The notes beneath the pieces were generated by a model, which saw only the letters and a program-made list of their open reading frames with translations, was not told where the DNA came from and searched no databases. The position numbers and the translations under genes were made by a program. Below are positions 1 through 64,000 of a stretch of 64,000 bases of DNA, piece by piece; position 1 is the first letter of the stretch, and every line of letters starts with the position of its first letter. Source of the stretch: Streptomyces sp. WMMB303 (GTDB lineage Bacteria; Actinomycetota; Actinomycetes; Streptomycetales; Streptomycetaceae); the NCBI RefSeq assembly GCF_029351045.1, contig NZ_JARKIN010000001.1, forward strand, positions 4,514,501-4,578,500, written 5' to 3'.

Positions 1-203
1 CCGAAGACGAGGGAGTCCAGCGGTGGCAGCCCGGCACCGGCGAAAGGCTCGGTCTCGGTGACCATCCCGACGGGTGGATGCAGCCGGGCTGCGAGCGCCG
101 CGGCTCCGGTGATCGCGGTGGTCGCCACGGAGCCTCTGGCGCCGATGAGCCACACCCCGGTACGGGGCGGCCGGACGTCGGAGCTGTCGGTGCGGTCGGT
201 CAC
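1..203 (-). CDS. Inositol-3-phosphate synthase-like protein (N-terminal part, cut by window edge)
   Basis: Only the first 67 codons are inside the window; the rest lies to the left. The GTG start at 203 follows AGGGAGGA at a good distance. The peptide carries a Rossmann-type N-terminus (VWLIGARGSVATTAITGA) followed by VGMVTETEPFAGAGL, which resembles actinobacterial myo-inositol-1-phosphate synthase-like proteins. Such enzymes convert glucose-6-phosphate to inositol-3-phosphate with NAD. It lies downstream of the sugar-catabolic genes on the same strand, but a strong hairpin at 292-321 separates them, so it is probably its own transcription unit. Family is likely; the exact reaction is not proven from this fragment. 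Confidence 0.7.
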   Translation of the reverse strand, partial: MTDRTDSSDVRPPRTGVWLIGARGSVATTAITGAAALAARLHPPVGMVTETEPFAGAGLPPLDSLVF

Positions 204-291
204 GGTGTCCTCCCTGATGTGCTGCGTACGAGGGGCCGCCGGGGGGGCGCGGGACGGGGCCACGCCTGCGCCCCGGGGGCGGGCAGGCCGG

Positions 292-321
292 GCCCGGGCC
301 GGGTTCGGGCCCGGCCCGGGC
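292..321 (-). terminator. Hairpin terminator at the end of the sugar-catabolic operon
   Basis: Perfect 12-bp inverted repeat (292-303 and 310-321) around a 6-nt loop, just after the stop of the ThuA-DUF1080 gene. There is no T-run, as is usual in Streptomyces. It probably ends the long minus-strand unit before the inositol-3-phosphate synthase-like gene. Confidence 0.65.
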
Positions 322-332
322 GGCCGCTGGGG

Positions 333-1700
333 TCAGCGGGGTGCCGACGCGCGGATGCGTACGTCGCGGAAGGCGACCTCGTCCCCCTCCCCGTGGTTCT
401 GCAGGCCCACGTATCCGTCCGTGAGGCTCCGGGCCGGGTCGGTGTTGGTGAAGTCGTTGATCAGTACACCGTTGAGATGGACGCGCAGCCGCTCGCCCTC
501 GACCCGGATCTCGTAGGTGTTCCACTCCCCCGGCGGGTTCAGCGCGGCGTCCCGTGCCTCGCGGTCGGCCGACTGGAAGCCGTAGACCGCTCCGGTGGTC
601 CGGTCGTCGGCGTCGGTGGCGTCGATCTGGATCTCGTACCCGCGGTCCACGGCCGACCAGGGGTCGTCGGAGGCGGGGAAGCCGACGAAGACACCGGAGT
701 TGTCGTCCCCGTCGGCACTCGCCATCCGCCAGTCGAGCTTGAGCGAGTAGGAGCCGTAGGAGCGGGCGGCGTACCACAGCAGGCCCATCCCGCCGCGGGT
801 GGTGAGGGTGCCGTCGGCGCTCTCCTCGAACGAGCCGGGACCGGCCTGCCGCCACTCCTCGGTTCCGGGACCGTCGCCGGTTCCCTCGTACAGCGTCGTG
901 TAGCCGTTCTCCGGACGGCAGTCGGCCCGCGCCGCGCCGGTCGCGTACCGGATGCCGCCCAGCAGGTGCGCGCGGAAGGCGGGATCGGCCCAGGACTCCC
1001 GGGTGTGCCCGGCACCGGTGTAGAAGGCGCGGCCGCCCGTGTACTCCTGGCACCAGGCCAGCGGGTGGTCCTCGCCCATCGTGCCGCCGGTGTAGGAGTC
1101 CTCGTCCAGGGACGCCAGGATGCGGGCGTGTGCGCGCGGATCGGAGCGATAGTTGTACCACTCGTCGGTGCGCTCCCAGTCCGCGCCCAGCTGCGCGGTG
1201 GCGGGGTGGGCGCGGTCCTCGATCCGCACCGTGGCGGGCTGGATCGCCGGGTGGGACGCGAAGTAGGCGCCCGCGAGCCCGCCGTACCACTCCCAGTCGT
1301 ACTCGGTGTCGGCGGCTGCGTGTACGCCCACGTAGCCGCCGCCGTCACCGATGTACTCCTCGAAGGCCGCCTGTTGGCGCGGGCCCAGCACGTCGCCCGT
1401 CGTCGAGAGGAAGACGACGGCGTCGTACCGGGCCAGCTTCTTCGGGGTGAAGGCGGCGGCGTTCTCGGTGGCGTCGACGGTGAAACCGTGCTCGGCGCCG
1501 AGTTCCCGCACGGCGGCGATGCCGTCGGGGATGGACTCGTGGCGGTATCCGGCGGTCTTGGAGAAGACCAGCACGCTGCCGGCCGCCTGCTCGTGCCCGC
1601 CGGGGTGCTGCGCGGCCTGGCTCGGCGCGGCGAGCACACCGGCCAGCAGCGCACCGGCTGTCAGGGCGAGGCGGGCGCGAGGAGTGGATGCCCGGTTCAT
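333..1700 (-). CDS. Secreted ThuA-domain / DUF1080 (3-keto-disaccharide hydrolase family) protein
   Basis: 455 aa. Residues 1-30 are a Sec signal peptide (Arg-rich start, hydrophobic LALTAGALLAGVLA, cleavage near PSQA-A). Residues about 42-255 form a ThuA-like domain (class I glutamine-amidotransferase-like fold; SKTAGYRHESIP at the start, GVHAAADTEYDWEWY in the middle). Residues about 270-452 form a DUF1080 jelly-roll (DNSGVFVGF, GYEIQIDATDA, EWNTYEIRVEG). DUF1080 members include hydrolases of 3-keto-disaccharides, and ThuA in rhizobia works with a Gfo/Idh dehydrogenase in trehalose use. It starts 13 bp after the stop of the sugar dehydrogenase gene, so the two are co-transcribed. I infer an extracellular enzyme that cleaves an oxidised glycoside. 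Substrate unknown. Confidence 0.85.
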   Translation of the reverse strand: MNRASTPRARLALTAGALLAGVLAAPSQAAQHPGGHEQAAGSVLVFSKTAGYRHESIPDGIAAVRELGAEHGFTVDATENAAAFTPKKLARYDAVVFLSTTGDVLGPRQQAAFEEYIGDGGGYVGVHAAADTEYDWEWYGGLAGAYFASHPAIQPATVRIEDRAHPATAQLGADWERTDEWYNYRSDPRAHARILASLDEDSYTGGTMGEDHPLAWCQEYTGGRAFYTGAGHTRESWADPAFRAHLLGGIRYATGAARADCRPENGYTTLYEGTGDGPGTEEWRQAGPGSFEESADGTLTTRGGMGLLWYAARSYGSYSLKLDWRMASADGDDNSGVFVGFPASDDPWSAVDRGYEIQIDATDADDRTTGAVYGFQSADREARDAALNPPGEWNTYEIRVEGERLRVHLNGVLINDFTNTDPARSLTDGYVGLQNHGEGDEVAFRDVRIRASAPR

Positions 1701-1713
1701 GCGCGTCCTCCGT

Positions 1714-4176
1714 TCAGCCGGTGGTGACGGTGAAGCTGTCCAGGTCGTAGAGCGCCCCGTCGCCTCCGGTGAAGACGAGGCAGAGCGTGTCCGCGTCCGC
1801 GGGGACGCCGCTGATGTCGGTGCTCACCTCGGTCCAGCCGTCCGTGGCGGAGATCTGCGCGGTGCCCAGCAGTGGTCCGTCGGGGCCGCCGGCGCGGACT
1901 TCGAGCGCGGCGTCCGCGGTGCCGGCCACCCGGGCGGTGAGTTGGGTGACGTCGGCGGGCGCGTACGGCTCGTAGGCGATCCACTGGCCGTCCCGCGCCC
2001 CGGTGACGGCCTTGCCGCCCTCTGCTTCGGCGGGCTCGCCGGTGCTGACGCCGTCCGCCGCGCTGGTGAAGTGCTCGGCCTGGCGGTGCTTGGGCTGCAG
2101 GATGCTCTGCCCGTGGCTGGTGAGCGGGGGTTGCCCACCTGCGCCGTTGTCGGTGTAGGAGGCGTCGAAGACGCCGAAGATGTCGGCGTTCGGGTCGTGT
2201 TCCCCGTCGGCGAGGGTCTTGATGGTGCCCTTGCAGCCCTTGGCGGAGGTGAGGGGGTGGCCGTGGCTGTCGTGGCCGAGGATGTAGGCGACCTCGACCC
2301 GGGAGCAGTCGATCTGCTCCTCCTCGGGGTCGGTGACCTGCACCTCGAAGGGGATCTCGTCGCCGAAGGAGAAGGGCTGCCCGTCGGCGGGGAGCTTCAG
2401 TTCGACCTGGGGCGCCGTGTTGCCGACGGTGATGTGCACGCCGGCGGAGCCGGTACGGCCGGAGGGGTCCTCGGCGGTGACGGTCGCCGTGTAGGTGCCG
2501 TTCGTCTCGTAGGTGTGTGTCGGTTCGGCCTCATTCGAGGTCGCGCCGTCGCCGAAGTCCCAGCTCAGTTCCGTCGTGTCGCCGTCCTGGTCGGTGGCCT
2601 CGGCGGAGAAGGAGACGGTGAGCGGGGCCTGGCCGTCGCTGACGTCGCTGCTCGCCTCGACGACGGGACTGTGCCCGTCGGTGGCGTTCTCGATGCGGTA
2701 GAGGGCGGAGTTCTCGTCGCCGTTGAAGTAGCCGGTGCCGTAGTCGAGGACGTACAGCGCACCGTCGGGGCCGAAGTCCATGTCCATGACCTGGGTCCCG
2801 GACCACGGGAAGTCGTTGATCCGCACGTTGCCGCCGTTCCGGTCCTGCTCGACCCGCTTGATCCAGCGGCGGCCGAACTCTCCGGCGAAGAAGTCGCCGT
2901 CGTACTCGCGGGGGAAGGCCACCGGGGAGTCGGAGTGGGGGTCGTGGCGGTAGACGGGACCGCCCATCGGGGACTCGGAGCCGTCGCCGAACTCGGGCAC
3001 GGAGTCGCCGTCGTAGGGGATCCACGCCGGCTGGGCCGCGGGGAGCCGGGTGCGTCCGGTGTTACGGGGCGAGGTGTTGCGCGGCGCGGCGCAGTCGAAT
3101 TTCTCACCGGAGGTGCCGGTGGCGAAGTCGTAGTCCGTGTAGGCGTCGTTCTTGCCGGTGCAGTACGGCCAGCCGTAGTTCCCCGGCCCGGTGACCCGGG
3201 CGAACTCGACCTGGCCCGCGGGGCCGCGCTGCGGATCGGCGGTGCCCGCGTCCGGTCCGTAGTCGCCGACGTAGACGGTGTCGGTCTTCTTGTCGACGGT
3301 CATCCGGAAGGGGTTGCGGAAGCCCATCGCGTAGATCTCGGGCCGGGTCTTCGCGGTGCCCGGGCGGAAGAGGTTGCCGCGCGGGATCGTGTAGGAGCCG
3401 TCCTTGCGGACCTTGATGCGGAGGATCTTGCCGCGCAGGTCGTCGGTGTTGCCGGCGGAGCGCTGCGCGTCGAAGGCGGGGTTGCGGTCGGCGCGCTCGT
3501 CGATGGGGGTGTAGCCGTCCGACTGGAAGGGGTTGGAGTCGTCGCCGGTCGACAGGAGCAGGTTGCCCTTGGAGTCGAAGGCGATGTCGCCGCCCACGTG
3601 GCAGCAGGTGCCGCGGTCGGCGGGGACGTCGAGGACCTTGCGCTCGCTGGACTCGTCCAGGGTGCCGTCGGCGCGCAGGACGAACCGGGAGAGCCGGTTG
3701 ACGCCGGCGAACTTCTCGAAGTCGGCGGCGGTGCCGGTGTCGGGGGCGTCGCCCTCGGGGGTGTCGAGCGGCGGCGCGTAGTAGAGGTAGACGAAGTGGT
3801 TCTTGGTGAAGCGCGGGTCGACTCCGACGCCCTGGAGGCCCTCTTCGTCGTGGTTGTAGACGTCGAGGCGGCCGGCGGTCTTCGTGTCGCCCTGCGCGTC
3901 GGTGAGCCGCAGGGTGCCGTCGCGTGAGGTGTGCAGGACGGAGCGGTCGGGCAGCACGGCCATCGTCATGGGCTCGCCCATCTCGGCCACGCCCTTGGCG
4001 AGGGTCACCTGCTGGAAGTCGCCGGCGGCGCGCGGATCGGCTTTGCCCGGGGTGATGGTGGGGGGTGCGTCGGCGGCCTGGGCGGCGACCGCGGTGGCGC
4101 CGGTGAGCAGGAGAGCGCCGACGAGTGCGGCTACCCGGGTGCGGAGACATCGTTGTCCGCGGGGTCGAGTGTGCAC
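1714..4176 (-). CDS. Secreted glucose/sorbosone-dehydrogenase-type protein with PKD and CBM6 domains
   Basis: 820 aa from the GTG at 4176, chosen because AGGGAGGA lies 7 nt upstream; an ATG 20 codons earlier has no such site. Residues 1-35 are a signal peptide. Residues about 50-495 form a GSDH-type six-bladed beta-propeller, with the conserved CCHVGGD (around residue 193, candidate catalytic His) and GFRNPFR motifs. Family members use PQQ to oxidise sugars. A PKD domain follows at about 505-585 (SWDFGDG) and a CBM6 carbohydrate-binding module at about 690-818. The binding module suggests the enzyme sits on a glycan outside the cell. It is coupled to the ThuA-DUF1080 gene, and a palindrome lies 152-172 bp upstream. 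Confidence 0.87.
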   Translation of the reverse strand: MHTRPRGQRCLRTRVAALVGALLLTGATAVAAQAADAPPTITPGKADPRAAGDFQQVTLAKGVAEMGEPMTMAVLPDRSVLHTSRDGTLRLTDAQGDTKTAGRLDVYNHDEEGLQGVGVDPRFTKNHFVYLYYAPPLDTPEGDAPDTGTAADFEKFAGVNRLSRFVLRADGTLDESSERKVLDVPADRGTCCHVGGDIAFDSKGNLLLSTGDDSNPFQSDGYTPIDERADRNPAFDAQRSAGNTDDLRGKILRIKVRKDGSYTIPRGNLFRPGTAKTRPEIYAMGFRNPFRMTVDKKTDTVYVGDYGPDAGTADPQRGPAGQVEFARVTGPGNYGWPYCTGKNDAYTDYDFATGTSGEKFDCAAPRNTSPRNTGRTRLPAAQPAWIPYDGDSVPEFGDGSESPMGGPVYRHDPHSDSPVAFPREYDGDFFAGEFGRRWIKRVEQDRNGGNVRINDFPWSGTQVMDMDFGPDGALYVLDYGTGYFNGDENSALYRIENATDGHSPVVEASSDVSDGQAPLTVSFSAEATDQDGDTTELSWDFGDGATSNEAEPTHTYETNGTYTATVTAEDPSGRTGSAGVHITVGNTAPQVELKLPADGQPFSFGDEIPFEVQVTDPEEEQIDCSRVEVAYILGHDSHGHPLTSAKGCKGTIKTLADGEHDPNADIFGVFDASYTDNGAGGQPPLTSHGQSILQPKHRQAEHFTSAADGVSTGEPAEAEGGKAVTGARDGQWIAYEPYAPADVTQLTARVAGTADAALEVRAGGPDGPLLGTAQISATDGWTEVSTDISGVPADADTLCLVFTGGDGALYDLDSFTVTTG

Positions 4177-4327
4177 AGCGGATCCTCCCTGGTGGGGGTG
4201 GGTTGACTGGTGCCGTGCGCTGCGCCCGCGCTGCACTGGAGGGGGCGCGCTGTTGTCCCGTACGCCTCAAGGACGGTAGCCGCGTTTATCCGGAGCGGGA
4301 ACCCCTTTGACACGCATCCCCGGTAGT

Positions 4328-4348
4328 TTTGTCCACACGCAGGACAAA
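4328..4348. promoter_or_regulatory. Candidate operator TTTGTCC-N7-GGACAAA
   Basis: Perfect palindrome with 7-bp arms and a 7-bp spacer. It lies in the 285-bp gap between the sugar isomerase gene and the secreted dehydrogenase gene, where a promoter for the secreted pair would sit. A 12-of-14 match with the same spacer occurs at 11983-12003 beside the ROK gene, so the ROK protein is the first candidate to bind it. Seen by eye only. Confidence 0.5.
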
Positions 4349-4461
4349 GGCCCGGGAGCGCGCGGCGGCCCCGCGCGACCGCACCGAGGCGGAAGCGCGC
4401 AGGGCGGAGCCGGGGCACCCGGAGCGGTGCCCGCGGCCCCGCACCGGCGCCGTGCGGGCGG

Positions 4462-5460
4462 TCAGTTGCCGAACGCCGAGTCGAACGAGGCAGTCGGCGG
4501 TTCGTAGTCGAACGCCCGCAGCCGCGCCAGGGCCTCCGGCGCACCGGCGAGCCGGTCCATCCCGGCGTCCTCCCACTCGACGGACACCGGCCCCTCGTAG
4601 CCGATGGCCCGCAGCATCCGGAAGACGTCCTCCCAGGCGACGTCGCCGTGCCCGGCCGAGACGAAGTCCCAGCCCCGGCGCGGATCGCCCCACGGCAGAT
4701 GCGAGCCGAGCCGACCGTTGCGACCGTCCAGCCGGCGCCGGGCCTCCTTGCAGTCGACGTGGTAGATCCGGTCCCGGTAGTCGTAGAGGAAGCCCGCCGG
4801 ATCCAGGTCCTGCCACACGAAGTGCGAGGGGTCGAAGTTCAGTCCGAAGGCGGGGCGGTGCTCGACCGCCTCCAGGGCGCGCTGGGTGGTCCAGTAGTCG
4901 TAAGCGATCTCGCTGGGGTGCACCTCGTGCGCGAACCGCACGCCCTCGGCGTCGAAGACATCCAGGATCGGGTTCCACCGCTCGGCGAAGTCCGCGTAGC
5001 CGCGGTCGACCATCTCCGGCGGCGTCGGCGGGAACATGGCCACCAGGTGCCAGATCGAGGAGCCGGTGAAGCCGACGACGGTGCGCACTCCGAGCGCCGC
5101 GGCGGCCCGCGCGGTGTCCTTCATCTCCTCGGCGGCCCTGCGGCGCACCCCCTCGGGGTCGCCGTCGCCCCAGATACGCGGGGCGACGATGGCGCGGTGA
5201 CGCTCGTCGATGGGGTGGTCGCAGACGGCCTGCCCGGTGAGGTGGTTGGAGACCGCCCAGCACTCCAGACCGTACTTGTCCAGCAGGCGCCGCCTGCCGT
5301 CCACGTACCCGGGCTCGTGCAGCGCCTTGTCGACCTCGAAGTGGTCTCCCCAGCAGGCCAGTTCCAGACCGTCGTAGCCGAAGTCGCGGGCGAGGCGGCA
5401 GACCTCCTCCAGCGGCAGGTCGGCCCACTGCCCGGTGAAGAGGGTGAACTTTCGTGCCAC
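4462..5460 (-). CDS. Sugar phosphate isomerase/epimerase family protein (TIM barrel)
   Basis: 332 aa xylose-isomerase-like TIM barrel, full length for the family. Visible metal-site candidates are HEVHPSE (Glu/His), GLNFDPSH (Asp/His), YHVDCKEA (Asp) and VEWEDAG (Glu). No signal peptide, so cytoplasmic. It lies 9 bp downstream of the Gfo/Idh/MocA gene. Gfo/Idh plus TIM-barrel isomerase pairs are known from inositol, C-glycoside and 3-keto-glycoside catabolism, so this enzyme may isomerise or eliminate from the keto-sugar made by its partner. The exact substrate cannot be read from the sequence. Confidence 0.85.
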
Positions 5461-5469
5461 GGTGACCTC

Positions 5470-6684
5470 CTAGGCGGTTGCCGCGGCCGCTCCGGCCGCG
5501 GATGCCTCGTGCTGGACCGGTGTGTAGACGCAGTCCCGCCCGGCGCTCTCCTCGACGGCGGCCAGCACGCGCTGGACCTGGAGTCCGTCGTCGAAGGAAG
5601 GTGCCGGCGGGGTGCCCGTCGCGATGGCGTGCACCAGATCGCGGGCCTGATGGGTGAAGGTGTGCTCGTAGCCGAGCCCGTGGCCGGGCGGCCACCACGC
5701 CTCCAGGTAGGGATGGTCGTGCTCGGTGACCAGGATGCGGCGGAATCCGGCTTCTCCCGCGGTCTGGGTGTGGTCGTGGAACTCCAACTCGTTGAGCCGC
5801 TCCAGATCGAAGGCGAGGGAGCCGAGGGTGCCGTTCAGCTCGACGCGCAGTGCGTTCTTGCGCCCCGCCGCGACCCGCGTGACCTCGAAGGAGGCCAGTG
5901 CCCCGGAGCCGAGCCTGCCGGTGAAGACCGCGGCGTCGTCCACGGTGACCGGGCCCCGCTCCCCGTCCGGTTCGCCCTCCCGCAGCGGGCGCTCGCGGAC
6001 GAACGTCTCGGTCTGCGCGGAGACCCCGGCCAGTGGGGCGCCGGCCAGATGCTGGGCGAGGTCGACGGCGTGCGCCCCCAGGTCGCCGAGGGCCCCGGAG
6101 CCCGCAGCCTCCCGGCGCAGCCGCCAGGCCAGCGGGAAGGCGGGGTCGACCAGCCAGTCCTGGAGATAGCACACCCGCACGTGCCGCAGCTCCCCCAGCC
6201 TGCCGTCCGCCACCATGCGGCGCGCGAGCGCCAGCGCGGGGGTGCGGCGGTAGTTGAAGCCGACCATGGCGACCTGGCCGCGCTCCCGGGCCGCGCGCGC
6301 CGCCGCGGCCATGGCCTCGGCCTCCTCGACCGTGTTGGCCAGCGGCTTCTCGCACAGCACGTGCTTGCCCGCCGCCAGCGCCGCGATGGCGATCTCGGCG
6401 TGGCTGTCGCCGGGCGTGCAGATGTCGACGAGCTGGACGTCCGGGCGGGCGATCAGCGCCCGCCAGTCGGTCTCGGCTGCGGCCCAGCCCAGCCGCTCGG
6501 CCGCGGTGCGCACGGCCGCCGGGTCGCGCCCGCACACGGCGGCCAGCGCGGGCCGCAGCGGCAGGTCGAAGACCCGCCCCACGGTGCGCCAGCCCTGCGA
6601 GTGTGCCTGGCCCATGAAGGCGTAGCCGACCATGCCCACGCCCAGGGGCGGCGCGGTGGCGGGCGCGGTGCTGTCGTACGGCAT
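5470..6684 (-). CDS. Gfo/Idh/MocA family NAD(P)-dependent sugar dehydrogenase
   Basis: 404 aa. The N-terminal Rossmann fold starts with GVGMVGYAFMGQAHS, and the hallmark EKP motif is present (LCEKPLANTVEEAEAM), with the catalytic Lys. The C-terminal alpha/beta domain runs to about residue 380. Family members oxidise or reduce cyclic sugars and inositols at one hydroxyl; ThuB-type members make 3-keto-disaccharides. The ATG at 6684 is preceded by GGAGG. It is followed after 9 bp by the TIM-barrel isomerase, and preceded by the ABC importer genes, which suggests that its substrate arrives through that importer. Confidence 0.87.
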   Translation of the reverse strand: MPYDSTAPATAPPLGVGMVGYAFMGQAHSQGWRTVGRVFDLPLRPALAAVCGRDPAAVRTAAERLGWAAAETDWRALIARPDVQLVDICTPGDSHAEIAIAALAAGKHVLCEKPLANTVEEAEAMAAAARAARERGQVAMVGFNYRRTPALALARRMVADGRLGELRHVRVCYLQDWLVDPAFPLAWRLRREAAGSGALGDLGAHAVDLAQHLAGAPLAGVSAQTETFVRERPLREGEPDGERGPVTVDDAAVFTGRLGSGALASFEVTRVAAGRKNALRVELNGTLGSLAFDLERLNELEFHDHTQTAGEAGFRRILVTEHDHPYLEAWWPPGHGLGYEHTFTHQARDLVHAIATGTPPAPSFDDGLQVQRVLAAVEESAGRDCVYTPVQHEASAAGAAAATA

Positions 6685-6768
6685 CGAGGTCCTCCCTCTG
6701 GAGGGGCTCCTGCTCCGGCCCCGGGCCGGGAGGTGCCCCCGGATCTGCGTCAGCGGTCCGGACGGTGC

Positions 6769-6801
6769 GGCGGGCGGTCCCGGCGGAGGGGGCCGCCCGC
6801 C
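6769..6801 (-). terminator. Hairpin after the sugar-binding lipoprotein gene
   Basis: 9-bp arms GGCGGGCGG/CCGCCCGCC (6769-6777, 6793-6801) with a 15-nt loop, 8 bp past the stop of the binding-protein gene and before the dehydrogenase gene. Such hairpins often stabilise or partly terminate message after a highly expressed binding protein. Partial terminator or attenuator is an inference. Confidence 0.45.
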
Positions 6802-6808
6802 CGGGCTG

Positions 6809-7894
6809 TCAGGTGAAGCCGATCGGGAGGTACTCCTCGACGTTCTTCTCGGTCACCACCGCCGAGTAGAGGGTGACCTGGGCGGGGATCTCGTACTCGG
6901 CCATGCCCGCGATGCCCTTGCCCTGGCCGAGGGCGCGGGCCAGGTCGATGGCGGAGGCGGCCATGGTGGGCGGGTAGAGGACGGTGGCCTTGATGACGCT
7001 GTCACCGTCCTTGATGGCCTGCATCACGCGCTTGGATCCGGCGCCGCCGACCATGAAGAACTCGTCCCGGCCGGCCTGCTTGATGGCGCGTTCGGCGCCG
7101 ACGCCCTGGTCGTCGTCGTGGTTCCACAGCGCGTCGAAGCTCTGCTGCGCCTGGAGGAGTTCGGACATCTTCTGCTGCCCGGACTCGACGGTGAACTCGG
7201 CGGCCTGCCGGGCGACCTTCTCGATGTTGGGGTAGTTCTCGAGCGCGTCGTCGAACCCCTTGGTGCGCTGCCGGGTCAGCTCCAGGTTGTCGATCCCGGC
7301 CAGCTCCACGACCTTGGCGCTCTTCTTGTCCTTGAGCTGTTCGCCGATGTAGTGCCCGGCGTTGAGACCCATCCCGTAGTTGTCGCCGCCGATCCAGCAG
7401 CGGTAGGCCTGCTGCGAGGAGAAGACGCGGTCGAGGTTGACCACGGGGATGCCGGCTCGCATGGCCTTGAGTCCGACCTGGGTGAGGGCCTTGCCGTCGG
7501 CGGGGAGCACGACGAGCACGTCGACCTTCTTGTTGATGAGCGTCTCGACCTGGCCCACCTGGGTGGCGTTGTCGTTGGAGCCCTCGGTGGCCTCCAGGGT
7601 GACGTCCTGGTATTTTTCGGCGCGCTTCTTGGCCTGGGTGGTGATGGCGTTGAGCCAGCCGTGGTCGGCCTGCGGGCCGGCGAACCCGACGGTGACCTTC
7701 TTGCCGGGCTTGTCGTCGGCGACCTCGGCCCCGGCCGAGTCCGTGCCGGCGTCGTCGTTGTTCTCGTTGCTGGTGCAGCCGGTGGCGAGGAGCGCGGCTC
7801 CGGCTGCCGCGGTACCGAAGAGCATGCTGCGGCGGCTGGTGGCCGGGAGGCGGGACTCGGGTGGGGTGTCAGGGGTGCGTGGTCTGATGTTCAT
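6809..7894 (-). CDS. ABC transporter sugar-binding lipoprotein (ribose/xylose type)
   Basis: 361 aa, periplasmic-binding-protein-like fold (SBP family 2). Start is the ATG at 7894, which overlaps the permease stop by 4 bp (ATGA). The N-terminus has SRRSMLFG, a Tat-like twin arginine, and the lipobox LATGC with Cys40, so the mature protein is probably a membrane-anchored lipoprotein. The body has GFAGPQADHGWLNAI, NKKVDVLVVLPADG and IPVVNLDRV, typical of RbsB-like proteins. It delivers a sugar to the permease encoded just upstream. Ligand unknown; the operon suggests a disaccharide, glycoside or oxidised sugar. Confidence 0.9.
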   Translation of the reverse strand: MNIRPRTPDTPPESRLPATSRRSMLFGTAAAGAALLATGCTSNENNDDAGTDSAGAEVADDKPGKKVTVGFAGPQADHGWLNAITTQAKKRAEKYQDVTLEATEGSNDNATQVGQVETLINKKVDVLVVLPADGKALTQVGLKAMRAGIPVVNLDRVFSSQQAYRCWIGGDNYGMGLNAGHYIGEQLKDKKSAKVVELAGIDNLELTRQRTKGFDDALENYPNIEKVARQAAEFTVESGQQKMSELLQAQQSFDALWNHDDDQGVGAERAIKQAGRDEFFMVGGAGSKRVMQAIKDGDSVIKATVLYPPTMAASAIDLARALGQGKGIAGMAEYEIPAQVTLYSAVVTEKNVEEYLPIGFT

Positions 7895-8901
7895 GGCGTG
7901 GAACGACCCTTCTGGACCAGGACGGCCGCGACGATGATCGCGCCCTTGGCGATCTGCTGAATGTCCGTCTGGAGGTTGTTGAGGGCGAACAGGTTGGTGA
8001 TGGTGGTGAAGACCAGGACGCCGAGCACCGAGCCGAGGATCGTGCCGCGACCGCCGCTGAGCAGCGTGCCGCCGATGATCGCGGCTGCGATGGCGTCGAG
8101 TTCGTACAGGTTTCCGTTGGTGTTCTGGCCCGAGCCGGTGAGGATCACGAGCATGAACGCGGCGATTCCGCAGCACAGTCCGGAGAGCAGGTAGAGCAGC
8201 AGCCGCTGCCGCCGCACGGCGATGCCGGCCAGCCGTGAGGCTTCCGGGTTGCCGCCCACCGCCACCGTGCGGCGTCCGAAGGTGGTGCGGTTGAGCAGCA
8301 GCCAGCCGAGCACGCAGACGAGCGCGAACACCAGGACGATGGGCGGGACGCCGAGCACATAGGAGTCCTTGACGCCGAGGTCGAGCACCGCGTCGACGGT
8401 GACGACCTGCGTCCGGCCGTCGCTGATCTGCAGCGCCAGCCCCCGGGCCGAGGCGAGCATGGCGAGGGTGGCGATGAAGGGCACCATCGGCCCGTAGGCG
8501 ACCAGCAGCCCGTTGACGAGTCCGCAGCCGACGCCGACCAGCACACTGCACAGCAGCATCCCGCCGAGGCCGAAGTCCTGGGTGGCCAGCGTCGTCGCCC
8601 ACACCGAGGCGAGCGCGACGATGGCACCCACCGACAGGTCGATACCGCCGCCGATGATCACGAAGGTGACGCCGACGGTGACGACGCCGATGACGGACGC
8701 CTGGGTGAGGACGAGGCGGAGGTTCTCGGCCGCGAGGAACTCGTCGGGTTTGGTGAGCGCCCCGACGACGGCGAGCGCGACCAGCACCCCGATGAGCGAG
8801 AGGTGCCGCACGTCGAGCGGGAGGCGGCGGACGGCCGGAGGCCGGTCCGCCGGGGGTGCGGGCGTACCGGGCTCACTGGCCGTGGTTGCTGGCGAGTTCA
8901 T
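7891..8901 (-). CDS. ABC transporter permease (RbsC type)
   Basis: 336 aa, mostly hydrophobic, with about 8-10 membrane helices after a 30-residue Pro/Ala-rich cytoplasmic tail. The RbsC-family signature GGGIDLSVGAIVALASV is present near residue 85, and GNPEASRLAGI near residue 215 is the coupling loop that contacts the ATPase. It lies 124 bp after the ATPase gene and overlaps the binding-protein gene by 4 bp, which indicates translational coupling. It would form a homodimeric channel for sugar uptake in the cell membrane. Confidence 0.9.
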   Translation of the reverse strand: MNSPATTASEPGTPAPPADRPPAVRRLPLDVRHLSLIGVLVALAVVGALTKPDEFLAAENLRLVLTQASVIGVVTVGVTFVIIGGGIDLSVGAIVALASVWATTLATQDFGLGGMLLCSVLVGVGCGLVNGLLVAYGPMVPFIATLAMLASARGLALQISDGRTQVVTVDAVLDLGVKDSYVLGVPPIVLVFALVCVLGWLLLNRTTFGRRTVAVGGNPEASRLAGIAVRRQRLLLYLLSGLCCGIAAFMLVILTGSGQNTNGNLYELDAIAAAIIGGTLLSGGRGTILGSVLGVLVFTTITNLFALNNLQTDIQQIAKGAIIVAAVLVQKGRSTP

Positions 8902-9025
8902 GACGGGTCACCTCTGAGGAGACGGAGGCCGGTGGGTGGATGCGCGGGCGTCGCCGCCGGAGGGCCGGTGCGGGGGCGCGGCCCGCAGCCGCACCCCGGC
9001 AGCTGTCGGGAGGTGCGGGGGCCGC

Positions 9026-10528
9026 TCATTCCGGGGTGCCTTCCATCACGAGGTCGAGCACCCGGTGCTCGTCCAGCTCGTGCGAGGGGGCCTCGTGCAC
9101 CACACGGCCCTCGCGCAGCACCAGCACCCGGTCGGCGAGGCCGAGGACTTCGGGCAGTTCGCTGGAGACGAGCAGTACGCACACCCCGGAGTCGGCGAGC
9201 CGCCGGATGACGGCGTACAACTCGGCGCGCGCACCGACGTCGACGCCGCGGGTGGGCTCGTCCAGCAGCAGCACCCGGCAGCCGCGCAGCAGCCAGCGGG
9301 CGAGCACCGCCTTCTGCTGGTTGCCGCCGGAGAAGGTCCGTACCGGCCGTTCGGGGTCGTCCGGGCTGAGCGCCAGCTCGCGGGTGCGCCCGCGGGCCTC
9401 GGAGCGCTCCCGGGCCCGGTCCAGCCAGCCGCCGCGGGAGAAGCGGGGCAGCGAGGAGACGGAGACGTTGCGGGTGACCGACTCCAGCATCAGCAGCGCC
9501 TGGGACTTGCGCTCCTCGGGCGCCAGCCCCAGCCCGGCGCGTACGGCGGCGGGGATGCTGCCCGGACGCAGCGGCCTGCCGTCCACCAGGACGCGCCCCG
9601 CGGTGGGGCGGCGCGCACCGTAGAGCGTCTCCAGCACCTCCGAGCGGCCGGAGCCCACCAGCCCGGCCAGCCCCACGATCTCGCCGGGCCGCAGCTCCAG
9701 GTCGAGGGGCTCGAACTCGCCCGTCCGCGCCAGCTTTTCGGCGACCAGTACCGGCTCGGCACGCGGCGCGTCCTGCGCCGAGCGCCGGGGGAAGACCTGC
9801 CGTGCGTCCCGGCCCGTCATCCTGGCGACCAGTTCGTCGGTGGGTGTGCTGCGGGCCGGCAGGTCGCGGGCGGCGACGCGGCCGTCCTTGAGGACCGAGA
9901 CCCGGTCCCCGATGCGCCGGATCTCCTCCAGCCGGTGGGAGATGTAGACGACGGCCACGCCGTCGGCCGTCAGAGCGCCCACGATCCGGAAGAGGTTGTC
10001 GACCTCGTCGGGGTCCAGGGCCGCCGACGGCTCGTCCATCACGATCAGCCGTACGTCGTGCGAGAGGGCGCGGGCCATGGACACGATCTGCGCTCCGGCG
10101 GAGGAGAGGGAGCCCACGAGCGCGGCCGGGTCGATCTCGGGGTGCCCGAGCCGGGCCAGCAGCTCCGCGGTCCGCGCCCGCGCCACCCGGGGACGGACCA
10201 GGCCGCGGGTGGCGATCTCGTGGCCGAGGAAGACGTTCTCCGCCACCGACACGTGTTCCACCAGGTCGAGTTCCTGGTAGATGGTGGCGATGCCCAGCCG
10301 CATCGCGGAGACCGGGGTGGGCAGCCGGACCCGTTCGCCCCGCCAGGTGATCTCACCGCCGTCGGGCTGGTGGGCGCCCGCGAGCACTTTGATGAGGGTG
10401 GACTTGCCCGCGCCGTTCTGGCCGAGCAGGCAGTGCACCTCGCCTTCCTCGACATCGAGGTCGACACCGTCCAGCGCACGGACACCGGGGAACGATTTGG
10501 TGATTCCGGACATCGTCAACAGGGGCAT
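9026..10528 (-). CDS. Sugar ABC transporter ATP-binding protein (RbsA/XylG type, two NBDs)
   Basis: 500 aa with two tandem ATPase domains. NBD1 has Walker A GQNGAGKSTL, signature LSSAGAQ (Ala in place of the usual first Gly) and Walker B LIVMDEPSAAL. NBD2 has a degenerate Walker A (LVGSGRSE), as is normal for RbsA C-terminal halves, then FSGGNQQK and VLLLDEPTRGVD. The ATG at 10528 was chosen because GGAGG lies 8 nt upstream. First of the three importer genes. It is 158 bp after the ROK gene, so either co-transcribed with it or driven from that gap. Confidence 0.9.
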   Translation of the reverse strand: MPLLTMSGITKSFPGVRALDGVDLDVEEGEVHCLLGQNGAGKSTLIKVLAGAHQPDGGEITWRGERVRLPTPVSAMRLGIATIYQELDLVEHVSVAENVFLGHEIATRGLVRPRVARARTAELLARLGHPEIDPAALVGSLSSAGAQIVSMARALSHDVRLIVMDEPSAALDPDEVDNLFRIVGALTADGVAVVYISHRLEEIRRIGDRVSVLKDGRVAARDLPARSTPTDELVARMTGRDARQVFPRRSAQDAPRAEPVLVAEKLARTGEFEPLDLELRPGEIVGLAGLVGSGRSEVLETLYGARRPTAGRVLVDGRPLRPGSIPAAVRAGLGLAPEERKSQALLMLESVTRNVSVSSLPRFSRGGWLDRARERSEARGRTRELALSPDDPERPVRTFSGGNQQKAVLARWLLRGCRVLLLDEPTRGVDVGARAELYAVIRRLADSGVCVLLVSSELPEVLGLADRVLVLREGRVVHEAPSHELDEHRVLDLVMEGTPE

Positions 10529-10686
10529 GCAGGACCTCCGTCCCAGGGGGTCGTACGGGAGTTCGCCGTGCGGGAGCGGTGCCGTCGATCGGTTTGCGGT
10601 GCGCTGTGCGTCGTACGGGCCGGGGACACTTCGCGGCCGGGAGCCGGGAGGTGGTGCGTGCGGGACCGGCGGAGTGCCGGCAGGGG

Positions 10687-11877
10687 CTACGCGGGCGAGA
10701 ACAGGTGGTCGCTGGTGAGCCGGGCGGCGCCCGTCACCCCCGCGACCTGTCCCAGCTCGCCCAGGACGATGGGGAGGTTGCCGGTCGCCAGCGGCAGCGA
10801 CTGGCGGTAGACCTGGGTGCGGATACTGGCCAGCAGAGTGTGGCCGAGCCCGGTGACGCCGCCGCCGATGACCACCAGGCCGGGGTTGAAGAAGCTGACC
10901 AGGCTCGCGATGACCTGGCCCACCCGGGCGCCGCCCTCCCGGATGAGGTCGAGCGAGGTGCCGTCCCCCGCGGAGGCGGCGGTGGCGATGTCGGCCGCGT
11001 CGAGCCTCCCCTTCTCGGCCAGCAGCCGGGCCAGTTCGGGCGACCGGCCCTCCCGGGCGGCCTCCTCCGCGTCCCGGGCGAGGGCGGCCCCGCCGAAGTA
11101 CGCCTCCAGGCAGCCGCGGTTGCCACAGGCGCACTGACGGCCGTCGGGCTCCACCTGGATGTGCCCGATGTCGCCCGCGCTGCCGGTGGTTCCGCGGTGC
11201 ACCTCGCCTCCGACGACCACTCCGCAGCCGATCCCGGTGCCGATCTTGACGCAGAAGAAGTCCCGCACCGAGCGCGCGACTCCGGCCTGCATCTCGCCGG
11301 TCGCCATCAGGTTCACGTCGTTGTCGACCATCACCGGGCAGCCCAGTTCCTGGCTGAGCGCCTCCCGGACGGGGAAGCCGTCCCAGCCGGGCATGATCGG
11401 CGGTGCGACGGGAGTGCCCTCCGGAAACCGGACGGGCCCGGGGACACCGATGCCCGCGCCGTCGAATCCGTCGGCGACCCCGCTGTCGCGGAGTTTGGCC
11501 ACCATCGCCAGCACCTGGTCGAAGACCGCGACGGGGCCCTCTCGGACGTCCATGGGCTGGTTGAGGTGGCCCAGGACCTCCAGTTCCGGGTTGGTGACCG
11601 CGACGTCGACAGAGGTGGCGCCGATGTCGACCCCGAGGAAGCGGAGGCCGGGCGCGAGCCGGATGTTGTGCGAGCGGCGCCCGCCCCGGGAGGCGGCGAG
11701 GCCGTCCGCGACGACCAGCCCGGTCTCCAGCAGCCGGTCCACCTCGACGGCCAGCTTGGAGCGGGACAGGTCGACGCGGTCCCCGAGTTCGGCGCGGGAC
11801 CGCGGGCCGCCGTCACGCAGCAGGCGGAGCAGCCGCGCCTGGTGCGCGTTCGCGGGCCGTGCAGTCATGCGCCTCAC
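10687..11877 (-). CDS. ROK family transcriptional regulator
   Basis: 396 aa. Residues about 10-75 form a winged helix-turn-helix (SRAELGDRVDLSRSKLAVEVDRLL). The rest is a ROK sugar-kinase-like domain with GVDIGATSVDVAVTN, GIGVPGPV, and the zinc motif CACGNRGCLE. The GTG at 11877 follows GGAGGGG at good spacing; an ATG three codons later has a poorer site. It heads the sugar-catabolic locus and is divergent from fdhD. ROK regulators of the XylR/NagC type repress sugar operons and release DNA on binding the sugar. It probably binds the palindromes at 11983-12003 and 4328-4348; that link is inference. Confidence 0.88.
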   Translation of the reverse strand: MRRMTARPANAHQARLLRLLRDGGPRSRAELGDRVDLSRSKLAVEVDRLLETGLVVADGLAASRGGRRSHNIRLAPGLRFLGVDIGATSVDVAVTNPELEVLGHLNQPMDVREGPVAVFDQVLAMVAKLRDSGVADGFDGAGIGVPGPVRFPEGTPVAPPIMPGWDGFPVREALSQELGCPVMVDNDVNLMATGEMQAGVARSVRDFFCVKIGTGIGCGVVVGGEVHRGTTGSAGDIGHIQVEPDGRQCACGNRGCLEAYFGGAALARDAEEAAREGRSPELARLLAEKGRLDAADIATAASAGDGTSLDLIREGGARVGQVIASLVSFFNPGLVVIGGGVTGLGHTLLASIRTQVYRQSLPLATGNLPIVLGELGQVAGVTGAARLTSDHLFSPA

Positions 11878-11955
11878 CGCTACCCCTCCAGCCGTACCTC
11901 TCGGCGTCGTGTCCGGGAAAGTACGGGGAACGTAGCAGCGGCGGCCGGAGTTGGA

Positions 11956-11987
11956 AAGAAGTTCTGCACAAACCCGTGCGACTTCTT
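11956..11987. promoter_or_regulatory. Interrupted palindrome in the ROK/fdhD intergenic region
   Basis: AAGAAGT (11956-11962) pairs with ACTTCTT (11981-11987), and inside it GCAC pairs with GTGC around AAACCC. It lies about 80-110 bp upstream of the ROK start in an unusually AT-rich patch, so it may be an operator or part of the divergent promoter region. Confidence 0.35.
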
Positions 11988-12003
11988 CCCGGGAATGGAC
12001 AAA
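11983..12003. promoter_or_regulatory. Degenerate copy of the TTTGTCC-N7-GGACAAA operator
   Basis: TTCTTCC-N7-GGACAAA: the right arm is identical to the palindrome at 4328-4348, the left arm matches at 5 of 7 positions, and the spacer is the same length. It sits between the ROK gene and fdhD, consistent with autoregulation by the ROK protein. Confidence 0.4.
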
Positions 12004-12065
12004 GAGGGTCCCCGCAGGAGCCTGCCGGCTGCCTTAGAGTCGGAGCGACCAGGAGGTGAGGCACC

Positions 12066-12947
12066 ATGGGCAGGGTCACCGCACGACGCCCCGTCGTACG
12101 CGTCCGGGAGGGGGCGGTCAGCACCCGGCCGGACACCCTCGTCACCGAGGAACCCCTGGAGATCCGGCTCGGCGGCACGCCGCTGGCGGTCACCATGCGC
12201 ACGCCCGGCGACGACTTCGCGCTGGCGACCGGGTTCCTGGTCAGCGAGGGAGTCGTCGCCGCGGCCGAGGACGTCGCCGGGATCTCCTACTGCGGAGACG
12301 CCCGCGACGAGGAGGGCGCCCGCACCTACAACACGGTCGATGTACGCCTCGCCCCGCACGTTCCGGCCCCCGACCTCGCCGGGCTGGAGCGCAACGTCTA
12401 CACCACGTCCTCCTGCGGACTGTGCGGCAAGGCCAGCCTGGACGCGGTCCGCACCACGGCGCGCTGGGAGCTGGACCGCGCACGTCCGCACGGCATCGGC
12501 ACCGGACTGCTGACCCGGCTCCCGGACCGGCTGCGCGCCGCCCAGCGGGTGTTCGACCGCACGGGCGGGCTGCACGCGGCGGCGCTGTTCTCGGCCACCG
12601 GCGAACTCCTCGACGTACGCGAGGACGTGGGACGGCACAACGCCGTGGACAAGGTGGTGGGCCACGCGGCGCGGGACGGCGCGCTTCCGCTGCGCGACGC
12701 GCTGCTGATGGTCTCGGGGCGCGCCTCGTTCGAACTGGCACAGAAGGCGGTGATGGCAGGCATCCCGGTACTGGCGGCCGTCTCGGCGCCGTCGTCCCTC
12801 GCCGTCGACCTGGCGGAGGAGGCGGGGCTGACCCTGGTCGGGTTCCTGCGCGGCTCCTCGATGAACATCTACACGGGGTCGCATCGGCTGGCGCTGCCTG
12901 ACCCGTCGGCCGAGGCGGACGCCGAGGCGGCCGCGGGCGCCGGCTGA
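12066..12947 (+). CDS. fdhD: Formate dehydrogenase accessory sulfurtransferase FdhD
   Basis: 293 aa, normal FdhD length. The active-site motif CGLCG is present (Cys117 and Cys120), and the C-terminal half contains [16 protein letters not shown] and [17 protein letters not shown], typical of the family. FdhD moves sulfur from IscS to the molybdenum cofactor of formate dehydrogenase. The ATG follows AGGAGGTGAGGCACC, a strong ribosome site. It is transcribed away from the ROK gene. No formate dehydrogenase subunit gene is in this window, so its partner must be elsewhere on the chromosome. Confidence 0.93.
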
Positions 12948-12996
12948 GCCGACTGCCCGTCCGCGGGATGCCGTGCCCGTGCCCAGCGGCCGCCCG

Positions 12997-14045
12997 TCAG
13001 CCGCGGACCGCGCTCGGGCCGGGTGCGGTGTCCCGTCCGGGTTCCGGTTCCGGAGCGAGCTCCGGGACGGCCTCCGGAGCGGACGGCTCCCGGGCCCACC
13101 GCCGCGCCAGGTAGGCGCACACCAGCAGTTGCATCTGGTGGAAGAGCATCAGCGGCAGGACGGCCACGCTCGCCTCGGCGCCGAAGAGCACGCTGGCCAT
13201 GGGCAGTCCGGCGGCCAGGGATTTCTTGGAGCCCGCGAAGCAGATGGTGAGGCGGTCGGCCCGCTCGAAGCCCAGTCGGCGGGCGCCGAACCAGGTCAGC
13301 CCCAGCATGGCGGTCAGCAAGGCGGCTTCCACGCCGAGCAGGGCCGGGAGCCGGGCCGGGCTGACCGCGCTCCACACCCCCTCGGTCATGCCCTGGCTGA
13401 AGGCGGTGTAGACGACGAGCAGCACCGAGGAGCGGTCCACGTACCCCAGCGCGCGCTTGTGCCGGGCCAGGAATCCGGCCAGGCGGCGGCGGAGCAGTTG
13501 CCCCGCGAGGAAGGGCGCCAGCAGTTGGGCGGCGATGCCGAGCAGGCCGTCGGCGGAGAGTGCGGCCCGGCCGCCGATGAGCCAGGCGGCCAGCAGCGGG
13601 GTGGCGAGCATGCCGAGCAGGCTGGAGTAGGTGCCCGCGCAGATGGCGGCGGGCACGTTGCCGCGGGCCAGCGCGGTGAAGGCGATCGAGGACTGGATGG
13701 TGGAGGGGACGAGGCAGAGGAAGAGCAGTCCGTCCTGGAGCTGCGGGGTGAGTACGTAGGGGACGAGCCCGCGGGAGGCGAGGCCCACCAGCGGGAAGAC
13801 GACGAAGGTGCACGCCACGACGGCCAGGTGCAGCCGCCAGTGGCGGAGCCCGTCCACCGCGCGCGGGTGGACAGCCGCGCTCCGTAGAGGAAGAAGAGCA
13901 GGCCGACGGCCCCCTTGGTGGCCCAGGTGAATCCGAGCGCCACCCCGCCGGACGCGGGCAGCAGGACGGCGACCAGCACGGTGGCCACCAGCAGCAGGAT
14001 GTAGGGGTCCAGGAAGCGGGCGATGCGGCGCATGGCGACCAACAT
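12997..14045 (-). pseudogene. Bile acid:sodium symporter-type transporter gene, frameshifted
   Basis: The N-terminal part (from ATG 14033 or 14045) reads FLDPYILLLVATVLVAVLLP, then GLLFFLYGARLST. The homology continues in the next frame as VDGLRHWRLHLAVVACTF and runs to the stop at 12997. The switch lies in a GC-alternating tract at about 13858-13870 and needs one extra base to restore the frame. Both parts together would make a roughly 345-residue, 10-helix carrier of the YfeH-like SBF family. Without correction the first frame ends at about 13386. It may be a real mutation, a base-calling error in a GC-rich run, or rarely a programmed shift. The downstream frame has no degraded codons, so the lesion is recent or artificial. 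Confidence 0.75.
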
Positions 14046-14389
14046 ACCGATCTGCGGAATCGGTCTTCCGAAACCCCGGGTCCACAGCGGGAGGCCCGGG
14101 GGAGCACCCTGCGGGGACATCTCCGGCGTCCTCCGGGACGCCGCTCCCCCTCCGTCACACCAGCCTCCGCTGACCCGCACTTCTCGCAAACACTCCGGTT
14201 CGCTCGCGAATATTCCGTGCAGAAATCCGACGGGCCGGGAAACGGCCTTGCGGTCATCGGCGAGGAGGTCGTCGAACTGTCCTAATTGACCGACTGACCT
14301 GCATCGACACCCCTGCCGATCACGGCCCGCCATCGGATACGGTCCTGGCGCGGTGCCACCTGGTGCCGCGCAGTCGAGGAGCAGAGCCT
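14046..14389. other. Divergent intergenic region, no gene seen
   Basis: 344 bp between the frameshifted transporter and the acyl-CoA ligase, transcribed away from each other, so both promoters should lie here. I see a relatively AT-rich patch around 14180-14235. There is no convincing small gene, riboswitch or strong palindrome. Confidence 0.5.
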
Positions 14390-16216
14390 TTGCGCGAGTT
14401 CACCGTTCCGGCCCTGACGACCACCCCCCAGGTCGGCGGAGTGGCCGATGCCGTCTTCGCGCACGCCGAGCGGACGCCCCACCTGCCGCTGCTCGCCCGC
14501 AAGGGTCGGGACGGCAGCTGGCAGGACGTACCGGCGGCACAGTTCCGGGACGAGGTCATGGCAGTCGCGAAGGGTCTGCTGGCCCAGGGCGTCCGGTTCG
14601 GCGACCGCGTGGCGCTGATGTCGCGTACGCGCTACGAGTGGACGCTGCTGGACTTCGCACTGTGGGCACTCGGAGCCCAGTCCGTGCCCGTCTACCCGAC
14701 CTCCTCGGCCGAGCAGGTCGCCTGGATGCTGTACGACGCCGAGGTGACGGCTGCGGTGGTCGAGCACGAGGACCACGCGATGACCATCGGTTCGGTCGTC
14801 GACGGGCTGCCGCGGCTCAAGAAGCTGTGGCAGTTCGACTCCGGAGCGGTGCAGGAACTGATCACCGCGGGGGCGCACCTCGAGGACGAGGTCGTCCACC
14901 GGCACCGGCTCGCCCTCACCCCGGACACGGTCGCCACGATCATCTACACCTCCGGGACCACGGGCCGCCCCAAGGGCTGTGTGATCACACATGCCAACTT
15001 CATGGCCGAGACCGACAACATCATCGCCCGGTACGACCGGGTCTTCAGCGCCAAGGCGGGGGAGCAGGGCTCCCTGCTGCTGTTCCTGCCGCTGGCCCAC
15101 GTCTTCGGCCGGATGGTGGAGGTGGCGGCGGTGCGGGCCGGGCTCAAGGTGGGGCACCAGCCGGAGATGACGGCGCGGGCGCTGCTGCCCGACCTGGCGG
15201 CATTCCACCCCACCTTCATCCAGGCGGTCCCGCACCTGTTCGAAAAGATCTTCGCAAGCGCCCGCCGCAAGGCCGAGTCCGAGGGGCGGCTCGGCGCGTT
15301 CGAGAAGGCCGTGGAGGTGGCCGTCCGGTACGCCGAGGCCGTCGAGCACAAGGCGTTCGGCACCGGCCCGGGCCCCGGCGCCTCGCTGCGGATGCAGCAC
15401 CAGTTCTACGACAAGTTCGTCTACGCCAAGCTGCGGGAGGCCATGGGCGGTCGCTGCCGGTACGCCATGTCGGGCGGTTCGGCCATGGAACGGCGGCTGG
15501 GCCTGTTCTTCGACGGCGCCGGAATGCGGATCCTCGAGGGATACGGGCTGACCGAGACGACGGCCGCCGCCGTGGCCAACCCGCCCGAACGCCCCCGCTT
15601 CGGCACCGTCGGGCAGCCGGTGCCCGGCACCACCGTGCGGATCGCCGAGGACGGTGAGATCCTGGTCAGCGGCGGTCAGATCTTCGCCGGCTATCTGAAC
15701 AACGCGCGTGCCACCCAGGACACCCTGCGCGGCGACTGGTTCGCCACCGGCGATCTGGGCGCCCTGGACGACGACGGCTACCTGACGATCACCGGCCGCA
15801 AGAAGGAGATCCTGGTGACCTCCAGCGGCAAGAGCGTCTCCCCCGGCCCGCTGGAGGACCGCGTCCGCGAGCATCCGCTCGTCGGGCAGTGCATCGTGCT
15901 GGGCAACGACCGGCCGTACGTCTCCGCGCTGCTCACGCTCGACGAGGAGGCGGTGCAGCACTGGCTCGCGATGCGCCAGAAGCCCGAGACGGACCCCGCG
16001 GACCTGCTGCGGGACGAGGACTTGGAGACCGAGATGCGCAGGGCGGTGGTCGCCGCGAACACCCAGGTGTCCCAGGCGGAGTCGATCCGCACGTTCCGTA
16101 TCCTCGCGGCGCCCTTCACCGAGGAGGACGGGCTGCTGACCCCGTCGCTGAAGCTGCGGCGCGCCGCGATCGAGGCGGCCTGCGCGGTGGAGATCGAGGC
16201 GTTGTACCAGGGCTGA
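14390..16216 (+). CDS. Long-chain acyl-CoA synthetase (AMP-dependent ligase)
   Basis: 608 aa from the TTG at 14390, chosen because GAGGAG lies 8 nt upstream; a GTG at 14363 is in frame but has no ribosome site. The AMP-binding motif TIIYTSGTTGRPKG is near residue 190, GYGLTETTA near residue 385, and the C-terminal motif GRKKEILVTSSGKSVSP near residue 475. This is the FadD15/FAA1 type that activates fatty acids to acyl-CoA with ATP. Cytoplasmic or membrane-associated. The neighbouring aldo/keto reductase is separated by 138 bp and is probably independent. Confidence 0.92.
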   Translation: MREFTVPALTTTPQVGGVADAVFAHAERTPHLPLLARKGRDGSWQDVPAAQFRDEVMAVAKGLLAQGVRFGDRVALMSRTRYEWTLLDFALWALGAQSVPVYPTSSAEQVAWMLYDAEVTAAVVEHEDHAMTIGSVVDGLPRLKKLWQFDSGAVQELITAGAHLEDEVVHRHRLALTPDTVATIIYTSGTTGRPKGCVITHANFMAETDNIIARYDRVFSAKAGEQGSLLLFLPLAHVFGRMVEVAAVRAGLKVGHQPEMTARALLPDLAAFHPTFIQAVPHLFEKIFASARRKAESEGRLGAFEKAVEVAVRYAEAVEHKAFGTGPGPGASLRMQHQFYDKFVYAKLREAMGGRCRYAMSGGSAMERRLGLFFDGAGMRILEGYGLTETTAAAVANPPERPRFGTVGQPVPGTTVRIAEDGEILVSGGQIFAGYLNNARATQDTLRGDWFATGDLGALDDDGYLTITGRKKEILVTSSGKSVSPGPLEDRVREHPLVGQCIVLGNDRPYVSALLTLDEEAVQHWLAMRQKPETDPADLLRDEDLETEMRRAVVAANTQVSQAESIRTFRILAAPFTEEDGLLTPSLKLRRAAIEAACAVEIEALYQG

Positions 16217-16354
16217 GCGATCCGGCCCCGAACTGAACGAAAATGTGCTCGATACGGAACAGATGTCCGGCGGTGCTCGTTGGCCACGGGGGCGGCGGAA
16301 CAACCGCCGACAGCGAAGCAACGCACGCACAACACTGAACGTAAGGACCCACGC

Positions 16355-17194
16355 GTGAGCAACGTTCCCACCATCACGCTCAACAACGGCGTCACGATGC
16401 CGCAGCTCGGCTTCGGCGTCTGGCAGGTGCCCGCCGACGAGGCGGCCACGGCGGTGACCACGGCGCTGGAGTCCGGCTACCGCAGCATCGACACCGCGGC
16501 GGCGTACGAGAACGAGGAGGGTGTCGGCCGCGCGCTGACCGCCTCCGGCCTGCCCCGCGACGAGGTGTTCGTCACCACCAAGCTGTGGAACGCCGACCAG
16601 GGGTACGACACGACCCTGCGCGCCTTCGACGCCTCCCTCACCAAGCTCGGCCTGGACTTCGTCGATCTGTACCTGATCCACTGGCCGATGCCGGAGGTGG
16701 ACAGGTACGAGGAGACCTGGCGGGCCTTCGAGAAGATCCACGCCGACGGGCGCGCCCGCGCCATCGGCGTCTCCAACTTCCAGCCGACCCACCTCAACCG
16801 GATCATCCAGCTCGGCGGGACGGTACCGGCCGTCAACCAGATCGAGCTGCACCCCCGGCTGCAGCAGTCGGTGCCGCGCGCCTTCCACGCCGACCACCAC
16901 ATCGCCACCGAGGCGTGGTCCCCGCTCGGCCAGGGCGGTGACCTGCTCGACGACCCGACGCTGGGCGGGATCGCCGAGCGGCACGGCAAGACCGTCGCGC
17001 AGGTGGTGCTGCGCTGGCACCTCCAGCTCGGCAACGTGGTGATCCCCAAGTCGGTCACTCCCTCCCGGGTACGGGAGAACATCGACCTCTTCGACTTCGA
17101 GCTGAGCGGCGAGGAGATGGCCCGGATCGCCGAACTCAACACCGACACCCGGATCGGCCCCGACCCGGACACCATGAACTGGACCGGCGACTGA
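16355..17194 (+). CDS. Aldo/keto reductase
   Basis: 279 aa from the GTG at 16355, preceded by AAGGA at good spacing. The AKR catalytic tetrad is visible: Asp and Tyr in SIDTAAAYENE, Lys in VTTKLWN, His in YLIHWPM. The NADPH-binding tail IPKSVTPSRVREN follows. Family members (AKR5, such as 2,5-diketo-D-gluconate reductase) reduce aldehydes and ketones with NADPH in the cytoplasm. It converges on the pterin dehydratase gene, with 24 bp between the two stops. Confidence 0.93.
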   Translation: MSNVPTITLNNGVTMPQLGFGVWQVPADEAATAVTTALESGYRSIDTAAAYENEEGVGRALTASGLPRDEVFVTTKLWNADQGYDTTLRAFDASLTKLGLDFVDLYLIHWPMPEVDRYEETWRAFEKIHADGRARAIGVSNFQPTHLNRIIQLGGTVPAVNQIELHPRLQQSVPRAFHADHHIATEAWSPLGQGGDLLDDPTLGGIAERHGKTVAQVVLRWHLQLGNVVIPKSVTPSRVRENIDLFDFELSGEEMARIAELNTDTRIGPDPDTMNWTGD

Positions 17195-17218
17195 CACCCG
17201 CCGGGGCCGCCGCGGCCC

Positions 17219-17524
17219 TCAGCTCGCTCCGTGGCCCGGCGCGATCTCCTCGATCCGCCGGGCCAGGGCGATGTCCAGCTCGGTGATCCGCCCGCCGGCA
17301 CTGTGCGTGTTGACGGTGACCGAGAGCGTGTCGTAGCCCAGCGTCAGCTCCGAATGGTGGCCGAGTTCCTCCTGCAGCGCCGCGATGTGCATCGCCATCG
17401 CCGCCGCGGGAAGGTGCCCCGGCAGGGAGTAGCTGCGCGAGACGCTGTCGCCGTCGGTCGTCCAGTGCGGAAGACCGTCCAGTGCCTGCTCGGTCTCCTC
17501 GGGGGTCAGCGGCTGGGGCGCCAT
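17219..17524 (-). CDS. 4a-hydroxytetrahydrobiopterin dehydratase (pterin-4a-carbinolamine dehydratase)
   Basis: 101 aa, the usual length for the PCD/DCoH family. The active-site region HIAALQEELGHHSELTLGYDTLSV has the conserved His pair and Tyr, and the N-terminal half reads GLPHWTTDGDSVSRSYSL. It dehydrates 4a-hydroxytetrahydropterin after aromatic amino-acid hydroxylation. The ATG at 17524 follows GAGGAAGGGACCCTC. It is divergent from the XRE regulator (88 bp). No aromatic hydroxylase is nearby, so it may serve molybdopterin or pterin recycling more generally. Confidence 0.93.
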   Translation of the reverse strand: MAPQPLTPEETEQALDGLPHWTTDGDSVSRSYSLPGHLPAAAMAMHIAALQEELGHHSELTLGYDTLSVTVNTHSAGGRITELDIALARRIEEIAPGHGAS

Positions 17525-17599
17525 GAGGGTCCCTTCCTCGATCGGCTGCGGGCCGGCCGGACGGCGGTCCGGGGCCCCAGCCTGCCACGCGGTGTCGGT

Positions 17600-17605
17600 T
17601 ACCGT
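17600..17605 (+). promoter_or_regulatory. -10 box TACCGT of a leaderless XRE-regulator gene
   Basis: TACCGT ends 7 nt before the ATG at 17613, and there is no ribosome site, so transcription would start at or next to the ATG. Confidence 0.5.
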
Positions 17606-17612
17606 CTGGTCC

Positions 17613-18440
17613 ATGACGCTTCTGTCCGGGACGCACTCCGACGCCCCCTCCGTCGGGACGCTGCTGCGCGGGTGGCGCGAGCGCGCGGCGCTCAGCCAAC
17701 TCGAACTGGCACTGCGCGCCGACTCCTCCGCGCGCCACATCAGCTTCATCGAGACCGGGCGCACCGCGCCCAGCCGCGAGATGGTCCTCAAACTGGCGGC
17801 CACCTTGGACGTCCCGGTACGCGAACGCAACACACTGCTGCTGTCCGCCGGCTTCGCGCCGGCCTTCGCCGCGACCCCGCTGGACGACCCGGCCCTCCAG
17901 CAGGTGCGCGGCGCGCTGGAGCGGATGGTCGCCGCCTACCAGCCCTACCCCGCACTGGTGCTCGACGGCTGCTACACGGTGGTGGCCGCCAACGCCGGCC
18001 TGGCCGCACTGCTGGAAGGGGTGGCCCCGCACCTGCTGGAACCCCCGCTGAACGCCATGCGGATCACCCTGCACCCCGAGGGGCTCGCCCCCCGCATCCG
18101 CAACCTCGCCGAGTGGCGGGGTCACCTGCTGGACCAGATGAGCCGGCAACTCGCCCTGCACCGCTCCCCCGCGCTGCGGGCCCTGCACGACGAGGTGGCC
18201 GCCTATCCGCTGCCGGGCGCGGACGCCGCTGCGCCCGGCGACGCGGCGGCTCCCGTGCCCGGGGACCAGCCGCGGTTCGCGCTGCCCCTGGTCATCGAGC
18301 ACGGGGGGCAGACCCTCTCGTTCCTGTCCACCATCGCCACCTTCAACACCCCGCTGGATGTGACCGTCTCCGAACTCGCCGTGGAGACCTTCCTCCCGGC
18401 CGACGCCGCGACGGCCAAGGCGCTGCACGGCACCGGGTGA
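17613..18440 (+). CDS. XRE family regulator with MmyB-like ligand-binding domain
   Basis: 275 aa. Residues about 12-70 form a helix-turn-helix (LRGWRERAALSQLELALRA ... SARHISFIETGRTAPSREM). Residues about 100-265 match the MmyB-type ligand-binding domain (VLDGCYTVVAANAGLAALL, LAEWRGHLLDQMSRQ, TFNTPLDVTVSELAVETFLP). This family is greatly expanded in Streptomyces and often controls a divergent oxidoreductase gene; here the divergent gene is the pterin dehydratase. MmyB domains may bind fatty acids. It appears leaderless. Confidence 0.88.
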   Translation: MTLLSGTHSDAPSVGTLLRGWRERAALSQLELALRADSSARHISFIETGRTAPSREMVLKLAATLDVPVRERNTLLLSAGFAPAFAATPLDDPALQQVRGALERMVAAYQPYPALVLDGCYTVVAANAGLAALLEGVAPHLLEPPLNAMRITLHPEGLAPRIRNLAEWRGHLLDQMSRQLALHRSPALRALHDEVAAYPLPGADAAAPGDAAAPVPGDQPRFALPLVIEHGGQTLSFLSTIATFNTPLDVTVSELAVETFLPADAATAKALHGTG

Positions 18441-18447
18441 GATCCGC

Positions 18448-18453
18448 TAGCGT
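18448..18453 (+). promoter_or_regulatory. -10 box TAGCGT of a leaderless YrhK-like gene
   Basis: TAGCGT ends 8 nt before the GTG at 18462. The box starts 7 bp after the stop of the XRE gene, and no ribosome site is visible. Confidence 0.45.
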
Positions 18454-18461
18454 TCCTGACC

Positions 18462-18770
18462 GTGTCTCAGAACCCCCCACACCAGCACAGAAGCGGCAAT
18501 CTCACCTTGCACCTCGGCAAGGAGGAGCTGGTCGTCCGGCAGCGCTACGAGACGACCAGCATCGCCAACGACGTCCTGATCGCGGTCTGGTTCCTCATCG
18601 GCAGCATCATGTTCTTCTCATCCGAGTGGACCCGCACCGGAACCTGGTGCTTCGTGTTCGGCAGCGTGGAACTGCTGATCCGCCCGGTCATCCGGCTCAC
18701 CCGGCAGCTGCACATCCAGAAGATGCGCGGCGGCACCCGCGGGATGACCGCCTCCGACCAGGACTACTGA
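18462..18770 (+). CDS. YrhK-like domain membrane protein
   Basis: 102 aa with a GTG start. The central part carries two hydrophobic segments (ANDVLIAVWFLIGSIMFFSS and GTWCFVFGSVELLIRPVI), and the sequence matches the small YrhK domain (ELVVRQRYETTSIANDVLIAVWFLIGS). Probably a cell-membrane protein with both tails in the cytoplasm. Function unknown. It lies 21 bp after the XRE regulator gene and may be read through from it or started from its own leaderless promoter. Confidence 0.8.
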   Translation: MSQNPPHQHRSGNLTLHLGKEELVVRQRYETTSIANDVLIAVWFLIGSIMFFSSEWTRTGTWCFVFGSVELLIRPVIRLTRQLHIQKMRGGTRGMTASDQDY

Positions 18771-18835
18771 CGTTCCCGCGCGGATTCCTCGGGTGCTGAT
18801 GACGGACGACCGGGCACAAGCACCGCGGAACAGGG

Positions 18836-19204
18836 TCACCGGGCCGGGATCGGCTGCGTGAGGTTCACCGCGTTGCCGTCGGGGTCCTTGATGTGGGCGA
18901 CACGCTGTCCCCACGGCATGTCGTTGGGCCCGGTGCGTACCGAACCACCCAGCGCCTCCACCCGGCCGAGCATCTCGTCGACGTCGTCGACACCGATGCT
19001 GAGCAGGATGCGGGGGGCTGCCCCGGTCCCCGGGTCCGCCTTGGCCACCAGCCCGAGGTCGGTGTCGCCGATGCGCAGGCCGACGTAGAAGGCCGGGCCC
19101 TCTACAGGGACCCGGAAGACCTCTTCCGCACCGAACAACTGCGTGTAGAAGCCGAGCAGAACATCCTGGTCGGCGGTGAGAATCACTGGCTGGATGCTGG
19201 ACAT
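18836..19204 (-). CDS. VOC family protein (glyoxalase/bleomycin-resistance fold)
   Basis: 122 aa from the ATG at 19204, preceded by AGGAGTGCC. The fold shows the paired beta-alpha-beta-beta-beta pattern: VILTADQDVLLGFYTQLFGAEEVF and LLSIGVDDVDEMLGRVEALGG, ending HIKDPDGNAVNLTQP. VOC proteins bind a metal and act in isomerisation, ring cleavage or antibiotic sequestration; the substrate here is unknown. It is divergent from the desaturase gene and convergent with the YrhK gene. Confidence 0.87.
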   Translation of the reverse strand: MSSIQPVILTADQDVLLGFYTQLFGAEEVFRVPVEGPAFYVGLRIGDTDLGLVAKADPGTGAAPRILLSIGVDDVDEMLGRVEALGGSVRTGPNDMPWGQRVAHIKDPDGNAVNLTQPIPAR

Positions 19205-19428
19205 GGCACTCCTGTCGGGAACGGTTGTGTCGCTGGGCAGACCGTCCGAGGACGGAGAACTCATCGGGAGAACCGCAGCGGCCCCGGGGGACGCCCCTGA
19301 GGACCGGGCTCAGGGATGTCCCCGAGAGCGGGTGTAGCCAGGTACACCCGGCGGGGCGGGCAACCCCCGCCCCGTCAGGCGGGCTGCGCGGCTGTCGGCG
19401 GCGGCCCGCGGCCGGAAGGCTCGCAGGT

Positions 19429-20562
19429 ATGACGACAGCGATCGACGCACCGCAGCCGCGCACCGCCCGGGACTCCGGCAGCATCGCCCCGCGGGCCGCG
19501 CGGGAAGGCTCCGGCGGAGGGCGGCAGGGCAGCGACTTCTCCCGGCTCTCGGCTCGGATCTCGGACGCCGGACTGATGGACCGCAGACCGCTCTACTACG
19601 CCGTACGCCTCACGCTCGTCGGGCTGGCGTTCGCCGCCGGGTGGGTGGCCGTGTTCGCCGTGGGCGCCTCCTGGTGGCAGCTTGCCGTCGCCGGGTACCT
19701 GGGCGTGATCTACGGCCAGCTCGCGCTGGTCGCCCACGACCTGGCGCACCGCCAGGTGTTCCGCGGCCGCCGGGCCAGCGAGGTGTTCGGCCGCCTGGTG
19801 GGCAACCTGTGCATCGGGATGTCCTACGGCTGGTGGATGAACAAGCACACCCGGCACCACGCCAATCCCAACCATGAGGAACTCGATCCGGATGTCGCAC
19901 CCGACATCCTGGTCTGGTCACGGGAGCAGGCGGCCGAGGCGCGCGGGCTGCCCCGGTTCGTGGGACGGCACCAGGCGGCGCTGTTCTTCCCGCTGCTGAC
20001 GCTGGAGGGCTTCAATCTGCACGTCTCCAGCTTCCGGGCACTGCGCCGGCCGCATCTCAAGCGCAGGCGGCTGGAGGGAGGTCTGCTGCTGGTGCACACC
20101 GCCTGCTATCTGGGTGCGCTGTTCTGGGCGCTGCCGGCCGGTACGGCCCTCGCGGTGCTCTTCGTCCACCACGCCGTCTTCGGCGTCTATCTGGGCAGCA
20201 TCTTCGCGCCCAACCACAAGGGCATGCCCACGCTCAAGGGCGACGAGCGCCCGGACTTCCTGCGCCGCCAGGTGCTCACCTCGCGCAACGTGCGCGGCGG
20301 GCCGCTCACCGATCTGGCGCTGGGCGGTCTCAACTACCAGATCGAGCACCATCTCTTCCCGAGCATGCCGACCCCGCATCTGCGCAGGGCCCGCCCGCTC
20401 GTCCGCGACTACTGCGCCGAGCTGGGCGTCCCGTACCACGAGACGGGACTGCTCACCTCATGGCGCGAGGCGATGCGCCATCTGCGGGACGTGGGCACGC
20501 CGATCCGGCACGGCAGCGGGACCTCCGGGCAGACGGAGGACGCCGGGCAGCCCGCGGCCTGA
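19429..20562 (+). CDS. Acyl-CoA / fatty acid desaturase
   Basis: 377 aa from the ATG at 19429. The three histidine boxes of membrane desaturases are present: HDLAH (103-107), HTRHH (140-144) and QIEHH (about 307-311). Hydrophobic segments lie at about 58-80 and 85-102, and near 215-245. It would introduce a double bond in membrane fatty acids using a diiron centre and an electron donor. It ends 7 bp from the stop of the convergent phosphodiesterase gene, with no terminator between them. Confidence 0.92.
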   Translation: MTTAIDAPQPRTARDSGSIAPRAAREGSGGGRQGSDFSRLSARISDAGLMDRRPLYYAVRLTLVGLAFAAGWVAVFAVGASWWQLAVAGYLGVIYGQLALVAHDLAHRQVFRGRRASEVFGRLVGNLCIGMSYGWWMNKHTRHHANPNHEELDPDVAPDILVWSREQAAEARGLPRFVGRHQAALFFPLLTLEGFNLHVSSFRALRRPHLKRRRLEGGLLLVHTACYLGALFWALPAGTALAVLFVHHAVFGVYLGSIFAPNHKGMPTLKGDERPDFLRRQVLTSRNVRGGPLTDLALGGLNYQIEHHLFPSMPTPHLRRARPLVRDYCAELGVPYHETGLLTSWREAMRHLRDVGTPIRHGSGTSGQTEDAGQPAA

Positions 20563-20569
20563 TGCGCAG

Positions 20570-22735
20570 TCAGCCGCCGGGTGCGGCGGGCAGCGGCTCC
20601 TGCGCGCCGGGCGGCCCGGCGGCGCCGGAGACCGGTCCGGGCCCCTCCGAGGCCGCGGCCAACTGGTCGGCGCCCGGCAGCAGGTGCGGCTGGGCCGACT
20701 CCGCCAGCCAGCGCCGCAGCACCCGGTGCACGGCCTCGGCACCGACCAGCGACCGCCCCGGCTCGACCGGAGGCGACAGCTCCAAGGGGGAGAGCAGGAA
20801 CGCGTCGCTCTGCTCACCGCCCAGCCCGCCGTGCGAGCCGATCTGCTCCTCGAACGCGTGCACCGCACCGGTGGCCGGATCGAGCGCGGAGTTGACCATG
20901 ATGTCCGGGGCGTGCGGGAACCGTGCCGTACGCAGCAGTGCCTGGCGCGCGCCCGCGCCGAACGGGGCCAGCGGGTCGCGGAGGCCGACCACCTCGCCGG
21001 TCTCCAGCCGGTGCTCGCATCCGCCCGCGCCCAGCGCCACCGGTCCGTGCTCGGCGCTCAGCACCACCACGAAGCCGATGCCCGGGTGTTCGGCCAGGGT
21101 GGGCAGCAGGGCCGGGCGCAGTTCCTGGATGCGCTCGCGGGTCAGCCGCCCGGGGTGCTCGGGGAAGGAGACCAGCCCCAGGTTGCCGGAGGCCAGCACG
21201 ACCGGTCCGGTGTCCCGGCGCGGGGTGCGCGGCGCTTCCTGGCCGGACTCCTCGGGGCGGCGCAGGGCCGCGCGCGCCGCGGCCCGCGCCTCCGAGCCGC
21301 TGGCCGTCCGCCCGGCGCGGCGGGGCACCTGCAGCCCGCTGCCCGCCCGGATCAGGTCCTCCAGGGTCAGCCCGTACGCGTGCTCGAACGTCTCCCCGAA
21401 GCTCTGCCCGTGGTCGGAGAGCAGCACCAGCCGGTAGGGCCGCGGCGCGTGCTCGGCGACCTTGGCGATCAGCCGTACCGAACGGTCCAGCCGCCGCAGC
21501 ACCTGCCGGGTGTCCCTGCCGCGCGGTCCCGAGTGGTGTGCCACCTCGTCGTAGCCGACCAGGTCGGCGTAGACCGCCGTCCGGCACCTGAGCATGTCCC
21601 CGAGTACGGCGGCCACCACCACATCCCGCTCGATGACGGTGGCGAACGCGCGGACGAACGGGTACAGCCCGCCGCGGCCCACCCGCGGCCGTTCCCGGCG
21701 CAGCAGCGCGCGGGTGGACTGGACCATCTCGCGGAGCACCTCGGCGACGAACGAGATGGCGGTGCGGGTCGCGTTGGCCGGGTCGGAGAAGTAGGCGAAG
21801 TAGCCGGCGCGGGAGCGGGTCTCCTTGCCGCGGCGGGCCGAGATCGACAGGACCAGCGCGACCTGCCGGGCGCCGCCCGTGAACAGGTTGCCGCGGCTGG
21901 CACCGTCCTGCGCGAGCAGGCCCGGGTCGCCGGTGCGCTCGACGGCACGGCGCTGGAGTTCGGCCGCGCTGGTGGGCCGGTTGCTGACCACGACCTCGCC
22001 CGTCTCCTTCTCGTACCAGCGGAACGCGGGCACGTCGGCGTTGCTGCCGTGCAGGATGCCGAGCTGACTGGCGCCGGTCTGGCTGGACCAGTCGGTGCGC
22101 CAGCGGGTGAGCCGGTGGGTGCGCCCGTACAGCGCGGCGACCGCGGGCATCAGCGGCTCGCCGCCGGGCGGCGCCTCCAGCGCCTCCCTGAGCACCGCGT
22201 GCCCGAGCCCGTCGAGTTGCAGGAAGACCGTGCCGGGAGTGCGAGGCGGCGTGCCCTGGCCCTCGCGCCGCCTTCTGCGGCCCGCGATCCGGGCCAGCCG
22301 GTGCCGGTAGCCCCGGTCGTCGCGGACCGCGAGGAGGGCGTTGGTCGCCGAGGAGGCAGCGGACATGGCGGCGGCCACGACGACGGCCATGGACGGATCG
22401 GCGCTGCCCCTGCCGTAGGGGATCAGGGACAGCGCGAGCCACAGCAGCGACCCGTTGAGGAAGAAGACGAGCAGGCCGAGTACCAGCGCCGGCACCAGCA
22501 GGAAGGCACGCACCAGCAGCGGCCATACCAGAGCGCTCAGCAGGCCGAAGACGCCTGCGCCGACGGCGGCCGTGATGCCGATGACGGTGGCGCTGTCGCC
22601 TTCGGCCGACTGCAACCGGAAATCCGGCAGCACCCCGGCGAGCACCAGCATCGTGAAGGTGCCGGCCAGCCAGACGGCTCCGACGCGGAGCGAGGCCGCG
22701 CCCAGCCTGCGCCACGGTATGCGGGGAACGCGCAC
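20570..22735 (-). CDS. Phosphodiesterase/phosphatase with N-terminal holin-like membrane domain
   Basis: 721 aa. Residues 15-110 hold about four membrane helices resembling the phage-holin-family-4 domain (VWLAGTFTMLVLAGVLPDF, VFGLLSALVWPLLVRAFLL). Residues about 165-680 are an alkaline-phosphatase-superfamily domain of the nucleotide pyrophosphatase/phosphodiesterase kind: FLQLDGLGH near the start, SSQTGASQLGILHGSNADVP as the nucleophile region, and LVGYDEVAHHSGP and VLLSDHGQSFG with metal-ligand Asp/His residues. The catalytic part probably faces outside. It is divergent from the MBL-DedA pair. Substrate unknown; a phospholipid headgroup or wall polymer is possible. Confidence 0.85.
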   Translation of the reverse strand: MRVPRIPWRRLGAASLRVGAVWLAGTFTMLVLAGVLPDFRLQSAEGDSATVIGITAAVGAGVFGLLSALVWPLLVRAFLLVPALVLGLLVFFLNGSLLWLALSLIPYGRGSADPSMAVVVAAAMSAASSATNALLAVRDDRGYRHRLARIAGRRRRREGQGTPPRTPGTVFLQLDGLGHAVLREALEAPPGGEPLMPAVAALYGRTHRLTRWRTDWSSQTGASQLGILHGSNADVPAFRWYEKETGEVVVSNRPTSAAELQRRAVERTGDPGLLAQDGASRGNLFTGGARQVALVLSISARRGKETRSRAGYFAYFSDPANATRTAISFVAEVLREMVQSTRALLRRERPRVGRGGLYPFVRAFATVIERDVVVAAVLGDMLRCRTAVYADLVGYDEVAHHSGPRGRDTRQVLRRLDRSVRLIAKVAEHAPRPYRLVLLSDHGQSFGETFEHAYGLTLEDLIRAGSGLQVPRRAGRTASGSEARAAARAALRRPEESGQEAPRTPRRDTGPVVLASGNLGLVSFPEHPGRLTRERIQELRPALLPTLAEHPGIGFVVVLSAEHGPVALGAGGCEHRLETGEVVGLRDPLAPFGAGARQALLRTARFPHAPDIMVNSALDPATGAVHAFEEQIGSHGGLGGEQSDAFLLSPLELSPPVEPGRSLVGAEAVHRVLRRWLAESAQPHLLPGADQLAAASEGPGPVSGAAGPPGAQEPLPAAPGG

Positions 22736-23021
22736 GTCCGTCAGGTCACCTCCCTCACGGTTGACGGAACAACCTCCACTTTTGCACAGTCTCGTCCGGC
22801 GGCAGGAGGGCGCTCGAGGCGTGCGCGAGGCTCACACGGCGCAGCGTCCGCGCGGGGCGGCGTGGCCGGAGGGCACCGGCGACGGAAGCAGCCGGGGCCG
22901 GAGACGACAGGGCCAGGGGCACGCGGCGGGACCCGGGGCACAGGCGGGCGGTCCGGGCCCCCGACGGGCGCTTAGGCTCGTAGGGGCCGCAGCAGCCGAC
23001 GAGGTCCGGGGAGGAGCGCAC

Positions 23022-23798
23022 GTGCCGGTCGAGGTCACCTGGTGGGGACATGCCACCGCCACCGTGCGGGACTCCGGGGTCACGGTGCTGACGGACCCGT
23101 TGCTGGTACGCCGGCTCGCCCATCTGCGCCGTCGGCGCGGGGCGCTGCCGCCACCGCACGCGGCGCGGGCCGACCTGGTGCTCGTCTCCCATCTGCACGC
23201 CGACCATCTGCACCTCGGCTCGCTCGCCATGCTCGCGCCGGGCACCCGAGTGCTGGTGCCGCGCGGTGCGCTGCGGGCCGTGCCCGGTCTGCGGCGGCTG
23301 GCGCGGGTGCTGGAGCTGGTCGAAGTCGTCCCGGGCGACGAGGTCGCGGCGGGCCCGCTGACCGTCCGGGCCGTCCCCGCCGCGCACGACGGGCGGCGGC
23401 TGCCGCTGGGCCGGCACACGGCTCCCGCCCTGGGGTTCGTGGTGGCGGGCGAGGAGCGCACCTACTTCGCGGGGGACACCGGTCTGTTCGACGGGATGGC
23501 GGAAGCGGTCGGGGCCGTGGACACGGCGCTGCTGCCGGTCGGCGGCTGGGGCCCCTTCCTGGGCGAGGGTCATCTGGACGCGGGCCGCGCCACCGAGGCG
23601 CTGGCCCGGCTGCGCCCGCGCAGCGCGGTGCCGGTGCACTTCGGCACGTACTGGCCGGTGGGCATGGACGCGGTCAGGCCGCACGAGTTCCACTCCCCCG
23701 GCACCGAGTTCAAGCGGCTGGCGGCGCGGCCCGCGCCGGAGGTCGCGGTACACCTGCTGGGGCACGGGGAGAGCGTGCGGCTGGAGGCGGACAGATGA
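23022..23798 (+). CDS. MBL-fold metallo-hydrolase
   Basis: 258 aa from the GTG at 23022, preceded by GGGGAGGAG. The metallo-beta-lactamase motif HLHADHL (HxHxDH) is present, with WWGHATATV at the start and FAGDTGLFDG and PVHFGTYWPVG carrying further metal ligands. This is the UlaG/YcbL-like branch of cytoplasmic hydrolases. It overlaps the next gene by 4 bp (ATGA), so the two products are probably made together. Substrate unknown. Confidence 0.87.
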   Translation: MPVEVTWWGHATATVRDSGVTVLTDPLLVRRLAHLRRRRGALPPPHAARADLVLVSHLHADHLHLGSLAMLAPGTRVLVPRGALRAVPGLRRLARVLELVEVVPGDEVAAGPLTVRAVPAAHDGRRLPLGRHTAPALGFVVAGEERTYFAGDTGLFDGMAEAVGAVDTALLPVGGWGPFLGEGHLDAGRATEALARLRPRSAVPVHFGTYWPVGMDAVRPHEFHSPGTEFKRLAARPAPEVAVHLLGHGESVRLEADR

Positions 23799-24460
23799 CC
23801 GGTGCGCTCCCCGACGGCCTCGGCGCGGTCGTGCACACCGTCTCCGAGGCGGTGGTGCGGCCGCCCGAGTCCACCCAGCAGGCGCTGGGCTACCCCTCAC
23901 TGTTCCTGCTGGTGGTGCTCGGCTCACTGGTGCCGGTCGTCCCGACGGGGGCGCTGGTCAGCGGGGCCGCCGTGGTGGCGCTCCACCAGAGCGTGCCGGT
24001 GCTCGCGCTGCTCGCCGTCTTCGGTGTCGCCTCGCTCGCCGCCTTCCTCGGCGACCTGGGGCTGTACTGGCTGGGCAGGCGCGGCGTCGGCTCCAGGAAC
24101 GGCTCCCGCTGGCTGACGGCGCTGCGCGAGCGGGCCGCCCCCGAACGGCTCGCGCAGGCCGACGCCCGGCTGCGTACGCACGGGGTGACGGTGCTCGTCG
24201 TCTCCCGGCTGATCCCCGCGGGACGGATCCCCGTGATGCTCGCCTGCCTGCTGGCCCGGATGCGGATGCGCGAATTCGCCCGCGGGGACGTCCTGGCCTG
24301 CCTGGCGTGGGCCGCCGCCTACCAGCTCGTCGGCGTCGCGGGCGGCTCCCTCTTCCCCCAGCCCTGGGAGGGGATCGCGGCGGCTGTCGCACTGACCCTG
24401 CTCCTGAGCGCCGCCCCGGCGGTCTGGCGCCGGTTCCGCGGGCCACGCGCCTCGGAGTAG
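23795..24460 (+). CDS. DedA family membrane protein
   Basis: 221 aa with four to five hydrophobic segments (LFLLVVLGSLVPVVPTGALV, VLALLAVFGVASLAAFLGDL, and a C-terminal helix). The DedA/SNARE-associated fold is marked by GDLGLYWLGRRGVG and VVSRLIPAGRIPVMLACLLA. DedA proteins are half-transporters that flip lipids such as undecaprenyl phosphate or phospholipids. Coupling to the MBL hydrolase, and a divergent membrane phosphodiesterase, suggest a lipid or wall-precursor role; this is inference. Confidence 0.87.
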   Translation: MTGALPDGLGAVVHTVSEAVVRPPESTQQALGYPSLFLLVVLGSLVPVVPTGALVSGAAVVALHQSVPVLALLAVFGVASLAAFLGDLGLYWLGRRGVGSRNGSRWLTALRERAAPERLAQADARLRTHGVTVLVVSRLIPAGRIPVMLACLLARMRMREFARGDVLACLAWAAAYQLVGVAGGSLFPQPWEGIAAAVALTLLLSAAPAVWRRFRGPRASE

Positions 24461-24509
24461 CCGTGCTGCGGGCCGTCCGGTGGCAGGGGGCGGCGCTTCG
24501 TCCCGGAAG

Positions 24510-25892
24510 CTACGCCGCCTCCAGGACCCTGGAGGCTCCCACCGGGAGATCCCACAGGTCCTCGCGGGGGCGCCCCGCCTCGGCCCAGGCCTTCCGTACC
24601 CGGGTGAGCGGCTCCAGCGGGGGCTCTCCGGAGAGCAGGAAGGTGGACCAGTGCATGGGTGCCATCCTGTGCGCGCCCACGTCCTGGCAGGCGCGCACGG
24701 CCTCCTCCGGATCGGTGTGCACGGGTCGCAGCATCCAGCGCGGATCGTAGGCGCCGATGGGCAGCAGCGCCAGATCGATACCGGCGAAGCGACGGCCGAT
24801 CTCGGCGAACCAGTGCCCGTACCCGGTGTCTCCCGCGAAGTACACGCGCTGTCCCTGTGGGTCGGTCAGCATCCAGCCGCCCCACAGGGAGCGGCAGGTG
24901 TCGGTCAGGGTGCGCTTGGACCAGTGGTGGGCGGGCACGAAGTCGAAGCGCACCCGGGCCCTGCCGCTGCCCTCCGGTGCCGAGCCGTCCCGCCGTACGG
25001 GCAGCTCGGCACCCTCCCACCAGTCCAGTTCGGTGACGGTGGTGAAACCGCGCTTGCGGCACCAGGCACCCAACCCGGCCGGGACGAACAGCGGAGTGGA
25101 ACGCGGCAGTCTGCGCAGGGTGGGAGCGTCGAGGTGGTCGTAGTGGTTGTGCGAGATGACGACGGCGTCGATCGTCGGCAGGTCCTGCCAGGCCACCCCG
25201 ACGGGGGTGATACGGGCGGGAGTGCCGAGGATCTTCCGCGACCAGACCGGGTCGGTCAGCACTGTGAGGCCACCGATCCGCACCACCCAGCTGGCGTGCC
25301 CGGCCCAGGTGACCGACAGGCCGTCAGGCCCGGGCCCGGGAAGCGGGCCCGGTGCGAAGGGGAGCTGCGGGACCTCTTCGGCGAGGGCCGTCGCGACCGG
25401 CCGCATCGCACCCTCGCGGGCGAGCCTGGCCAGCGCCCGGACACCGGGCAGCGGCGAGGTGAGCCGGTGCGCGAAGGAGCGGGGCCAGATCCGACGGGCA
25501 CCGACCGGGCGCGGCGGGGAAAGGGCGGGCGGGGGCGGCTGCAGGAGCACGTCGGTGGGACCGGACCGGGTGCTTCCCCCGGCGCAGGGCGGAGCCGCGG
25601 GCCTCTCGGCGACCGGCTGGACACCGTCCTCTCCGCCGTCTCCCCCGGTATCCGGCCGGGCGGCGGCCTCGGAGGACTCGGTCCCGGACGCGCCGGAGAC
25701 ACCGGACGCGTCGGATGCCCCCGCGGCGGGCGTCGCGGGGGACGGCCCCGACGGCCTCCGGGCCGGGGTTCCGGCTGACGGGGTCTGGGCCGAGGGAGCC
25801 CGGGCCGGTCCGGAGGTTTCCGAGGCGGCGGCCCCGTCCGGCCGGGGCGAGGCGGGGGAGGGCTCGGAACGCTGCCCGGTCCGTTCGGTCAT
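24510..25892 (-). CDS. MBL-fold metallo-hydrolase (NAPE-PLD-like) with long disordered N-terminus
   Basis: 460 aa. The first 120 or so residues are Pro/Ser/Ala/Gly-rich and probably disordered. The rest is an MBL fold of the lipid-hydrolase (NAPE-PLD/UlaG) type: VTWAGHASWVVRIGG, SHNHYDHLD (HxHxDH), DFVPAHHWS, FAGDTGYGHWF and PMHWSTFLLSGEP. The ATG at 25892 directly follows the stop of the upstream aminotransferase-like gene, so translation is coupled. A shorter start inside the disordered part is possible. Substrate unknown. Confidence 0.82.
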   Translation of the reverse strand: MTERTGQRSEPSPASPRPDGAAASETSGPARAPSAQTPSAGTPARRPSGPSPATPAAGASDASGVSGASGTESSEAAARPDTGGDGGEDGVQPVAERPAAPPCAGGSTRSGPTDVLLQPPPPALSPPRPVGARRIWPRSFAHRLTSPLPGVRALARLAREGAMRPVATALAEEVPQLPFAPGPLPGPGPDGLSVTWAGHASWVVRIGGLTVLTDPVWSRKILGTPARITPVGVAWQDLPTIDAVVISHNHYDHLDAPTLRRLPRSTPLFVPAGLGAWCRKRGFTTVTELDWWEGAELPVRRDGSAPEGSGRARVRFDFVPAHHWSKRTLTDTCRSLWGGWMLTDPQGQRVYFAGDTGYGHWFAEIGRRFAGIDLALLPIGAYDPRWMLRPVHTDPEEAVRACQDVGAHRMAPMHWSTFLLSGEPPLEPLTRVRKAWAEAGRPREDLWDLPVGASRVLEAA

Positions 25893-27167
25893 CTACTGAC
25901 AACTCCCATCCGTGAGGTCGACCAGCACCGACTGCACCTGTGCAAACGTCGCGGCGGCTCCCGGCCATTCCTGCGGATGCGGTCGCGCGGTCGCCCCGCT
26001 CGTCCCCGCGGCCACCGGCTCGCCCGCACCCCCGTCCTGCTCGGTGGGCCGCGCCGCACCGGGCAGGAGGTCCGTGGCCAGCCGCACCCGCAGCTCTCCC
26101 GGGTCGTCGCCGAAGCGGTGCCCGCCCCGTGCGCACGGGCCCAGCCGCCGCACCAGCTCGGCCTCCAGTCGTGCTGCGTCGGTGACACCCCGCGCGGCCA
26201 GGCGCGGCCGGAAGGGGTCGAGGTCCACGTACAGGTGGCGGCCCAGGTGCGGCGGGCGGCACACCGCACCCGTCGCGGTGACGGCCCGGTGCAGCGCGCG
26301 GGCCGACTCGCCACGCAACCGGGCCGCCTCGTCCCGTCGGGACAACAGCTCGGGAGGCTCCCGCAGGGTGGCGGCGGCCACCGCCGCGACCGGGCCGGGC
26401 AGCCCGGTGCCGAGTTCGGCCAGCAGGTGGTGCACACGTTCGCGGAACGTCCGACCGCGCTCCGTGGCGGCGAACCGGGCGATCCCCGGGAACGGTCTCG
26501 GGGGCGACTCTCCGTGGCGAGGGCCTGCCGGCGGCGCGTCGTCCATCGCGTCGAGTCCGGCGAGCACCACCACATGGTCGGCCCGGCCCGCCTCGGTGAG
26601 CATCTCGGCCGGGCTGACGACGACGGTGTCGTGCGGGTCGTGGGAGGTGTCGCGCCAGGTCTCGTCGCTGACAATCAGCAGTCCCTCGGTGACGGCGGCC
26701 TCGCACACCTCGTGCAGCAGCTCGGGCGGTGGGGCGGTGCCGGTGATGTCGTCGGCGACGGAGAGCACCAGCGTGTGCGGGACCTCTCCCGCCTCGCGGG
26801 ACCTGCGGACCGCCTCCAGCAGCGCGAACGGGTCCGGGATGCCGCCGCACTCCGCGGGCACCGGAACAGTGTGCACCCTCCGGCCCAGCTGTCGCGCCTG
26901 GGCCATGTGCCAGGAGGGACACGGATGCGGAAGCAGTACGCTGCCGGGCGCCCGCAGGCCCTCGCCGCCGCCCTCGGGCGCACCGGCCGCGGCCGCCAGC
27001 ACGGTGAGGAGCAGCAGCGGAGCGCCGGGGGCCACGGCGACCTGCGGAGGGTCGGTCGGCAGTCCGCGGCGGTGCCAGTACGCGCAGGCGGCCGCGCGGA
27101 CGGCGGCCACGGACGGGACGGCGAGCAGCTCGGCGCACCCTCCCCCGCTCTGGTCCGTGCGCCGCAT
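25893..27167 (-). CDS. Aminotransferase-fold protein lacking the catalytic lysine
   Basis: 424 aa from the ATG at 27167, preceded by GGAGG. The order of motifs follows class I/II PLP aminotransferases: LLLLTVLAAAAGAPEGGG, the substrate-loop region PHPCPSWHMAQARQLG, and LLIVSDETWRD in place of the usual DE-x-Y-x-D. The position where SxSK normally binds PLP reads VVLAGLDAMDDAP, with no lysine, and I find no lysine anywhere in the chain. An internal aldimine therefore cannot form. It may be a regulatory, scaffolding or product-binding relic that works with the MBL enzyme it is coupled to. Fold assignment is by eye. Confidence 0.65.
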   Translation of the reverse strand: MRRTDQSGGGCAELLAVPSVAAVRAAACAYWHRRGLPTDPPQVAVAPGAPLLLLTVLAAAAGAPEGGGEGLRAPGSVLLPHPCPSWHMAQARQLGRRVHTVPVPAECGGIPDPFALLEAVRRSREAGEVPHTLVLSVADDITGTAPPPELLHEVCEAAVTEGLLIVSDETWRDTSHDPHDTVVVSPAEMLTEAGRADHVVVLAGLDAMDDAPPAGPRHGESPPRPFPGIARFAATERGRTFRERVHHLLAELGTGLPGPVAAVAAATLREPPELLSRRDEAARLRGESARALHRAVTATGAVCRPPHLGRHLYVDLDPFRPRLAARGVTDAARLEAELVRRLGPCARGGHRFGDDPGELRVRLATDLLPGAARPTEQDGGAGEPVAAGTSGATARPHPQEWPGAAATFAQVQSVLVDLTDGSCQ

Positions 27168-27649
27168 CACGTGACCTCCGCCGCTTATCGGACAACCTTT
27201 CTTGCGTACACCTTCGCAGAAGGCGGTGGCACCGGCAGCGCCGACACGTACGGTTTCGCCGGACACGGCTCGGGCGGCGCGCCGGGCCGCGGGGTCGGGA
27301 CAGGGGCCACGGACCGGGACGGAGCCGACCGGCGCCGGGGCCGGATGGCGGCGGGCCGGACGACGGCGCCGGGAGCCGGACGTGCGGGCGATCCGGCCGG
27401 TACGGGTGAGAGCAGCGAGCGGCCGGCCCGGGCGGCACCCGTGCACGACGGTCCGGTAGTCGAAGCGCGCCGGGGAGTGGAAGCGCGCCCGGCGGTGGAA
27501 GCGTCGGTCGGGGCGACATCGATCCGGTCGGGCCCGGCTCCCGCCCGGTGCAGGGGTGTCGGCGGCGCGTCGGCGGGTACGCCGTTCTGTTCCACGGAGT
27601 GTGGGAGCACACGGCGCGGACGGGGCGACCCGGAGAAGAGGACAGGAAC
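27168..27649. other. Divergent intergenic region, no convincing gene
   Basis: 482 bp between the aminotransferase-like gene and the CBS gene, read in opposite directions. It contains an 18-bp repeat in triplicate (27459-27512). Open frames here are Pro/Ala/Arg-rich with no recognisable domain, so I do not call a gene. Promoters for both neighbours should be here. Confidence 0.5.
27459..27512. repeat. Three tandem 18-bp repeats
   Basis: Units at 27459-27476, 27477-27494 and 27495-27512 begin GTCGAAGCGCG, GTGGAAGCGCG and GTGGAAGCGTC. Units one and two differ at few positions; the third is more diverged. Not in a called gene. Confidence 0.6.
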
Positions 27650-28177
27650 ATGACGCGGTTGGTGCGAGACATCATGACGCCCGCGGCGACGACGGTGCGT
27701 CCTGACGCGTCCCTGGTGGAGGCCGCCCAGTTGATGCGCGCACAGGACATCGGGGACGTGCTGGTGGTGAAGGACAGCAGACTGCTCGGGCTGCTCACCG
27801 ATCGGGACATCACCCTGCGTGCGGTGGCCGACGCGGTGGACCCGCTGAGCGTGAACTGCCTCTCGGCCTGCACTCGCGACCCCGTGACCGTCTCGCCGGA
27901 CACGGAGCTGCGGACGGCGGTGGAACTGATGCGTACGCACGCGGTACGCAGACTGCCGGTAGTGGACGGCGGTCGGCCGGCCGGGATGGTCAGCATCGGC
28001 GACCTGGTGCGGGAGAGCGATCCGGAGTCGCTCCTGGCCCACATCAGCCGTGCCGTGCCGGACTCCGGACCGGAACCGGACGTCGGCGGGGCTGCGGACG
28101 AGGGCACCGGAGCACCTCGCGGTGCGGAGGTGAGGCCGCCCGCCGGGCACGAGGACAATCCGCCGCACGCCGGGTGA
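27650..28177 (+). CDS. CBS-domain protein
   Basis: 175 aa from the ATG at 27650. Two CBS motifs fill residues about 5-130: VRDIMTPAATTVRPDASLVEA ... LLGLLTDRDITLRAV, and CTRDPVTVSPDTELRTAVELM ... MVSIGDLVRESDP. The last 40 residues are low-complexity. Paired CBS domains bind adenine nucleotides and sense energy state. Stand-alone proteins of this size are common and often stress-linked in actinobacteria. Target unknown. Confidence 0.9.
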   Translation: MTRLVRDIMTPAATTVRPDASLVEAAQLMRAQDIGDVLVVKDSRLLGLLTDRDITLRAVADAVDPLSVNCLSACTRDPVTVSPDTELRTAVELMRTHAVRRLPVVDGGRPAGMVSIGDLVRESDPESLLAHISRAVPDSGPEPDVGGAADEGTGAPRGAEVRPPAGHEDNPPHAG

Positions 28178-28214
28178 GCGAGCCGCCGACCGTCCATATT
28201 GCGGAATATTCTTG

Positions 28215-28227
28215 CTCGCGTAGCGAG
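28215..28227. promoter_or_regulatory. Small palindrome CTCGC-GTA-GCGAG upstream of the methyltransferase gene
   Basis: 5-bp arms around GTA, placed between a possible -35 (TTGCTC, 28212-28217) and the -10 TACAGT. Its position would let a bound repressor block the promoter. Weak evidence. Confidence 0.3.
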
Positions 28228-28236
28228 ACAGCGGGC

Positions 28237-28242
28237 TACAGT
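28237..28242 (+). promoter_or_regulatory. -10 box TACAGT of a leaderless methyltransferase gene
   Basis: TACAGT ends 6 nt before the ATG at 28249; no ribosome site is present. A TTGCTC candidate -35 lies 19 nt upstream. Confidence 0.5.
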
Positions 28243-28248
28243 GCGCGC

Positions 28249-29058
28249 ATGGCACACGAGACCGCCGTGTACACCCACGGCCACCACGAGTCCGTCCTGC
28301 GCTCGCACAGGTGGCGCACCGCCGCCAACTCCGCCACCTACCTCCTCGACGAGCTGCGTCCGCACCACCGGGTCCTGGACATCGGCTGCGGACCCGGCAC
28401 CATCACGGCGGACCTGGCAGCGCGGGTGCCGCAGGGTTCGGTCACCGGCCTCGACGCGGCGTCCGGAATCCTGGACCAGGCTCGCGCCACCGCCCACGAA
28501 CGCGGGTTGACCAACACCGCCTTCACCACCGGCGACGTGCACGCGCTCGACTTCACGACCGGCGACTTCGACGTGGTGCACGCCCACCAGACGCTGCAGC
28601 ACGTGGGCGATCCGGTGGGCGCACTGCGCGAGATGCGCCGGGTGTGCGCGCCCGACGGAGTGGTGGCGGTCCGGGACGCGGACTACGGCGGCATGTTCTG
28701 GTACCCGCAGTCCCCCGGCATGGACGCCTGGCTGGACCTCTACCGGCGGGTCGCGCACGCCAACGGCGGCACCCCGGATGCCGGACGGCGGCTGCACGCA
28801 TGGGCCCGTGCGGCGGGCTTCAGCGACATCACCGTCACCACGAGCACCTGGTGCTTCAGCACGCCGGACGAACGTGCCTGGTGGAGCGGGCTGTGGGCCG
28901 ACCGCACCGTCGCCTCCGGCTACGCGGCACTCGCCGTCGACGGCGGCCTGGCCGACGAGGACGAACTGCGCGGGATCGCGGAGGCGTGGCGGACCTGGGG
29001 ACGGGAGGAGGACGGCTGGTTCACGGTGGTGCACGGCGAGATCCTCTGCCGCGCGTGA
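28249..29058 (+). CDS. Class I SAM-dependent methyltransferase
   Basis: 269 aa. Motif I is LDIGCGPGTITADLA (about residue 46), followed by VTGLDAASGILDQAR (acidic SAM-ribose contact) and DVVHAHQTLQHVGDP. This is the UbiE/Methyltransf_11 type that methylates small molecules, quinones or lipids. It is transcribed alone, apparently from a leaderless promoter, and no neighbour reveals the substrate. Confidence 0.88.
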   Translation: MAHETAVYTHGHHESVLRSHRWRTAANSATYLLDELRPHHRVLDIGCGPGTITADLAARVPQGSVTGLDAASGILDQARATAHERGLTNTAFTTGDVHALDFTTGDFDVVHAHQTLQHVGDPVGALREMRRVCAPDGVVAVRDADYGGMFWYPQSPGMDAWLDLYRRVAHANGGTPDAGRRLHAWARAAGFSDITVTTSTWCFSTPDERAWWSGLWADRTVASGYAALAVDGGLADEDELRGIAEAWRTWGREEDGWFTVVHGEILCRA

Positions 29059-29130
29059 GCGGCCGCGGCTGCGGCCGGCGGCAACTGCGCCTTCGCGCAC
29101 CGCGGTTCGGCGGGTCGGGCGGTCCCGTTC

Positions 29131-29136
29131 TAGGGT
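29131..29136 (+). promoter_or_regulatory. -10 box TAGGGT of a leaderless VOC gene
   Basis: TAGGGT ends 6 nt before the ATG at 29143, with no ribosome site between. Confidence 0.5.
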
Positions 29137-29142
29137 GGTGCC

Positions 29143-29505
29143 ATGGATATCCTGGGGACCTCGCTGCGTATCTGCGTCGACGATCTGGACGCGGCCGTGC
29201 CGGTGTACGAACGGCTGGCCAGTGCGGAGGCGATGCGCTTCCAGAACGGTCCCGTGGAGGTCGCGGCGGTCGGTCCCTTCTTCCTGATGAGCGGGCCCGA
29301 GGAGCATCTCAGCGTGCTCGCCAAGGTCAAGGCGACCCTCGCGGTGAAGGACGTGGACGACGCGCTGGCGGATCTGCACACCGTGGGGGCGCAGATCATC
29401 GCGGGACCCAAGGCCACCCCGATCGGCCGTAATCTGGTCGCCCGCCATCCGGACGGCAGCGTGTTCGAGTACGTGGACCGCAAGCAGGAAGCTGCCGAGC
29501 AGTAG
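29143..29505 (+). CDS. VOC family protein (glyoxalase fold)
   Basis: 120 aa. Shows the N-terminal GTSLRICVDDLDAAVPVYERL and the C-terminal ARHPDGSVFEYVDRK of one-domain VOC proteins, with VKDVDDALADLHTVGAQII between. It likely forms a dimer with a metal or ligand pocket. Unrelated in detail to the VOC protein at 18836-19204. Ends just before a bidirectional terminator shared with the DUF5107 gene. Substrate unknown. Confidence 0.83.
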   Translation: MDILGTSLRICVDDLDAAVPVYERLASAEAMRFQNGPVEVAAVGPFFLMSGPEEHLSVLAKVKATLAVKDVDDALADLHTVGAQIIAGPKATPIGRNLVARHPDGSVFEYVDRKQEAAEQ

Positions 29506-29511
29506 CAGCAC

Positions 29512-29546
29512 CGCGCTCCCGGTGCGGTTTTTCCACCGGGAGCGCG
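29512..29546. terminator. Bidirectional terminator between convergent genes
   Basis: Perfect 13-bp arms (29512-29524 and 29534-29546) with a 9-nt loop containing five T. It sits between the stops of the VOC gene (29505) and the DUF5107 gene (29576), which converge. Confidence 0.75.
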
Positions 29547-29575
29547 TGCGGCAGCCTCTCCCGCCCCTCCGGTCC

Positions 29576-31588
29576 CTACGGCCGCATCCGGAAGTCGTAC
29601 CGGGCCGGGAGCGGATCGGAGGTGAGCGCCGCCCAGGTGTCGCTCAGCACCTCCTCGCCCTCCCGGAGGTCCTCGACCTCGAAACCGGCCTCGAAGAGCG
29701 CACGGGCACCCGCGGTGTCGCCCTGCGCCAGCAGGACCCGGGCGCGCAGCAGTCGGCAGCGGCCACGCTCCTGCTGCTGCCGGGACAGGCTCGTCAGCAC
29801 CTGCTCGGCGTCCTGCGCCCGGTCCTGGGCCAGCAGCGCTTCCACCGCCTCCGCCACGAGAGCGGTGAGTGCCGCCTCGGCAAGCGGGTCGCTCGGGGCG
29901 AGCCGCCCGCGTGCGTCGTGCACGGCCGCCAGGCAGCGCTCCGCCGCACGGGCGTCGTTGCCCTCCTCCCGATCGGCGACGGCCAGGCAGCGCAACGCGA
30001 ACCAGCGCGCCCCCTGCTCGAGGGACCGCTCCCAACTGCGCACCGCCTGCGAGCGGTCACCGGCGTGCCACTGCGCGACGCCCAGGTGATAGTCCACCTC
30101 GCGCCGTGAGGCGGCGCCCGCCACCGCGGAGTTCGGATCCGCGTCGGCGGACTCCAGCAGCTCGCGCCACTCCGGTGCCACCAGCGTGGGCCCCGGCGGA
30201 AGATGGTCCGGACCGCCGGGCAGTGCGCCGGTGTGCAGCAGCGCGGTCCACGGCCGCTGCTCCTCGCCCAAGGTCTCCGGCGGGAACGGCGTACCGGGCA
30301 GGGTGAAACCGCCGCGCTCCACCTCCAACGCCCCCCAGCCCGAACCCGATGCCAGCCAGCCGTCGGCCGGCCCCCCTTCAGGGGCGACGTCCGCGCAGGG
30401 CCGCCAGGCCGCGTATGCCTCCTCCACCGCCCCGCGCGGCAGCGCGCGCTCGAGCCGCTCCTCGGTGTGCGCGCGGGCCGCGGCCCAGTCCGCGCCGTGC
30501 ACCGTTTCCGGATCGGTGCCGAGCGGACCGTACGCCTCCAGCCAGGCGAACTCGCCGCCCGCTTCCAGCGGCAGGTGTTCGAGCTGGGTGCGGGCCAGCC
30601 CCGCCTGGATCTCCACGTACCCGGGTGTGCCCGGCTCGGACAGCCACTCCTGCCAGCGCCTGCCGCCCGGTCCGGCACCCCAGACGAACAGCTTGCGGCC
30701 GCGCAGCAGGTCGGTCGAGGTCTGCACCAGGCCCTGCCCCGCCTCATCGAGGGCGGCGATCCACTTCCGCGAGCGTGCGGGTACCTCGTGGAAGTAGTCG
30801 GCGGGGAACCGACTGCCCAGCGGATAGGTCAGATCGACGCCCTCCCACTCGGGCACGGGTATCCGGCGCAGCGTGCGCTCGTAGGCGAAGTACCAGCTCT
30901 CCTCGGCCGGAGCGAGTACCCGCGTCCCCGGGGTCTCGGTCACCGCGATGTTGGACCACCAGTAGACCGGCACGGTGCGGTGGTGCGGGTTGCGGATCCT
31001 GGCACCGACGTAGAGGAAGTCCGACTCCTCCGGCAGCCACAGGTCGACCTGGAACGGGGTGTCCCGCAGCCGCTCCCACTCCCACAGCCGCACCATCGCA
31101 CCGTCTCCGCCGGGCGCGGGCACCCGGGCCGCGTGCAGGGGTGCGCAGGAGAGCGTCGTATGGCCGGTGGCGCCGATGTTCCACTCGACGCCCCCGGAGA
31201 ACCAGGCTCCGTTGAGGGCGAAGTCGGCGGGCTGGAAGACCGGGTTCGCATACAGCAGCTCCCGCCCGGTCGGCTTGTGGAACAGAGAGGCGAGGCGGCC
31301 GCCGAGGCCCGGGTGGACGGTGGCACGCAGTCGTGCGTTCTCCAGGACGATCGTCTCGAGCGCGGTCGGGGTACGCTGCCGCCCGTAGCCGTCCAGCACG
31401 CGGGTGGGCAGCACCGACCGCAGCGGGGCGTAGCCCACCTGGCGAGCCATCTCCGGCGGTAGCGCGGCGCGTTCGGGGCCGTCCAGGACATGGGCCTCGT
31501 CCCGCGGCAGCAGGGCGGGCAGCGGGTTCTCGGGACCGAGCGGCGCGGCGGGCAGGGTCCGGGTGCTGCGTCGTACGGTCGTGGCCAC
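29576..31588 (-). CDS. DUF5107 protein with C-terminal TPR repeats
   Basis: 670 aa from the GTG at 31588, preceded by GAGG. Residues about 60-350 form a DUF5107 domain, a galactose-mutarotase-like supersandwich (VHPGLGGRLASLFHKPTGREL, FSGGVEWNIGATGHTTL, WWSNIAVTETPGTRVL). Residues about 490-655 are helical TPR-like repeats (DYHLGVAQWHAGDRSQAVRSW, ALFEAGFEVEDLREGEEVL). DUF5107 genes often sit in sugar or glycan gene sets and may recognise a carbohydrate. No signal peptide. It is isolated here; function unknown. Confidence 0.85.
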   Translation of the reverse strand: MATTVRRSTRTLPAAPLGPENPLPALLPRDEAHVLDGPERAALPPEMARQVGYAPLRSVLPTRVLDGYGRQRTPTALETIVLENARLRATVHPGLGGRLASLFHKPTGRELLYANPVFQPADFALNGAWFSGGVEWNIGATGHTTLSCAPLHAARVPAPGGDGAMVRLWEWERLRDTPFQVDLWLPEESDFLYVGARIRNPHHRTVPVYWWSNIAVTETPGTRVLAPAEESWYFAYERTLRRIPVPEWEGVDLTYPLGSRFPADYFHEVPARSRKWIAALDEAGQGLVQTSTDLLRGRKLFVWGAGPGGRRWQEWLSEPGTPGYVEIQAGLARTQLEHLPLEAGGEFAWLEAYGPLGTDPETVHGADWAAARAHTEERLERALPRGAVEEAYAAWRPCADVAPEGGPADGWLASGSGWGALEVERGGFTLPGTPFPPETLGEEQRPWTALLHTGALPGGPDHLPPGPTLVAPEWRELLESADADPNSAVAGAASRREVDYHLGVAQWHAGDRSQAVRSWERSLEQGARWFALRCLAVADREEGNDARAAERCLAAVHDARGRLAPSDPLAEAALTALVAEAVEALLAQDRAQDAEQVLTSLSRQQQERGRCRLLRARVLLAQGDTAGARALFEAGFEVEDLREGEEVLSDTWAALTSDPLPARYDFRMRP

Positions 31589-31711
31589 GGCAACCTCGCT
31601 TCTTCCATACCTCCACGGGCGCCGCCGCCTGACCGGGACCCCCCGATGACCATGGAACACGCTCCGTCGGCCACACGCCAGATCCCTTCCGCCGGCGGCA
31701 CCGCGCCGCGC

Positions 31712-31845
31712 TCATGAGGGCCCGAAGCAGTCCCGGGGTGTGGTGCCGAGTGCGCGGCGGAACATGGCGGTGAAGGCGCTGGGGGTGGCACAGCCGACGG
31801 CACCCGCCACCGCGGTGACGGGGGTGCCCCGCACGGAGCGAGCGC
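31712..31845 (-). pseudogene. C-terminal fragment of an AraC-type regulator
   Basis: About 40 codons match the last helix-turn-helix of AraC/XylS regulators: TPVTAVAGAVGCATPSAFTA followed by FRRALGTTPRD. The rest of the regulator is absent; upstream DNA is the end of the phosphopantetheinyl transferase gene, so the junction near 31845 is a deletion or replacement point. There is no start codon or ribosome site for it as a gene. Non-functional. Confidence 0.65.
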
Positions 31846-32538
31846 TCACCCGGCCTCGTGCGCGGTGATCTGCCGCAGCGCGCTCGCGGCCGCGTAGCCG
31901 GGCGGCGCCGGAAGATCCGCGAGCCGCCACCCCGGCACCGGGGCCGGATCCTCCAGCGCGCTGACGTAGGTGATCGAGGGGTCCTCACCCAGCCCCGTCC
32001 CGGTGCCCTTCAGATACGCCTCCTTCCGGGTCCAGCAGCGCGCGAACACGGACGGCAGCGCCGCGGTGTCCGCAACCGCCGCCAGTTCGGCCTGCTCCCG
32101 GGGGTGCAGGGCGGTCATCGTCTCGCGCGCCGTCCCGGCGGTGGGGAACTCCTCGACGTCCACCCCGACAGGCACGGCCGCGAAGGCCAGCAGCACCACG
32201 TCCCCCGCGTGCGAGAGGGAGAAGTGCACCGGGTTGCCGGGGACGATCGGCCGCCCGTGCGGGCCCTCGCACACGGGGCAGTCCGCACGGGCCAACCGCA
32301 CCTGCGCCGGGTCCCGACCGAGCAGCGCGCCCAACTCCCTGCGCAGCGCGAGGTGGGCGACGAGGTAGCGGTCACGGTCCGCGGGCCGGACGAAGGCTGC
32401 GGCCCGCTCCCGCTCCGCCTCGGACAGCGGCGCGAGCGCACCGGGAACCCTGGTCGCGGCGGCCTGCTCCGAGACCCGGAGCACGTGAACGGCCGGGGAG
32501 CTGGCGGGACCATCGATACCGGGTGCGACGCTCGTCAT
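31846..32538 (-). CDS. 4'-phosphopantetheinyl transferase (Sfp type)
   Basis: 230 aa, normal Sfp length. Both family motifs are present: VGVDVEEF (GxDxE, Mg ligands) and FARCWTRKEAYLKGTGTGL (WxxKEA). It loads the phosphopantetheine arm from CoA onto carrier domains of fatty-acid, polyketide or peptide synthases. No carrier-domain gene lies in the window, so it probably serves clusters elsewhere. The gene appears leaderless and may have been inserted over an AraC gene, whose end remains downstream. Confidence 0.92.
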   Translation of the reverse strand: MTSVAPGIDGPASSPAVHVLRVSEQAAATRVPGALAPLSEAERERAAAFVRPADRDRYLVAHLALRRELGALLGRDPAQVRLARADCPVCEGPHGRPIVPGNPVHFSLSHAGDVVLLAFAAVPVGVDVEEFPTAGTARETMTALHPREQAELAAVADTAALPSVFARCWTRKEAYLKGTGTGLGEDPSITYVSALEDPAPVPGWRLADLPAPPGYAAASALRQITAHEAG

Positions 32539-32544
32539 GCCGTG

Positions 32545-32550
32545 ACCGTA
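32545..32550 (-). promoter_or_regulatory. -10 box TACGGT of the leaderless phosphopantetheinyl transferase gene
   Basis: On the minus strand TACGGT ends 6 nt before the ATG at 32538; no ribosome site is seen. Confidence 0.5.
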
Positions 32551-32668
32551 CCCGAACAGACGAGTGTGGCGCTGCTCCTTCGAGCTACCGAAACCCCGCC
32601 CCGGCAGCGATAACGGCCGACAGGCGGGCGGGTGCGGGCACAACTCCGCAATCCGCTCGGGAACAGCG

Positions 32669-33202
32669 CTACTCCCCTGTTCCGCCGCCCGCCAGCTCCA
32701 CCACCACGTCGAGCTGCCCGACGTGGCGCGCGTACTCCTGGAGCAGGTGGAAGAGGATCCAGGCGAGCGTGGGTGCCTCCGCCTCGGTGGGAAAGCGGCC
32801 GCCGGCCGCCGCGCGCCGGTCGAGTTGCCCGCCGGCCGTGATCTGCCGGGAACGGTCGCACTGCGCCGAGTACGCCTCCAGCACCTCCTGGGTACTCGTC
32901 CCCTCGGGCACCTGCCAGCGGCCCGCGGCTTCGCCCGTGCCGTTGTCGCCCCAGGGGTGGGGTACCGGCTCGGCCATGAAGCCCCAGTTCAGCCAGCGCT
33001 GTTCAACGTGCTGGAGGTGCCGGACCAGCTCCAGCGGTGTCCAGCCCGAGGGGAGGCGGGCGGCGCGCAGCTCCTCCTCCGAGAGCTCGGCGGCCTTGCG
33101 GAGCAAGGTGCCGCGGTAGTAGTCGAGATACCCCTCCAGCAGGCCGTGTGGGTCGGCCAAAGTGGGGGTTGGTTCTCCTGCGGGCAGCGGCGGAATGCTC
33201 AT
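32669..33202 (-). CDS. DinB family protein (DUF664)
   Basis: 177 aa four-helix-bundle protein of the DinB/DUF664 family. Metal-ligand histidines are visible in LVRHLQHVEQRWLNW and LLQEYARHVGQLDVV. Some family members are mycothiol-dependent transferases. It overlaps the stop of the S9 peptidase gene by 4 bp and is the last gene of the peptidase operon. Its relation to peptide breakdown is unclear; a thiol-linked detoxification step is possible. Confidence 0.85.
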   Translation of the reverse strand: MSIPPLPAGEPTPTLADPHGLLEGYLDYYRGTLLRKAAELSEEELRAARLPSGWTPLELVRHLQHVEQRWLNWGFMAEPVPHPWGDNGTGEAAGRWQVPEGTSTQEVLEAYSAQCDRSRQITAGGQLDRRAAAGGRFPTEAEAPTLAWILFHLLQEYARHVGQLDVVVELAGGGTGE

Positions 33203-35223
33203 GGCCGCAGCTCCACCGGGGTGATGTCCTCCCGCGCCAGGCCGAAGGTCTGGCAGTAGAGCGAGAGTTCGGCCTCCACCGCGCGCACGATCGTCTCGGC
33301 ACGGCGGAAGCCGTGCCCCTCACCCTCGAAGGCGAGATAGGCGTGCGGGACTCCCCTCCCCTTGACCTGCTCCAAGAAGCGTTCGCACTGCACCGGCGGA
33401 CAGATCACATCGTCCAGCCCTTGGAGCAGCAGGAAGGGAGCCGTCGTCCGGTCCGCGTGCTGCAAAGGGGAGCGCTCGCGGTACCGCTCCGGCACCTCGG
33501 CGAGCGGGCCGACCAGGGACTCCAGGTACTGGGACTCGAAGTCGTGCGTCTCGCCGGTGGCCCACCCCGTCAGGTCGAGGATGGGATAGGTGACGGTGCC
33601 GCAGGCGTACAGGCCCTCCGCGAGCGGGGAGGTGAGCGACGCGGCGCTGGTCCAGCCGCCCGCGCTGCCGCCCCGGATGGCGAGCCGCGCCTCATCTGCT
33701 GTGCCCTCCGCCGCGAGGGTGCGGGCCACCACGGCGCAGTCCTCGACGTCCACGATGCCCCACTGCTGCCGGAGACGGTTGCGGTATGCGCGCCCGTAGC
33801 CGGTGGAACCGCCGTAGTTGACCTCCGCCACGCCGATGCCGCGCGAGGTGAAGTAGGCGATCTCCAGATCGAGCACCAGGGGAGAGCGGCTGGTGGGTCC
33901 GCCGTGCACCCACACCACATAGGGCGGCAGTTCCCCCGCGGGTGCGGTGTGGTCGGGATGGTGCGGGGGGTGGAGGTGGGCGTGGATGTCGCGGCCGTCG
34001 GGCCCGGTGAAGGTGCGGCTCTGCGGCTCCGGATAGTAGGCCGGGTCCACCTGGTCCTCGTGGTGCGCTGCCACTACGACCGTATGGCCGGTACGGGTGT
34101 CCAGTTCGACGATCTCGTAGGAGGTCCGAGGGCTCGCCGCGATCCCGGCGACGCGGGAATCGACGACAGCGAGCGAGGGCGCCCACTCGGTCCACGGGCC
34201 GGCGGCGTCGACCAGTTCGCCCGTCTCCGCGTCCAGGACGCCCAGCCGCTGCGCGCCCCGTCCGTGCAGCGTGGCCACGAGTCCGCCGGGCAGCGGTGCG
34301 AACCAGCGCTGTCCGATCTTCCACGCGGCCCCCGCGAACTCCTCCTCGCGCGGACACAGCGGCACTCCCCGCGGTGTGGAGCCGTCCGTTTCGGCGGCCC
34401 CCGCATCCACCCGGCGGAGATTCCACCAGCCGCTCACGTCGGAGGCGATCAGCAGCGTGCCGTCGGAGGCGAACTCCGCCTGCGCCACCGACTCCTCGGG
34501 ACCGCCCGCGACGGCACGCGGAGGTTCGAGGCTGCCGTCACCGCTGATCCGTGCGGTCATCACGCGGGTACCGTCCCACGGCATCGCGGGGTGGTTCCAC
34601 GCCAGCCAGGCCAGGCGCTCGCCGTCCGGGGAGAGCCGCGGGCCGCCCAGGAACCGGTCGCCGTCCCCGGTCAGCTCCCGTACTCGGCCACGGTCGGCGG
34701 CGGCCGAACCGTCCAGCGGTACGGCCGCCAGTACCCTGCGCAGTTCGGTGGGGCCCTCACCGGTGAACTCCTCCAGTACGCACCACACCTCACCGCGCTC
34801 GACCAGCACCACCGGATCGCACCAGCGCAGCCCGTCCTCGGTGACGTCGGAGAGCGGGGTCAGCGGGCGGGGCGCGGCGTCGGCGGCGTCGGGCTCTACG
34901 GCGTAGAGCCGCTGGTCGGCGAAGTGGGTGAAGACGATCAGCGGCCCACCGCTGCTGCGGGCCGCACCGGCCCAGGGCAGACCGCCGTACTCGATCACCC
35001 GGTTCCGCACGTTCCAAGGTGCGGGCAGCACGCTGACCGGGGACTGCCGCCCGTCGGCAGGCAGCCGCAGCAGAGCGCGCCGGCCGCCTTCCTCGGGGCG
35101 CGGCTCGGTCCACCACAGCTCGCCGCCGACGGAACCGAGGAAATCGGGTCGCCCGTCGTGCGCGGCGACGAGTCCGGCGTCGATCGGAGAGGGCCAGGTG
35201 CCGTAGGGGGCCTGGACGGGCAT
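33199..35223 (-). CDS. S9 family peptidase (prolyl-oligopeptidase type)
   Basis: 674 aa from the ATG at 35223, preceded by AGGAGGCTGACCCC. The N-terminal two thirds are a beta-propeller (for example LSPDGERLAWLAWNHPAMPW). The C-terminal alpha/beta-hydrolase has the nucleophile in IRGGSAGGW, Asp in LLQGLDDVICPP and His in EGEGHGFR. It cleaves short peptides in the cytoplasm. It starts 4 bp after the M20 gene stop and overlaps the DinB gene, placing it in the peptidase operon. Confidence 0.92.
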   Translation of the reverse strand: MPVQAPYGTWPSPIDAGLVAAHDGRPDFLGSVGGELWWTEPRPEEGGRRALLRLPADGRQSPVSVLPAPWNVRNRVIEYGGLPWAGAARSSGGPLIVFTHFADQRLYAVEPDAADAAPRPLTPLSDVTEDGLRWCDPVVLVERGEVWCVLEEFTGEGPTELRRVLAAVPLDGSAAADRGRVRELTGDGDRFLGGPRLSPDGERLAWLAWNHPAMPWDGTRVMTARISGDGSLEPPRAVAGGPEESVAQAEFASDGTLLIASDVSGWWNLRRVDAGAAETDGSTPRGVPLCPREEEFAGAAWKIGQRWFAPLPGGLVATLHGRGAQRLGVLDAETGELVDAAGPWTEWAPSLAVVDSRVAGIAASPRTSYEIVELDTRTGHTVVVAAHHEDQVDPAYYPEPQSRTFTGPDGRDIHAHLHPPHHPDHTAPAGELPPYVVWVHGGPTSRSPLVLDLEIAYFTSRGIGVAEVNYGGSTGYGRAYRNRLRQQWGIVDVEDCAVVARTLAAEGTADEARLAIRGGSAGGWTSAASLTSPLAEGLYACGTVTYPILDLTGWATGETHDFESQYLESLVGPLAEVPERYRERSPLQHADRTTAPFLLLQGLDDVICPPVQCERFLEQVKGRGVPHAYLAFEGEGHGFRRAETIVRAVEAELSLYCQTFGLAREDITPVELRP

Positions 35224-35227
35224 GGGG

Positions 35228-36706
35228 TCAGCCTCCTGACGGGGTCGTGGTGTCACGGCCGGCCCTGCGGTCGTCGCCGGCCGGGTCGCCGCCGGTGGCG
35301 GAAGAGCGAGAGGGGGCGCTCGACCGCGCTGCGGTGCCGAGCAGGGTGCGGTCCAGGACACGGACGCCGAAGTGCAGCGCCTCCACGGGCACACGTTCGT
35401 CCACGCCGTGGAACAGCGCCTGGTAGTCGAAGCCTTCGGGGAGCTTGAGCGGGGTGAAGCCGTAGCCGGCGATACCGAGCCGGGAGAACTGCTTGGCGTC
35501 GGTGCCGCCGGACATGCAGTGCGGCACCGCGTGCGCGCCCGGGTCGAAGTGCTCGAGCGCCTCGGTCATGGCGGCGAACAGCGGCGTTTCCAGCGGTGCC
35601 TGGAGCGGGATCTCCCGGTGCTGGAACTGCCAGTCCACGTCGGGGCCGGTGAGCGCGTCGAGCGTGGCGTGGAACTCCTCCTCGGCGCCGGGCAGCATGC
35701 GGCCGTCCACCCGCGCGGTGGCCGTCCCCGGGATCACATTGACCTTGTAACCGGCCTCCAGCACCGTGGGGTTGGCGCTGTTGCGCACGACCGGCTCGAC
35801 CAGCGCGGCGGCCGGGCCGAGTGCGGCGAGCAGCGCGTCCACCTCGGCGTCCGGCGCATCGGGGCGGAGCGGGCGCAGCCCGTGCAGTTCGGCGAGGCGG
35901 ACGAGCGCCGCCCGCACCGTCGGGGTCAGCCGCACCGGCCATTCGTGCTCGCCGATGCGGTGGACGGCGGCGGCGAGCCGGCTGACGGCGTTGGCGCGGT
36001 TGACCTTGGAGCCGTGTCCCGCCCGGCCGTGCGCGGTCAGCTTGAGCCAGGCCGTGCCGCGTTCGCCGGCCGCCACGGGGTAGAGGCGCATTCCGGGACC
36101 GGCGTGGAAGGTGAAGGCGCCGGACTCGCTGATGCCTTCGGTGCAGCCCTCGAAGAGTTCGGGATGCTCCCGCACCAGGAAGTCGGAGCCGAACTCGGCG
36201 CTGTCCTCCTCGTCCGCGGTGAACGCCAGGACGATGTCGCGCGGCGGCCGCACCCCGGCCCGGGCCCAGGCGCGGGCCAGCGAGAGGGCCATGGCGTCGG
36301 CGTTCTTCATGTCGATGGCGCCACGGCCCCACACCACGCCGTCGCGGACCTCTCCGGAGAAGGGGTGCACTGTCCAGTCGGCGGGCTCGGCCGGGACCAC
36401 GTCGAGGTGGCCGTGCAGCAGCAGTCCCCCGGCTGCCGGATCGGTGCCCTCGATCCTGGCCACCACGTTGGTCCGGCCGGACTTCTTCTCCAGCAGCCGG
36501 GGTTCGATTCCCGCATCGGCCAGCGCGGAGGCGACGTACTCGGCTGCCGGGCGCTCGTTGCCCTCTCCTGCGCCGTGGTTGGTGGTGTCGAGCCGGATCA
36601 GTTCGGAGGTGGCACGCACCACCTCGTCGAAGACCTGCGCGTCGAGGTGTCCGCCGTCCGCCGGAGCTGCCCTTCCGCCTTCTTCCCGTGCTGCCCGCTC
36701 AGCCAT
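35228..36706 (-). CDS. M20 family metallopeptidase
   Basis: 492 aa, with a C-terminal tail of about 40 disordered residues. Zinc-site motifs are present: LLLHGHLDVVPAEPADW (His/Asp), WGRGAIDMKN (Asp), FTADEEDSAEFGSDF (Glu-Glu) and ALFHGVDE (His). This matches the ArgE/DapE/carboxypeptidase G2 group that hydrolyses N-acyl or dipeptide bonds. It overlaps the D-aminopeptidase gene by 8 bp and is followed after 4 bp by the S9 peptidase gene. Confidence 0.92.
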   Translation of the reverse strand: MAERAAREEGGRAAPADGGHLDAQVFDEVVRATSELIRLDTTNHGAGEGNERPAAEYVASALADAGIEPRLLEKKSGRTNVVARIEGTDPAAGGLLLHGHLDVVPAEPADWTVHPFSGEVRDGVVWGRGAIDMKNADAMALSLARAWARAGVRPPRDIVLAFTADEEDSAEFGSDFLVREHPELFEGCTEGISESGAFTFHAGPGMRLYPVAAGERGTAWLKLTAHGRAGHGSKVNRANAVSRLAAAVHRIGEHEWPVRLTPTVRAALVRLAELHGLRPLRPDAPDAEVDALLAALGPAAALVEPVVRNSANPTVLEAGYKVNVIPGTATARVDGRMLPGAEEEFHATLDALTGPDVDWQFQHREIPLQAPLETPLFAAMTEALEHFDPGAHAVPHCMSGGTDAKQFSRLGIAGYGFTPLKLPEGFDYQALFHGVDERVPVEALHFGVRVLDRTLLGTAARSSAPSRSSATGGDPAGDDRRAGRDTTTPSGG

Positions 36707-37532
36707 ACTGTTCCTCCACTGCGGCGGAGACGACGGTCGTGACGGCCTTGAAGCAGCGGATCATGTCGTAGGCTCCGGCCGAGGTGAAGGCCACACGGCG
36801 TTCGCCGCAGCGCTCGACACCGGGCACCACGGTGGCAGCGCCCACCAGGTGTTCGGCGTCGAACTCCAGCTCCACGGTGTGCGGCTCGGGCTCCGGCGGA
36901 GTGCGGCGCCCGGCCAGCGGGAGGGCACGCCGGGCGGCATCCCGAATATCGGCCGCGGTACGGGCCGGAGGGCGGCACACCGCGGCGTACCGCGACACGT
37001 AGTCCTTGACGGCGACGCCCAGCGCGTCGGGCGCATAACCCTTGGCGTCCTCGACGGTGCGGTCGTCGCCGGTCACCAGCACGACGGGGACGCCGAACTC
37101 TGCCGCCACCAGGGTGTTGAGGCGGCCCTCGTCGGCCCGTACCCCGTCGGCCCACACGCCGGTCAGGGAGTTGGCGAGGTAGGTGTGGGCGAGGACGCCC
37201 TCGCTGCCGGCACCGGTGTGGTAGCCGATGTAGGCGATGCCGTCCACGTCGCCATGCTGGATGCCTTCGACCATCGACAACGCCTTGTGCCGACCGGTGA
37301 TCATCTCGGCCCGCTCGTCCAGCTGTTCCAACAGGAGGTTGCGCATCGTCCAGTGGGCCTCGTTGATGAGTACCTCGTCAGCGCCCGCCTCGAAGAAACC
37401 CCGGACGGCGGCGTCCACGTCCGAGGTGAACATCGACCGGCAGCGCTCCCACTGCGGGGTTCCCGGCAGGACGTCCGCCGGCCAGGTGACTCCCGTTGCG
37501 CCCTCCATGTCGGCGCTGATGAGGATCTTCAT
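36699..37532 (-). CDS. M55 family D-aminopeptidase (DppA-like)
   Basis: 277 aa. The DppA metal ligands map well: Asp8 and Glu10 in ISADMEGATGVT, His60 in LINEAHWTM, His105 in YIGYHTG and Glu135 in ADEGRL. In Bacillus DppA removes N-terminal D-amino acids from peptides such as D-Ala-D-Ala. Full length. First gene of the operon that continues with M20, S9 and DinB genes, which suggests salvage of peptidoglycan-type or D-residue peptides. It appears leaderless. Confidence 0.92.
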   Translation of the reverse strand: MKILISADMEGATGVTWPADVLPGTPQWERCRSMFTSDVDAAVRGFFEAGADEVLINEAHWTMRNLLLEQLDERAEMITGRHKALSMVEGIQHGDVDGIAYIGYHTGAGSEGVLAHTYLANSLTGVWADGVRADEGRLNTLVAAEFGVPVVLVTGDDRTVEDAKGYAPDALGVAVKDYVSRYAAVCRPPARTAADIRDAARRALPLAGRRTPPEPEPHTVELEFDAEHLVGAATVVPGVERCGERRVAFTSAGAYDMIRCFKAVTTVVSAAVEEQYG

Positions 37533-37539
37533 GCCCGGC

Positions 37540-37545
37540 ACGTTA
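37540..37545 (-). promoter_or_regulatory. -10 box TAACGT of the leaderless D-aminopeptidase operon
   Basis: On the minus strand TAACGT ends 7 nt before the ATG at 37532; there is no ribosome site. It would drive the four-gene peptidase operon. Confidence 0.5.
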
Positions 37546-37606
37546 CGCCGTGGCCAACCGCCATGACACCCCTGTGGATAACTCCACTGGTCCACACCAG
37601 CCGATT

Positions 37607-38302
37607 TCACCCGGGCAGGCGAGGATCTTCCCCACATCTCCCGCTGACCTGCGCGTTCCACGCCGCGAGCGTGGGATCGTCCGGGCTCGCCGGCCGATGC
37701 ACCTCCACCACGGGGCAGCCCAGTTCCCGGATCCGGGAGGCTGCCGGCGCCGCCGCCGCGCGGGCCGGACGGCCGAGGAGCCGCGGCAGTCGCGCGCCCA
37801 GCTCGGTCGCCTCCGGAAACCAGCGGTGGTGGCCGAACGACGGCACGACCCTGGCCCCCCGCAGCGCCCGCTGCCGCTGGAGCCGGGCGGTACCGGTGGC
37901 GAGCACCAACAGCCGTACGGGCGCGGGAGCGGCCAGCGGGTAGCTCCACCACAGCACGTCGGCACGGCCCCGACCGGGCACCCGAACGCGGGCCCGCCCC
38001 GCCATGGCCGCGCCGGACCCCGTCAGGTCTCCGGCCCCGTCGAGCCAGTGGTGATCACCCGCACGTGCGGAGGCGTTCAACGCGCCCGTCACCGGCAGGA
38101 TGTCGGCCGCCGGGGCGCCGAGCACGTCCTTGCGGCGGTGTCCGAACAGCGCGCTCGCGCCACTGCCCCAGTGCACGACGGTGCCCCGCACGCCGATGCC
38201 GACCGCCGCGAGTGGAAGGCAGCCGCGGACGGCGACCAGGGTCTCCAGCGCGCAGGGACCGGTCCGGCGGATCCCACGGTCAGCGTCCGGCTCGCTTCCC
38301 AT
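37607..38302 (-). CDS. PAS-domain-like protein, possibly truncated
   Basis: 231 aa from the ATG at 38302, with GAGAGGA upstream. Residues about 10-75 resemble a PAS domain (PLAAVGIGVRGTVVHWGSGASALFGH ... DVLGAPAADILP), and the rest continues with short strands (ADVLWWSYPLAAPAPVRLLVLA). In Streptomyces such N-termini often belong to longer PAS-GAF-phosphatase (SpoIIE-type) sensors. Here the frame stops 74 bp before the D-aminopeptidase gene, so it is either a short sensor or a truncated one. Ligand and partner unknown. Confidence 0.55.
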   Translation of the reverse strand: MGSEPDADRGIRRTGPCALETLVAVRGCLPLAAVGIGVRGTVVHWGSGASALFGHRRKDVLGAPAADILPVTGALNASARAGDHHWLDGAGDLTGSGAAMAGRARVRVPGRGRADVLWWSYPLAAPAPVRLLVLATGTARLQRQRALRGARVVPSFGHHRWFPEATELGARLPRLLGRPARAAAAPAASRIRELGCPVVEVHRPASPDDPTLAAWNAQVSGRCGEDPRLPG

Positions 38303-38433
38303 GAACCAGTCCTCTCTTCCGGCGGCGGCCGCTCCCGCCACGCCGGGCAGCCCTCACCACCGTAGAGCCGGACGGAAACGGCGGGAGAGGCAACGCCCGA
38401 ACGGGGGACGCGACGGGGGCGCGGTCAGCGCGT

Positions 38434-38500
38434 CGACCACCCCGCCGACAGCCCCCGGCGCGTCGGGAAGCCGCGCCGGGGGCTGCCCGGTCGGTGGTCG
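38434..38500 (-). terminator. Long hairpin terminator after the MFS gene
   Basis: Arms of 8 bp (38434-38441 with 38493-38500) and 14 bp (38449-38462 with 38472-38485) separated by a 7-nt internal loop, with a 9-nt apical loop. It lies 74 bp beyond the MFS stop at 38574 and upstream of the PAS gene, so it isolates the two units. Confidence 0.75.
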
Positions 38501-38573
38501 CTCCGGTCTCTCCGGCCCGTCCCGTCGCTCCGATCAGGCCGAGCGCTTCCGACGGTCCGGTCACTCCGGTCTG

Positions 38574-41399
38574 TCAGTCCTCGTGCCCCAGTTGCAGGTC
38601 GCGTTCGGTGCGCCCGCCGCCCGCGATCTGCAGCACGGTCGCGACCGGCGGATAGCCCGCGGCCACCACCGTGTACTCGCCGGAGGCCAGGTCGACGAAG
38701 CGGAAGATACCGTCGGCGCCGGTCGTCGCGGTGTCGACGACGTTCCCCGCGGCGTCCAGCAGGGTGACCCGCGCGTCCTCCACGGGCCGCCCGCCGGAGG
38801 CCCGGACGGTGCCGCGCAGCACGGCGCCACCGGCGAGTTCGACGTCCTGCCTGGTCTCACGGGACGCCTGGACGGAGACCGGGAGGGCGGCGGGGCGGTA
38901 GACGGGAGCGCTGGCCGCCAGCGTGTACTCACCGGCGACCAGTTCGGAGATGACGTAGCCGCCCTCCCGGCTGCTGCGGGTGGTGGCGACGACCTCGCCG
39001 CGCACGTCGGTAAGGGTGACGATGGCGTCCTTGACGGGGTTGCCGTCGGCCGTGAGCACACTGCCCGCCAGCCGGCCCGCCCCGCCGAGGACCACGTCGA
39101 GGTCGACGGGGCGTTCGCCCACGCTGACGCTGACCGCCCGCGGCTGGTGCCCGCCCGCCGAGGCGATCAGTACGTAGGAGCCCTCACCTGGGGTGCTCAG
39201 CGCGTACCGCCCGTCCTCACCGGTGGCCCCCCGCCCGATCTGTCGTCCGGCGGTGTCCACCAGGGTGAGCGCCGCGCGGGGAACGGCGGTGCCGTCGTGG
39301 TGCCGCACGGCGCCGCAGACCGGAACACCGGCGGCGTAGGGCGCCGGCGCGGGCTGCGGGCCGGCGCCGTCGGGCGCGGATGCTGCGGGTGCTTCGGCGC
39401 TGCGGGCCGGAGGCACGGACGTGTGCTGGGACACCAGTGGTTTCTCCTTGAGAAAGAGGGACAGTGCCAGCCCGAGGACGAGCACCGGAACGAGGTAGAG
39501 GAAGATCCGCGGCATCGCTTCCGCGTACGCCTCGATGTAGCCGTCGCGCAGCGGTGCGGGCAGTGCGCGCACGAGTTGCGGGGTCAGGGAGTCGGGGTCG
39601 GGCAACTCGCCCTGGTCCCGGGGGAGCTTCCGGGCGAGCGCGTCCGCGAGCCGGTGGGCGAGCAGGGTGCCGAACAGGGCGGCCCCGATGCTGCCGCCGA
39701 TCTGCCGGAAGTAGTTGTTGGCGCTGGTGGCCGCGCCGATGTCGGTGGCCCGAGCCGAGTTCTGCACGGCCAGCACCAGCACGGGCAGCACGAAACCGAT
39801 TCCGAGACCGAGGATGCCCGACCAGATGCCGAACATCTGCCGCGAGGTGTCCGCGTCCAGCTTGGAGAGCAGCCACATCCCCTCGGCGGAGAGGGCGCAG
39901 CCCAGCACGGGGAAGACCTTGTAGTGCCCGGTGCGGGTGATGAGCTGGCCGGAGAGCAGGGAGGAGACGACGACCCCGGACATCAGCGGCAGCATCAGCA
40001 GTCCCGAGGTGGTGGCACTGACGCCCTCGACCATCTGCAGGAAGCTGGGCAGATAGCTGGCGGCGCCGAAGAGCGCGATACCGATGGCCGCGCCCACCAG
40101 ACCGGTGACGTTGAAGACGGAGTCCCGGAACAGCCGAAGCGGAAGGATGGGTTCGGGCGCGTAGTGCTCGGCGACGAGGAAGAGCCCCCCGCTGACGACG
40201 GCGCCGGTGGCCAGGCCGAGGATGACGCGGTCGCCCCAGTCGTAGGTCGTGCCGCCCCAACTGGTGAGCAGGACCAGACAGGTGGAGAAGGCAGCCATCA
40301 GCAGCGCGCCGAGGATGTCGAGCCGGGGCCGCACCCGGGGCCTGGGCAGGGTGAGGGCGAGCGCGGTCACCAGGAGAGTGAGCAGGCCGACCGGGACGTT
40401 GAACCAGAAGCACCAGCGCCAGGACAGGTCGTCGGTGAACCAGCCGCCCAGCAGCGGACCGGCCACCGAGGCGAGCCCGAAGGCGGCGCCGATTAGGCCC
40501 ATGTACCGGCCGCGGTCGCGGGCGGGTACGACGTCCGCGATGATCGCCTGCACCCCGATCATCAGTCCGCCGGCTCCGGTGCCCTGCACGGCGCGGTAGA
40601 CGATCAGCTCCTCCATGGAACCGGACCACCCGGCGAGGGCTGAGCCGACGGTGAAGACGCCGATGGCGAAGAGGAAGAGGCCCTTGCGGCCGAAGAGGTC
40701 GCCGAGCTTGCCGTAGACGGGCAGCACGATGGTCGCGGCCAGGAGGTAGGCGGTGACGGCCCAGGACATCCGGCGCAGGCCGTCGAGTTCGCCGACGATC
40801 TTGGGGAGAGCCGTGGCCACGATGGTCTGCTCGAGCGCGGCCAGCAGCATGGCCAGCATCAGCGCCCCGAAGACGAGCCGGAGACGGCGCGGTGACAGCA
40901 GCGCGTGCGGCGGGCCGCCGTCCGGCGCCGCGGCCCCCTGGGCCACGGCTTCCTGGGCCGTGGCCCCCTGGGCCGTGGCCTCCTGGGCCGTGCTCTGCGC
41001 TGCGGCGCCCTGCGGAGCTTCCCGCGGGATCCGCTGGGTCGGGTGCGGCGCTCGGGCGTCGGCCAGGTCGCCCCCGGAGGCGGCCGCCGGCGCGGGCCGG
41101 ACCGCTCCGTACCCCGGGGCGGCGGAGCCCGTCGATCCGTACTCCGCCGGCCCGGCCGACGCGGCACCTGCGCCTGCCGGGGAGGCGCCCGGGGTCGTCA
41201 GCGGGTCGGCGGGGCCCGGCGCGGGCGCCGGGACAGGCGTTGCCGCTGCCGGGGCCGCGGGCCGGCCCGGCAGCTCCACGGTGACCTCGACCGCGGCCGG
41301 AGCTGCGGCGGCCACGGGTCCGGAGTGCTGAAGTCCCCTGCCGGATACGGGGTTTCCGTCACCCCTGGTGTCGAGGGTCGCCCCGCCGGTACCGCCCAT
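38574..41399 (-). CDS. MFS drug exporter (DHA2, 14 TM) fused to carboxypeptidase-regulatory-like domains
   Basis: 941 aa from the ATG at 41399, preceded by AAGGGGAG. Residues 1-165 are a disordered Pro/Ala-rich tail with a five-residue repeat. Residues about 170-660 are a 14-helix major-facilitator exporter of the EmrB/QacA type ([48 protein letters not shown]). The C-terminus from about 690 carries three transthyretin-like CarboxypepD_reg modules ([60 protein letters not shown]). The fusion is unusual; the modules could bind a ligand or wall component. Drug or metabolite export is inferred from family. Confidence 0.9.
40936..40995. repeat. Four tandem 15-bp repeats inside the MFS gene
   Basis: Units of 15 bp at 40936, 40951, 40966 and 40981 share CCTGGGCC and encode, on the minus strand, a five-residue A-Q-E/G-A-T/V repeat in the disordered N-terminal tail. 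The copy number may vary between strains. Confidence 0.75.
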
Positions 41400-41641
41400 C
41401 CCACTCCCCTTGCCGCTGCTTCTGGGGGAGTATTTCTCGCATTGCACGACAAGCGCGTTCAAGTACGGTTCAGGTGCGCGTCGTGGGACGGATGGGGCTC
41501 AATTCGGTTGCCCGGGGCGCCTGTCGGGCTGCCGATCAGGGGTTTTCCTGTGACGGACCGCCGTCTGCGGCAGCGGCGCCCCCCACCGGAAACCACCCGA
41601 TCCGGTGAGGCGCGCCGCGCGTGCCGAGAGGCGGCGGACGG

Positions 41642-42094
41642 TCAGCCGCCCTGCTCCGTCCTGGCGGCAAGCCGCTGGAGCACATCGTCGTAGATGCGGG
41701 CCAGCCCCTTGGGCGCGAAGGTCCGCTCGAAGAAGCCGCCGATGCCGCCCGCGCCGTTCCAGACGGTGGTCACCGTGACCCGGGCGGTCTTCTCCCGACT
41801 GCCGGGGGTCACCCGCCAGGTGGTCACCATCGAGGAGTTGCGGTCGGTCTCCACCAACTCGCCGTCGGCGGGCTCGGTGACGTCGAGCAGGCAGTCCCGG
41901 ACGCGCTTGCTGGTCGCCTGGAGCTTCCAGTGCACGAGCGTGCCCTCGCCGTCGCCGCCCTCCCTGACCTCGTACTCGCTGAAGGGCGCGGGGAGCAGTT
42001 CGGCCCGGGTCCCGCTGTAGTCGGCGAGCGCGTCGAACACCTCGTCGGGTCCGGCCGCGATCTCCCGCTGCGTGGTCGCCTCGACCTGCGCCAT
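41642..42094 (-). CDS. SRPBCC family protein (polyketide cyclase/START-like)
   Basis: 150 aa from the ATG at 42094, preceded by AGGAGGAGTC. The START-like fold is suggested by QREIAAGPDEVFDALADYSGT, the strand VREGGDGEGTLVHWKLQ, and a long C-terminal helix (GGFFERTFAPKGLARIYDDVLQRL). Such proteins bind hydrophobic small ligands in a deep cavity. It is divergent from the radical SAM gene and shares the intergenic region with the LexA-type box. Confidence 0.87.
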   Translation of the reverse strand: MAQVEATTQREIAAGPDEVFDALADYSGTRAELLPAPFSEYEVREGGDGEGTLVHWKLQATSKRVRDCLLDVTEPADGELVETDRNSSMVTTWRVTPGSREKTARVTVTTVWNGAGGIGGFFERTFAPKGLARIYDDVLQRLAARTEQGG

Positions 42095-42186
42095 GACTCC
42101 TCCTGTGACTGGACGGCCTGTGATCGGGGTGGCCAGCCAATCACCCCCGGGTCGGCTCCCCAAATCGAGCTTGACACTTTCCGTAC

Positions 42187-42198
42187 GAACGCGTGTTC
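42187..42198. promoter_or_regulatory. LexA (SOS) box GAAC-GCGT-GTTC
   Basis: Perfect match to the actinobacterial SOS core GAAC-N4-GTTC, preceded by C as in the longer consensus. A TTGACA hexamer lies just upstream at 42171-42176. It is 69 bp before the ATG of the radical SAM gene. The M. tuberculosis homologue Rv2578c is, as I recall it, in the LexA regulon, which supports a functional site. Confidence 0.75.
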
Positions 42199-42266
42199 TA
42201 TTCTGGAACCACGGAGAGCAACAGTGGAGCAAGAAGGACGCGACACCACCACCGAGGAGGCCGCGC

Positions 42267-43352
42267 ATGCGCTGGGACGAGCTCAAGGACACCGACGAGC
42301 ACAGCCGGGACGCGGCGCCCGCCCTCTTCGGCGCTTCCGCCGTGACGCGCCGCACCTTCGACACCCCCGAGTTCCGAGGGATGACCTTTCACGAGATCCG
42401 GGCCCGCACCCTGGTGAACAAGGTGCCCGGCGCCTCGCGCATGCCGTTCGAATGGACGGTGAACCCCTACCGCGGCTGCTCGCACGCCTGTGTCTACTGC
42501 TTCGCCCGCCGGACCCACAGCTACCTGGATCTCGACCCGGGTGAGGGCTTCGACACCCAGATCGTGGTCAAGGTGAACGCGCCCGAGCTGCTGCGCAAGG
42601 AACTGAGCAGCCCACGCTGGCGGGGCCGGCACATCGCCATGGGCACGAACGTCGACTGCTACCAGCGGGCGGAGGGGCGGTACCGGTTGATGCCGGGCAT
42701 CCTCACGGCCCTGCGCGACCACGCCAACCCCTTCTCCCTGCTCACCAAGGGCACCCTCGTCCTGCGCGACCTCGACCTGCTGCGCTCGGCCGCGGCCGTC
42801 ACGGACGTCGGCGTCTCGGTGTCGGTCGGATTCACCGACGAGGAGCTGTGGCGCACCGTCGAGCCGGGCACCCCGGCGCCGCAGCGGCGGCTGGATGTCG
42901 TACGACGGCTCACGGAGCACGGCATCCCGAGCGGGGTGCTGATGGCGCCGGTGATTCCCTTCCTCGGCGACTCCCCCGCACAACTGCGGACCACGGTCCG
43001 GGCCCTGGCCGCCGCCGGGGCGTCCTCCGTCACACCGCTCGCGCTGCACCTGCGGCCCGGGGCGCGCGAGTGGTTCTTCCGCTGGCTGCACCAGCACCAC
43101 CCGGGGCTGGTGCGGCACTACGAGGCGCTCTACGCGGACGGTGCGTACGCACCCAAGTGGTATCAGCGCCGCATCACCCGGCAGGTGCACGAACTCGCCG
43201 CCGAGTACGGCGTGGGCCCCGCGGGCCCCGGCACCGCCCGGCGGACGGCGCCGCCCGCTCCGGCGGACGGCGGCAGCAGCAGCGGCGGCAGCGGGGACGC
43301 CCGTGAGGAGTCGGCGGCGGAAAACCGCTGCACTCAGCTCACCCTGCTCTGA
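42267..43352 (+). CDS. Rv2578c-family radical SAM protein
   Basis: 361 aa from the ATG at 42267, preceded by GAGGAGG. The cluster motif is C-x3-C-x2-C (GCSHACVYC near residue 74), preceded by PFEWTVNPYR. The body matches the SplB-like/Rv2578c group (MGTNVDCYQRAEGRYRLMPG, LMAPVIPFLGDSP). The C-terminal 40 residues are Gly/Ser-rich. SplB itself repairs spore photoproduct in DNA, and the SOS box upstream is consistent with a DNA-damage role. Exact reaction not known. Confidence 0.9.
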   Translation: MRWDELKDTDEHSRDAAPALFGASAVTRRTFDTPEFRGMTFHEIRARTLVNKVPGASRMPFEWTVNPYRGCSHACVYCFARRTHSYLDLDPGEGFDTQIVVKVNAPELLRKELSSPRWRGRHIAMGTNVDCYQRAEGRYRLMPGILTALRDHANPFSLLTKGTLVLRDLDLLRSAAAVTDVGVSVSVGFTDEELWRTVEPGTPAPQRRLDVVRRLTEHGIPSGVLMAPVIPFLGDSPAQLRTTVRALAAAGASSVTPLALHLRPGAREWFFRWLHQHHPGLVRHYEALYADGAYAPKWYQRRITRQVHELAAEYGVGPAGPGTARRTAPPAPADGGSSSGGSGDAREESAAENRCTQLTLL

Positions 43353-43364
43353 GAGCATGCCGGG

Positions 43365-43763
43365 ATGTCATCGCTCACCCACATCACCGCCCCCGAGGGC
43401 CTCGCGCCCGGGAACGGCTACAGCCATGTCGTCCTCGCGGAGGGCAAGTTCATCGCCGTCTCCGGCCAGGTGGCGCTCGACGCGGACGGCGAGGTCGTCG
43501 GTGCGGGCGACCCCGAGGCCCAGGCGGAGCAGGTGTTCGGCAATCTGCGGCGCTGCCTGGAGGCGGCCGGAGCCGGCTTCGGCGACGTCGTGAAGTTCAC
43601 CTTCTTCGTGACCGACCTGGCCGTCATGCCCGCACTGCGTACCGTGCGCGACCGGCACCTCGACCCCGGGCGGCTCCCCGCGTGCAGCGCCGTGCAGGTC
43701 GCCGGCCTCGTACGGCCGGAACTGCTCATCGAGATCGAGGCGCTCGCCGTGTCCCCCGCCTGA
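43365..43763 (+). CDS. RidA family protein (enamine/imine deaminase)
   Basis: 132 aa, the usual RidA length. Shows GYSHVVLAEGKFIAVSGQVALDADG at the N-terminus, and the conserved Arg and Glu near the C-terminus (GLVRPELLIEIEALAV). RidA proteins hydrolyse reactive 2-aminoacrylate-type imines and form trimers in the cytoplasm. It lies 12 bp after the radical SAM gene and is probably co-transcribed with it. The reason for this pairing is unclear. Confidence 0.92.
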   Translation: MSSLTHITAPEGLAPGNGYSHVVLAEGKFIAVSGQVALDADGEVVGAGDPEAQAEQVFGNLRRCLEAAGAGFGDVVKFTFFVTDLAVMPALRTVRDRHLDPGRLPACSAVQVAGLVRPELLIEIEALAVSPA

Positions 43764-43838
43764 CCCTGGCCACCCCAGGCGCGGGGGCACGCCCACGCGC
43801 CGGCCGCGCAAGGACCGGGCGCCGGAGCACCGGTGGGA

Positions 43839-43864
43839 ACGCCGGGCACAGACGCCGGGCACAG
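43839..43864. repeat. Two tandem 13-bp repeats
   Basis: ACGCCGGGCACAG occurs at 43839-43851 and again at 43852-43864, in the gap between the convergent RidA and PNPOx-like genes. No function suggested. Confidence 0.7.
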
Positions 43865-43879
43865 CGGGCTGCGGCGTCG

Positions 43880-44434
43880 TCAGCCGGCCGGATCCACACG
43901 CGGCGGGACGTCGTCGTTGCCGCGCCTGACCGTGCGCGACCGCCGCACGGGGTGCCAGGTACGGAGGACCATCTCCTCGCCCTCGATGGTGACGTGCACG
44001 ACCTCCGCCACCACTGCCCGGAAGAGGTGGAACACGTCGGGCAGCTCTCCGTCCGGTGCACCGGCGGCCCAACGGGCGAGTCCGGCCGGATCCGTCACCT
44101 CCTCCGCGCGCCCGGAGACCCGGACGTCTCCCCCGCCCATTCCCGTTCCGGAACCGGGGTTGGCGAAGAGCGCGAAGCGAGTGTCCCGCCGCAGATCGAG
44201 TGCCTTCCGCGAGTTCGGCATCATCCCCAGCCACAGCTCGCCCGCCCGGAAGTCCGCTTCCAGCCCGGTCAGTCGCGGCGAGCCGTCGGCGCGCAGGGTG
44301 GCCAGGACGTGATGGCGGTACTGCCCGAACCGCCGGCGCACGGTACTCGCGAGGTCGGGCTCCACCTGTTCGAATCCAGCCCAGCTCGCACCGGGACCGG
44401 AGGGGGCTTCCGTGGCGGTGTGTGTCGTCGTCAT
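43880..44434 (-). CDS. Pyridoxamine 5'-phosphate oxidase-like flavin protein
   Basis: 184 aa from the ATG at 44434. The split-barrel fold is indicated by RRFGQYRHHVLATLRADGSP, ELWLGMMPNSRKALDLRRD and RVSGRAEEVTD. Members bind FMN, F420 or heme; actinobacteria have many F420-linked ones. It converges on RidA and is divergent from the GNAT gene (116 bp). Cofactor and substrate cannot be decided from sequence alone. Confidence 0.86.
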   Translation of the reverse strand: MTTTHTATEAPSGPGASWAGFEQVEPDLASTVRRRFGQYRHHVLATLRADGSPRLTGLEADFRAGELWLGMMPNSRKALDLRRDTRFALFANPGSGTGMGGGDVRVSGRAEEVTDPAGLARWAAGAPDGELPDVFHLFRAVVAEVVHVTIEGEEMVLRTWHPVRRSRTVRRGNDDVPPRVDPAG

Positions 44435-44550
44435 GCGCCCACTCTGGCGAGGCAACCGGACACCTCCTGTCGGGTATCCGACGGCGGGCGGGGTGGGACG
44501 GCCGGGAAAAGGCAGTGCGGTCCCGGGGTCCGTGGGAGCACGCTCGGCAC

Positions 44551-45135
44551 ATGCATGTGCGGGAGATGACCGAGGACGATATCGAGGCCGTGGCGGAGGT
44601 GCGGGTGCGCGGCTGGCGGAGCGCGTACCGGGGGCTGGTGCCGCAGACGTATCTGGACGCGATGTCACCGGCGGCGGAGGCGGCGCGGCGGCGGCGCTTC
44701 TTCACGGCCGGCCGCGGAGTGGTGCGGAACCTGGTGGCCGCGGACGGGGCCGGAGGCGGGCAGGTCACGGGATGGGCGGCGGCCGGGCCCCGGCGCACCC
44801 ATGGCGACACCCCGCGCCCCGGACCGCCCGGCGGTGACGAGGAGCTCTATGCGCTGTACGTCCACCCGGACCACATCGGCACCGGGGTGGGCCGGCTGCT
44901 CATGGCGGCGGTGCTGGAAGATGCCGCCGCGCGGGGCTGCCCGCGGATGTTCCTGTGGGTGCTGGAGGGCAACGCTCGTGCGCGCCGCTTCTACGAGCGG
45001 GCCGGCTTCGCCCCGGACGGGCACACCTCGGGGTTCGAGGTGGGAGGTGCGGAGGTCCCCGAGGTGCGCTACCTCACCGTCCTCGGCGGGGGCCGGGAGC
45101 CGGAAGCGGGGACCGGACGGCGGGACCACGGGTAG
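44551..45135 (+). CDS. GNAT family N-acetyltransferase
   Basis: 194 aa from the ATG at 44551. Acetyl-CoA binding is marked by LYALYVHPDHIGTGVGRLLM (the R/Q-x-x-G-x-G/A loop), followed by LWVLEGNARARRFYERAGF. The N-terminal VREMTEDDIEAVAEVRVRGW is typical. It acetylates a small molecule or protein amine; target unknown. Convergent with the HEAT-repeat gene. Confidence 0.9.
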   Translation: MHVREMTEDDIEAVAEVRVRGWRSAYRGLVPQTYLDAMSPAAEAARRRRFFTAGRGVVRNLVAADGAGGGQVTGWAAAGPRRTHGDTPRPGPPGGDEELYALYVHPDHIGTGVGRLLMAAVLEDAAARGCPRMFLWVLEGNARARRFYERAGFAPDGHTSGFEVGGAEVPEVRYLTVLGGGREPEAGTGRRDHG

Positions 45136-45227
45136 GTGTGCCGTCCGCGACAGTCCGGGCCGCCGGACACCGGGGCCGCCGGGGACACAGCCGGCCGGAG
45201 CGGGGTCCGGCCCCGGCCCGTGGCCGC

Positions 45228-45812
45228 TCAGCCGGGGATCCGCGCCAGAGCCGCCTTGGCGGAGGGGGACAGCCGGTGGTGCCGGGCCGCCGCTTCGAGG
45301 ACGGGGATGGCGCGCCTGTCGCCCAGGGCTCCGAGGCCGACGACGCACGCCTCGGCGATCGGCCAGTAGTGCAGGGGCCCGATCAGGAGGCGCTGGAGCA
45401 CGTTGATCAGGGTGGGCACCGACTCAGGGGCGCGCAGAGCCGTCAGCAGCCGGACCGGGTAGAGCGCGTAGGCGGTGCGCAGTTCGTTGGTGGCCAGGGC
45501 TGCAGCGGCTTTGGCCGTGCGGGGGTCGCGCAGCCGCTCCAGCGCCTGGGCGGCACTGGAGCAGCAGACCGGGTCCCGGTAGTTGAGCATGAAGACGAGG
45601 GTCTCGAAGGCCCTCCGGTCCCCCGCGCTGCCCAGCGCGAAGGCCGCGATCTCGCGGGCCCACAGGGGCCGTTCGCTCTCCACGAGTACGGCGGCGAGCT
45701 GGTCGCGCGCCTCCGTGCTGCGCTGCCTGGCCAACGTGACCAGGCGTGCGTACTCGACGGGCTCGGCCTCGGGCCGCACACGGTCGATCAGCGTTCGGAA
45801 CGCGTCGGCCAC
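45228..45812 (-). CDS. HEAT-repeat protein
   Basis: 194 aa from the GTG at 45812, preceded by GAAGGGGGAG. Four to five helical HEAT-like repeats are visible: LWAREIAAFALGSAGDRRAF, CCSSAAQALERLRDPRTAKA, VPTLINVLQRLLIGPLHYWP and ACVVGLGALGDRRAIPVLEA. Such proteins are scaffolds for protein-protein contacts. No catalytic residues are seen and no partner is evident from the neighbours. Cytoplasmic. Confidence 0.8.
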   Translation of the reverse strand: MADAFRTLIDRVRPEAEPVEYARLVTLARQRSTEARDQLAAVLVESERPLWAREIAAFALGSAGDRRAFETLVFMLNYRDPVCCSSAAQALERLRDPRTAKAAAALATNELRTAYALYPVRLLTALRAPESVPTLINVLQRLLIGPLHYWPIAEACVVGLGALGDRRAIPVLEAAARHHRLSPSAKAALARIPG

Positions 45813-46171
45813 TCCGGCTCCCCCTTCACGTGCTGAGTTCCCCAGCGGTGGAAGTGTTCCTACCCCTGGCTTTATGGTTACCCACGAGTTAAGGTGCTCA
45901 TCAGAGCGGTATCCCCGCTCAGGCGGTTTGGTGACGCAGCCGCCGAGAGTGACGTCGGTTCGGCAGCGGACCCGGCACGCGCTGAAGCGCGTCGGAGCCG
46001 TACGGGCCGCCTCGTGACCGGGCCCCGGGACAGGGCCGCGCAGCGGGGCGTGACCGGTAACTCCCCTGCCCCGCGCGTACGTACGCCCGCGCGCCCGGTA
46101 GTGCACGAAACCCTCACCCTCATCACCCGTGCCCCTGCAAGGGCCAGTGTCACACCCTCTGGAGTCCCCTG
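45813..46171. other. Divergent intergenic region
   Basis: 359 bp between the HEAT-repeat gene and the hydroxyacyl-CoA dehydrogenase gene. It has an AT-richer patch at 45865-45895 that could hold the HEAT promoter, and a 12-bp palindrome at 46075-46086 on the dehydrogenase side. No gene is supported. Confidence 0.5.
46075..46086. promoter_or_regulatory. Perfect palindrome GCGTACGTACGC
   Basis: 12-bp palindrome, 86 bp before the ATG of the 3-hydroxyacyl-CoA dehydrogenase gene. It may be an operator, perhaps for the TetR protein encoded downstream. I did not see a copy upstream of ccr, so the link is weak. Confidence 0.35.
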
Positions 46172-47956
46172 ATGGACCGTCCTCCCCTGCGCACGATCGC
46201 CGTCGTCGGCCTCGGCACGATGGGTACCGGCATCGCCGATATTCTCGCCCGCGCCGGGCGTGAGGTCATCGGCATCGACACGAACGAAGCAGCCGCTCGG
46301 CACGCCGTCGCCGCACTGGAGTCCTCCACGGCGCGCTCGGTGGAGCGCGAGCGGATGACGCAGAGCGAGCGCCGGGATGTACTGGCCCGGTTCCGCACCT
46401 TCACCGGCCTCGCGGCGGCTGCCGAGGCGGACCTGGTCATCGAGGTGGTGCCGGAGGACTACGACACCAAGTGCCAGGTGTTCGCCGAACTGGACACCGT
46501 CGTCAAGCCGGACACCGTCCTGGCCACCGGCACCAACGCGCTCTCCGTGACGCGGCTGGCGGCCGACTCCGACCGGCCGGAACGCGTGCTGGGGCTGCAC
46601 TTCTTCAACCCGGCGCCCGCCATGAAGCTGGTGGAGATCGTCTCCTCGGTGCTCACCTCACCGCAGGCGATCACCGCGGTCACCGAGTTGGCCCGGGACC
46701 TGGGCAAGGATCCCATCGCTGTCGGTGACCGCCCCGGGTTCGTCGCCGACGGGCTGCTGTTCGGATATCTGAACCAGGCCGCCGCGATGTACGAGTCCCG
46801 CTACGCCACCCGCGAGGACATCGACTCCGCCATGCAACTGGGGTGCGGTCTGCCGATGGGCCCGTTGGCCCTCCTCGATCTGATCGGGATCGACACCGCA
46901 CGCACCGTGCTGGCGGCGATGTACGAGCAGTCGCGCGACCGGCTGCACGCTCCCGCGCCGATCCTGCGGCAGTTGAGCGAGGCTGGGCTGACCGGCCGCA
47001 AGGCGGGCCGCGGCTTCTACACCTACGCGGCGCCCGGCAGCTCGGAGGTGCTGCCCGACGCGCTCACCCCCGACGCGGCGGCCGAACGCGCGCCGGGCCG
47101 CCCCGTCGCGGCGGTGGGTGTCGTGGGTTCGGGAACGATGGCCGGGGGTATCGCGGAGGTCTTCGCCAAGTCCGGCTACCCGACGGTGCTGGCGGCGCGC
47201 AGCGAGCAGAAGGCGGCGACCGCCAAGGAGCGCGTCGCCCGGTCGCTGGAGCGCTCGGTCCGCAAGGGCCGGATGACGGCCGAGGACCGGGACACCGCGC
47301 TGGCGCTGATCACCCCGGCCGGTTCGCTGGACGCGCTGGGTGAGGCCGACCTGGTGGTCGAGGCGGTGGCCGAGGACCTGGAGGTCAAGCGGCGGTTGTT
47401 CGAACGGCTGGACGCGGTCTGCAAGCAGGGGGCGGTGCTGGCCACCACCACCTCCTCGCTGCCCGTGGTGGCCTGCGCCCGCGCCACGGCCCGGCCGCAG
47501 GACGTCATGGGGATGCACTTCTTCAACCCGGCGCCGGCCATGAAGCTGGTGGAGGTGGTCAGCACGGTGCTGACCGACCCGCACGCCCACACCACCGTCC
47601 GCGAGGTGTGCCGGAAGGTCCGCAAGCACCCGGTGGACTGCGGCGACCGCGCGGGCTTCATCGTCAACGCGCTGCTCTTCCCCTACCTGAACAACGCCGT
47701 GAAGATGGTCCAGGAGCACTACGCCTCGCTGGACGACATCGACGCCGCGATGAAGCTCGGCGGGGGCTACCCGATGGGGCCCTTCGAGCTGCTGGACGTG
47801 GTGGGTCTGGACGTCTCGCTCGCGATCGAGCGGGTGCTGCACGAGGAGTTCCGCGACCCGGGGCTGGCGCCCGCACCGCTGCTGGAGCACCTGGTCGCCG
47901 CGGGCTGTCTGGGCCGGAAGACGGGGCGCGGCTTCCGCGAGTACGCACGCCGGTGA
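46172..47956 (+). CDS. 3-hydroxyacyl-CoA dehydrogenase, tandem-fused (two full copies)
   Basis: 594 aa made of two consecutive 3-hydroxybutyryl-CoA dehydrogenase units. Each has an NAD-binding loop (VVGLGTMGTGIA near residue 12; VVGSGTMAGGIA near 316) and a catalytic His/Glu segment (LHFFNPAPAMKLVEIV; MHFFNPAPAMKLVEVV), each ending GRKAGRGFY or GRKTGRGFR. It oxidises or reduces 3-hydroxybutyryl-CoA/acetoacetyl-CoA, upstream of crotonyl-CoA. It opens the ethylmalonyl-CoA gene set, with a TetR gene next. Both halves keep their active residues. Confidence 0.93.
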   Translation: MDRPPLRTIAVVGLGTMGTGIADILARAGREVIGIDTNEAAARHAVAALESSTARSVERERMTQSERRDVLARFRTFTGLAAAAEADLVIEVVPEDYDTKCQVFAELDTVVKPDTVLATGTNALSVTRLAADSDRPERVLGLHFFNPAPAMKLVEIVSSVLTSPQAITAVTELARDLGKDPIAVGDRPGFVADGLLFGYLNQAAAMYESRYATREDIDSAMQLGCGLPMGPLALLDLIGIDTARTVLAAMYEQSRDRLHAPAPILRQLSEAGLTGRKAGRGFYTYAAPGSSEVLPDALTPDAAAERAPGRPVAAVGVVGSGTMAGGIAEVFAKSGYPTVLAARSEQKAATAKERVARSLERSVRKGRMTAEDRDTALALITPAGSLDALGEADLVVEAVAEDLEVKRRLFERLDAVCKQGAVLATTTSSLPVVACARATARPQDVMGMHFFNPAPAMKLVEVVSTVLTDPHAHTTVREVCRKVRKHPVDCGDRAGFIVNALLFPYLNNAVKMVQEHYASLDDIDAAMKLGGGYPMGPFELLDVVGLDVSLAIERVLHEEFRDPGLAPAPLLEHLVAAGCLGRKTGRGFREYARR

Positions 47957-48044
47957 CCGGCGGTATCGCCGGGTGGGGCGGGCTGTTGGAGCCGTCGGCC
48001 GGCGGCCTGCCCCACGGCCCGCCCCCCGACCCCGTCACGGCGTG

Positions 48045-48050
48045 TAGCGT
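48045..48050 (+). promoter_or_regulatory. -10 box TAGCGT of a leaderless TetR gene
   Basis: TAGCGT ends 7 nt before the ATG at 48058; no ribosome site is seen. Confidence 0.5.
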
Positions 48051-48057
48051 TCACCAC

Positions 48058-48849
48058 ATGCCAGAGCCCGAGAAGAACTCCCGTACGACCGGCCAGCGTG
48101 CGAGCGGCGCCGCCACCCAGCGGCTGAGGGTGCGCCGTGAGTTGGCCGCCGCCGCCACGGAGCTCTTCGCCACGAAGGGTTACGAGGCCACCACGGTGGA
48201 TGAGATCGCGGCCACCGCGGGGGTGGCGCGGCGCACGTTCTTCCGGCACTTCCGCTCCAAGGAAGAGGCGATCTTCCCGGACCACGACGACACCCTCGTG
48301 CGCGCGCAGGCCGTGCTGGAGGCCGCGCCCGCGCACGAGCATCCGCTGGACACGGTGTGCCGGGGCATCAAGGAAGTCATGAAGATGTACGCCGCCTCCC
48401 CCAAGGGCAGTGTCGAGCGGTACAAGCTCACCCGCGAGGTGCCCGCGCTGCGGGAGCGGGAGATCGCCTCGGTGGCGCGCTACGAGCGGCTGTTCACCCG
48501 CTATCTGCTGGGCCATTTCGACGAGGAGGCGCACCGCGACGGCGTCAGCGGCTACGACGAGCCGCTGCTCGCGGAGGTGGCCGCCTCGGCGGTGGTCACC
48601 GCGCACAACCATGTGCTGCGGCGCTGGCTGCGCTCGGGCGCCGAGGGTGACGTGATGACGCAGCTCGATCATGCCTTCGCGATCGTACGGCGGACGTTCG
48701 GCACCGGTTTCGGCGCGCACCGCCCGTCCGGCGAGCAGCCCGCGGCCTCCGTGGCGCGGCGGGACGAGGTGCTGGTGACCGTCGCGCGCACGGACGCACC
48801 CCTCGGGGAGATCATGTCCACCATCGAACGCGCGCTCTCCGGGGACTGA
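48058..48849 (+). CDS. TetR family transcriptional regulator
   Basis: 263 aa. The N-terminal helix-turn-helix is clear: AAAATELFATKGYEATTVDEIAATAGVARRTFFRHFRSKEEAIF (residues about 30-73). The C-terminal ligand domain is longer than usual. It lies between the hydroxyacyl-CoA dehydrogenase and the ccr cluster, as the TetR gene does in S. coelicolor, so it probably controls crotonyl-CoA/ethylmalonyl-CoA metabolism, perhaps in response to an acyl-CoA. Its site is unknown. Confidence 0.9.
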   Translation: MPEPEKNSRTTGQRASGAATQRLRVRRELAAAATELFATKGYEATTVDEIAATAGVARRTFFRHFRSKEEAIFPDHDDTLVRAQAVLEAAPAHEHPLDTVCRGIKEVMKMYAASPKGSVERYKLTREVPALREREIASVARYERLFTRYLLGHFDEEAHRDGVSGYDEPLLAEVAASAVVTAHNHVLRRWLRSGAEGDVMTQLDHAFAIVRRTFGTGFGAHRPSGEQPAASVARRDEVLVTVARTDAPLGEIMSTIERALSGD

Positions 48850-49068
48850 CCGCCCGCCCCGCCCCGCGGACCCGGGGCGGCTGCGGGCCGGGCGTCGGGC
48901 CGGGCGTCGCCCGCGGAGAGGTTCCGCACCGCCTCCGCACGCCCGGTCGTCCGGCCCCGGCCCGCGGGCGAGGGAGTCGGGTGAATTGCGCCCGCGCACC
49001 GCCGCGCGTACCCGCCGCCGGGCCGCCGGGTGGAAACCATGGCGCGAAGGCGACGTGGAGGTGCGGCA

Positions 49069-50598
49069 GTGTCGGTGGCGCCGGGCGGGAAGAAGAACCC
49101 AAGGCAGTGGTTGCGGACCAAGTCCGTCGAAGAGTCGATCATCGACACGGACGACCCCGAGCAGGGGCTGCCCCGCTCGCTGTCGGCGCGCGACCTGACG
49201 GTCTTCGGCGTCGGTGTGATCATCGGCACCGGTATTTTCGTGCTGACGGGCCAGGTCGCCAGGACGACGTCCGGTCCGGCGGTGGCCCTCTCCTTCGCCG
49301 CGGCCGGGGTGGTGTGCACCCTCGCCGCGCTGTGCTACGCGGAGTTCGCCTCCACCGTGCCGGTGGCCGGTTCGGCCTACACCTTCGCGTACGCCTCGCT
49401 GGGTGAACTGCCCGCCTGGATCATCGGCTGGGACCTGGTGCTGGAACTGGCACTGGGCTGCGCGGTGGTGGCGGTCGGCTGGTCCGGCTACGTGCGGTCG
49501 CTGCTGGACAGCATCGGCTGGCAGCTTCCCGGCTGGCTCTCGGGCACCAGCGCCACCGGCGGCTTCGGCTTCGACCTGCTGGCCTGCGGCCTGGTACTGC
49601 TGCTGACGGGCATCCTGGTGGTGGGCATGAAGCTGTCGGCCCGGGTCACCTCCACCGTCGTGGCGATCAAGGTGGGGGTGGTGCTGCTGGTGATCGTCGC
49701 CGGGGCGTTCTTCGTCACGGCCGAGAACTACGATCCCTTCATCCCGCCCGCGCAGGGAACCGCTGACTCCACCTCCGGGTTCGCGGCACCGCTGATCCAG
49801 GTGATGTCCGGCTACGCGCCCACCACGTTCGGCGTGATGGGGATCTTCACCGGCGCCGCCGTCGTCTTCTTCGCGTTCATCGGATTCGACGTGGTGGCCA
49901 CGACGGCCGAGGAGACCCGCAATCCGCAGCGCGACATGCCGCGCGGCATCCTGGGCTCGCTGATCGTCTGCACGGTGCTGTACATCGCGGTCTCGATCGT
50001 GGTCACCGGGATGCGCAAGTACACCGAGCTGACCGTGGACGCTCCGCTGGCCGACGCGTTCAAGGCCGTCGGCGAGCCGTTCTGGGCGGGGCTGATCAGT
50101 TTCGGTGCGGCGGTGGGGCTGACGACGGTGTGCATGATCCTGCTGCTGGGCCAGTCCCGGGTGTTCTTCGCGATGAGCCGGGACCGGCTGCTGCCGCCGC
50201 TGTTCGCCCGGGTGCACCCGCGATTCGGCACGCCCTACCGGTCGACGGTGCTGCTGGGGGTGCTCGTCGCCGTCGTGGCGGGTTTCGTCAGTCTCACGGA
50301 GCTGGCCGAGCTGGTGAACATCGGGACGCTCTTCGCGTTCGTGGTCGTGGCGATCGGGGTGATCATTCTGCGGCGCACCAGGCCGGATCTGCCGCGTGCC
50401 TTCCGCACGCCGCTGGTGCCGGCGCTGCCGATCGCCTCGGTACTGACCTCGCTGTGGCTGATGCTGAACCTGCCGTCGGAGACCTGGGCCCGGTTCGCCG
50501 CGTGGATGGCACTGGGGGCCGTGCTCTACGCGGGATACGGGCGGCGCCGCAGCCGGGTGCGGCGGGGGGACGAGCCGTCGGCGCACCAGGTGCCCTGA
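49069..50598 (+). CDS. APC family amino acid permease (cationic amino acid transporter type)
   Basis: 509 aa from the GTG at 49069, preceded by GGAGGTG. About 12-14 membrane helices; the first carries the substrate-binding GVGVIIGTGIFVLTG, and helix 6 is marked by FFAFIGFDVVATTAEETRNP. This is the YfnA/CAT group that takes up amino acids with protons. It lies between the TetR gene and ccr; whether it is functionally tied to the pathway is uncertain, since amino-acid carbon (Leu, Ile, Val) can feed acetyl- or propionyl-CoA. Confidence 0.92.
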   Translation: MSVAPGGKKNPRQWLRTKSVEESIIDTDDPEQGLPRSLSARDLTVFGVGVIIGTGIFVLTGQVARTTSGPAVALSFAAAGVVCTLAALCYAEFASTVPVAGSAYTFAYASLGELPAWIIGWDLVLELALGCAVVAVGWSGYVRSLLDSIGWQLPGWLSGTSATGGFGFDLLACGLVLLLTGILVVGMKLSARVTSTVVAIKVGVVLLVIVAGAFFVTAENYDPFIPPAQGTADSTSGFAAPLIQVMSGYAPTTFGVMGIFTGAAVVFFAFIGFDVVATTAEETRNPQRDMPRGILGSLIVCTVLYIAVSIVVTGMRKYTELTVDAPLADAFKAVGEPFWAGLISFGAAVGLTTVCMILLLGQSRVFFAMSRDRLLPPLFARVHPRFGTPYRSTVLLGVLVAVVAGFVSLTELAELVNIGTLFAFVVVAIGVIILRRTRPDLPRAFRTPLVPALPIASVLTSLWLMLNLPSETWARFAAWMALGAVLYAGYGRRRSRVRRGDEPSAHQVP

Positions 50599-50912
50599 CC
50601 TGCGAGGCAGGCCTATTTGATCGATCATCGCTCAGATGAGAACGATCCACGCCATGTGAGAATTCACGGCACGCGGTGTCTTGTGTGCTGGCACTGGGTG
50701 TCATACGTTGGCAGTAGTCCGGGCGCTGTCCCCGCGGCCGAAACCGTGTGCCCCGGACCGCTCGGCGTCACGAGCGACCGCGCGCACCCTCGCGCACCAG
50801 CAACAGCCGAACCGACGGCACTGCCTCATCACCGACGTCCCCCGACGGGGTTCCTCCGGCCGCAGCCGGAGGCGTCCCCACGCCACGCTCCACGCTTCGC
50901 CGGAGGCATACC
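50599..50912. other. Upstream region of the ccr operon
   Basis: 314 bp without a gene. It holds an imperfect hairpin at 50619-50647 and an AT-richer stretch around 50610-50720 where the ccr operon promoter probably lies. A CGGAGG ribosome site precedes the ccr GTG. No leader peptide was recognised. Confidence 0.5.
50619..50647. promoter_or_regulatory. Interrupted inverted repeat upstream of ccr
   Basis: GATCG pairs with CGATC, and inside it CATC pairs with GATG, with 2- and 4-nt bulges. It is 21 bp after the permease stop. Possible operator or weak terminator. Confidence 0.35.
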
Positions 50913-52286
50913 GTGAACCAGATCCTCGACGCGATCCTCGCGTCCGACACCTCGCCGGACGACTTCGCCGCCCTGCCGCTGCCCGAGTCCTACCGGGCCG
51001 TGACCGTCCACAAGGACGAGGCCGGGATGTTCGAAGGGCTGGAGGCCCGGGACAAGGATCCGCGCAAGTCGCTGCACCTCGACGAGGTGCCCGTGCCCGA
51101 ACTGGGCCCGGGCGAGGCCCTGGTGGCCGTGATGGCCTCCTCGGTCAACTACAACTCGGTCTGGACCTCGATCTTCGAGCCGCTGTCCACCTTCGGGTTC
51201 CTGGAGCGCTACGGCCGCGTCTCCCCGCTGGCGAAGCGGCACGACCTGCCGTACCACATCATCGGCTCCGACCTGGCGGGCGTCGTGCTGCGCACCGGCG
51301 TGGGGGTCAACTCCTGGAAGCCCGGCGACGAGGTGGTCGCACACTGCCTCTCCGTCGAACTGGAGTCGGCCGACGGCCACAACGACACGATGCTCGACCC
51401 GCAGCAGCGGATCTGGGGCTTCGAGACCAACTTCGGCGGGCTCGCCGAGATCGCGCTGGTCAAGTCCAACCAGCTGATGCCCAAGCCGGCCCACCTGAGC
51501 TGGGAGGAGGCAGCGGCCCCCGGCCTGGTCAACTCCACCGCCTACCGGCAGCTCGTCTCCCGCAACGGCGCCGGGATGAAGCAGGGCGACAACGTCCTCA
51601 TCTGGGGTGCCAGCGGTGGACTGGGCTCGTACGCCACCCAGTTCGCGCTGGCCGGCGGGGCGAACCCGATCTGCGTGGTCTCCAGCGAGGACAAGGCCGA
51701 GATCTGCCGGCGGATGGGCGCCGAGGCCATCATCGACCGCAAGGCGGAGGACTACCGGTTCTGGAAGGACGAGCACAACCAGGACCCCAAGGAGTGGAAG
51801 CGGTTCGGCAAGCGCATCCGGGAACTGACCGGCGGCGAGGACGTGGACATCGTCTTCGAGCACCCGGGGCGGGAGACCTTCGGCGCGAGTGTCTACGTCA
51901 CCCGCAAGGGCGGCACCATCGTCACCTGCGCCTCCACCTCCGGCTACGAGCACAGCTACGACAACCGGTACCTGTGGATGTCGCTGAAGCGGATCATCGG
52001 CTCGCACTTCGCCAACTACCGCGAGGCGTGGGAGGCCAACCGGCTGATAGCCAAGGGCAAGATCCACCCCACGCTCTCGAAGAGCTACCCGCTGGAGGAG
52101 ACCGGGCAGGCGGCCTACGACGTGCACCGCAACCTGCACCAGGGCAAGGTCGGTGTCCTCGCGCTGGCGCCCGAGGAGGGACTGGGTGTGCGCGACCACG
52201 AGAAGCGGGCCCGGCACCTGGACGCCATCAACACCTTCCGCGACGCCGAAGGCGGGCGGACCGACGGGCACAGCCGGAACGCGTGA
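50913..52286 (+). CDS. ccr: Crotonyl-CoA carboxylase/reductase
   Basis: 457 aa from the GTG at 50913, preceded by CGGAGG. The sequence matches actinobacterial Ccr throughout: VTVHKDEAGMFEGLEARDKD, SSVNYNSVWTSIFEP, the NADPH loop IWGASGGLGSYATQFA, and FGASVYVTRKGGTIVTCAS. It reduces and carboxylates crotonyl-CoA to ethylmalonyl-CoA with NADPH and CO2. First enzyme of the ethylmalonyl-CoA pathway, and also a source of extender units for polyketides. It ends 10 bp before the mutase gene, so they form one operon. Confidence 0.96.
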   Translation: MNQILDAILASDTSPDDFAALPLPESYRAVTVHKDEAGMFEGLEARDKDPRKSLHLDEVPVPELGPGEALVAVMASSVNYNSVWTSIFEPLSTFGFLERYGRVSPLAKRHDLPYHIIGSDLAGVVLRTGVGVNSWKPGDEVVAHCLSVELESADGHNDTMLDPQQRIWGFETNFGGLAEIALVKSNQLMPKPAHLSWEEAAAPGLVNSTAYRQLVSRNGAGMKQGDNVLIWGASGGLGSYATQFALAGGANPICVVSSEDKAEICRRMGAEAIIDRKAEDYRFWKDEHNQDPKEWKRFGKRIRELTGGEDVDIVFEHPGRETFGASVYVTRKGGTIVTCASTSGYEHSYDNRYLWMSLKRIIGSHFANYREAWEANRLIAKGKIHPTLSKSYPLEETGQAAYDVHRNLHQGKVGVLALAPEEGLGVRDHEKRARHLDAINTFRDAEGGRTDGHSRNA

Positions 52287-52296
52287 GGCCCCCGCG

Positions 52297-54396
52297 ATGA
52301 CTGATGAACGGGAGCCCAGGAAGCGCGACCGGCCCTGGCTGATGCGGACCTACGCCGGGCACTCCACGGCCGAGGCGTCCAACGAGCTGTACCGGCGCAA
52401 CCTCGCCAAGGGCCAGACCGGGCTGTCCGTCGCCTTCGACCTGCCCACCCAGACCGGATACGACCCCGACCACGTGCTCGCCCGCGGCGAGGTCGGCCGG
52501 GTCGGGGTCCCGGTCTCCCACCTGGGCGACATGCGCAGGCTCTTCGACGGCATCCCGCTGGAGAAGACCAACACCTCCATGACCATCAACGCCACCGCCA
52601 TGTGGCTGCTGGCGCTCTACCAGGTGGTCGCGGAGGAGCAGGGCGCCGACGTGTCGCAGCTCCAGGGCACCACGCAGAACGACATCGTCAAGGAATACCT
52701 CTCCCGCGGGACGCACGTCTTCCCGCCGGTGCCGTCGCTGCGGCTGACCACCGACATGATCGCCTACACGGTCGCCCGGCTGCCCAAATGGAACCCGGTC
52801 AACATCTGCAGCTACCACCTGCAGGAGGCCGGTGCCACGCCGGTGCAGGAGATCTCCTACGCGATGGCGACGGCGATCGCGGTGCTGGACGCGGTACGGG
52901 ACAGCGGGCAGGTGCCGGCCGAGGAGTTCGGGCGGGTCGTGGCACGGATCTCGTTCTTCGTGAACGCGGGCGTCCGGTTCGTCGAGGAGATGTGCAAGAT
53001 GCGGGCCTTCACCCGCATCTGGGACCGCGTCACCAGCGAGCGCTACGGCATCACCGACCCCAAGCAGCGCCGCTTCCGATACGGGGTGCAGGTCAACTCG
53101 CTGGGGCTGACCGAGGCGCAGCCGGAGAACAACGTCCAGCGCATCGTGCTGGAGATGCTGGCCGTGACCCTCTCCAAGGACGCTCGCGCCCGCGCCGTGC
53201 AGTTGCCCGCCTGGAACGAGGCACTGGGCCTGCCCCGCCCCTGGGATCAGCAGTGGTCGCTGCGGGTCCAGCAGGTGCTGGCGCACGAGAGCGACCTGCT
53301 GGAGTACGACGACATCTTCGCCGGCTCGCACGTGATCGAGGCCGAGGTGGACAGCCTGGTCGAGCAGTCACTGGCCGAGATGGCCCGGATCGAGGAGATG
53401 GGCGGGGCGATGGCCGCCGTCGAGTCCGGCTACCTCAAGTCGCAGCTCGTCGCCTCGCACGCGGAGCGCCGCGCCCGGATCGAGTCGGGCGAGGAGAAGA
53501 TCGTCGGCGTCAACTGCTACGAGGCCACGGAGCCTAGCCCGCTCACCGCGGACCTGGACACCGCCATCCTGACGGTGGACCCGGCCGGCGAGGCGGCGAC
53601 CGTGGAGGCCGTCAAGCACTGGCGGGAGACCCGGGACGAGCCGTTCTGGCGCGAGGGGGCCCGGGAGCCCGGCCTGCACCCCAGCGCGGAGCAGGCCCTC
53701 GCCGCCCTGCGGGAGGCCGCTGCCGGTGACACCAACCTGATGGAGGCGACCCTGGAGTGCGCTCGCGCCGGGGTCACCACCGGGGAGTGGGCGGGCGCTC
53801 TGCGCGAGGTGTTCGGCGAGTTCCGGGCACCGACCGGGGTGAGTTCGGCGCCGGTGGCGGTGAGCGCCGAGGAGGGCTCGGAACTGGCAGCGGTACGGCG
53901 GAACGCGGCGGACACCGCTGCGGAGCTGGGGGTCGGCAAGCTGCGGCTGCTGGTGGGCAAGCCCGGTCTGGACGGCCACAGCAACGGCGCCGAGCAGATC
54001 GCCGTACGGGCCCGGGACGCGGGCTTCGAGGTGGTCTACCAAGGCATCAGGCTCACGCCGGAGGAGATCGTCGCGGCGGCCCTCGCCGAGGACGTGCACT
54101 GCGTGGGCCTGTCCATCCTCTCCGGCTCGCACGCCGAACTGGTGCCGGACGTGCTGGAGCGGATGCGGAAGGCGGGCGCGGCCGATGTCCCCGTGGTCGT
54201 GGGCGGGATCATCCCGTCGGCGGACGCGCGGACGCTGCGCGAGGCGGGGGTCGCCGCCGTCTTCACCCCGAAGGACTTCGGGATCACCGGGATCATCGGC
54301 CGTATCGTCGACGAGATCCGCAGTCAGCACAAGCTCCCGACGCGCGACCAGCGCAGTGAGCGCGATCAGCGAGAACCACTGGAGGTCACCTCGTGA
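52297..54396 (+). CDS. meaA: Ethylmalonyl-CoA mutase (MeaA type)
   Basis: 699 aa. The N-terminal barrel of acyl-CoA mutases is marked by LSVAFDLPTQTGYDPDH and NTSMTINATAMWLLALYQ. The C-terminal cobalamin-binding domain has GLDGHSNGAEQ (D-x-H-x-x-G), then VGLSILSGSHAELV and PVVVGGIIPSADARTL. It rearranges (2R)-ethylmalonyl-CoA to methylsuccinyl-CoA with adenosylcobalamin. As one polypeptide with both domains, between ccr and the lyase gene, it is MeaA/Ecm rather than methylmalonyl-CoA mutase. It overlaps the next gene by 4 bp. Confidence 0.95.
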   Translation: MTDEREPRKRDRPWLMRTYAGHSTAEASNELYRRNLAKGQTGLSVAFDLPTQTGYDPDHVLARGEVGRVGVPVSHLGDMRRLFDGIPLEKTNTSMTINATAMWLLALYQVVAEEQGADVSQLQGTTQNDIVKEYLSRGTHVFPPVPSLRLTTDMIAYTVARLPKWNPVNICSYHLQEAGATPVQEISYAMATAIAVLDAVRDSGQVPAEEFGRVVARISFFVNAGVRFVEEMCKMRAFTRIWDRVTSERYGITDPKQRRFRYGVQVNSLGLTEAQPENNVQRIVLEMLAVTLSKDARARAVQLPAWNEALGLPRPWDQQWSLRVQQVLAHESDLLEYDDIFAGSHVIEAEVDSLVEQSLAEMARIEEMGGAMAAVESGYLKSQLVASHAERRARIESGEEKIVGVNCYEATEPSPLTADLDTAILTVDPAGEAATVEAVKHWRETRDEPFWREGAREPGLHPSAEQALAALREAAAGDTNLMEATLECARAGVTTGEWAGALREVFGEFRAPTGVSSAPVAVSAEEGSELAAVRRNAADTAAELGVGKLRLLVGKPGLDGHSNGAEQIAVRARDAGFEVVYQGIRLTPEEIVAAALAEDVHCVGLSILSGSHAELVPDVLERMRKAGAADVPVVVGGIIPSADARTLREAGVAAVFTPKDFGITGIIGRIVDEIRSQHKLPTRDQRSERDQREPLEVTS

Positions 54397-55364
54397 ACAG
54401 CGACAACCGGCAGCGAGCGCTCCGCCCGCGCCGTTCCTGCCTGGCGGTGCCGGGCAGCAACCCGCGGTTCCTGGAGAAGGCCCAGGGCCTCCCCGCCGAC
54501 CAGGTCTTCCTGGACCTGGAGGACGCCTGTGCCCCGCTGGCCAAGCCGGAGGCGCGGCACACCATCGTGAAGTTCCTCAACGAGGGCGACTGGAGCGGCA
54601 AGACCCGCGTCGTGCGGGTCAACGACTGGACCACGGAGTGGACCTACCGCGACGTGGTGACCGTCGTGGAGGGCGCCGGCGCGAACCTGGACTGCGTGAT
54701 GCTGCCCAAGGTGCAGGACGCGGCGCAGGTGCGGGCGCTGGACATGCTGCTGACGCAGATCGAGAAGACGGTCGGCCTGGAGGTCGGCGGGATCGGCATC
54801 GAGGCGCAGATCGAGAACGCCAAGGGCCTGGTGAACGTCGACGAGATCGCCGCGGCCTCGCCGCGGATGGAGACCATCGTCTTCGGGCCGGCCGACTTCA
54901 TGGCGTCCATCAACATGAAGTCGCTGGTCGTGGGCGAGCAGCCGCCCGGCTATCCGGCCGACGCCTACCACTACATCCTGATGCGGATCCTGATGGCGGC
55001 CCGCACCCACGACCTCCAGGCGATCGACGGGCCCTACCTGCAGATCCGCGACGTGGACGGCTACCGGGAGGTGGCCCGGCGGGCCGCGGCACTGGGCTTC
55101 GACGGCAAGTGGGTGCTGCACCCGGGCCAGGTCGAGGCGTCCAACGAGATCTTCTCGCCCTCCCAGGAGGACTACGACCACGCGGAGATGATCCTGGACG
55201 CGTACGAATACTGCACCTCCGAGGCCGGTGGCAAGAAGGGCTCGGCGATGCTCGGCGACGAGATGATCGACGAGGCCAGCCGCAAGATGGCGCTGGTCAT
55301 CTCCGGCAAGGGCCGCGCGGCCGGCATGCGGCGCACCACTTCCTTCACCCCTCCGGAGGGCTGA
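54393..55364 (+). CDS. HpcH/HpaI aldolase/citrate lyase family: malyl/beta-methylmalyl-CoA lyase
   Basis: 323 aa with a GTG start overlapping the mutase stop (GTGA). Family motifs are RRSCLAVPGSNPRFLEKA, VFLDLEDACAPLAKPEAR (Asp/Glu Mg ligands), and GFDGKWVLHPGQVEASNEIF. In the ethylmalonyl-CoA pathway this enzyme splits beta-methylmalyl-CoA into glyoxylate and propionyl-CoA. Its place between meaA and the MaoC gene supports that assignment over citrate lyase. Confidence 0.93.
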   Translation: MNSDNRQRALRPRRSCLAVPGSNPRFLEKAQGLPADQVFLDLEDACAPLAKPEARHTIVKFLNEGDWSGKTRVVRVNDWTTEWTYRDVVTVVEGAGANLDCVMLPKVQDAAQVRALDMLLTQIEKTVGLEVGGIGIEAQIENAKGLVNVDEIAAASPRMETIVFGPADFMASINMKSLVVGEQPPGYPADAYHYILMRILMAARTHDLQAIDGPYLQIRDVDGYREVARRAAALGFDGKWVLHPGQVEASNEIFSPSQEDYDHAEMILDAYEYCTSEAGGKKGSAMLGDEMIDEASRKMALVISGKGRAAGMRRTTSFTPPEG

Positions 55365-55367
55365 GCC

Positions 55368-55892
55368 ATGCAGTTCGGACGCACCTACGAGGAATTCACG
55401 GTCGGCGACGTCTACAAGCACTGGCCGGGCAAGACGGTCACCGAGTACGACGACCACATGTTCTGCCTGCTGACCATGAACCACCACCCGCTGCACCTGG
55501 ACAGCCACTACGCCGAGTCGACCACCGACTTCGGCCGGAACGTGGTGGTGGGCAACTACATCTACTCGCTGCTGCTGGGGATGTCGGTACCGGACGTGTC
55601 GGGGAAGGCCATCGCCAACCTGGAGATCGAGTCGCTCAGGCACGTGGCTCCGACCTTCCACGGCGACACGGTCTACGGCGAGACGACGGTGCTGGACAAG
55701 ACGCCGTCCAGGTCGAAGAACGACCGCGGGATCGTGCACGTCGAGACCAGGGGCTACAAGCAGGACGGCACCCTGGTCTGCGTCTTCCGGCGCAAGGTGA
55801 TGGTGCCCACCGAGACGTACGTCAAGGAGCGCGGCGGGGAGCAGCCGGGCCGCCCCGAGCTGCGGGAGCCGGCGCCGAAGGGCGGTAGGTGA
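55368..55892 (+). CDS. MaoC-family hydratase (mesaconyl-CoA hydratase)
   Basis: 174 aa hot-dog fold protein. It starts MQFGRTYEEFTVGDVYKHWPGKTVTEYDDHMFCLLTMNHHPLHLD, which holds the catalytic Asp/His of MaoC hydratases, then ATG-distal strands RHVAPTFHGDTVYGETTV. It would hydrate mesaconyl-CoA to beta-methylmalyl-CoA, the step between the dehydrogenase and the lyase encoded on either side. The gap to the lyase gene is 3 bp, and to the next gene 1 bp. Confidence 0.92.
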   Translation: MQFGRTYEEFTVGDVYKHWPGKTVTEYDDHMFCLLTMNHHPLHLDSHYAESTTDFGRNVVVGNYIYSLLLGMSVPDVSGKAIANLEIESLRHVAPTFHGDTVYGETTVLDKTPSRSKNDRGIVHVETRGYKQDGTLVCVFRRKVMVPTETYVKERGGEQPGRPELREPAPKGGR

Positions 55893-55893
55893 G

Positions 55894-57108
55894 ATGGGCC
55901 GGCTGGCGCAGACCGAGGGTCTGACGGAGATACAGCGGGAGATCCTCTCGACGGTGCGCAGCTTCGTCGACAAGGAGATCCTGCCCGTCGCCACGGAGCT
56001 GGAGCACAAGGACGAGTACCCCACCGAGATCGTGGAGGGGCTCAAGGAGCTGGGGATCTTCGGTCTGATGATCCCCGAGGAGTACGGCGGGCTGGGTGAG
56101 TCGCTGCTCACCTACGCGCTGTGCGTCGAGGAGATCGCCCGCGGCTGGATGAGCGTGTCGGGCATCATCAACACGCACTTCATCGTGGCCTACATGCTCA
56201 AGCAGCACGGGACGCAGGAGCAGAAGGACCACTTCCTGCCGAGGATGGCCACCGGTGAGATCCGCGGCGCCTTCTCGATGTCGGAGCCGGGGCTGGGCTC
56301 GGATGTCTCGGCCATCACCTCGAAGGGGTCGCCCGCAGCGGACGGTTCCGGGGACTTCCTGCTGAACGGCCAGAAGATGTGGCTGACCAACGGGGGCTCC
56401 GCCACCCTGGTGGCGGTGCTGTGCCGGACGGACGAGGGCCATCCGGAGGGAACCGCTCCACACAAGTCGATGACGACGTTCCTGGTGGAGAAGGAGCCCG
56501 GTTTCGGCCAGGTCAAGCCCGGGCTCACCATCCCCGGCAAGATCGACAAAATGGGCTACAAAGGCGTCGACACCACCGAGCTGGTCATGGACGACCTGCG
56601 CGTTCCGGCCGACCGCGTGCTCGGCGGCGCGACCGGGCGCGGCTTCTACCAGATGATGGACGGGGTGGAGGTCGGCCGGGTGAATGTGGCGGCGCGTGGC
56701 TGCGGCGTCGCACAGCGTGCGTTCGAGCTCGGTATCGACTACGCACAGCAGCGCCATACGTTTGGGAAGCCCATCGCCGGGCATCAGGCCATTCAGTTCA
56801 AACTCGCCGACATGGCCACGAAGGTCGAGGCGGCACACGCCCTGATGGTGGGCGCCGCGCGCAAGAAGGACTCCGGCCAACGCAACGACCTGGAAGCGGG
56901 AATGGCGAAATATCTCGCCTCCGAGTACTGCAAGGAGGTCGTGGAGGACGCCTTCCGTATCCACGGCGGGTACGGTTTCAGCAAGGAATACGAGATCGAG
57001 CGACTCTACCGGGAGGCGCCGATGCTCCTGATCGGCGAAGGAACCGCGGAGATCCAGAAAATGATCGTGGGTCGACGGCTCCTGGAGGAGTATCGCAGCC
57101 AGGGCTGA
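55894..57108 (+). CDS. Acyl-CoA dehydrogenase (probable (2S)-methylsuccinyl-CoA dehydrogenase)
   Basis: 404 aa FAD-dependent acyl-CoA dehydrogenase. Visible are FGLMIPEEYGGLGES, AFSMSEPGLGSDVSAI, GQKMWLTNGGSATLVAV and the C-terminal IHGGYGFSKEYEIERLYREA. The context, last gene of the ccr-meaA-mcl-maoC operon, points to oxidation of methylsuccinyl-CoA to mesaconyl-CoA. It is shorter than the Mcd of Rhodobacter, as is usual in Streptomyces. Followed by a clear hairpin terminator. Confidence 0.93.
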   Translation: MGRLAQTEGLTEIQREILSTVRSFVDKEILPVATELEHKDEYPTEIVEGLKELGIFGLMIPEEYGGLGESLLTYALCVEEIARGWMSVSGIINTHFIVAYMLKQHGTQEQKDHFLPRMATGEIRGAFSMSEPGLGSDVSAITSKGSPAADGSGDFLLNGQKMWLTNGGSATLVAVLCRTDEGHPEGTAPHKSMTTFLVEKEPGFGQVKPGLTIPGKIDKMGYKGVDTTELVMDDLRVPADRVLGGATGRGFYQMMDGVEVGRVNVAARGCGVAQRAFELGIDYAQQRHTFGKPIAGHQAIQFKLADMATKVEAAHALMVGAARKKDSGQRNDLEAGMAKYLASEYCKEVVEDAFRIHGGYGFSKEYEIERLYREAPMLLIGEGTAEIQKMIVGRRLLEEYRSQG

Positions 57109-57116
57109 ATGTCCTT

Positions 57117-57155
57117 TTCGGGGTGTTTTCTTGACTTTCAAGATCACACCCCGAA
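57117..57155 (+). terminator. Terminator of the ethylmalonyl-CoA operon
   Basis: 10-bp arms (57117-57126 and 57146-57155) and an inner 6-bp stem TCTTGA/TCAAGA with loop CTT; only a 2x2 mismatch separates the stems. It begins 8 bp after the dehydrogenase stop. The inner part is AT-rich, unlike the surrounding DNA. Confidence 0.8.
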
Positions 57156-57278
57156 CCGGGACATCGGCCACGGACTGGCTGGCCGGCTTGCCCAGTTGCC
57201 ATCAGAAACCGATAGCATCCCGGGAAAGCCGCCGTCCCCCTGTCACCTACGCGGCTCCCTCCGCTACGAAGGTCATTC

Positions 57279-57971
57279 ATGCCCCACAGCCCAACCACCA
57301 CACCCAGCGGCTCTCCCTCGTCCGGCCCGGACGGCTCCGGCACCCCCGGCGGACCCGGGGTCCGCCTCGCGCGCGGTGCGTCGCCGTGGCTCGCGCCGAC
57401 CGTCGCGACGGCGGCACTCAGCCTGGTACGCGCCCGCAGGTCGAAGCGCGCCGCGCTGGTCGCCGTACCCGCGACGGCGCTCGCCGCCGGGATGCTGTGG
57501 TTCTTCCGGGACCCGGAGCGGGAGATCGGCCAGGGCCGGGTGATCTCCCCGGCCGACGGCGTGGTGCAGAGCATCATGCCGTGGCAGGACGGCCGTACCC
57601 GCGTCGCCATCTTCATGAGCCCGCTGAACGTCCACGTCAACCGCGCGCCGCTGGCGGGCACGGTGACGTCCGTCGAGCACATCCCCGGCGGCTTCGTTCC
57701 GGCGTTCAACAAGGAGAGCGAGAACAACGAGCGCGTCGTCTGGCACTTCGAGACCGAGCTGGGCGACATCGAGATGGTCCAGATCGCCGGCGCCGTAGCC
57801 CGGCGGATCGTTCCGTACGTGCCCAGTGGTGCCAAGGTCGAGCAGGGTGAGCGCCTCGGGCTGATCAGGTTCGGCTCCCGCGTGGACGTCTACCTTCCCA
57901 AGGGTGTCGAGACGGCCGTGGAGGTCGGTCAGACCACGACAGCGGGGGTGACTCGCCTTGACCGTGATTGA
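57279..57971 (+). CDS. psd: Phosphatidylserine decarboxylase proenzyme
   Basis: 230 aa short-type Psd. A Pro/Ser-rich start is followed by a membrane segment (AALVAVPATALAAGMLWFF), then FRDPEREIGQGRVISPADGV, IFMSPLNVHVNRAP and the self-cleavage site in IRFGSRVDVYLP, where the Gly-Ser bond is cut to form the pyruvoyl group. It makes phosphatidylethanolamine from phosphatidylserine at the membrane. It overlaps pssA by 14 bp, which gives the two consecutive steps of the pathway. Confidence 0.95.
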   Translation: MPHSPTTTPSGSPSSGPDGSGTPGGPGVRLARGASPWLAPTVATAALSLVRARRSKRAALVAVPATALAAGMLWFFRDPEREIGQGRVISPADGVVQSIMPWQDGRTRVAIFMSPLNVHVNRAPLAGTVTSVEHIPGGFVPAFNKESENNERVVWHFETELGDIEMVQIAGAVARRIVPYVPSGAKVEQGERLGLIRFGSRVDVYLPKGVETAVEVGQTTTAGVTRLDRD

Positions 57972-58878
57972 TCCCGACGCCCAGGCCGCCTGGGGCCCCG
58001 GAGCCGAGCGCTCCACGGACCGCGACGGCTACCCGCGCTACGCCGAGTACGCCGAATACGCCGACGAGGACTACGCGGACGACGCCGACGACGAGATGCC
58101 GCTGTCGACCCGGCTGTCCATCGCGGACACCCTCACGCTGGGCAACGCGACCTGCGGCTTCATGGCGGTGTACTTCACCACCACCGGCGTCCTCATCCCG
58201 CATCTGACGGGCAGCGAGGACGGCGGCATGGCCCGGCACAGCGCCGCCACCGCCGTGGTCCTGATGCTGATGGCCGCCGTCTTCGACCTGTTCGACGGCC
58301 TGGTCGCGCGCAAGCTGCGCAGCTCGGCCATGGGCGCCGAGCTGGACAACCTCTCCGACCTGATCAGCTTCGGACTGGCACCGGCCTACTTCGTCGCCGT
58401 CTGGGGCATGGTGGCCAACGACGCGCACCAGCGGATCTCCGTGGTCGCCGCGATCGTGGTCCTGCTGGCGGTGGTGCTGCGGCTTGCCCGGTTCTCCTGC
58501 GTGCCCATGCGGAACGGAATGTTCCAGGGCATGCCGGGGCCGTTCGGCGCTCTCACCGTCGTCTCCGTGGTGCTGCTGGAGCTGCCCTTCGTCCCGACGG
58601 CGCTCGGCATCCTGGGGGTCGCCTGGCTGATGGTCAGCCGCGTCGAGTACCCCAAGCCACGAGGCAGGCTCGCGGTGGCCATGCTGTGCTGGATCGTCCT
58701 GAGCATGGGGCTGCTGGCCTCCTGGGCGTTCGACGCGCCCGGGGGCGAGCTGCTCCTGCAGACCGGCTGCGCCCTCCAGGTCGTTCTCGGCGCGGTGATT
58801 CCGCTGTTCGCCACGGCCCGCCGGGTCAACGCCTTCCGCGACAACCGCCGCGAAGCGCGGGCCGCCGCGCAGGGCTGA
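57958..58878 (+). CDS. pssA: CDP-diacylglycerol-serine O-phosphatidyltransferase
   Basis: 306 aa from the TTG at 57958 (GGGGGTGA upstream); a GTG two codons later is also possible. The CDP-alcohol phosphatidyltransferase motif DG-x2-AR-x8-G-x3-D-x3-D is present (FDGLVARKLRSS, then GAELDNLSDLIS). About seven to eight membrane helices. The first 45 residues are acidic and tyrosine-rich (YAEYAEYADEDYADDADDE). It makes phosphatidylserine, the substrate of Psd encoded just upstream. Followed by a strong terminator. Confidence 0.95.
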   Translation: MTVIDPDAQAAWGPGAERSTDRDGYPRYAEYAEYADEDYADDADDEMPLSTRLSIADTLTLGNATCGFMAVYFTTTGVLIPHLTGSEDGGMARHSAATAVVLMLMAAVFDLFDGLVARKLRSSAMGAELDNLSDLISFGLAPAYFVAVWGMVANDAHQRISVVAAIVVLLAVVLRLARFSCVPMRNGMFQGMPGPFGALTVVSVVLLELPFVPTALGILGVAWLMVSRVEYPKPRGRLAVAMLCWIVLSMGLLASWAFDAPGGELLLQTGCALQVVLGAVIPLFATARRVNAFRDNRREARAAAQG

Positions 58879-58926
58879 CCGGCTGCCGCCGGGGGCTGAC
58901 AGGGCCCCTTCCCCAGGGACGACGCC

Positions 58927-58962
58927 CGTGAGGGGCCCGCCAGAAGTGGCGGGCCCCTCACG
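58927..58962 (+). terminator. Strong hairpin terminator after psd-pssA
   Basis: Perfect 16-bp arms (58927-58942 and 58947-58962) around the tetraloop GAAG, 49 bp after the pssA stop. No T-run follows. One of the clearest terminators in the window; it could also work on the glycerate kinase message from the other side. Confidence 0.85.
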
Positions 58963-59272
58963 CGTGTGCCGGGCCCTTCCGGCCTCCCCGGGTCTTTCCG
59001 GCCCACCCGCGCCCCTCCGGCTTCCCTCCAGGCTCTTCGGGCACCGTCCCGTCGGCTGCGGGGGCCTGGCACCGGCCCGGCCGGGCTTCCGCGCCCCCGA
59101 GGGCCCCGTGCGCGCCCGCAGGCCGGCAGGGGGGCGCTACGGCGCCGTACCGGCGCCGACGTCCGCCCAGGAGGCTGCCGGCGGCCTTCGGCGACCTCCC
59201 GACGGGGCACCGACAGTGGTCCGGGCACTCCCCAAAACGCTGCCGCCGCCCGGCGCCGGCCCGGGGCCGGTG
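58963..59272. other. Intergenic stretch without a gene
   Basis: 310 bp between the terminator and the stop of the convergent glycerate kinase gene. Very GC-rich with CCTTCCGG-type and CGGCGCCG repeats, no ribosome site and no credible open frame. I see nothing functional. Confidence 0.5.
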
Positions 59273-60406
59273 CTACAGGCGGTCGGCCGCGAGGCGTTCG
59301 CCGAGGGTCTCCAGCAGGGGACCGGCCTCGGCGATGCAGCGCTCGACGTCGGACTCGAGATCCGTGAGCGCGTACGCCTTCTCGATTCCGGCGGCGGCCA
59401 GCTCCTTCTTCCCGATGGCGACCCGGCCGCAGACGGCGACCACCGGCTTCCCCGCGTCGCGGGCCGCCGCGGCGACGCCGGCGGGTGCCTTCCCGTGCAG
59501 CGTCTGCTCGTCCAGCGAGCCCTCCCCCGTGACCACCAGGGAGGCACGCCCAATGGCGGCCTCGACGCCGAGCTCCTCCATCAGGATCTCGATGCCGGGC
59601 CGGAACCGGGCACGCAGCCCGACGAGCGCGCCGAACCCGATGCCGCCCGCGGCTCCGGCCCCGGGCGAGGCGGCGGCCTCCTGCTCGCCGAGGGTCTCGG
59701 CGAGGTGGGCGAGTGCGGCGTCCAGCAGCTTCACGTCCTCGTCGGTGGCGCCCTTCTGCGGGCCGTAGACCGCTGCGGCGCCCTTCGGGCCGGTCAGCGG
59801 GTTGTCGACGTCGCTGGCCAGAACGACCTCGACGTTCTTCAGCCGCGGATCCATTCCGGACAGGTCGGCGGAGACGAGTTCGCGCAGCCCTCCGCCGCCC
59901 CACGGGATGGAGTCGCCGTCCTGGTCGAGCAGCCGGGCCCCCAGCGCGTCGAGCATCCCGGCACCGCCGTCGGTGGTCGCGGAGCCGCCGACGCCGAAGA
60001 TGATCGTGGTCGCGCCCGCCTCGATGGCGGCCAGCAGCAGCTCACCGGCGCCGTAGGTGGTGGCCGTCAGCGGTACGAAGACCCCGGGCGGCAGGTGCTG
60101 GAGCCCGGCCGCCTCGGCCATCTCCACGACCGCGGTGCCCTCGCGGAGCGCGAAGGCGGCCGTGACGGAGGCGCCGAGGGGCCCGGTCACCTCGACCTCG
60201 TGGCGGGCGAAGCCGTTGGCGACCGCCGCCGCGACGGTGCCGTCGCCGCCGTCGGCCACGGGCAGAGCCTCGACGTCCACCTCCGGGCGCGCTTTCCGGA
60301 TGCCCGCCGTGAGATGCTCTGCGACCTCGACGGCCGTCAGCGATCCCTTGAACTTGTCCGCGGCGATCAGCACGCGCGCCGATGTGGTTCGCGCCGTCGT
60401 TGTCAT
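59273..60406 (-). CDS. Glycerate kinase (GarK type)
   Basis: 377 aa from the ATG at 60406, preceded by AGGGG. Motifs of the glycerate kinase family: LIAADKFKGSLTAVEVAEHL, LPVADGGDGTVAA, FGVGGSATTDGGAGML, and LVVTGEGSLDEQTLHGKAP. It phosphorylates D-glycerate with ATP. The glyoxylate released by the ethylmalonyl-CoA pathway could reach glycerate, so the gene is a plausible metabolic neighbour, but it is a separate unit on the other strand. Confidence 0.93.
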   Translation of the reverse strand: MTTTARTTSARVLIAADKFKGSLTAVEVAEHLTAGIRKARPEVDVEALPVADGGDGTVAAAVANGFARHEVEVTGPLGASVTAAFALREGTAVVEMAEAAGLQHLPPGVFVPLTATTYGAGELLLAAIEAGATTIIFGVGGSATTDGGAGMLDALGARLLDQDGDSIPWGGGGLRELVSADLSGMDPRLKNVEVVLASDVDNPLTGPKGAAAVYGPQKGATDEDVKLLDAALAHLAETLGEQEAAASPGAGAAGGIGFGALVGLRARFRPGIEILMEELGVEAAIGRASLVVTGEGSLDEQTLHGKAPAGVAAAARDAGKPVVAVCGRVAIGKKELAAAGIEKAYALTDLESDVERCIAEAGPLLETLGERLAADRL

Positions 60407-60582
60407 GGTTCTGCCCCTGGGTCTCTCTGTTGTTCGAACAGGCAGTCGCGCCTTGGGGACCCTATCTTTCCGACGCCTCTCCCGACCATGGCGCCATGGC
60501 CGCAGGGGCGCGTCCCCTCCGCCGCGCACGCGCCGCACCGCACCCTACGCGCCGCGCGGCCGGTCGCCGTACGGTCCCCGGC

Positions 60583-62013
60583 TCACCGCTCCCGGCGGAG
60601 GCGGCGCCACACGGCGCGGGCGGCGTGATGGCCCGCCATCCCGTGCACCCCGGGGCCGGGCGGCGCCGCGGAGGAGCACAGATAGACGGACGGGTGCGCG
60701 GTCTCGTACGGGACACGCTTGAGCTTGGGCCGGATCAACAGCCGCAGTCCGGCGGCCGACCCGCAGGAGATGTCACCGCCGACGTAGTTGGCGTTGCGGG
60801 CGGCGAGCTGCGGCGGCCCGGCGGCGGCCCGGGCCAGCACCCGGTCGCGGAACCCCGGCGCGAAGCGCTCGATCTGGCGTTCCACTGCCTCGGTCGCGTC
60901 CCCCTGCCAGTTGTTGGGCAGATGGCCGTACGCCCAGAAGACGTGCTTGCCCTCGGGGGCCCGGGTGGGGTCGGTCAGGCTGGGCTGGGCGGTGATCAGG
61001 AAGGGCCGCTCGGGGGCGCGGCCGCGCACCACGGCGTCGCGCAGCGCGGTGTCGATGTCCCCCAGGGTCGGCCCGATGTGCACCGTCCCGGCCCGGGCCG
61101 CGTCCGGAGAAGTCCACGGGACGGGCCCGTCCAGGGCGTAGTCGAGCTTGAAGACGCCGGCGCCGTAGCGGACCGAGTCGTAGGCGCTGCCCAGTCCGGC
61201 GATCCGGGCGAGCGCGGTCGGCGAGGTGTCGAAGACGTAGGCGCGGGCGGGCGGCAGCTCGTCCAGGCGCTTGACCTCGGTGCCGGTGTGGATGGTGCCC
61301 CCCAGCGCCCGCAGGTATCCGGCCAGCGCGTCGGAGATCGCCTGCGAGCCGCCGCGCGGGAACGGCCAGCCGACCGCGTGCGCGGCGAGCGCGAAGACCA
61401 GGGCGGGAGCTGTCATGAACAGGTTGCTCAGGGGTGCGATGACGTGGCCGGCCATGCCCGCCAGCAGCGCCCGCGCCTTCTCGTCCCGGAAGCGGGCCCT
61501 GGCCCAGGTGACCGGCTGCAGCCCGGTCAGCCCGAACCGCACGAGCTGGAGCGGATCGGTGGGGAAGCGGCCGTTGAAGGCGGAGCCGTAGCCGAGGAAG
61601 TCCTCCGCCAGGCTGTCCCACCGGCCGAGGTAGGGCCCGACCAGGCGACGGTAGGCGCCCGCGTCGCGCGGGCCGAGGGAGGCCGCCGTCTCCCCCACCG
61701 ACCGGGCCAGCACGGCGGCGGTACCGTCCGGGAACGGGTGTGCCAGCGGGAGTTCGGGATGCAGCCACTCCAGCCCGTACCGCTTCAGTGGCATCGAGCC
61801 GAAGGCGGGTGACCCGGCGCCGGTGGGGTGGACGGCCGAGCAGGGGTCGTGCCGGAAGCCCGGCAGCGTCAGCTCCTCGGTACGGGCGCCGCCGCCGACG
61901 GTGCCGCCCGCTTCGAACACCTCGACCCGGAAGCCGCGCCGGGCCAGTTCCACGGCTGCCGTCAGCCCGTTGGGGCCGGCTCCCACGACCACCGCGTCCC
62001 GGATCGATGGCAC
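60583..62013 (-). CDS. FAD-dependent oxidoreductase (phytoene-desaturase-like)
   Basis: 476 aa from the GTG at 62013, preceded by GGGGAG. The N-terminal FAD site is [20 protein letters not shown], and the C-terminal FAD contact is [19 protein letters not shown]. This is the NAD(P)/FAD-dependent oxidoreductase group close to CrtI and to all-trans-retinol saturase. No carotenoid genes are near, so the substrate is probably a different unsaturated lipid or is unknown. Full length. Confidence 0.9.
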
Positions 62014-62048
62014 TTGCGGCTCCCCTCGCCCGGCTCGCCGGACCCCGG

Positions 62049-62891
62049 TCAGCGGGGTCGGCTCCGGTGGTCCTCGCTCTTTTCCCGCAGGAGCTCCACC
62101 ATACGCCGGGTCGTGTCCGCGTCACGCGCGGCGGTGAACGGCAGCGCGTTGCCGCCCGCGAGGCGGAAGGGCACGCCCTCGACGGTGCTGCCGGCGCCCC
62201 CCGCCTCGGCCACCATCAGCAGCCCCGGGGCGTGGTCCCAGGCGGCCTCCCAGGTGTAGGCGACGGCGTCCAGCCGGCCGCGGGCGATGGCGAGGTACTC
62301 CAGCCCCGCCGAGCCGGTGGACCGCACCTGCAGTCCAGCGGTGTGCAGTCCGCGCAGCGAGCGCTCCTGCCACTCGTCCGTGTAGTCCGGATGCGAGACG
62401 GCGACGCGCAGCGGGGCCCCCGCTCGGGGGGAACCGGCGTACAGCGGCTCCCCGTTGAGCAGCGCCCCGCCGCCGCGCCGCACCGTGGCGGTCAGGCCGA
62501 GGGCCGGCGCCTGAATCCATCCCGCGAGGGTCTCACCGTGGTGGGCGAGCGCGACCATGGTGCAGAAGCCCTCCCCGCCCGCGACGAACTGGCGCGTGCC
62601 GTCGACGGGGTCGATGATCCACACCGGATCCGGGCCGGAGAGCGCCCTGTAGGAGGCCGGGTCGGCGTGCACGCCCTCCTCCCCGACCACCGCGGAGCCG
62701 GGCAGCAACCGGCGCAGTGCGTCGCCCAGTTGCCGCTCCGCCTCCCGGTCGGCGACCGTGACCAGATCGTGGCTGCCGGTCTTGGTGGTGATCTCGTGCT
62801 CGGCGAGTTTCCGCCAGCGCGGCACGACCTGCGCGTCCACGGCCTCGCGGACCGCCCGTTCCACCGCTGTCGTCAGCTCGTCGTCGATCAC
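62049..62891 (-). CDS. Inositol monophosphatase family protein (possibly histidinol-phosphatase)
   Basis: 280 aa. Metal ligands of the family are present: VVGEEG (Glu), [15 protein letters not shown] (Asp-x-x-Asp-Gly-Thr) and [17 protein letters not shown] (Trp-Asp). It dephosphorylates inositol phosphate, histidinol phosphate or a related compound. The start is GTG at 62891. It follows the oxidoreductase gene only in order of strand (35-bp gap), so an operon is possible. Confidence 0.9.
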
Positions 62892-62931
62892 CCCACCATG
62901 GAAGCACGCGTCCGCCGGTGCGGAGGCGAAC

Positions 62932-62937
62932 TAGGCT
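62932..62937 (+). promoter_or_regulatory. -10 box TAGGCT of the leaderless Sir2 gene
   Basis: TAGGCT ends 6 nt before the ATG at 62944; no ribosome site is present. Confidence 0.5.
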
Positions 62938-62943
62938 GGCCGC

Positions 62944-63711
62944 ATGGCCGAACGTGACAGAACGCCACGGGACGGGGAGCCCGCGGGCGGCACACCGCTG
63001 GTGGCGATCCTCAGCGGCGCCGGGATCTCCACCGACTCCGGCATCCCCGACTACCGCGGGCCGCAGGGGGTGTGGCGCACCGATCCGGAGGCCGAGAAGC
63101 TGGTCACCTACGACTCCTACATGGGGGACTCCGACATCCGGCGCCGCTCATGGCGGATGCGTGGCGAGAGCCCGGTGTGGGAGGCCGTCCCCAACGCGGC
63201 GCACGAGGCGGTGGCCGGGCTGGAGCGCTCCGGCACCCCGGTGCGGGTCATCACCCAGAACGTCGACGGACTCCACCAGGCCGCGGGCGTTCCGGACCGC
63301 AAGGTGCTGGAGCTGCACGGGAACGCCCGTACGGTGCTGTGCACGGCGTGCGGAGCCCGCTCGGCCATGGCGCGGGCGCTGGAGCGGGTCGCGGCGGGCG
63401 ACCCGGACCCGTTGTGTGAGGTGTGCGGGGGCGTGCTCAAGTCCGCGACGGTGATGTTCGGCCAGCAGCTCGACGGGGAGGTGCTGGCCGAGGCGGTGGC
63501 GGTGGCCCGGGCCTGCGACGTCTTCCTCGCCGTGGGCACCAGTCTCCAGGTGCAGCCCGCCGCGTCCCTGGCCGGTCTGGCCGCCGAGCACGGGGCCCGG
63601 CTCGTCATCGTGAACGCCGAGCCCACGCCCTACGACCCGCTCGCGGACGAGGTGGTGCGGGAGCCGATCGGCACCGCTCTGCCCCGGCTGCTCTCCGCGC
63701 TGCAACGCTGA
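62944..63711 (+). CDS. NAD-dependent protein deacetylase (Sir2/CobB family)
   Basis: 255 aa, full-length bacterial sirtuin. Motifs: ILSGAGISTDSGIPDYRGP (NAD site), ITQNVDGLHQAAG, LELHGNAR with the catalytic His, and zinc cysteines CTACG and CEVCGG. It deacylates lysines, such as those of acyl-CoA synthetases, using NAD. It is divergent from the inositol-monophosphatase-like gene, and appears leaderless. Cytoplasmic. Confidence 0.95.
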   Translation: MAERDRTPRDGEPAGGTPLVAILSGAGISTDSGIPDYRGPQGVWRTDPEAEKLVTYDSYMGDSDIRRRSWRMRGESPVWEAVPNAAHEAVAGLERSGTPVRVITQNVDGLHQAAGVPDRKVLELHGNARTVLCTACGARSAMARALERVAAGDPDPLCEVCGGVLKSATVMFGQQLDGEVLAEAVAVARACDVFLAVGTSLQVQPAASLAGLAAEHGARLVIVNAEPTPYDPLADEVVREPIGTALPRLLSALQR

Positions 63712-63721
63712 GGCGGACCCG

Positions 63722-63754
63722 CCGCGCCCCTGCGCGCTGGGGGCCGGGGCGCGG
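63722..63754. terminator. Bidirectional hairpin between Sir2 and the B3/4 gene
   Basis: 9-bp arms CCGCGCCCC/GGGGCGCGG (63722-63730, 63746-63754) with a 15-nt loop, between two convergent stops. Moderate support. Confidence 0.5.
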
Positions 63755-63761
63755 TCGGGGC

Positions 63762-64000
63762 TCAGGCCGCGCGCAGCAGCCTGGACGCGGTCACCGCTCC
63801 CGGCGCGGCGGCGCACAGCGCGTCGGTCAGAGCGCGGCCCGCCTCCCGCAGCGCGGTGTCGTCCATCGCGCCGAGGGCGTCGAGGAGGAAGACGGCGCGG
63901 GTGGTCCCGGTCGTCAGCCGGGTGCGGACGCACTGCCGCCAGTTCCAGCGCCGGCAGGTGACACCCTCGTCGTCGCGCCAGATCACTTCCCCGGCCCGCG
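63762..64000 (-). CDS. B3/4 domain (PheT-like tRNA-binding) protein, C-terminal part
   Basis: The last 79 codons are in the window; the frame stays open to the right edge. EVIWRDDEGVTCRRWNWRQC is the hallmark end of the B3/4 domain found in PheT and in stand-alone proteins, which may edit or bind mischarged tRNA. A GTG at 63986 is only an internal codon because homologous residues (RAGE) precede it. Expected full length is about 230-240 residues. Confidence 0.75.
   Translation of the reverse strand, partial: RAGEVIWRDDEGVTCRRWNWRQCVRTRLTTGTTRAVFLLDALGAMDDTALREAGRALTDALCAAAPGAVTASRLLRAA

Follow-up and report, generated by a model that had tools for sequence, protein, structure and literature searches.

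An aminotransferase-fold protein of Streptomycetaceae without the Schiff-base lysine, encoded next to an NAPE-PLD-like hydrolase

The window, the whole 64,000-nt stretch of Streptomyces sp. WMMB303 DNA analysed here, encodes a protein with the fold of PLP-dependent aminotransferases and a PLP site that has lost the Schiff-base lysine along with other cofactor-contacting residues. On balance, this pseudo-aminotransferase is best read as a Streptomycetaceae-specific pseudoenzyme, a non-catalytic binding or interaction module that is associated with the adjacent metallo-hydrolase MBL1 but is not its obligate subunit, and we hold this reading with moderate confidence. Family models assign such proteins to the PLP-dependent aminotransferases, whereas the sequence argues against such chemistry. 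As a pseudoenzyme that is kept in most Streptomyces and has a lysine-bearing sister, the protein is a clean case of an aminotransferase fold after the loss of catalysis; it also draws attention to a hydrolase of the NAPE-PLD type and to a conserved set of membrane genes nearby, in a genus of industrial importance.

A first-pass annotation had described a lysine-free product with the motif order of PLP aminotransferases, encoded next to the hydrolase at 24510-27167. The coordinates proved correct, but the two genes are on the minus strand (ORFs 27167..25893 and 25892..24510). Translation of the first ORF yields 424 residues without a single lysine, and the profile search and structure prediction it had proposed confirm the fold.

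25893..27167, minus strand: coding sequence of the pseudo-aminotransferase (clade A, see below), 424 aa, 0 Lys, fold type I according to Pfam, AlphaFold and Foldseek

The Pfam model PF00155 (Aminotran_1_2) matches residues 7-201 with E=4.8e-6, above the gathering cut-off. The AlphaFold prediction, with a 33-sequence alignment as input, reached a pLDDT of 85.4 and a pTM of 0.86, and the top PDB matches of this model in Foldseek were aspartate aminotransferase (AspAT) and prephenate aminotransferase (E ~1e-17, prob 1.0). The predicted structure thus belongs to the fold-type-I aminotransferases and not to an unrelated fold. Lysine accounts on average for 1.7% of the residues encoded by the genes of the window, and its complete absence from 424 residues has a naive p of ~6e-4. 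The protein is the single member of its family in the genome of the window (G000), where no other match appeared at E<=1e-3, and in this lineage it carries an insertion and an altered N-terminus.

Relatives were gathered from the genus, family, and phylum of the window and from 80 named Streptomyces loci, of which those of Streptomyces sp. AA1529 and S. qinglanensis are closest (82-85% identity). They form two clades: clade A, which includes the window protein and lacks the lysine, and the lysine-bearing sister clade B (32 sequences). Site columns were numbered by mapping to the Thermus AspAT (Tth) and compared between 127 distinct clade A proteins and the 32 sisters.

26748..26750, minus strand: codon of Asp140, which stands in for the Asn of the PLP site (Tth Asn175, E. 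coli Asn194); 121/127 clade A proteins have D, 32/32 lysine-bearing sisters have N
26664..26666, minus strand: codon of Asp168, which preserves the pyridine-nitrogen ligand (Tth Asp203); D in 126/127 clade A proteins and 32/32 sisters
26655..26657, minus strand: codon of Trp171, which replaces the PLP-site Tyr (Tth Tyr206, E. coli Tyr225); W in 106/127 clade A proteins, Y in 32/32 sisters
26547..26549, minus strand: codon of Ala207 at the column of the Schiff-base lysine (Tth Lys234); G in 92, A in 25 and other residues in 10 clade A proteins; K absent from clade A but present in all 32 sisters
26088..26090, minus strand: codon of Arg360, the retained substrate-carboxylate Arg (Tth Arg361); R in 122/127 clade A proteins

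Lysine occurs in none of the 127 clade A proteins at the Schiff-base column or within five columns of it. The contacts to phosphate, ring, and O3 of the cofactor have disappeared as well, namely Tyr64, Lys101, Trp125, Asn175 (now Asp), Tyr206 (mostly Trp), and Arg242 (mostly Pro), whereas clade B retains the full PLP site. What the window protein still shares with class I/II aminotransferases of PF00155 (Thermus AspAT, 1bkg; prephenate aminotransferase, 6f5v) is the fold, the order of motifs, the Asp that faces the pyridine nitrogen, and the Arg that faces the substrate carboxylate. The motifs of clade A read SVADDPTATV, SDETWRD, and DLAGALLPPGWP, and their counterparts in clade B TLPDNPTGTL, SDEIYRD, and GLSKNLALGGWR. 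The initial claims that no Schiff base with PLP can form and that the Tyr of the PLP site is replaced within ETWRD therefore stand, the latter residue being the Tyr206 equivalent, and no orthologue keeps the catalytic lysine. Covalent binding of PLP would thereby be gone, and the state of the other ligands suggests that PLP is probably not bound at all. Fold-type-I enzymes that work with PMP after a Lys-to-His exchange exist (ColD), and the retained equivalents of Asp203 and Arg361 would be in line with an enzyme that binds PMP or PLP without a covalent link or uses the former pocket for chemistry independent of PLP. However, the lysine column of clade A contains Gly or Ala instead of His, and the phosphate ligands (Tyr64, Lys101, Arg242) are all lost together with the stacking Trp125. 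Residual catalysis is thus improbable.

Complete freedom from lysine was also considered as the key trait and rejected. The total lysine count is zero in 94 clade A proteins, one in 25, two in 7, and three in 1, so that the expected conservation of lysine loss among orthologues applies to the PLP lysine in 127/127 but not to lysine-freeness as such, which is absent in 33/127. Because the count varies between 0 and 3 across the clade, the complete absence of lysine probably follows from high GC rather than being the trait that matters.

A family match at E<=1e-20 is present in 139 of 150 Streptomyces genomes, at least three of which encode only a clade B paralogue (41-43% identity), and most genomes show one family match. 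Within the Streptomycetaceae, 14 of 17 genera contain some family match, and clade A itself was confirmed by sequence in several genera other than Streptomyces. Outside this family, four homologues were detected at E<=1e-30 in 397 genomes of the phylum, all of them lysine-bearing. In a tree of 74 proteins, the lysine-less members lie on one side of a single branch (SH-aLRT 100, stem 0.57) that is nested in lysine-bearing lineages. The loss of the PLP site maps to this one branch, on which the lysine and the residues contacting phosphate, ring, and O3 were lost together, and clade A has a single origin. Its ancestor was a lysine-bearing fold-type-I aminotransferase of the secondary-metabolism type.

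The sequence of the pseudo-aminotransferase is under purifying selection. The median dN/dS of 304 close pairs, calculated by NG86, which is an approximation at high GC, was 0.26 for the pseudo-aminotransferase and 0.20 for MBL1, and 73 alignment columns of clade A are conserved at >=95%. Fast evolution in the lineage of the window (dN/dS 0.37, as compared to 0.12 for MBL1), one frameshifted copy, and one truncated copy might be taken as signs of a relaxed aminotransferase remnant in decay. This explanation conflicts with the conserved columns and with the full-length ORF that most Streptomyces carry and that also occurs in several further genera; a dN/dS of about 0.26 combined with presence in most Streptomyces excludes a decaying pseudogene, and we give the idea very little credence. 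Since selection has preserved the fold together with the two remaining site residues, the pyridine-nitrogen Asp and the Arg for the substrate carboxylate, the protein is most likely a non-catalytic module. It may bind small molecules resembling carboxylates or amino acids, or interact with other proteins, perhaps through the Asp and the Arg; the putative ligand pocket is deduced from these two retained residues only. The two damaged copies each have a context of their own. At L047:5188-6599 the gene is frameshifted and split over three ORFs in a genome (G005) that also lacks MBL1, which represents decay in one lineage. At L237:5432-6766 (G570) only the first ~74 profile positions match and the adjoining MBL1 lacks its N-terminal part, apparently due to a deletion that spans the junction.

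Clade B proteins resemble the window protein in length and motif order (34-41% identity), but differ in their complete PLP site, in the absence of an MBL1 neighbour, and in their neighbourhoods, which look like biosynthetic operons. One group (L043, L044, L045, L048-L054, L085) is encoded with KamA-family radical SAM proteins and often an AMP-ligase, possibly in a natural-product cluster. Another (L046, L058, L059, L061-L066, L068-L072) occurs with genes for ArgC-like proteins, amino-acid kinases, GATases, ELFV dehydrogenases, and ligases, a possible second biosynthetic cluster; ArgB-like and amino-acid dehydrogenase genes are also found beside the ArgC-like genes.

Fold-type-I proteins without the PLP lysine have precedents, which qualifies the novelty that the first-pass annotation had attached to a non-catalytic aminotransferase, although we found no publication on this family among open-licence papers. 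SPTLC1/LCB1 is the non-catalytic subunit of serine palmitoyltransferase, has fold type I, and lacks the PLP lysine (PMC3794620), but forms a heterodimer with a catalytic paralogue. A corresponding pairing of the pseudo-aminotransferase with a lysine-bearing paralogue, as of LCB1 with LCB2, might be sought in clade B, members of which coexist with clade A in some genomes (G092, G179, G005). However, the genome of the window encodes no such close paralogue and most genomes have a single match; the paralogue-free genomes refute the pairing as a general rule and reduce its probability to next to nothing. Rv3778c of Mycobacterium tuberculosis, an actinobacterial PLP-fold protein without the lysine, is likewise presumed to be non-catalytic (PMC12910592), but is related to cysteine desulfurases, and that paper does not state a link to class I/II aminotransferases or MBL proteins. 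The family described here is distinguished from these proteins by its class I aminotransferase ancestry, by the lack of a catalytic partner paralogue in the genome of the window, and by its association with an NAPE-PLD-like hydrolase.

This hydrolase is encoded directly downstream, and the stop codon TAG is followed immediately by its ATG, as had been noted at the outset.

25890..25895, minus strand: TAG/ATG junction, the stop codon of the pseudo-aminotransferase gene directly adjoining the first codon of the hydrolase gene (read from the sequence; conservation counted at 67 loci)
24510..25892, minus strand: MBL1, NAPE-PLD-like metallo-hydrolase (460 aa) whose N-terminus is extended by an Ala/Pro-rich stretch (~residues 1-130), identified by ORF, Pfam, and alignment to human NAPE-PLD

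MBL1 matches human NAPE-PLD (4qn9) with E=1e-61 over 279 residues. All metal (zinc) ligands (HxHxDH, His, Asp, His) are aligned, and MBL1 is a genuine NAPE-PLD homologue; it differs in being bacterial and in its extra Ala/Pro-rich N-terminus. Frequencies of MBL1 were taken from genome lists and named loci. Of the named loci, 79 were assessable; 70 of these have MBL1 directly downstream of the pseudo-aminotransferase, and the start and stop codons overlap or abut in 25 of the 67 loci measured, with gaps of 1-60 nt in another 31. The arrangement is operon-like, and gene order and codon overlap suggest that the two genes are usually co-transcribed. In many species they are probably also translationally coupled.

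The original proposal went further and saw in the protein a non-catalytic partner or sensor of the hydrolase. Its non-catalytic half is well supported by the confirmed fold and the universal lack of the PLP lysine, whereas the evidence for the partner role is circumstantial. As a dedicated partner, the pseudo-aminotransferase would bind MBL1 and, by analogy with SPTLC1/LCB1 and its catalytic subunit, control how active MBL1 is, how substrates reach it, or where it sits at the membrane. The operonic order and the overlapping codons are consistent with such a role, as are the frameshifted gene in the MBL1-less genome G005 and the lack of an MBL1 orthologue in 20 genomes of other genera, which do not have the clade A gene and contain only paralogues of MBL1 at <=48% identity. 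A restriction of MBL1 to carriers of the pseudoenzyme, which would fit these 20 genomes, had to be rejected inside Streptomyces. Several apparent gene absences were traced to contig ends or divergent copies. MBL1 is gone from the genome while the pseudoenzyme is kept in nine named genomes and in G173, which corresponds to about 6-9 losses on the tree (~9 changes, six forced by well-supported branches) without relocation of MBL1. In a sister pair without MBL1 (L142-L178), the ORFs are full-length and dN/dS is still 0.27. Conversely, three or four genomes (G566, G673, G639, and probably G638) have MBL1 without the pseudoenzyme, which is truncated in G570. Pairwise tree distances revealed no co-evolution specific to MBL1 (partial r 0.32, versus 0.64 with the neighbouring DedA protein), and no natural fusions of the two proteins were found at the loci surveyed. 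Because of the losses in both directions, the unchanged selection, and the weaker tree correlation than with DedA, neither gene is strictly dependent on the other, strict co-occurrence as in an obligate two-gene module is absent, and MBL1 is not an obligate partner. A dedicated partnership is therefore conceivable but doubtful. The two proteins probably share a process, in which the pseudo-aminotransferase, as a non-obligate module, might either modulate MBL1 or work in parallel with it.

The usual gene order around clade A may hint at this process. The pseudo-aminotransferase and MBL1 are followed by the convergent DedA and MBL2 genes and then by the gene of a membrane protein in the same orientation as the first pair.

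23795..24460, plus strand: DedA/VTT-domain membrane protein, conserved convergent neighbour with weak similarity to models of the undecaprenyl-phosphate transporter UptA
23043..23798, plus strand: MBL2, second MBL-fold hydrolase (domain part), joined to DedA
20570..22735, minus strand: membrane protein with Phage_holin_4_2 and Phosphodiest domains, conserved neighbour

This block (window 20570-24460) is kept beside the pseudo-aminotransferase across Streptomyces, and a PAP2-DAGK lipid kinase is often encoded upstream. Judging from the DedA, PAP2-DAGK, and phosphodiesterase neighbours, the context of clade A would be an envelope or lipid process of the housekeeping type. It is tempting to speculate that the genus-wide pseudo-aminotransferase uses what is left of its substrate site to detect a ligand, either amino-acid-like or a lipid head group, and switches the NAPE-PLD-like hydrolase by direct contact. 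Such a switch, unlikely as we consider it, would couple metabolism to the turnover of membrane lipids in Streptomyces. A phage or defence origin was rejected, as searches with PHROGs and PADLOC gave no match. In the window, a protein with two CBS domains (27650-28177) is encoded divergently from the pseudo-aminotransferase; it was not found as a conserved neighbour at other loci. In several species, the divergent upstream gene encodes a fusion of a PAP2 phosphatase with a diacylglycerol-kinase domain (L039:11005-12591 and homologues).
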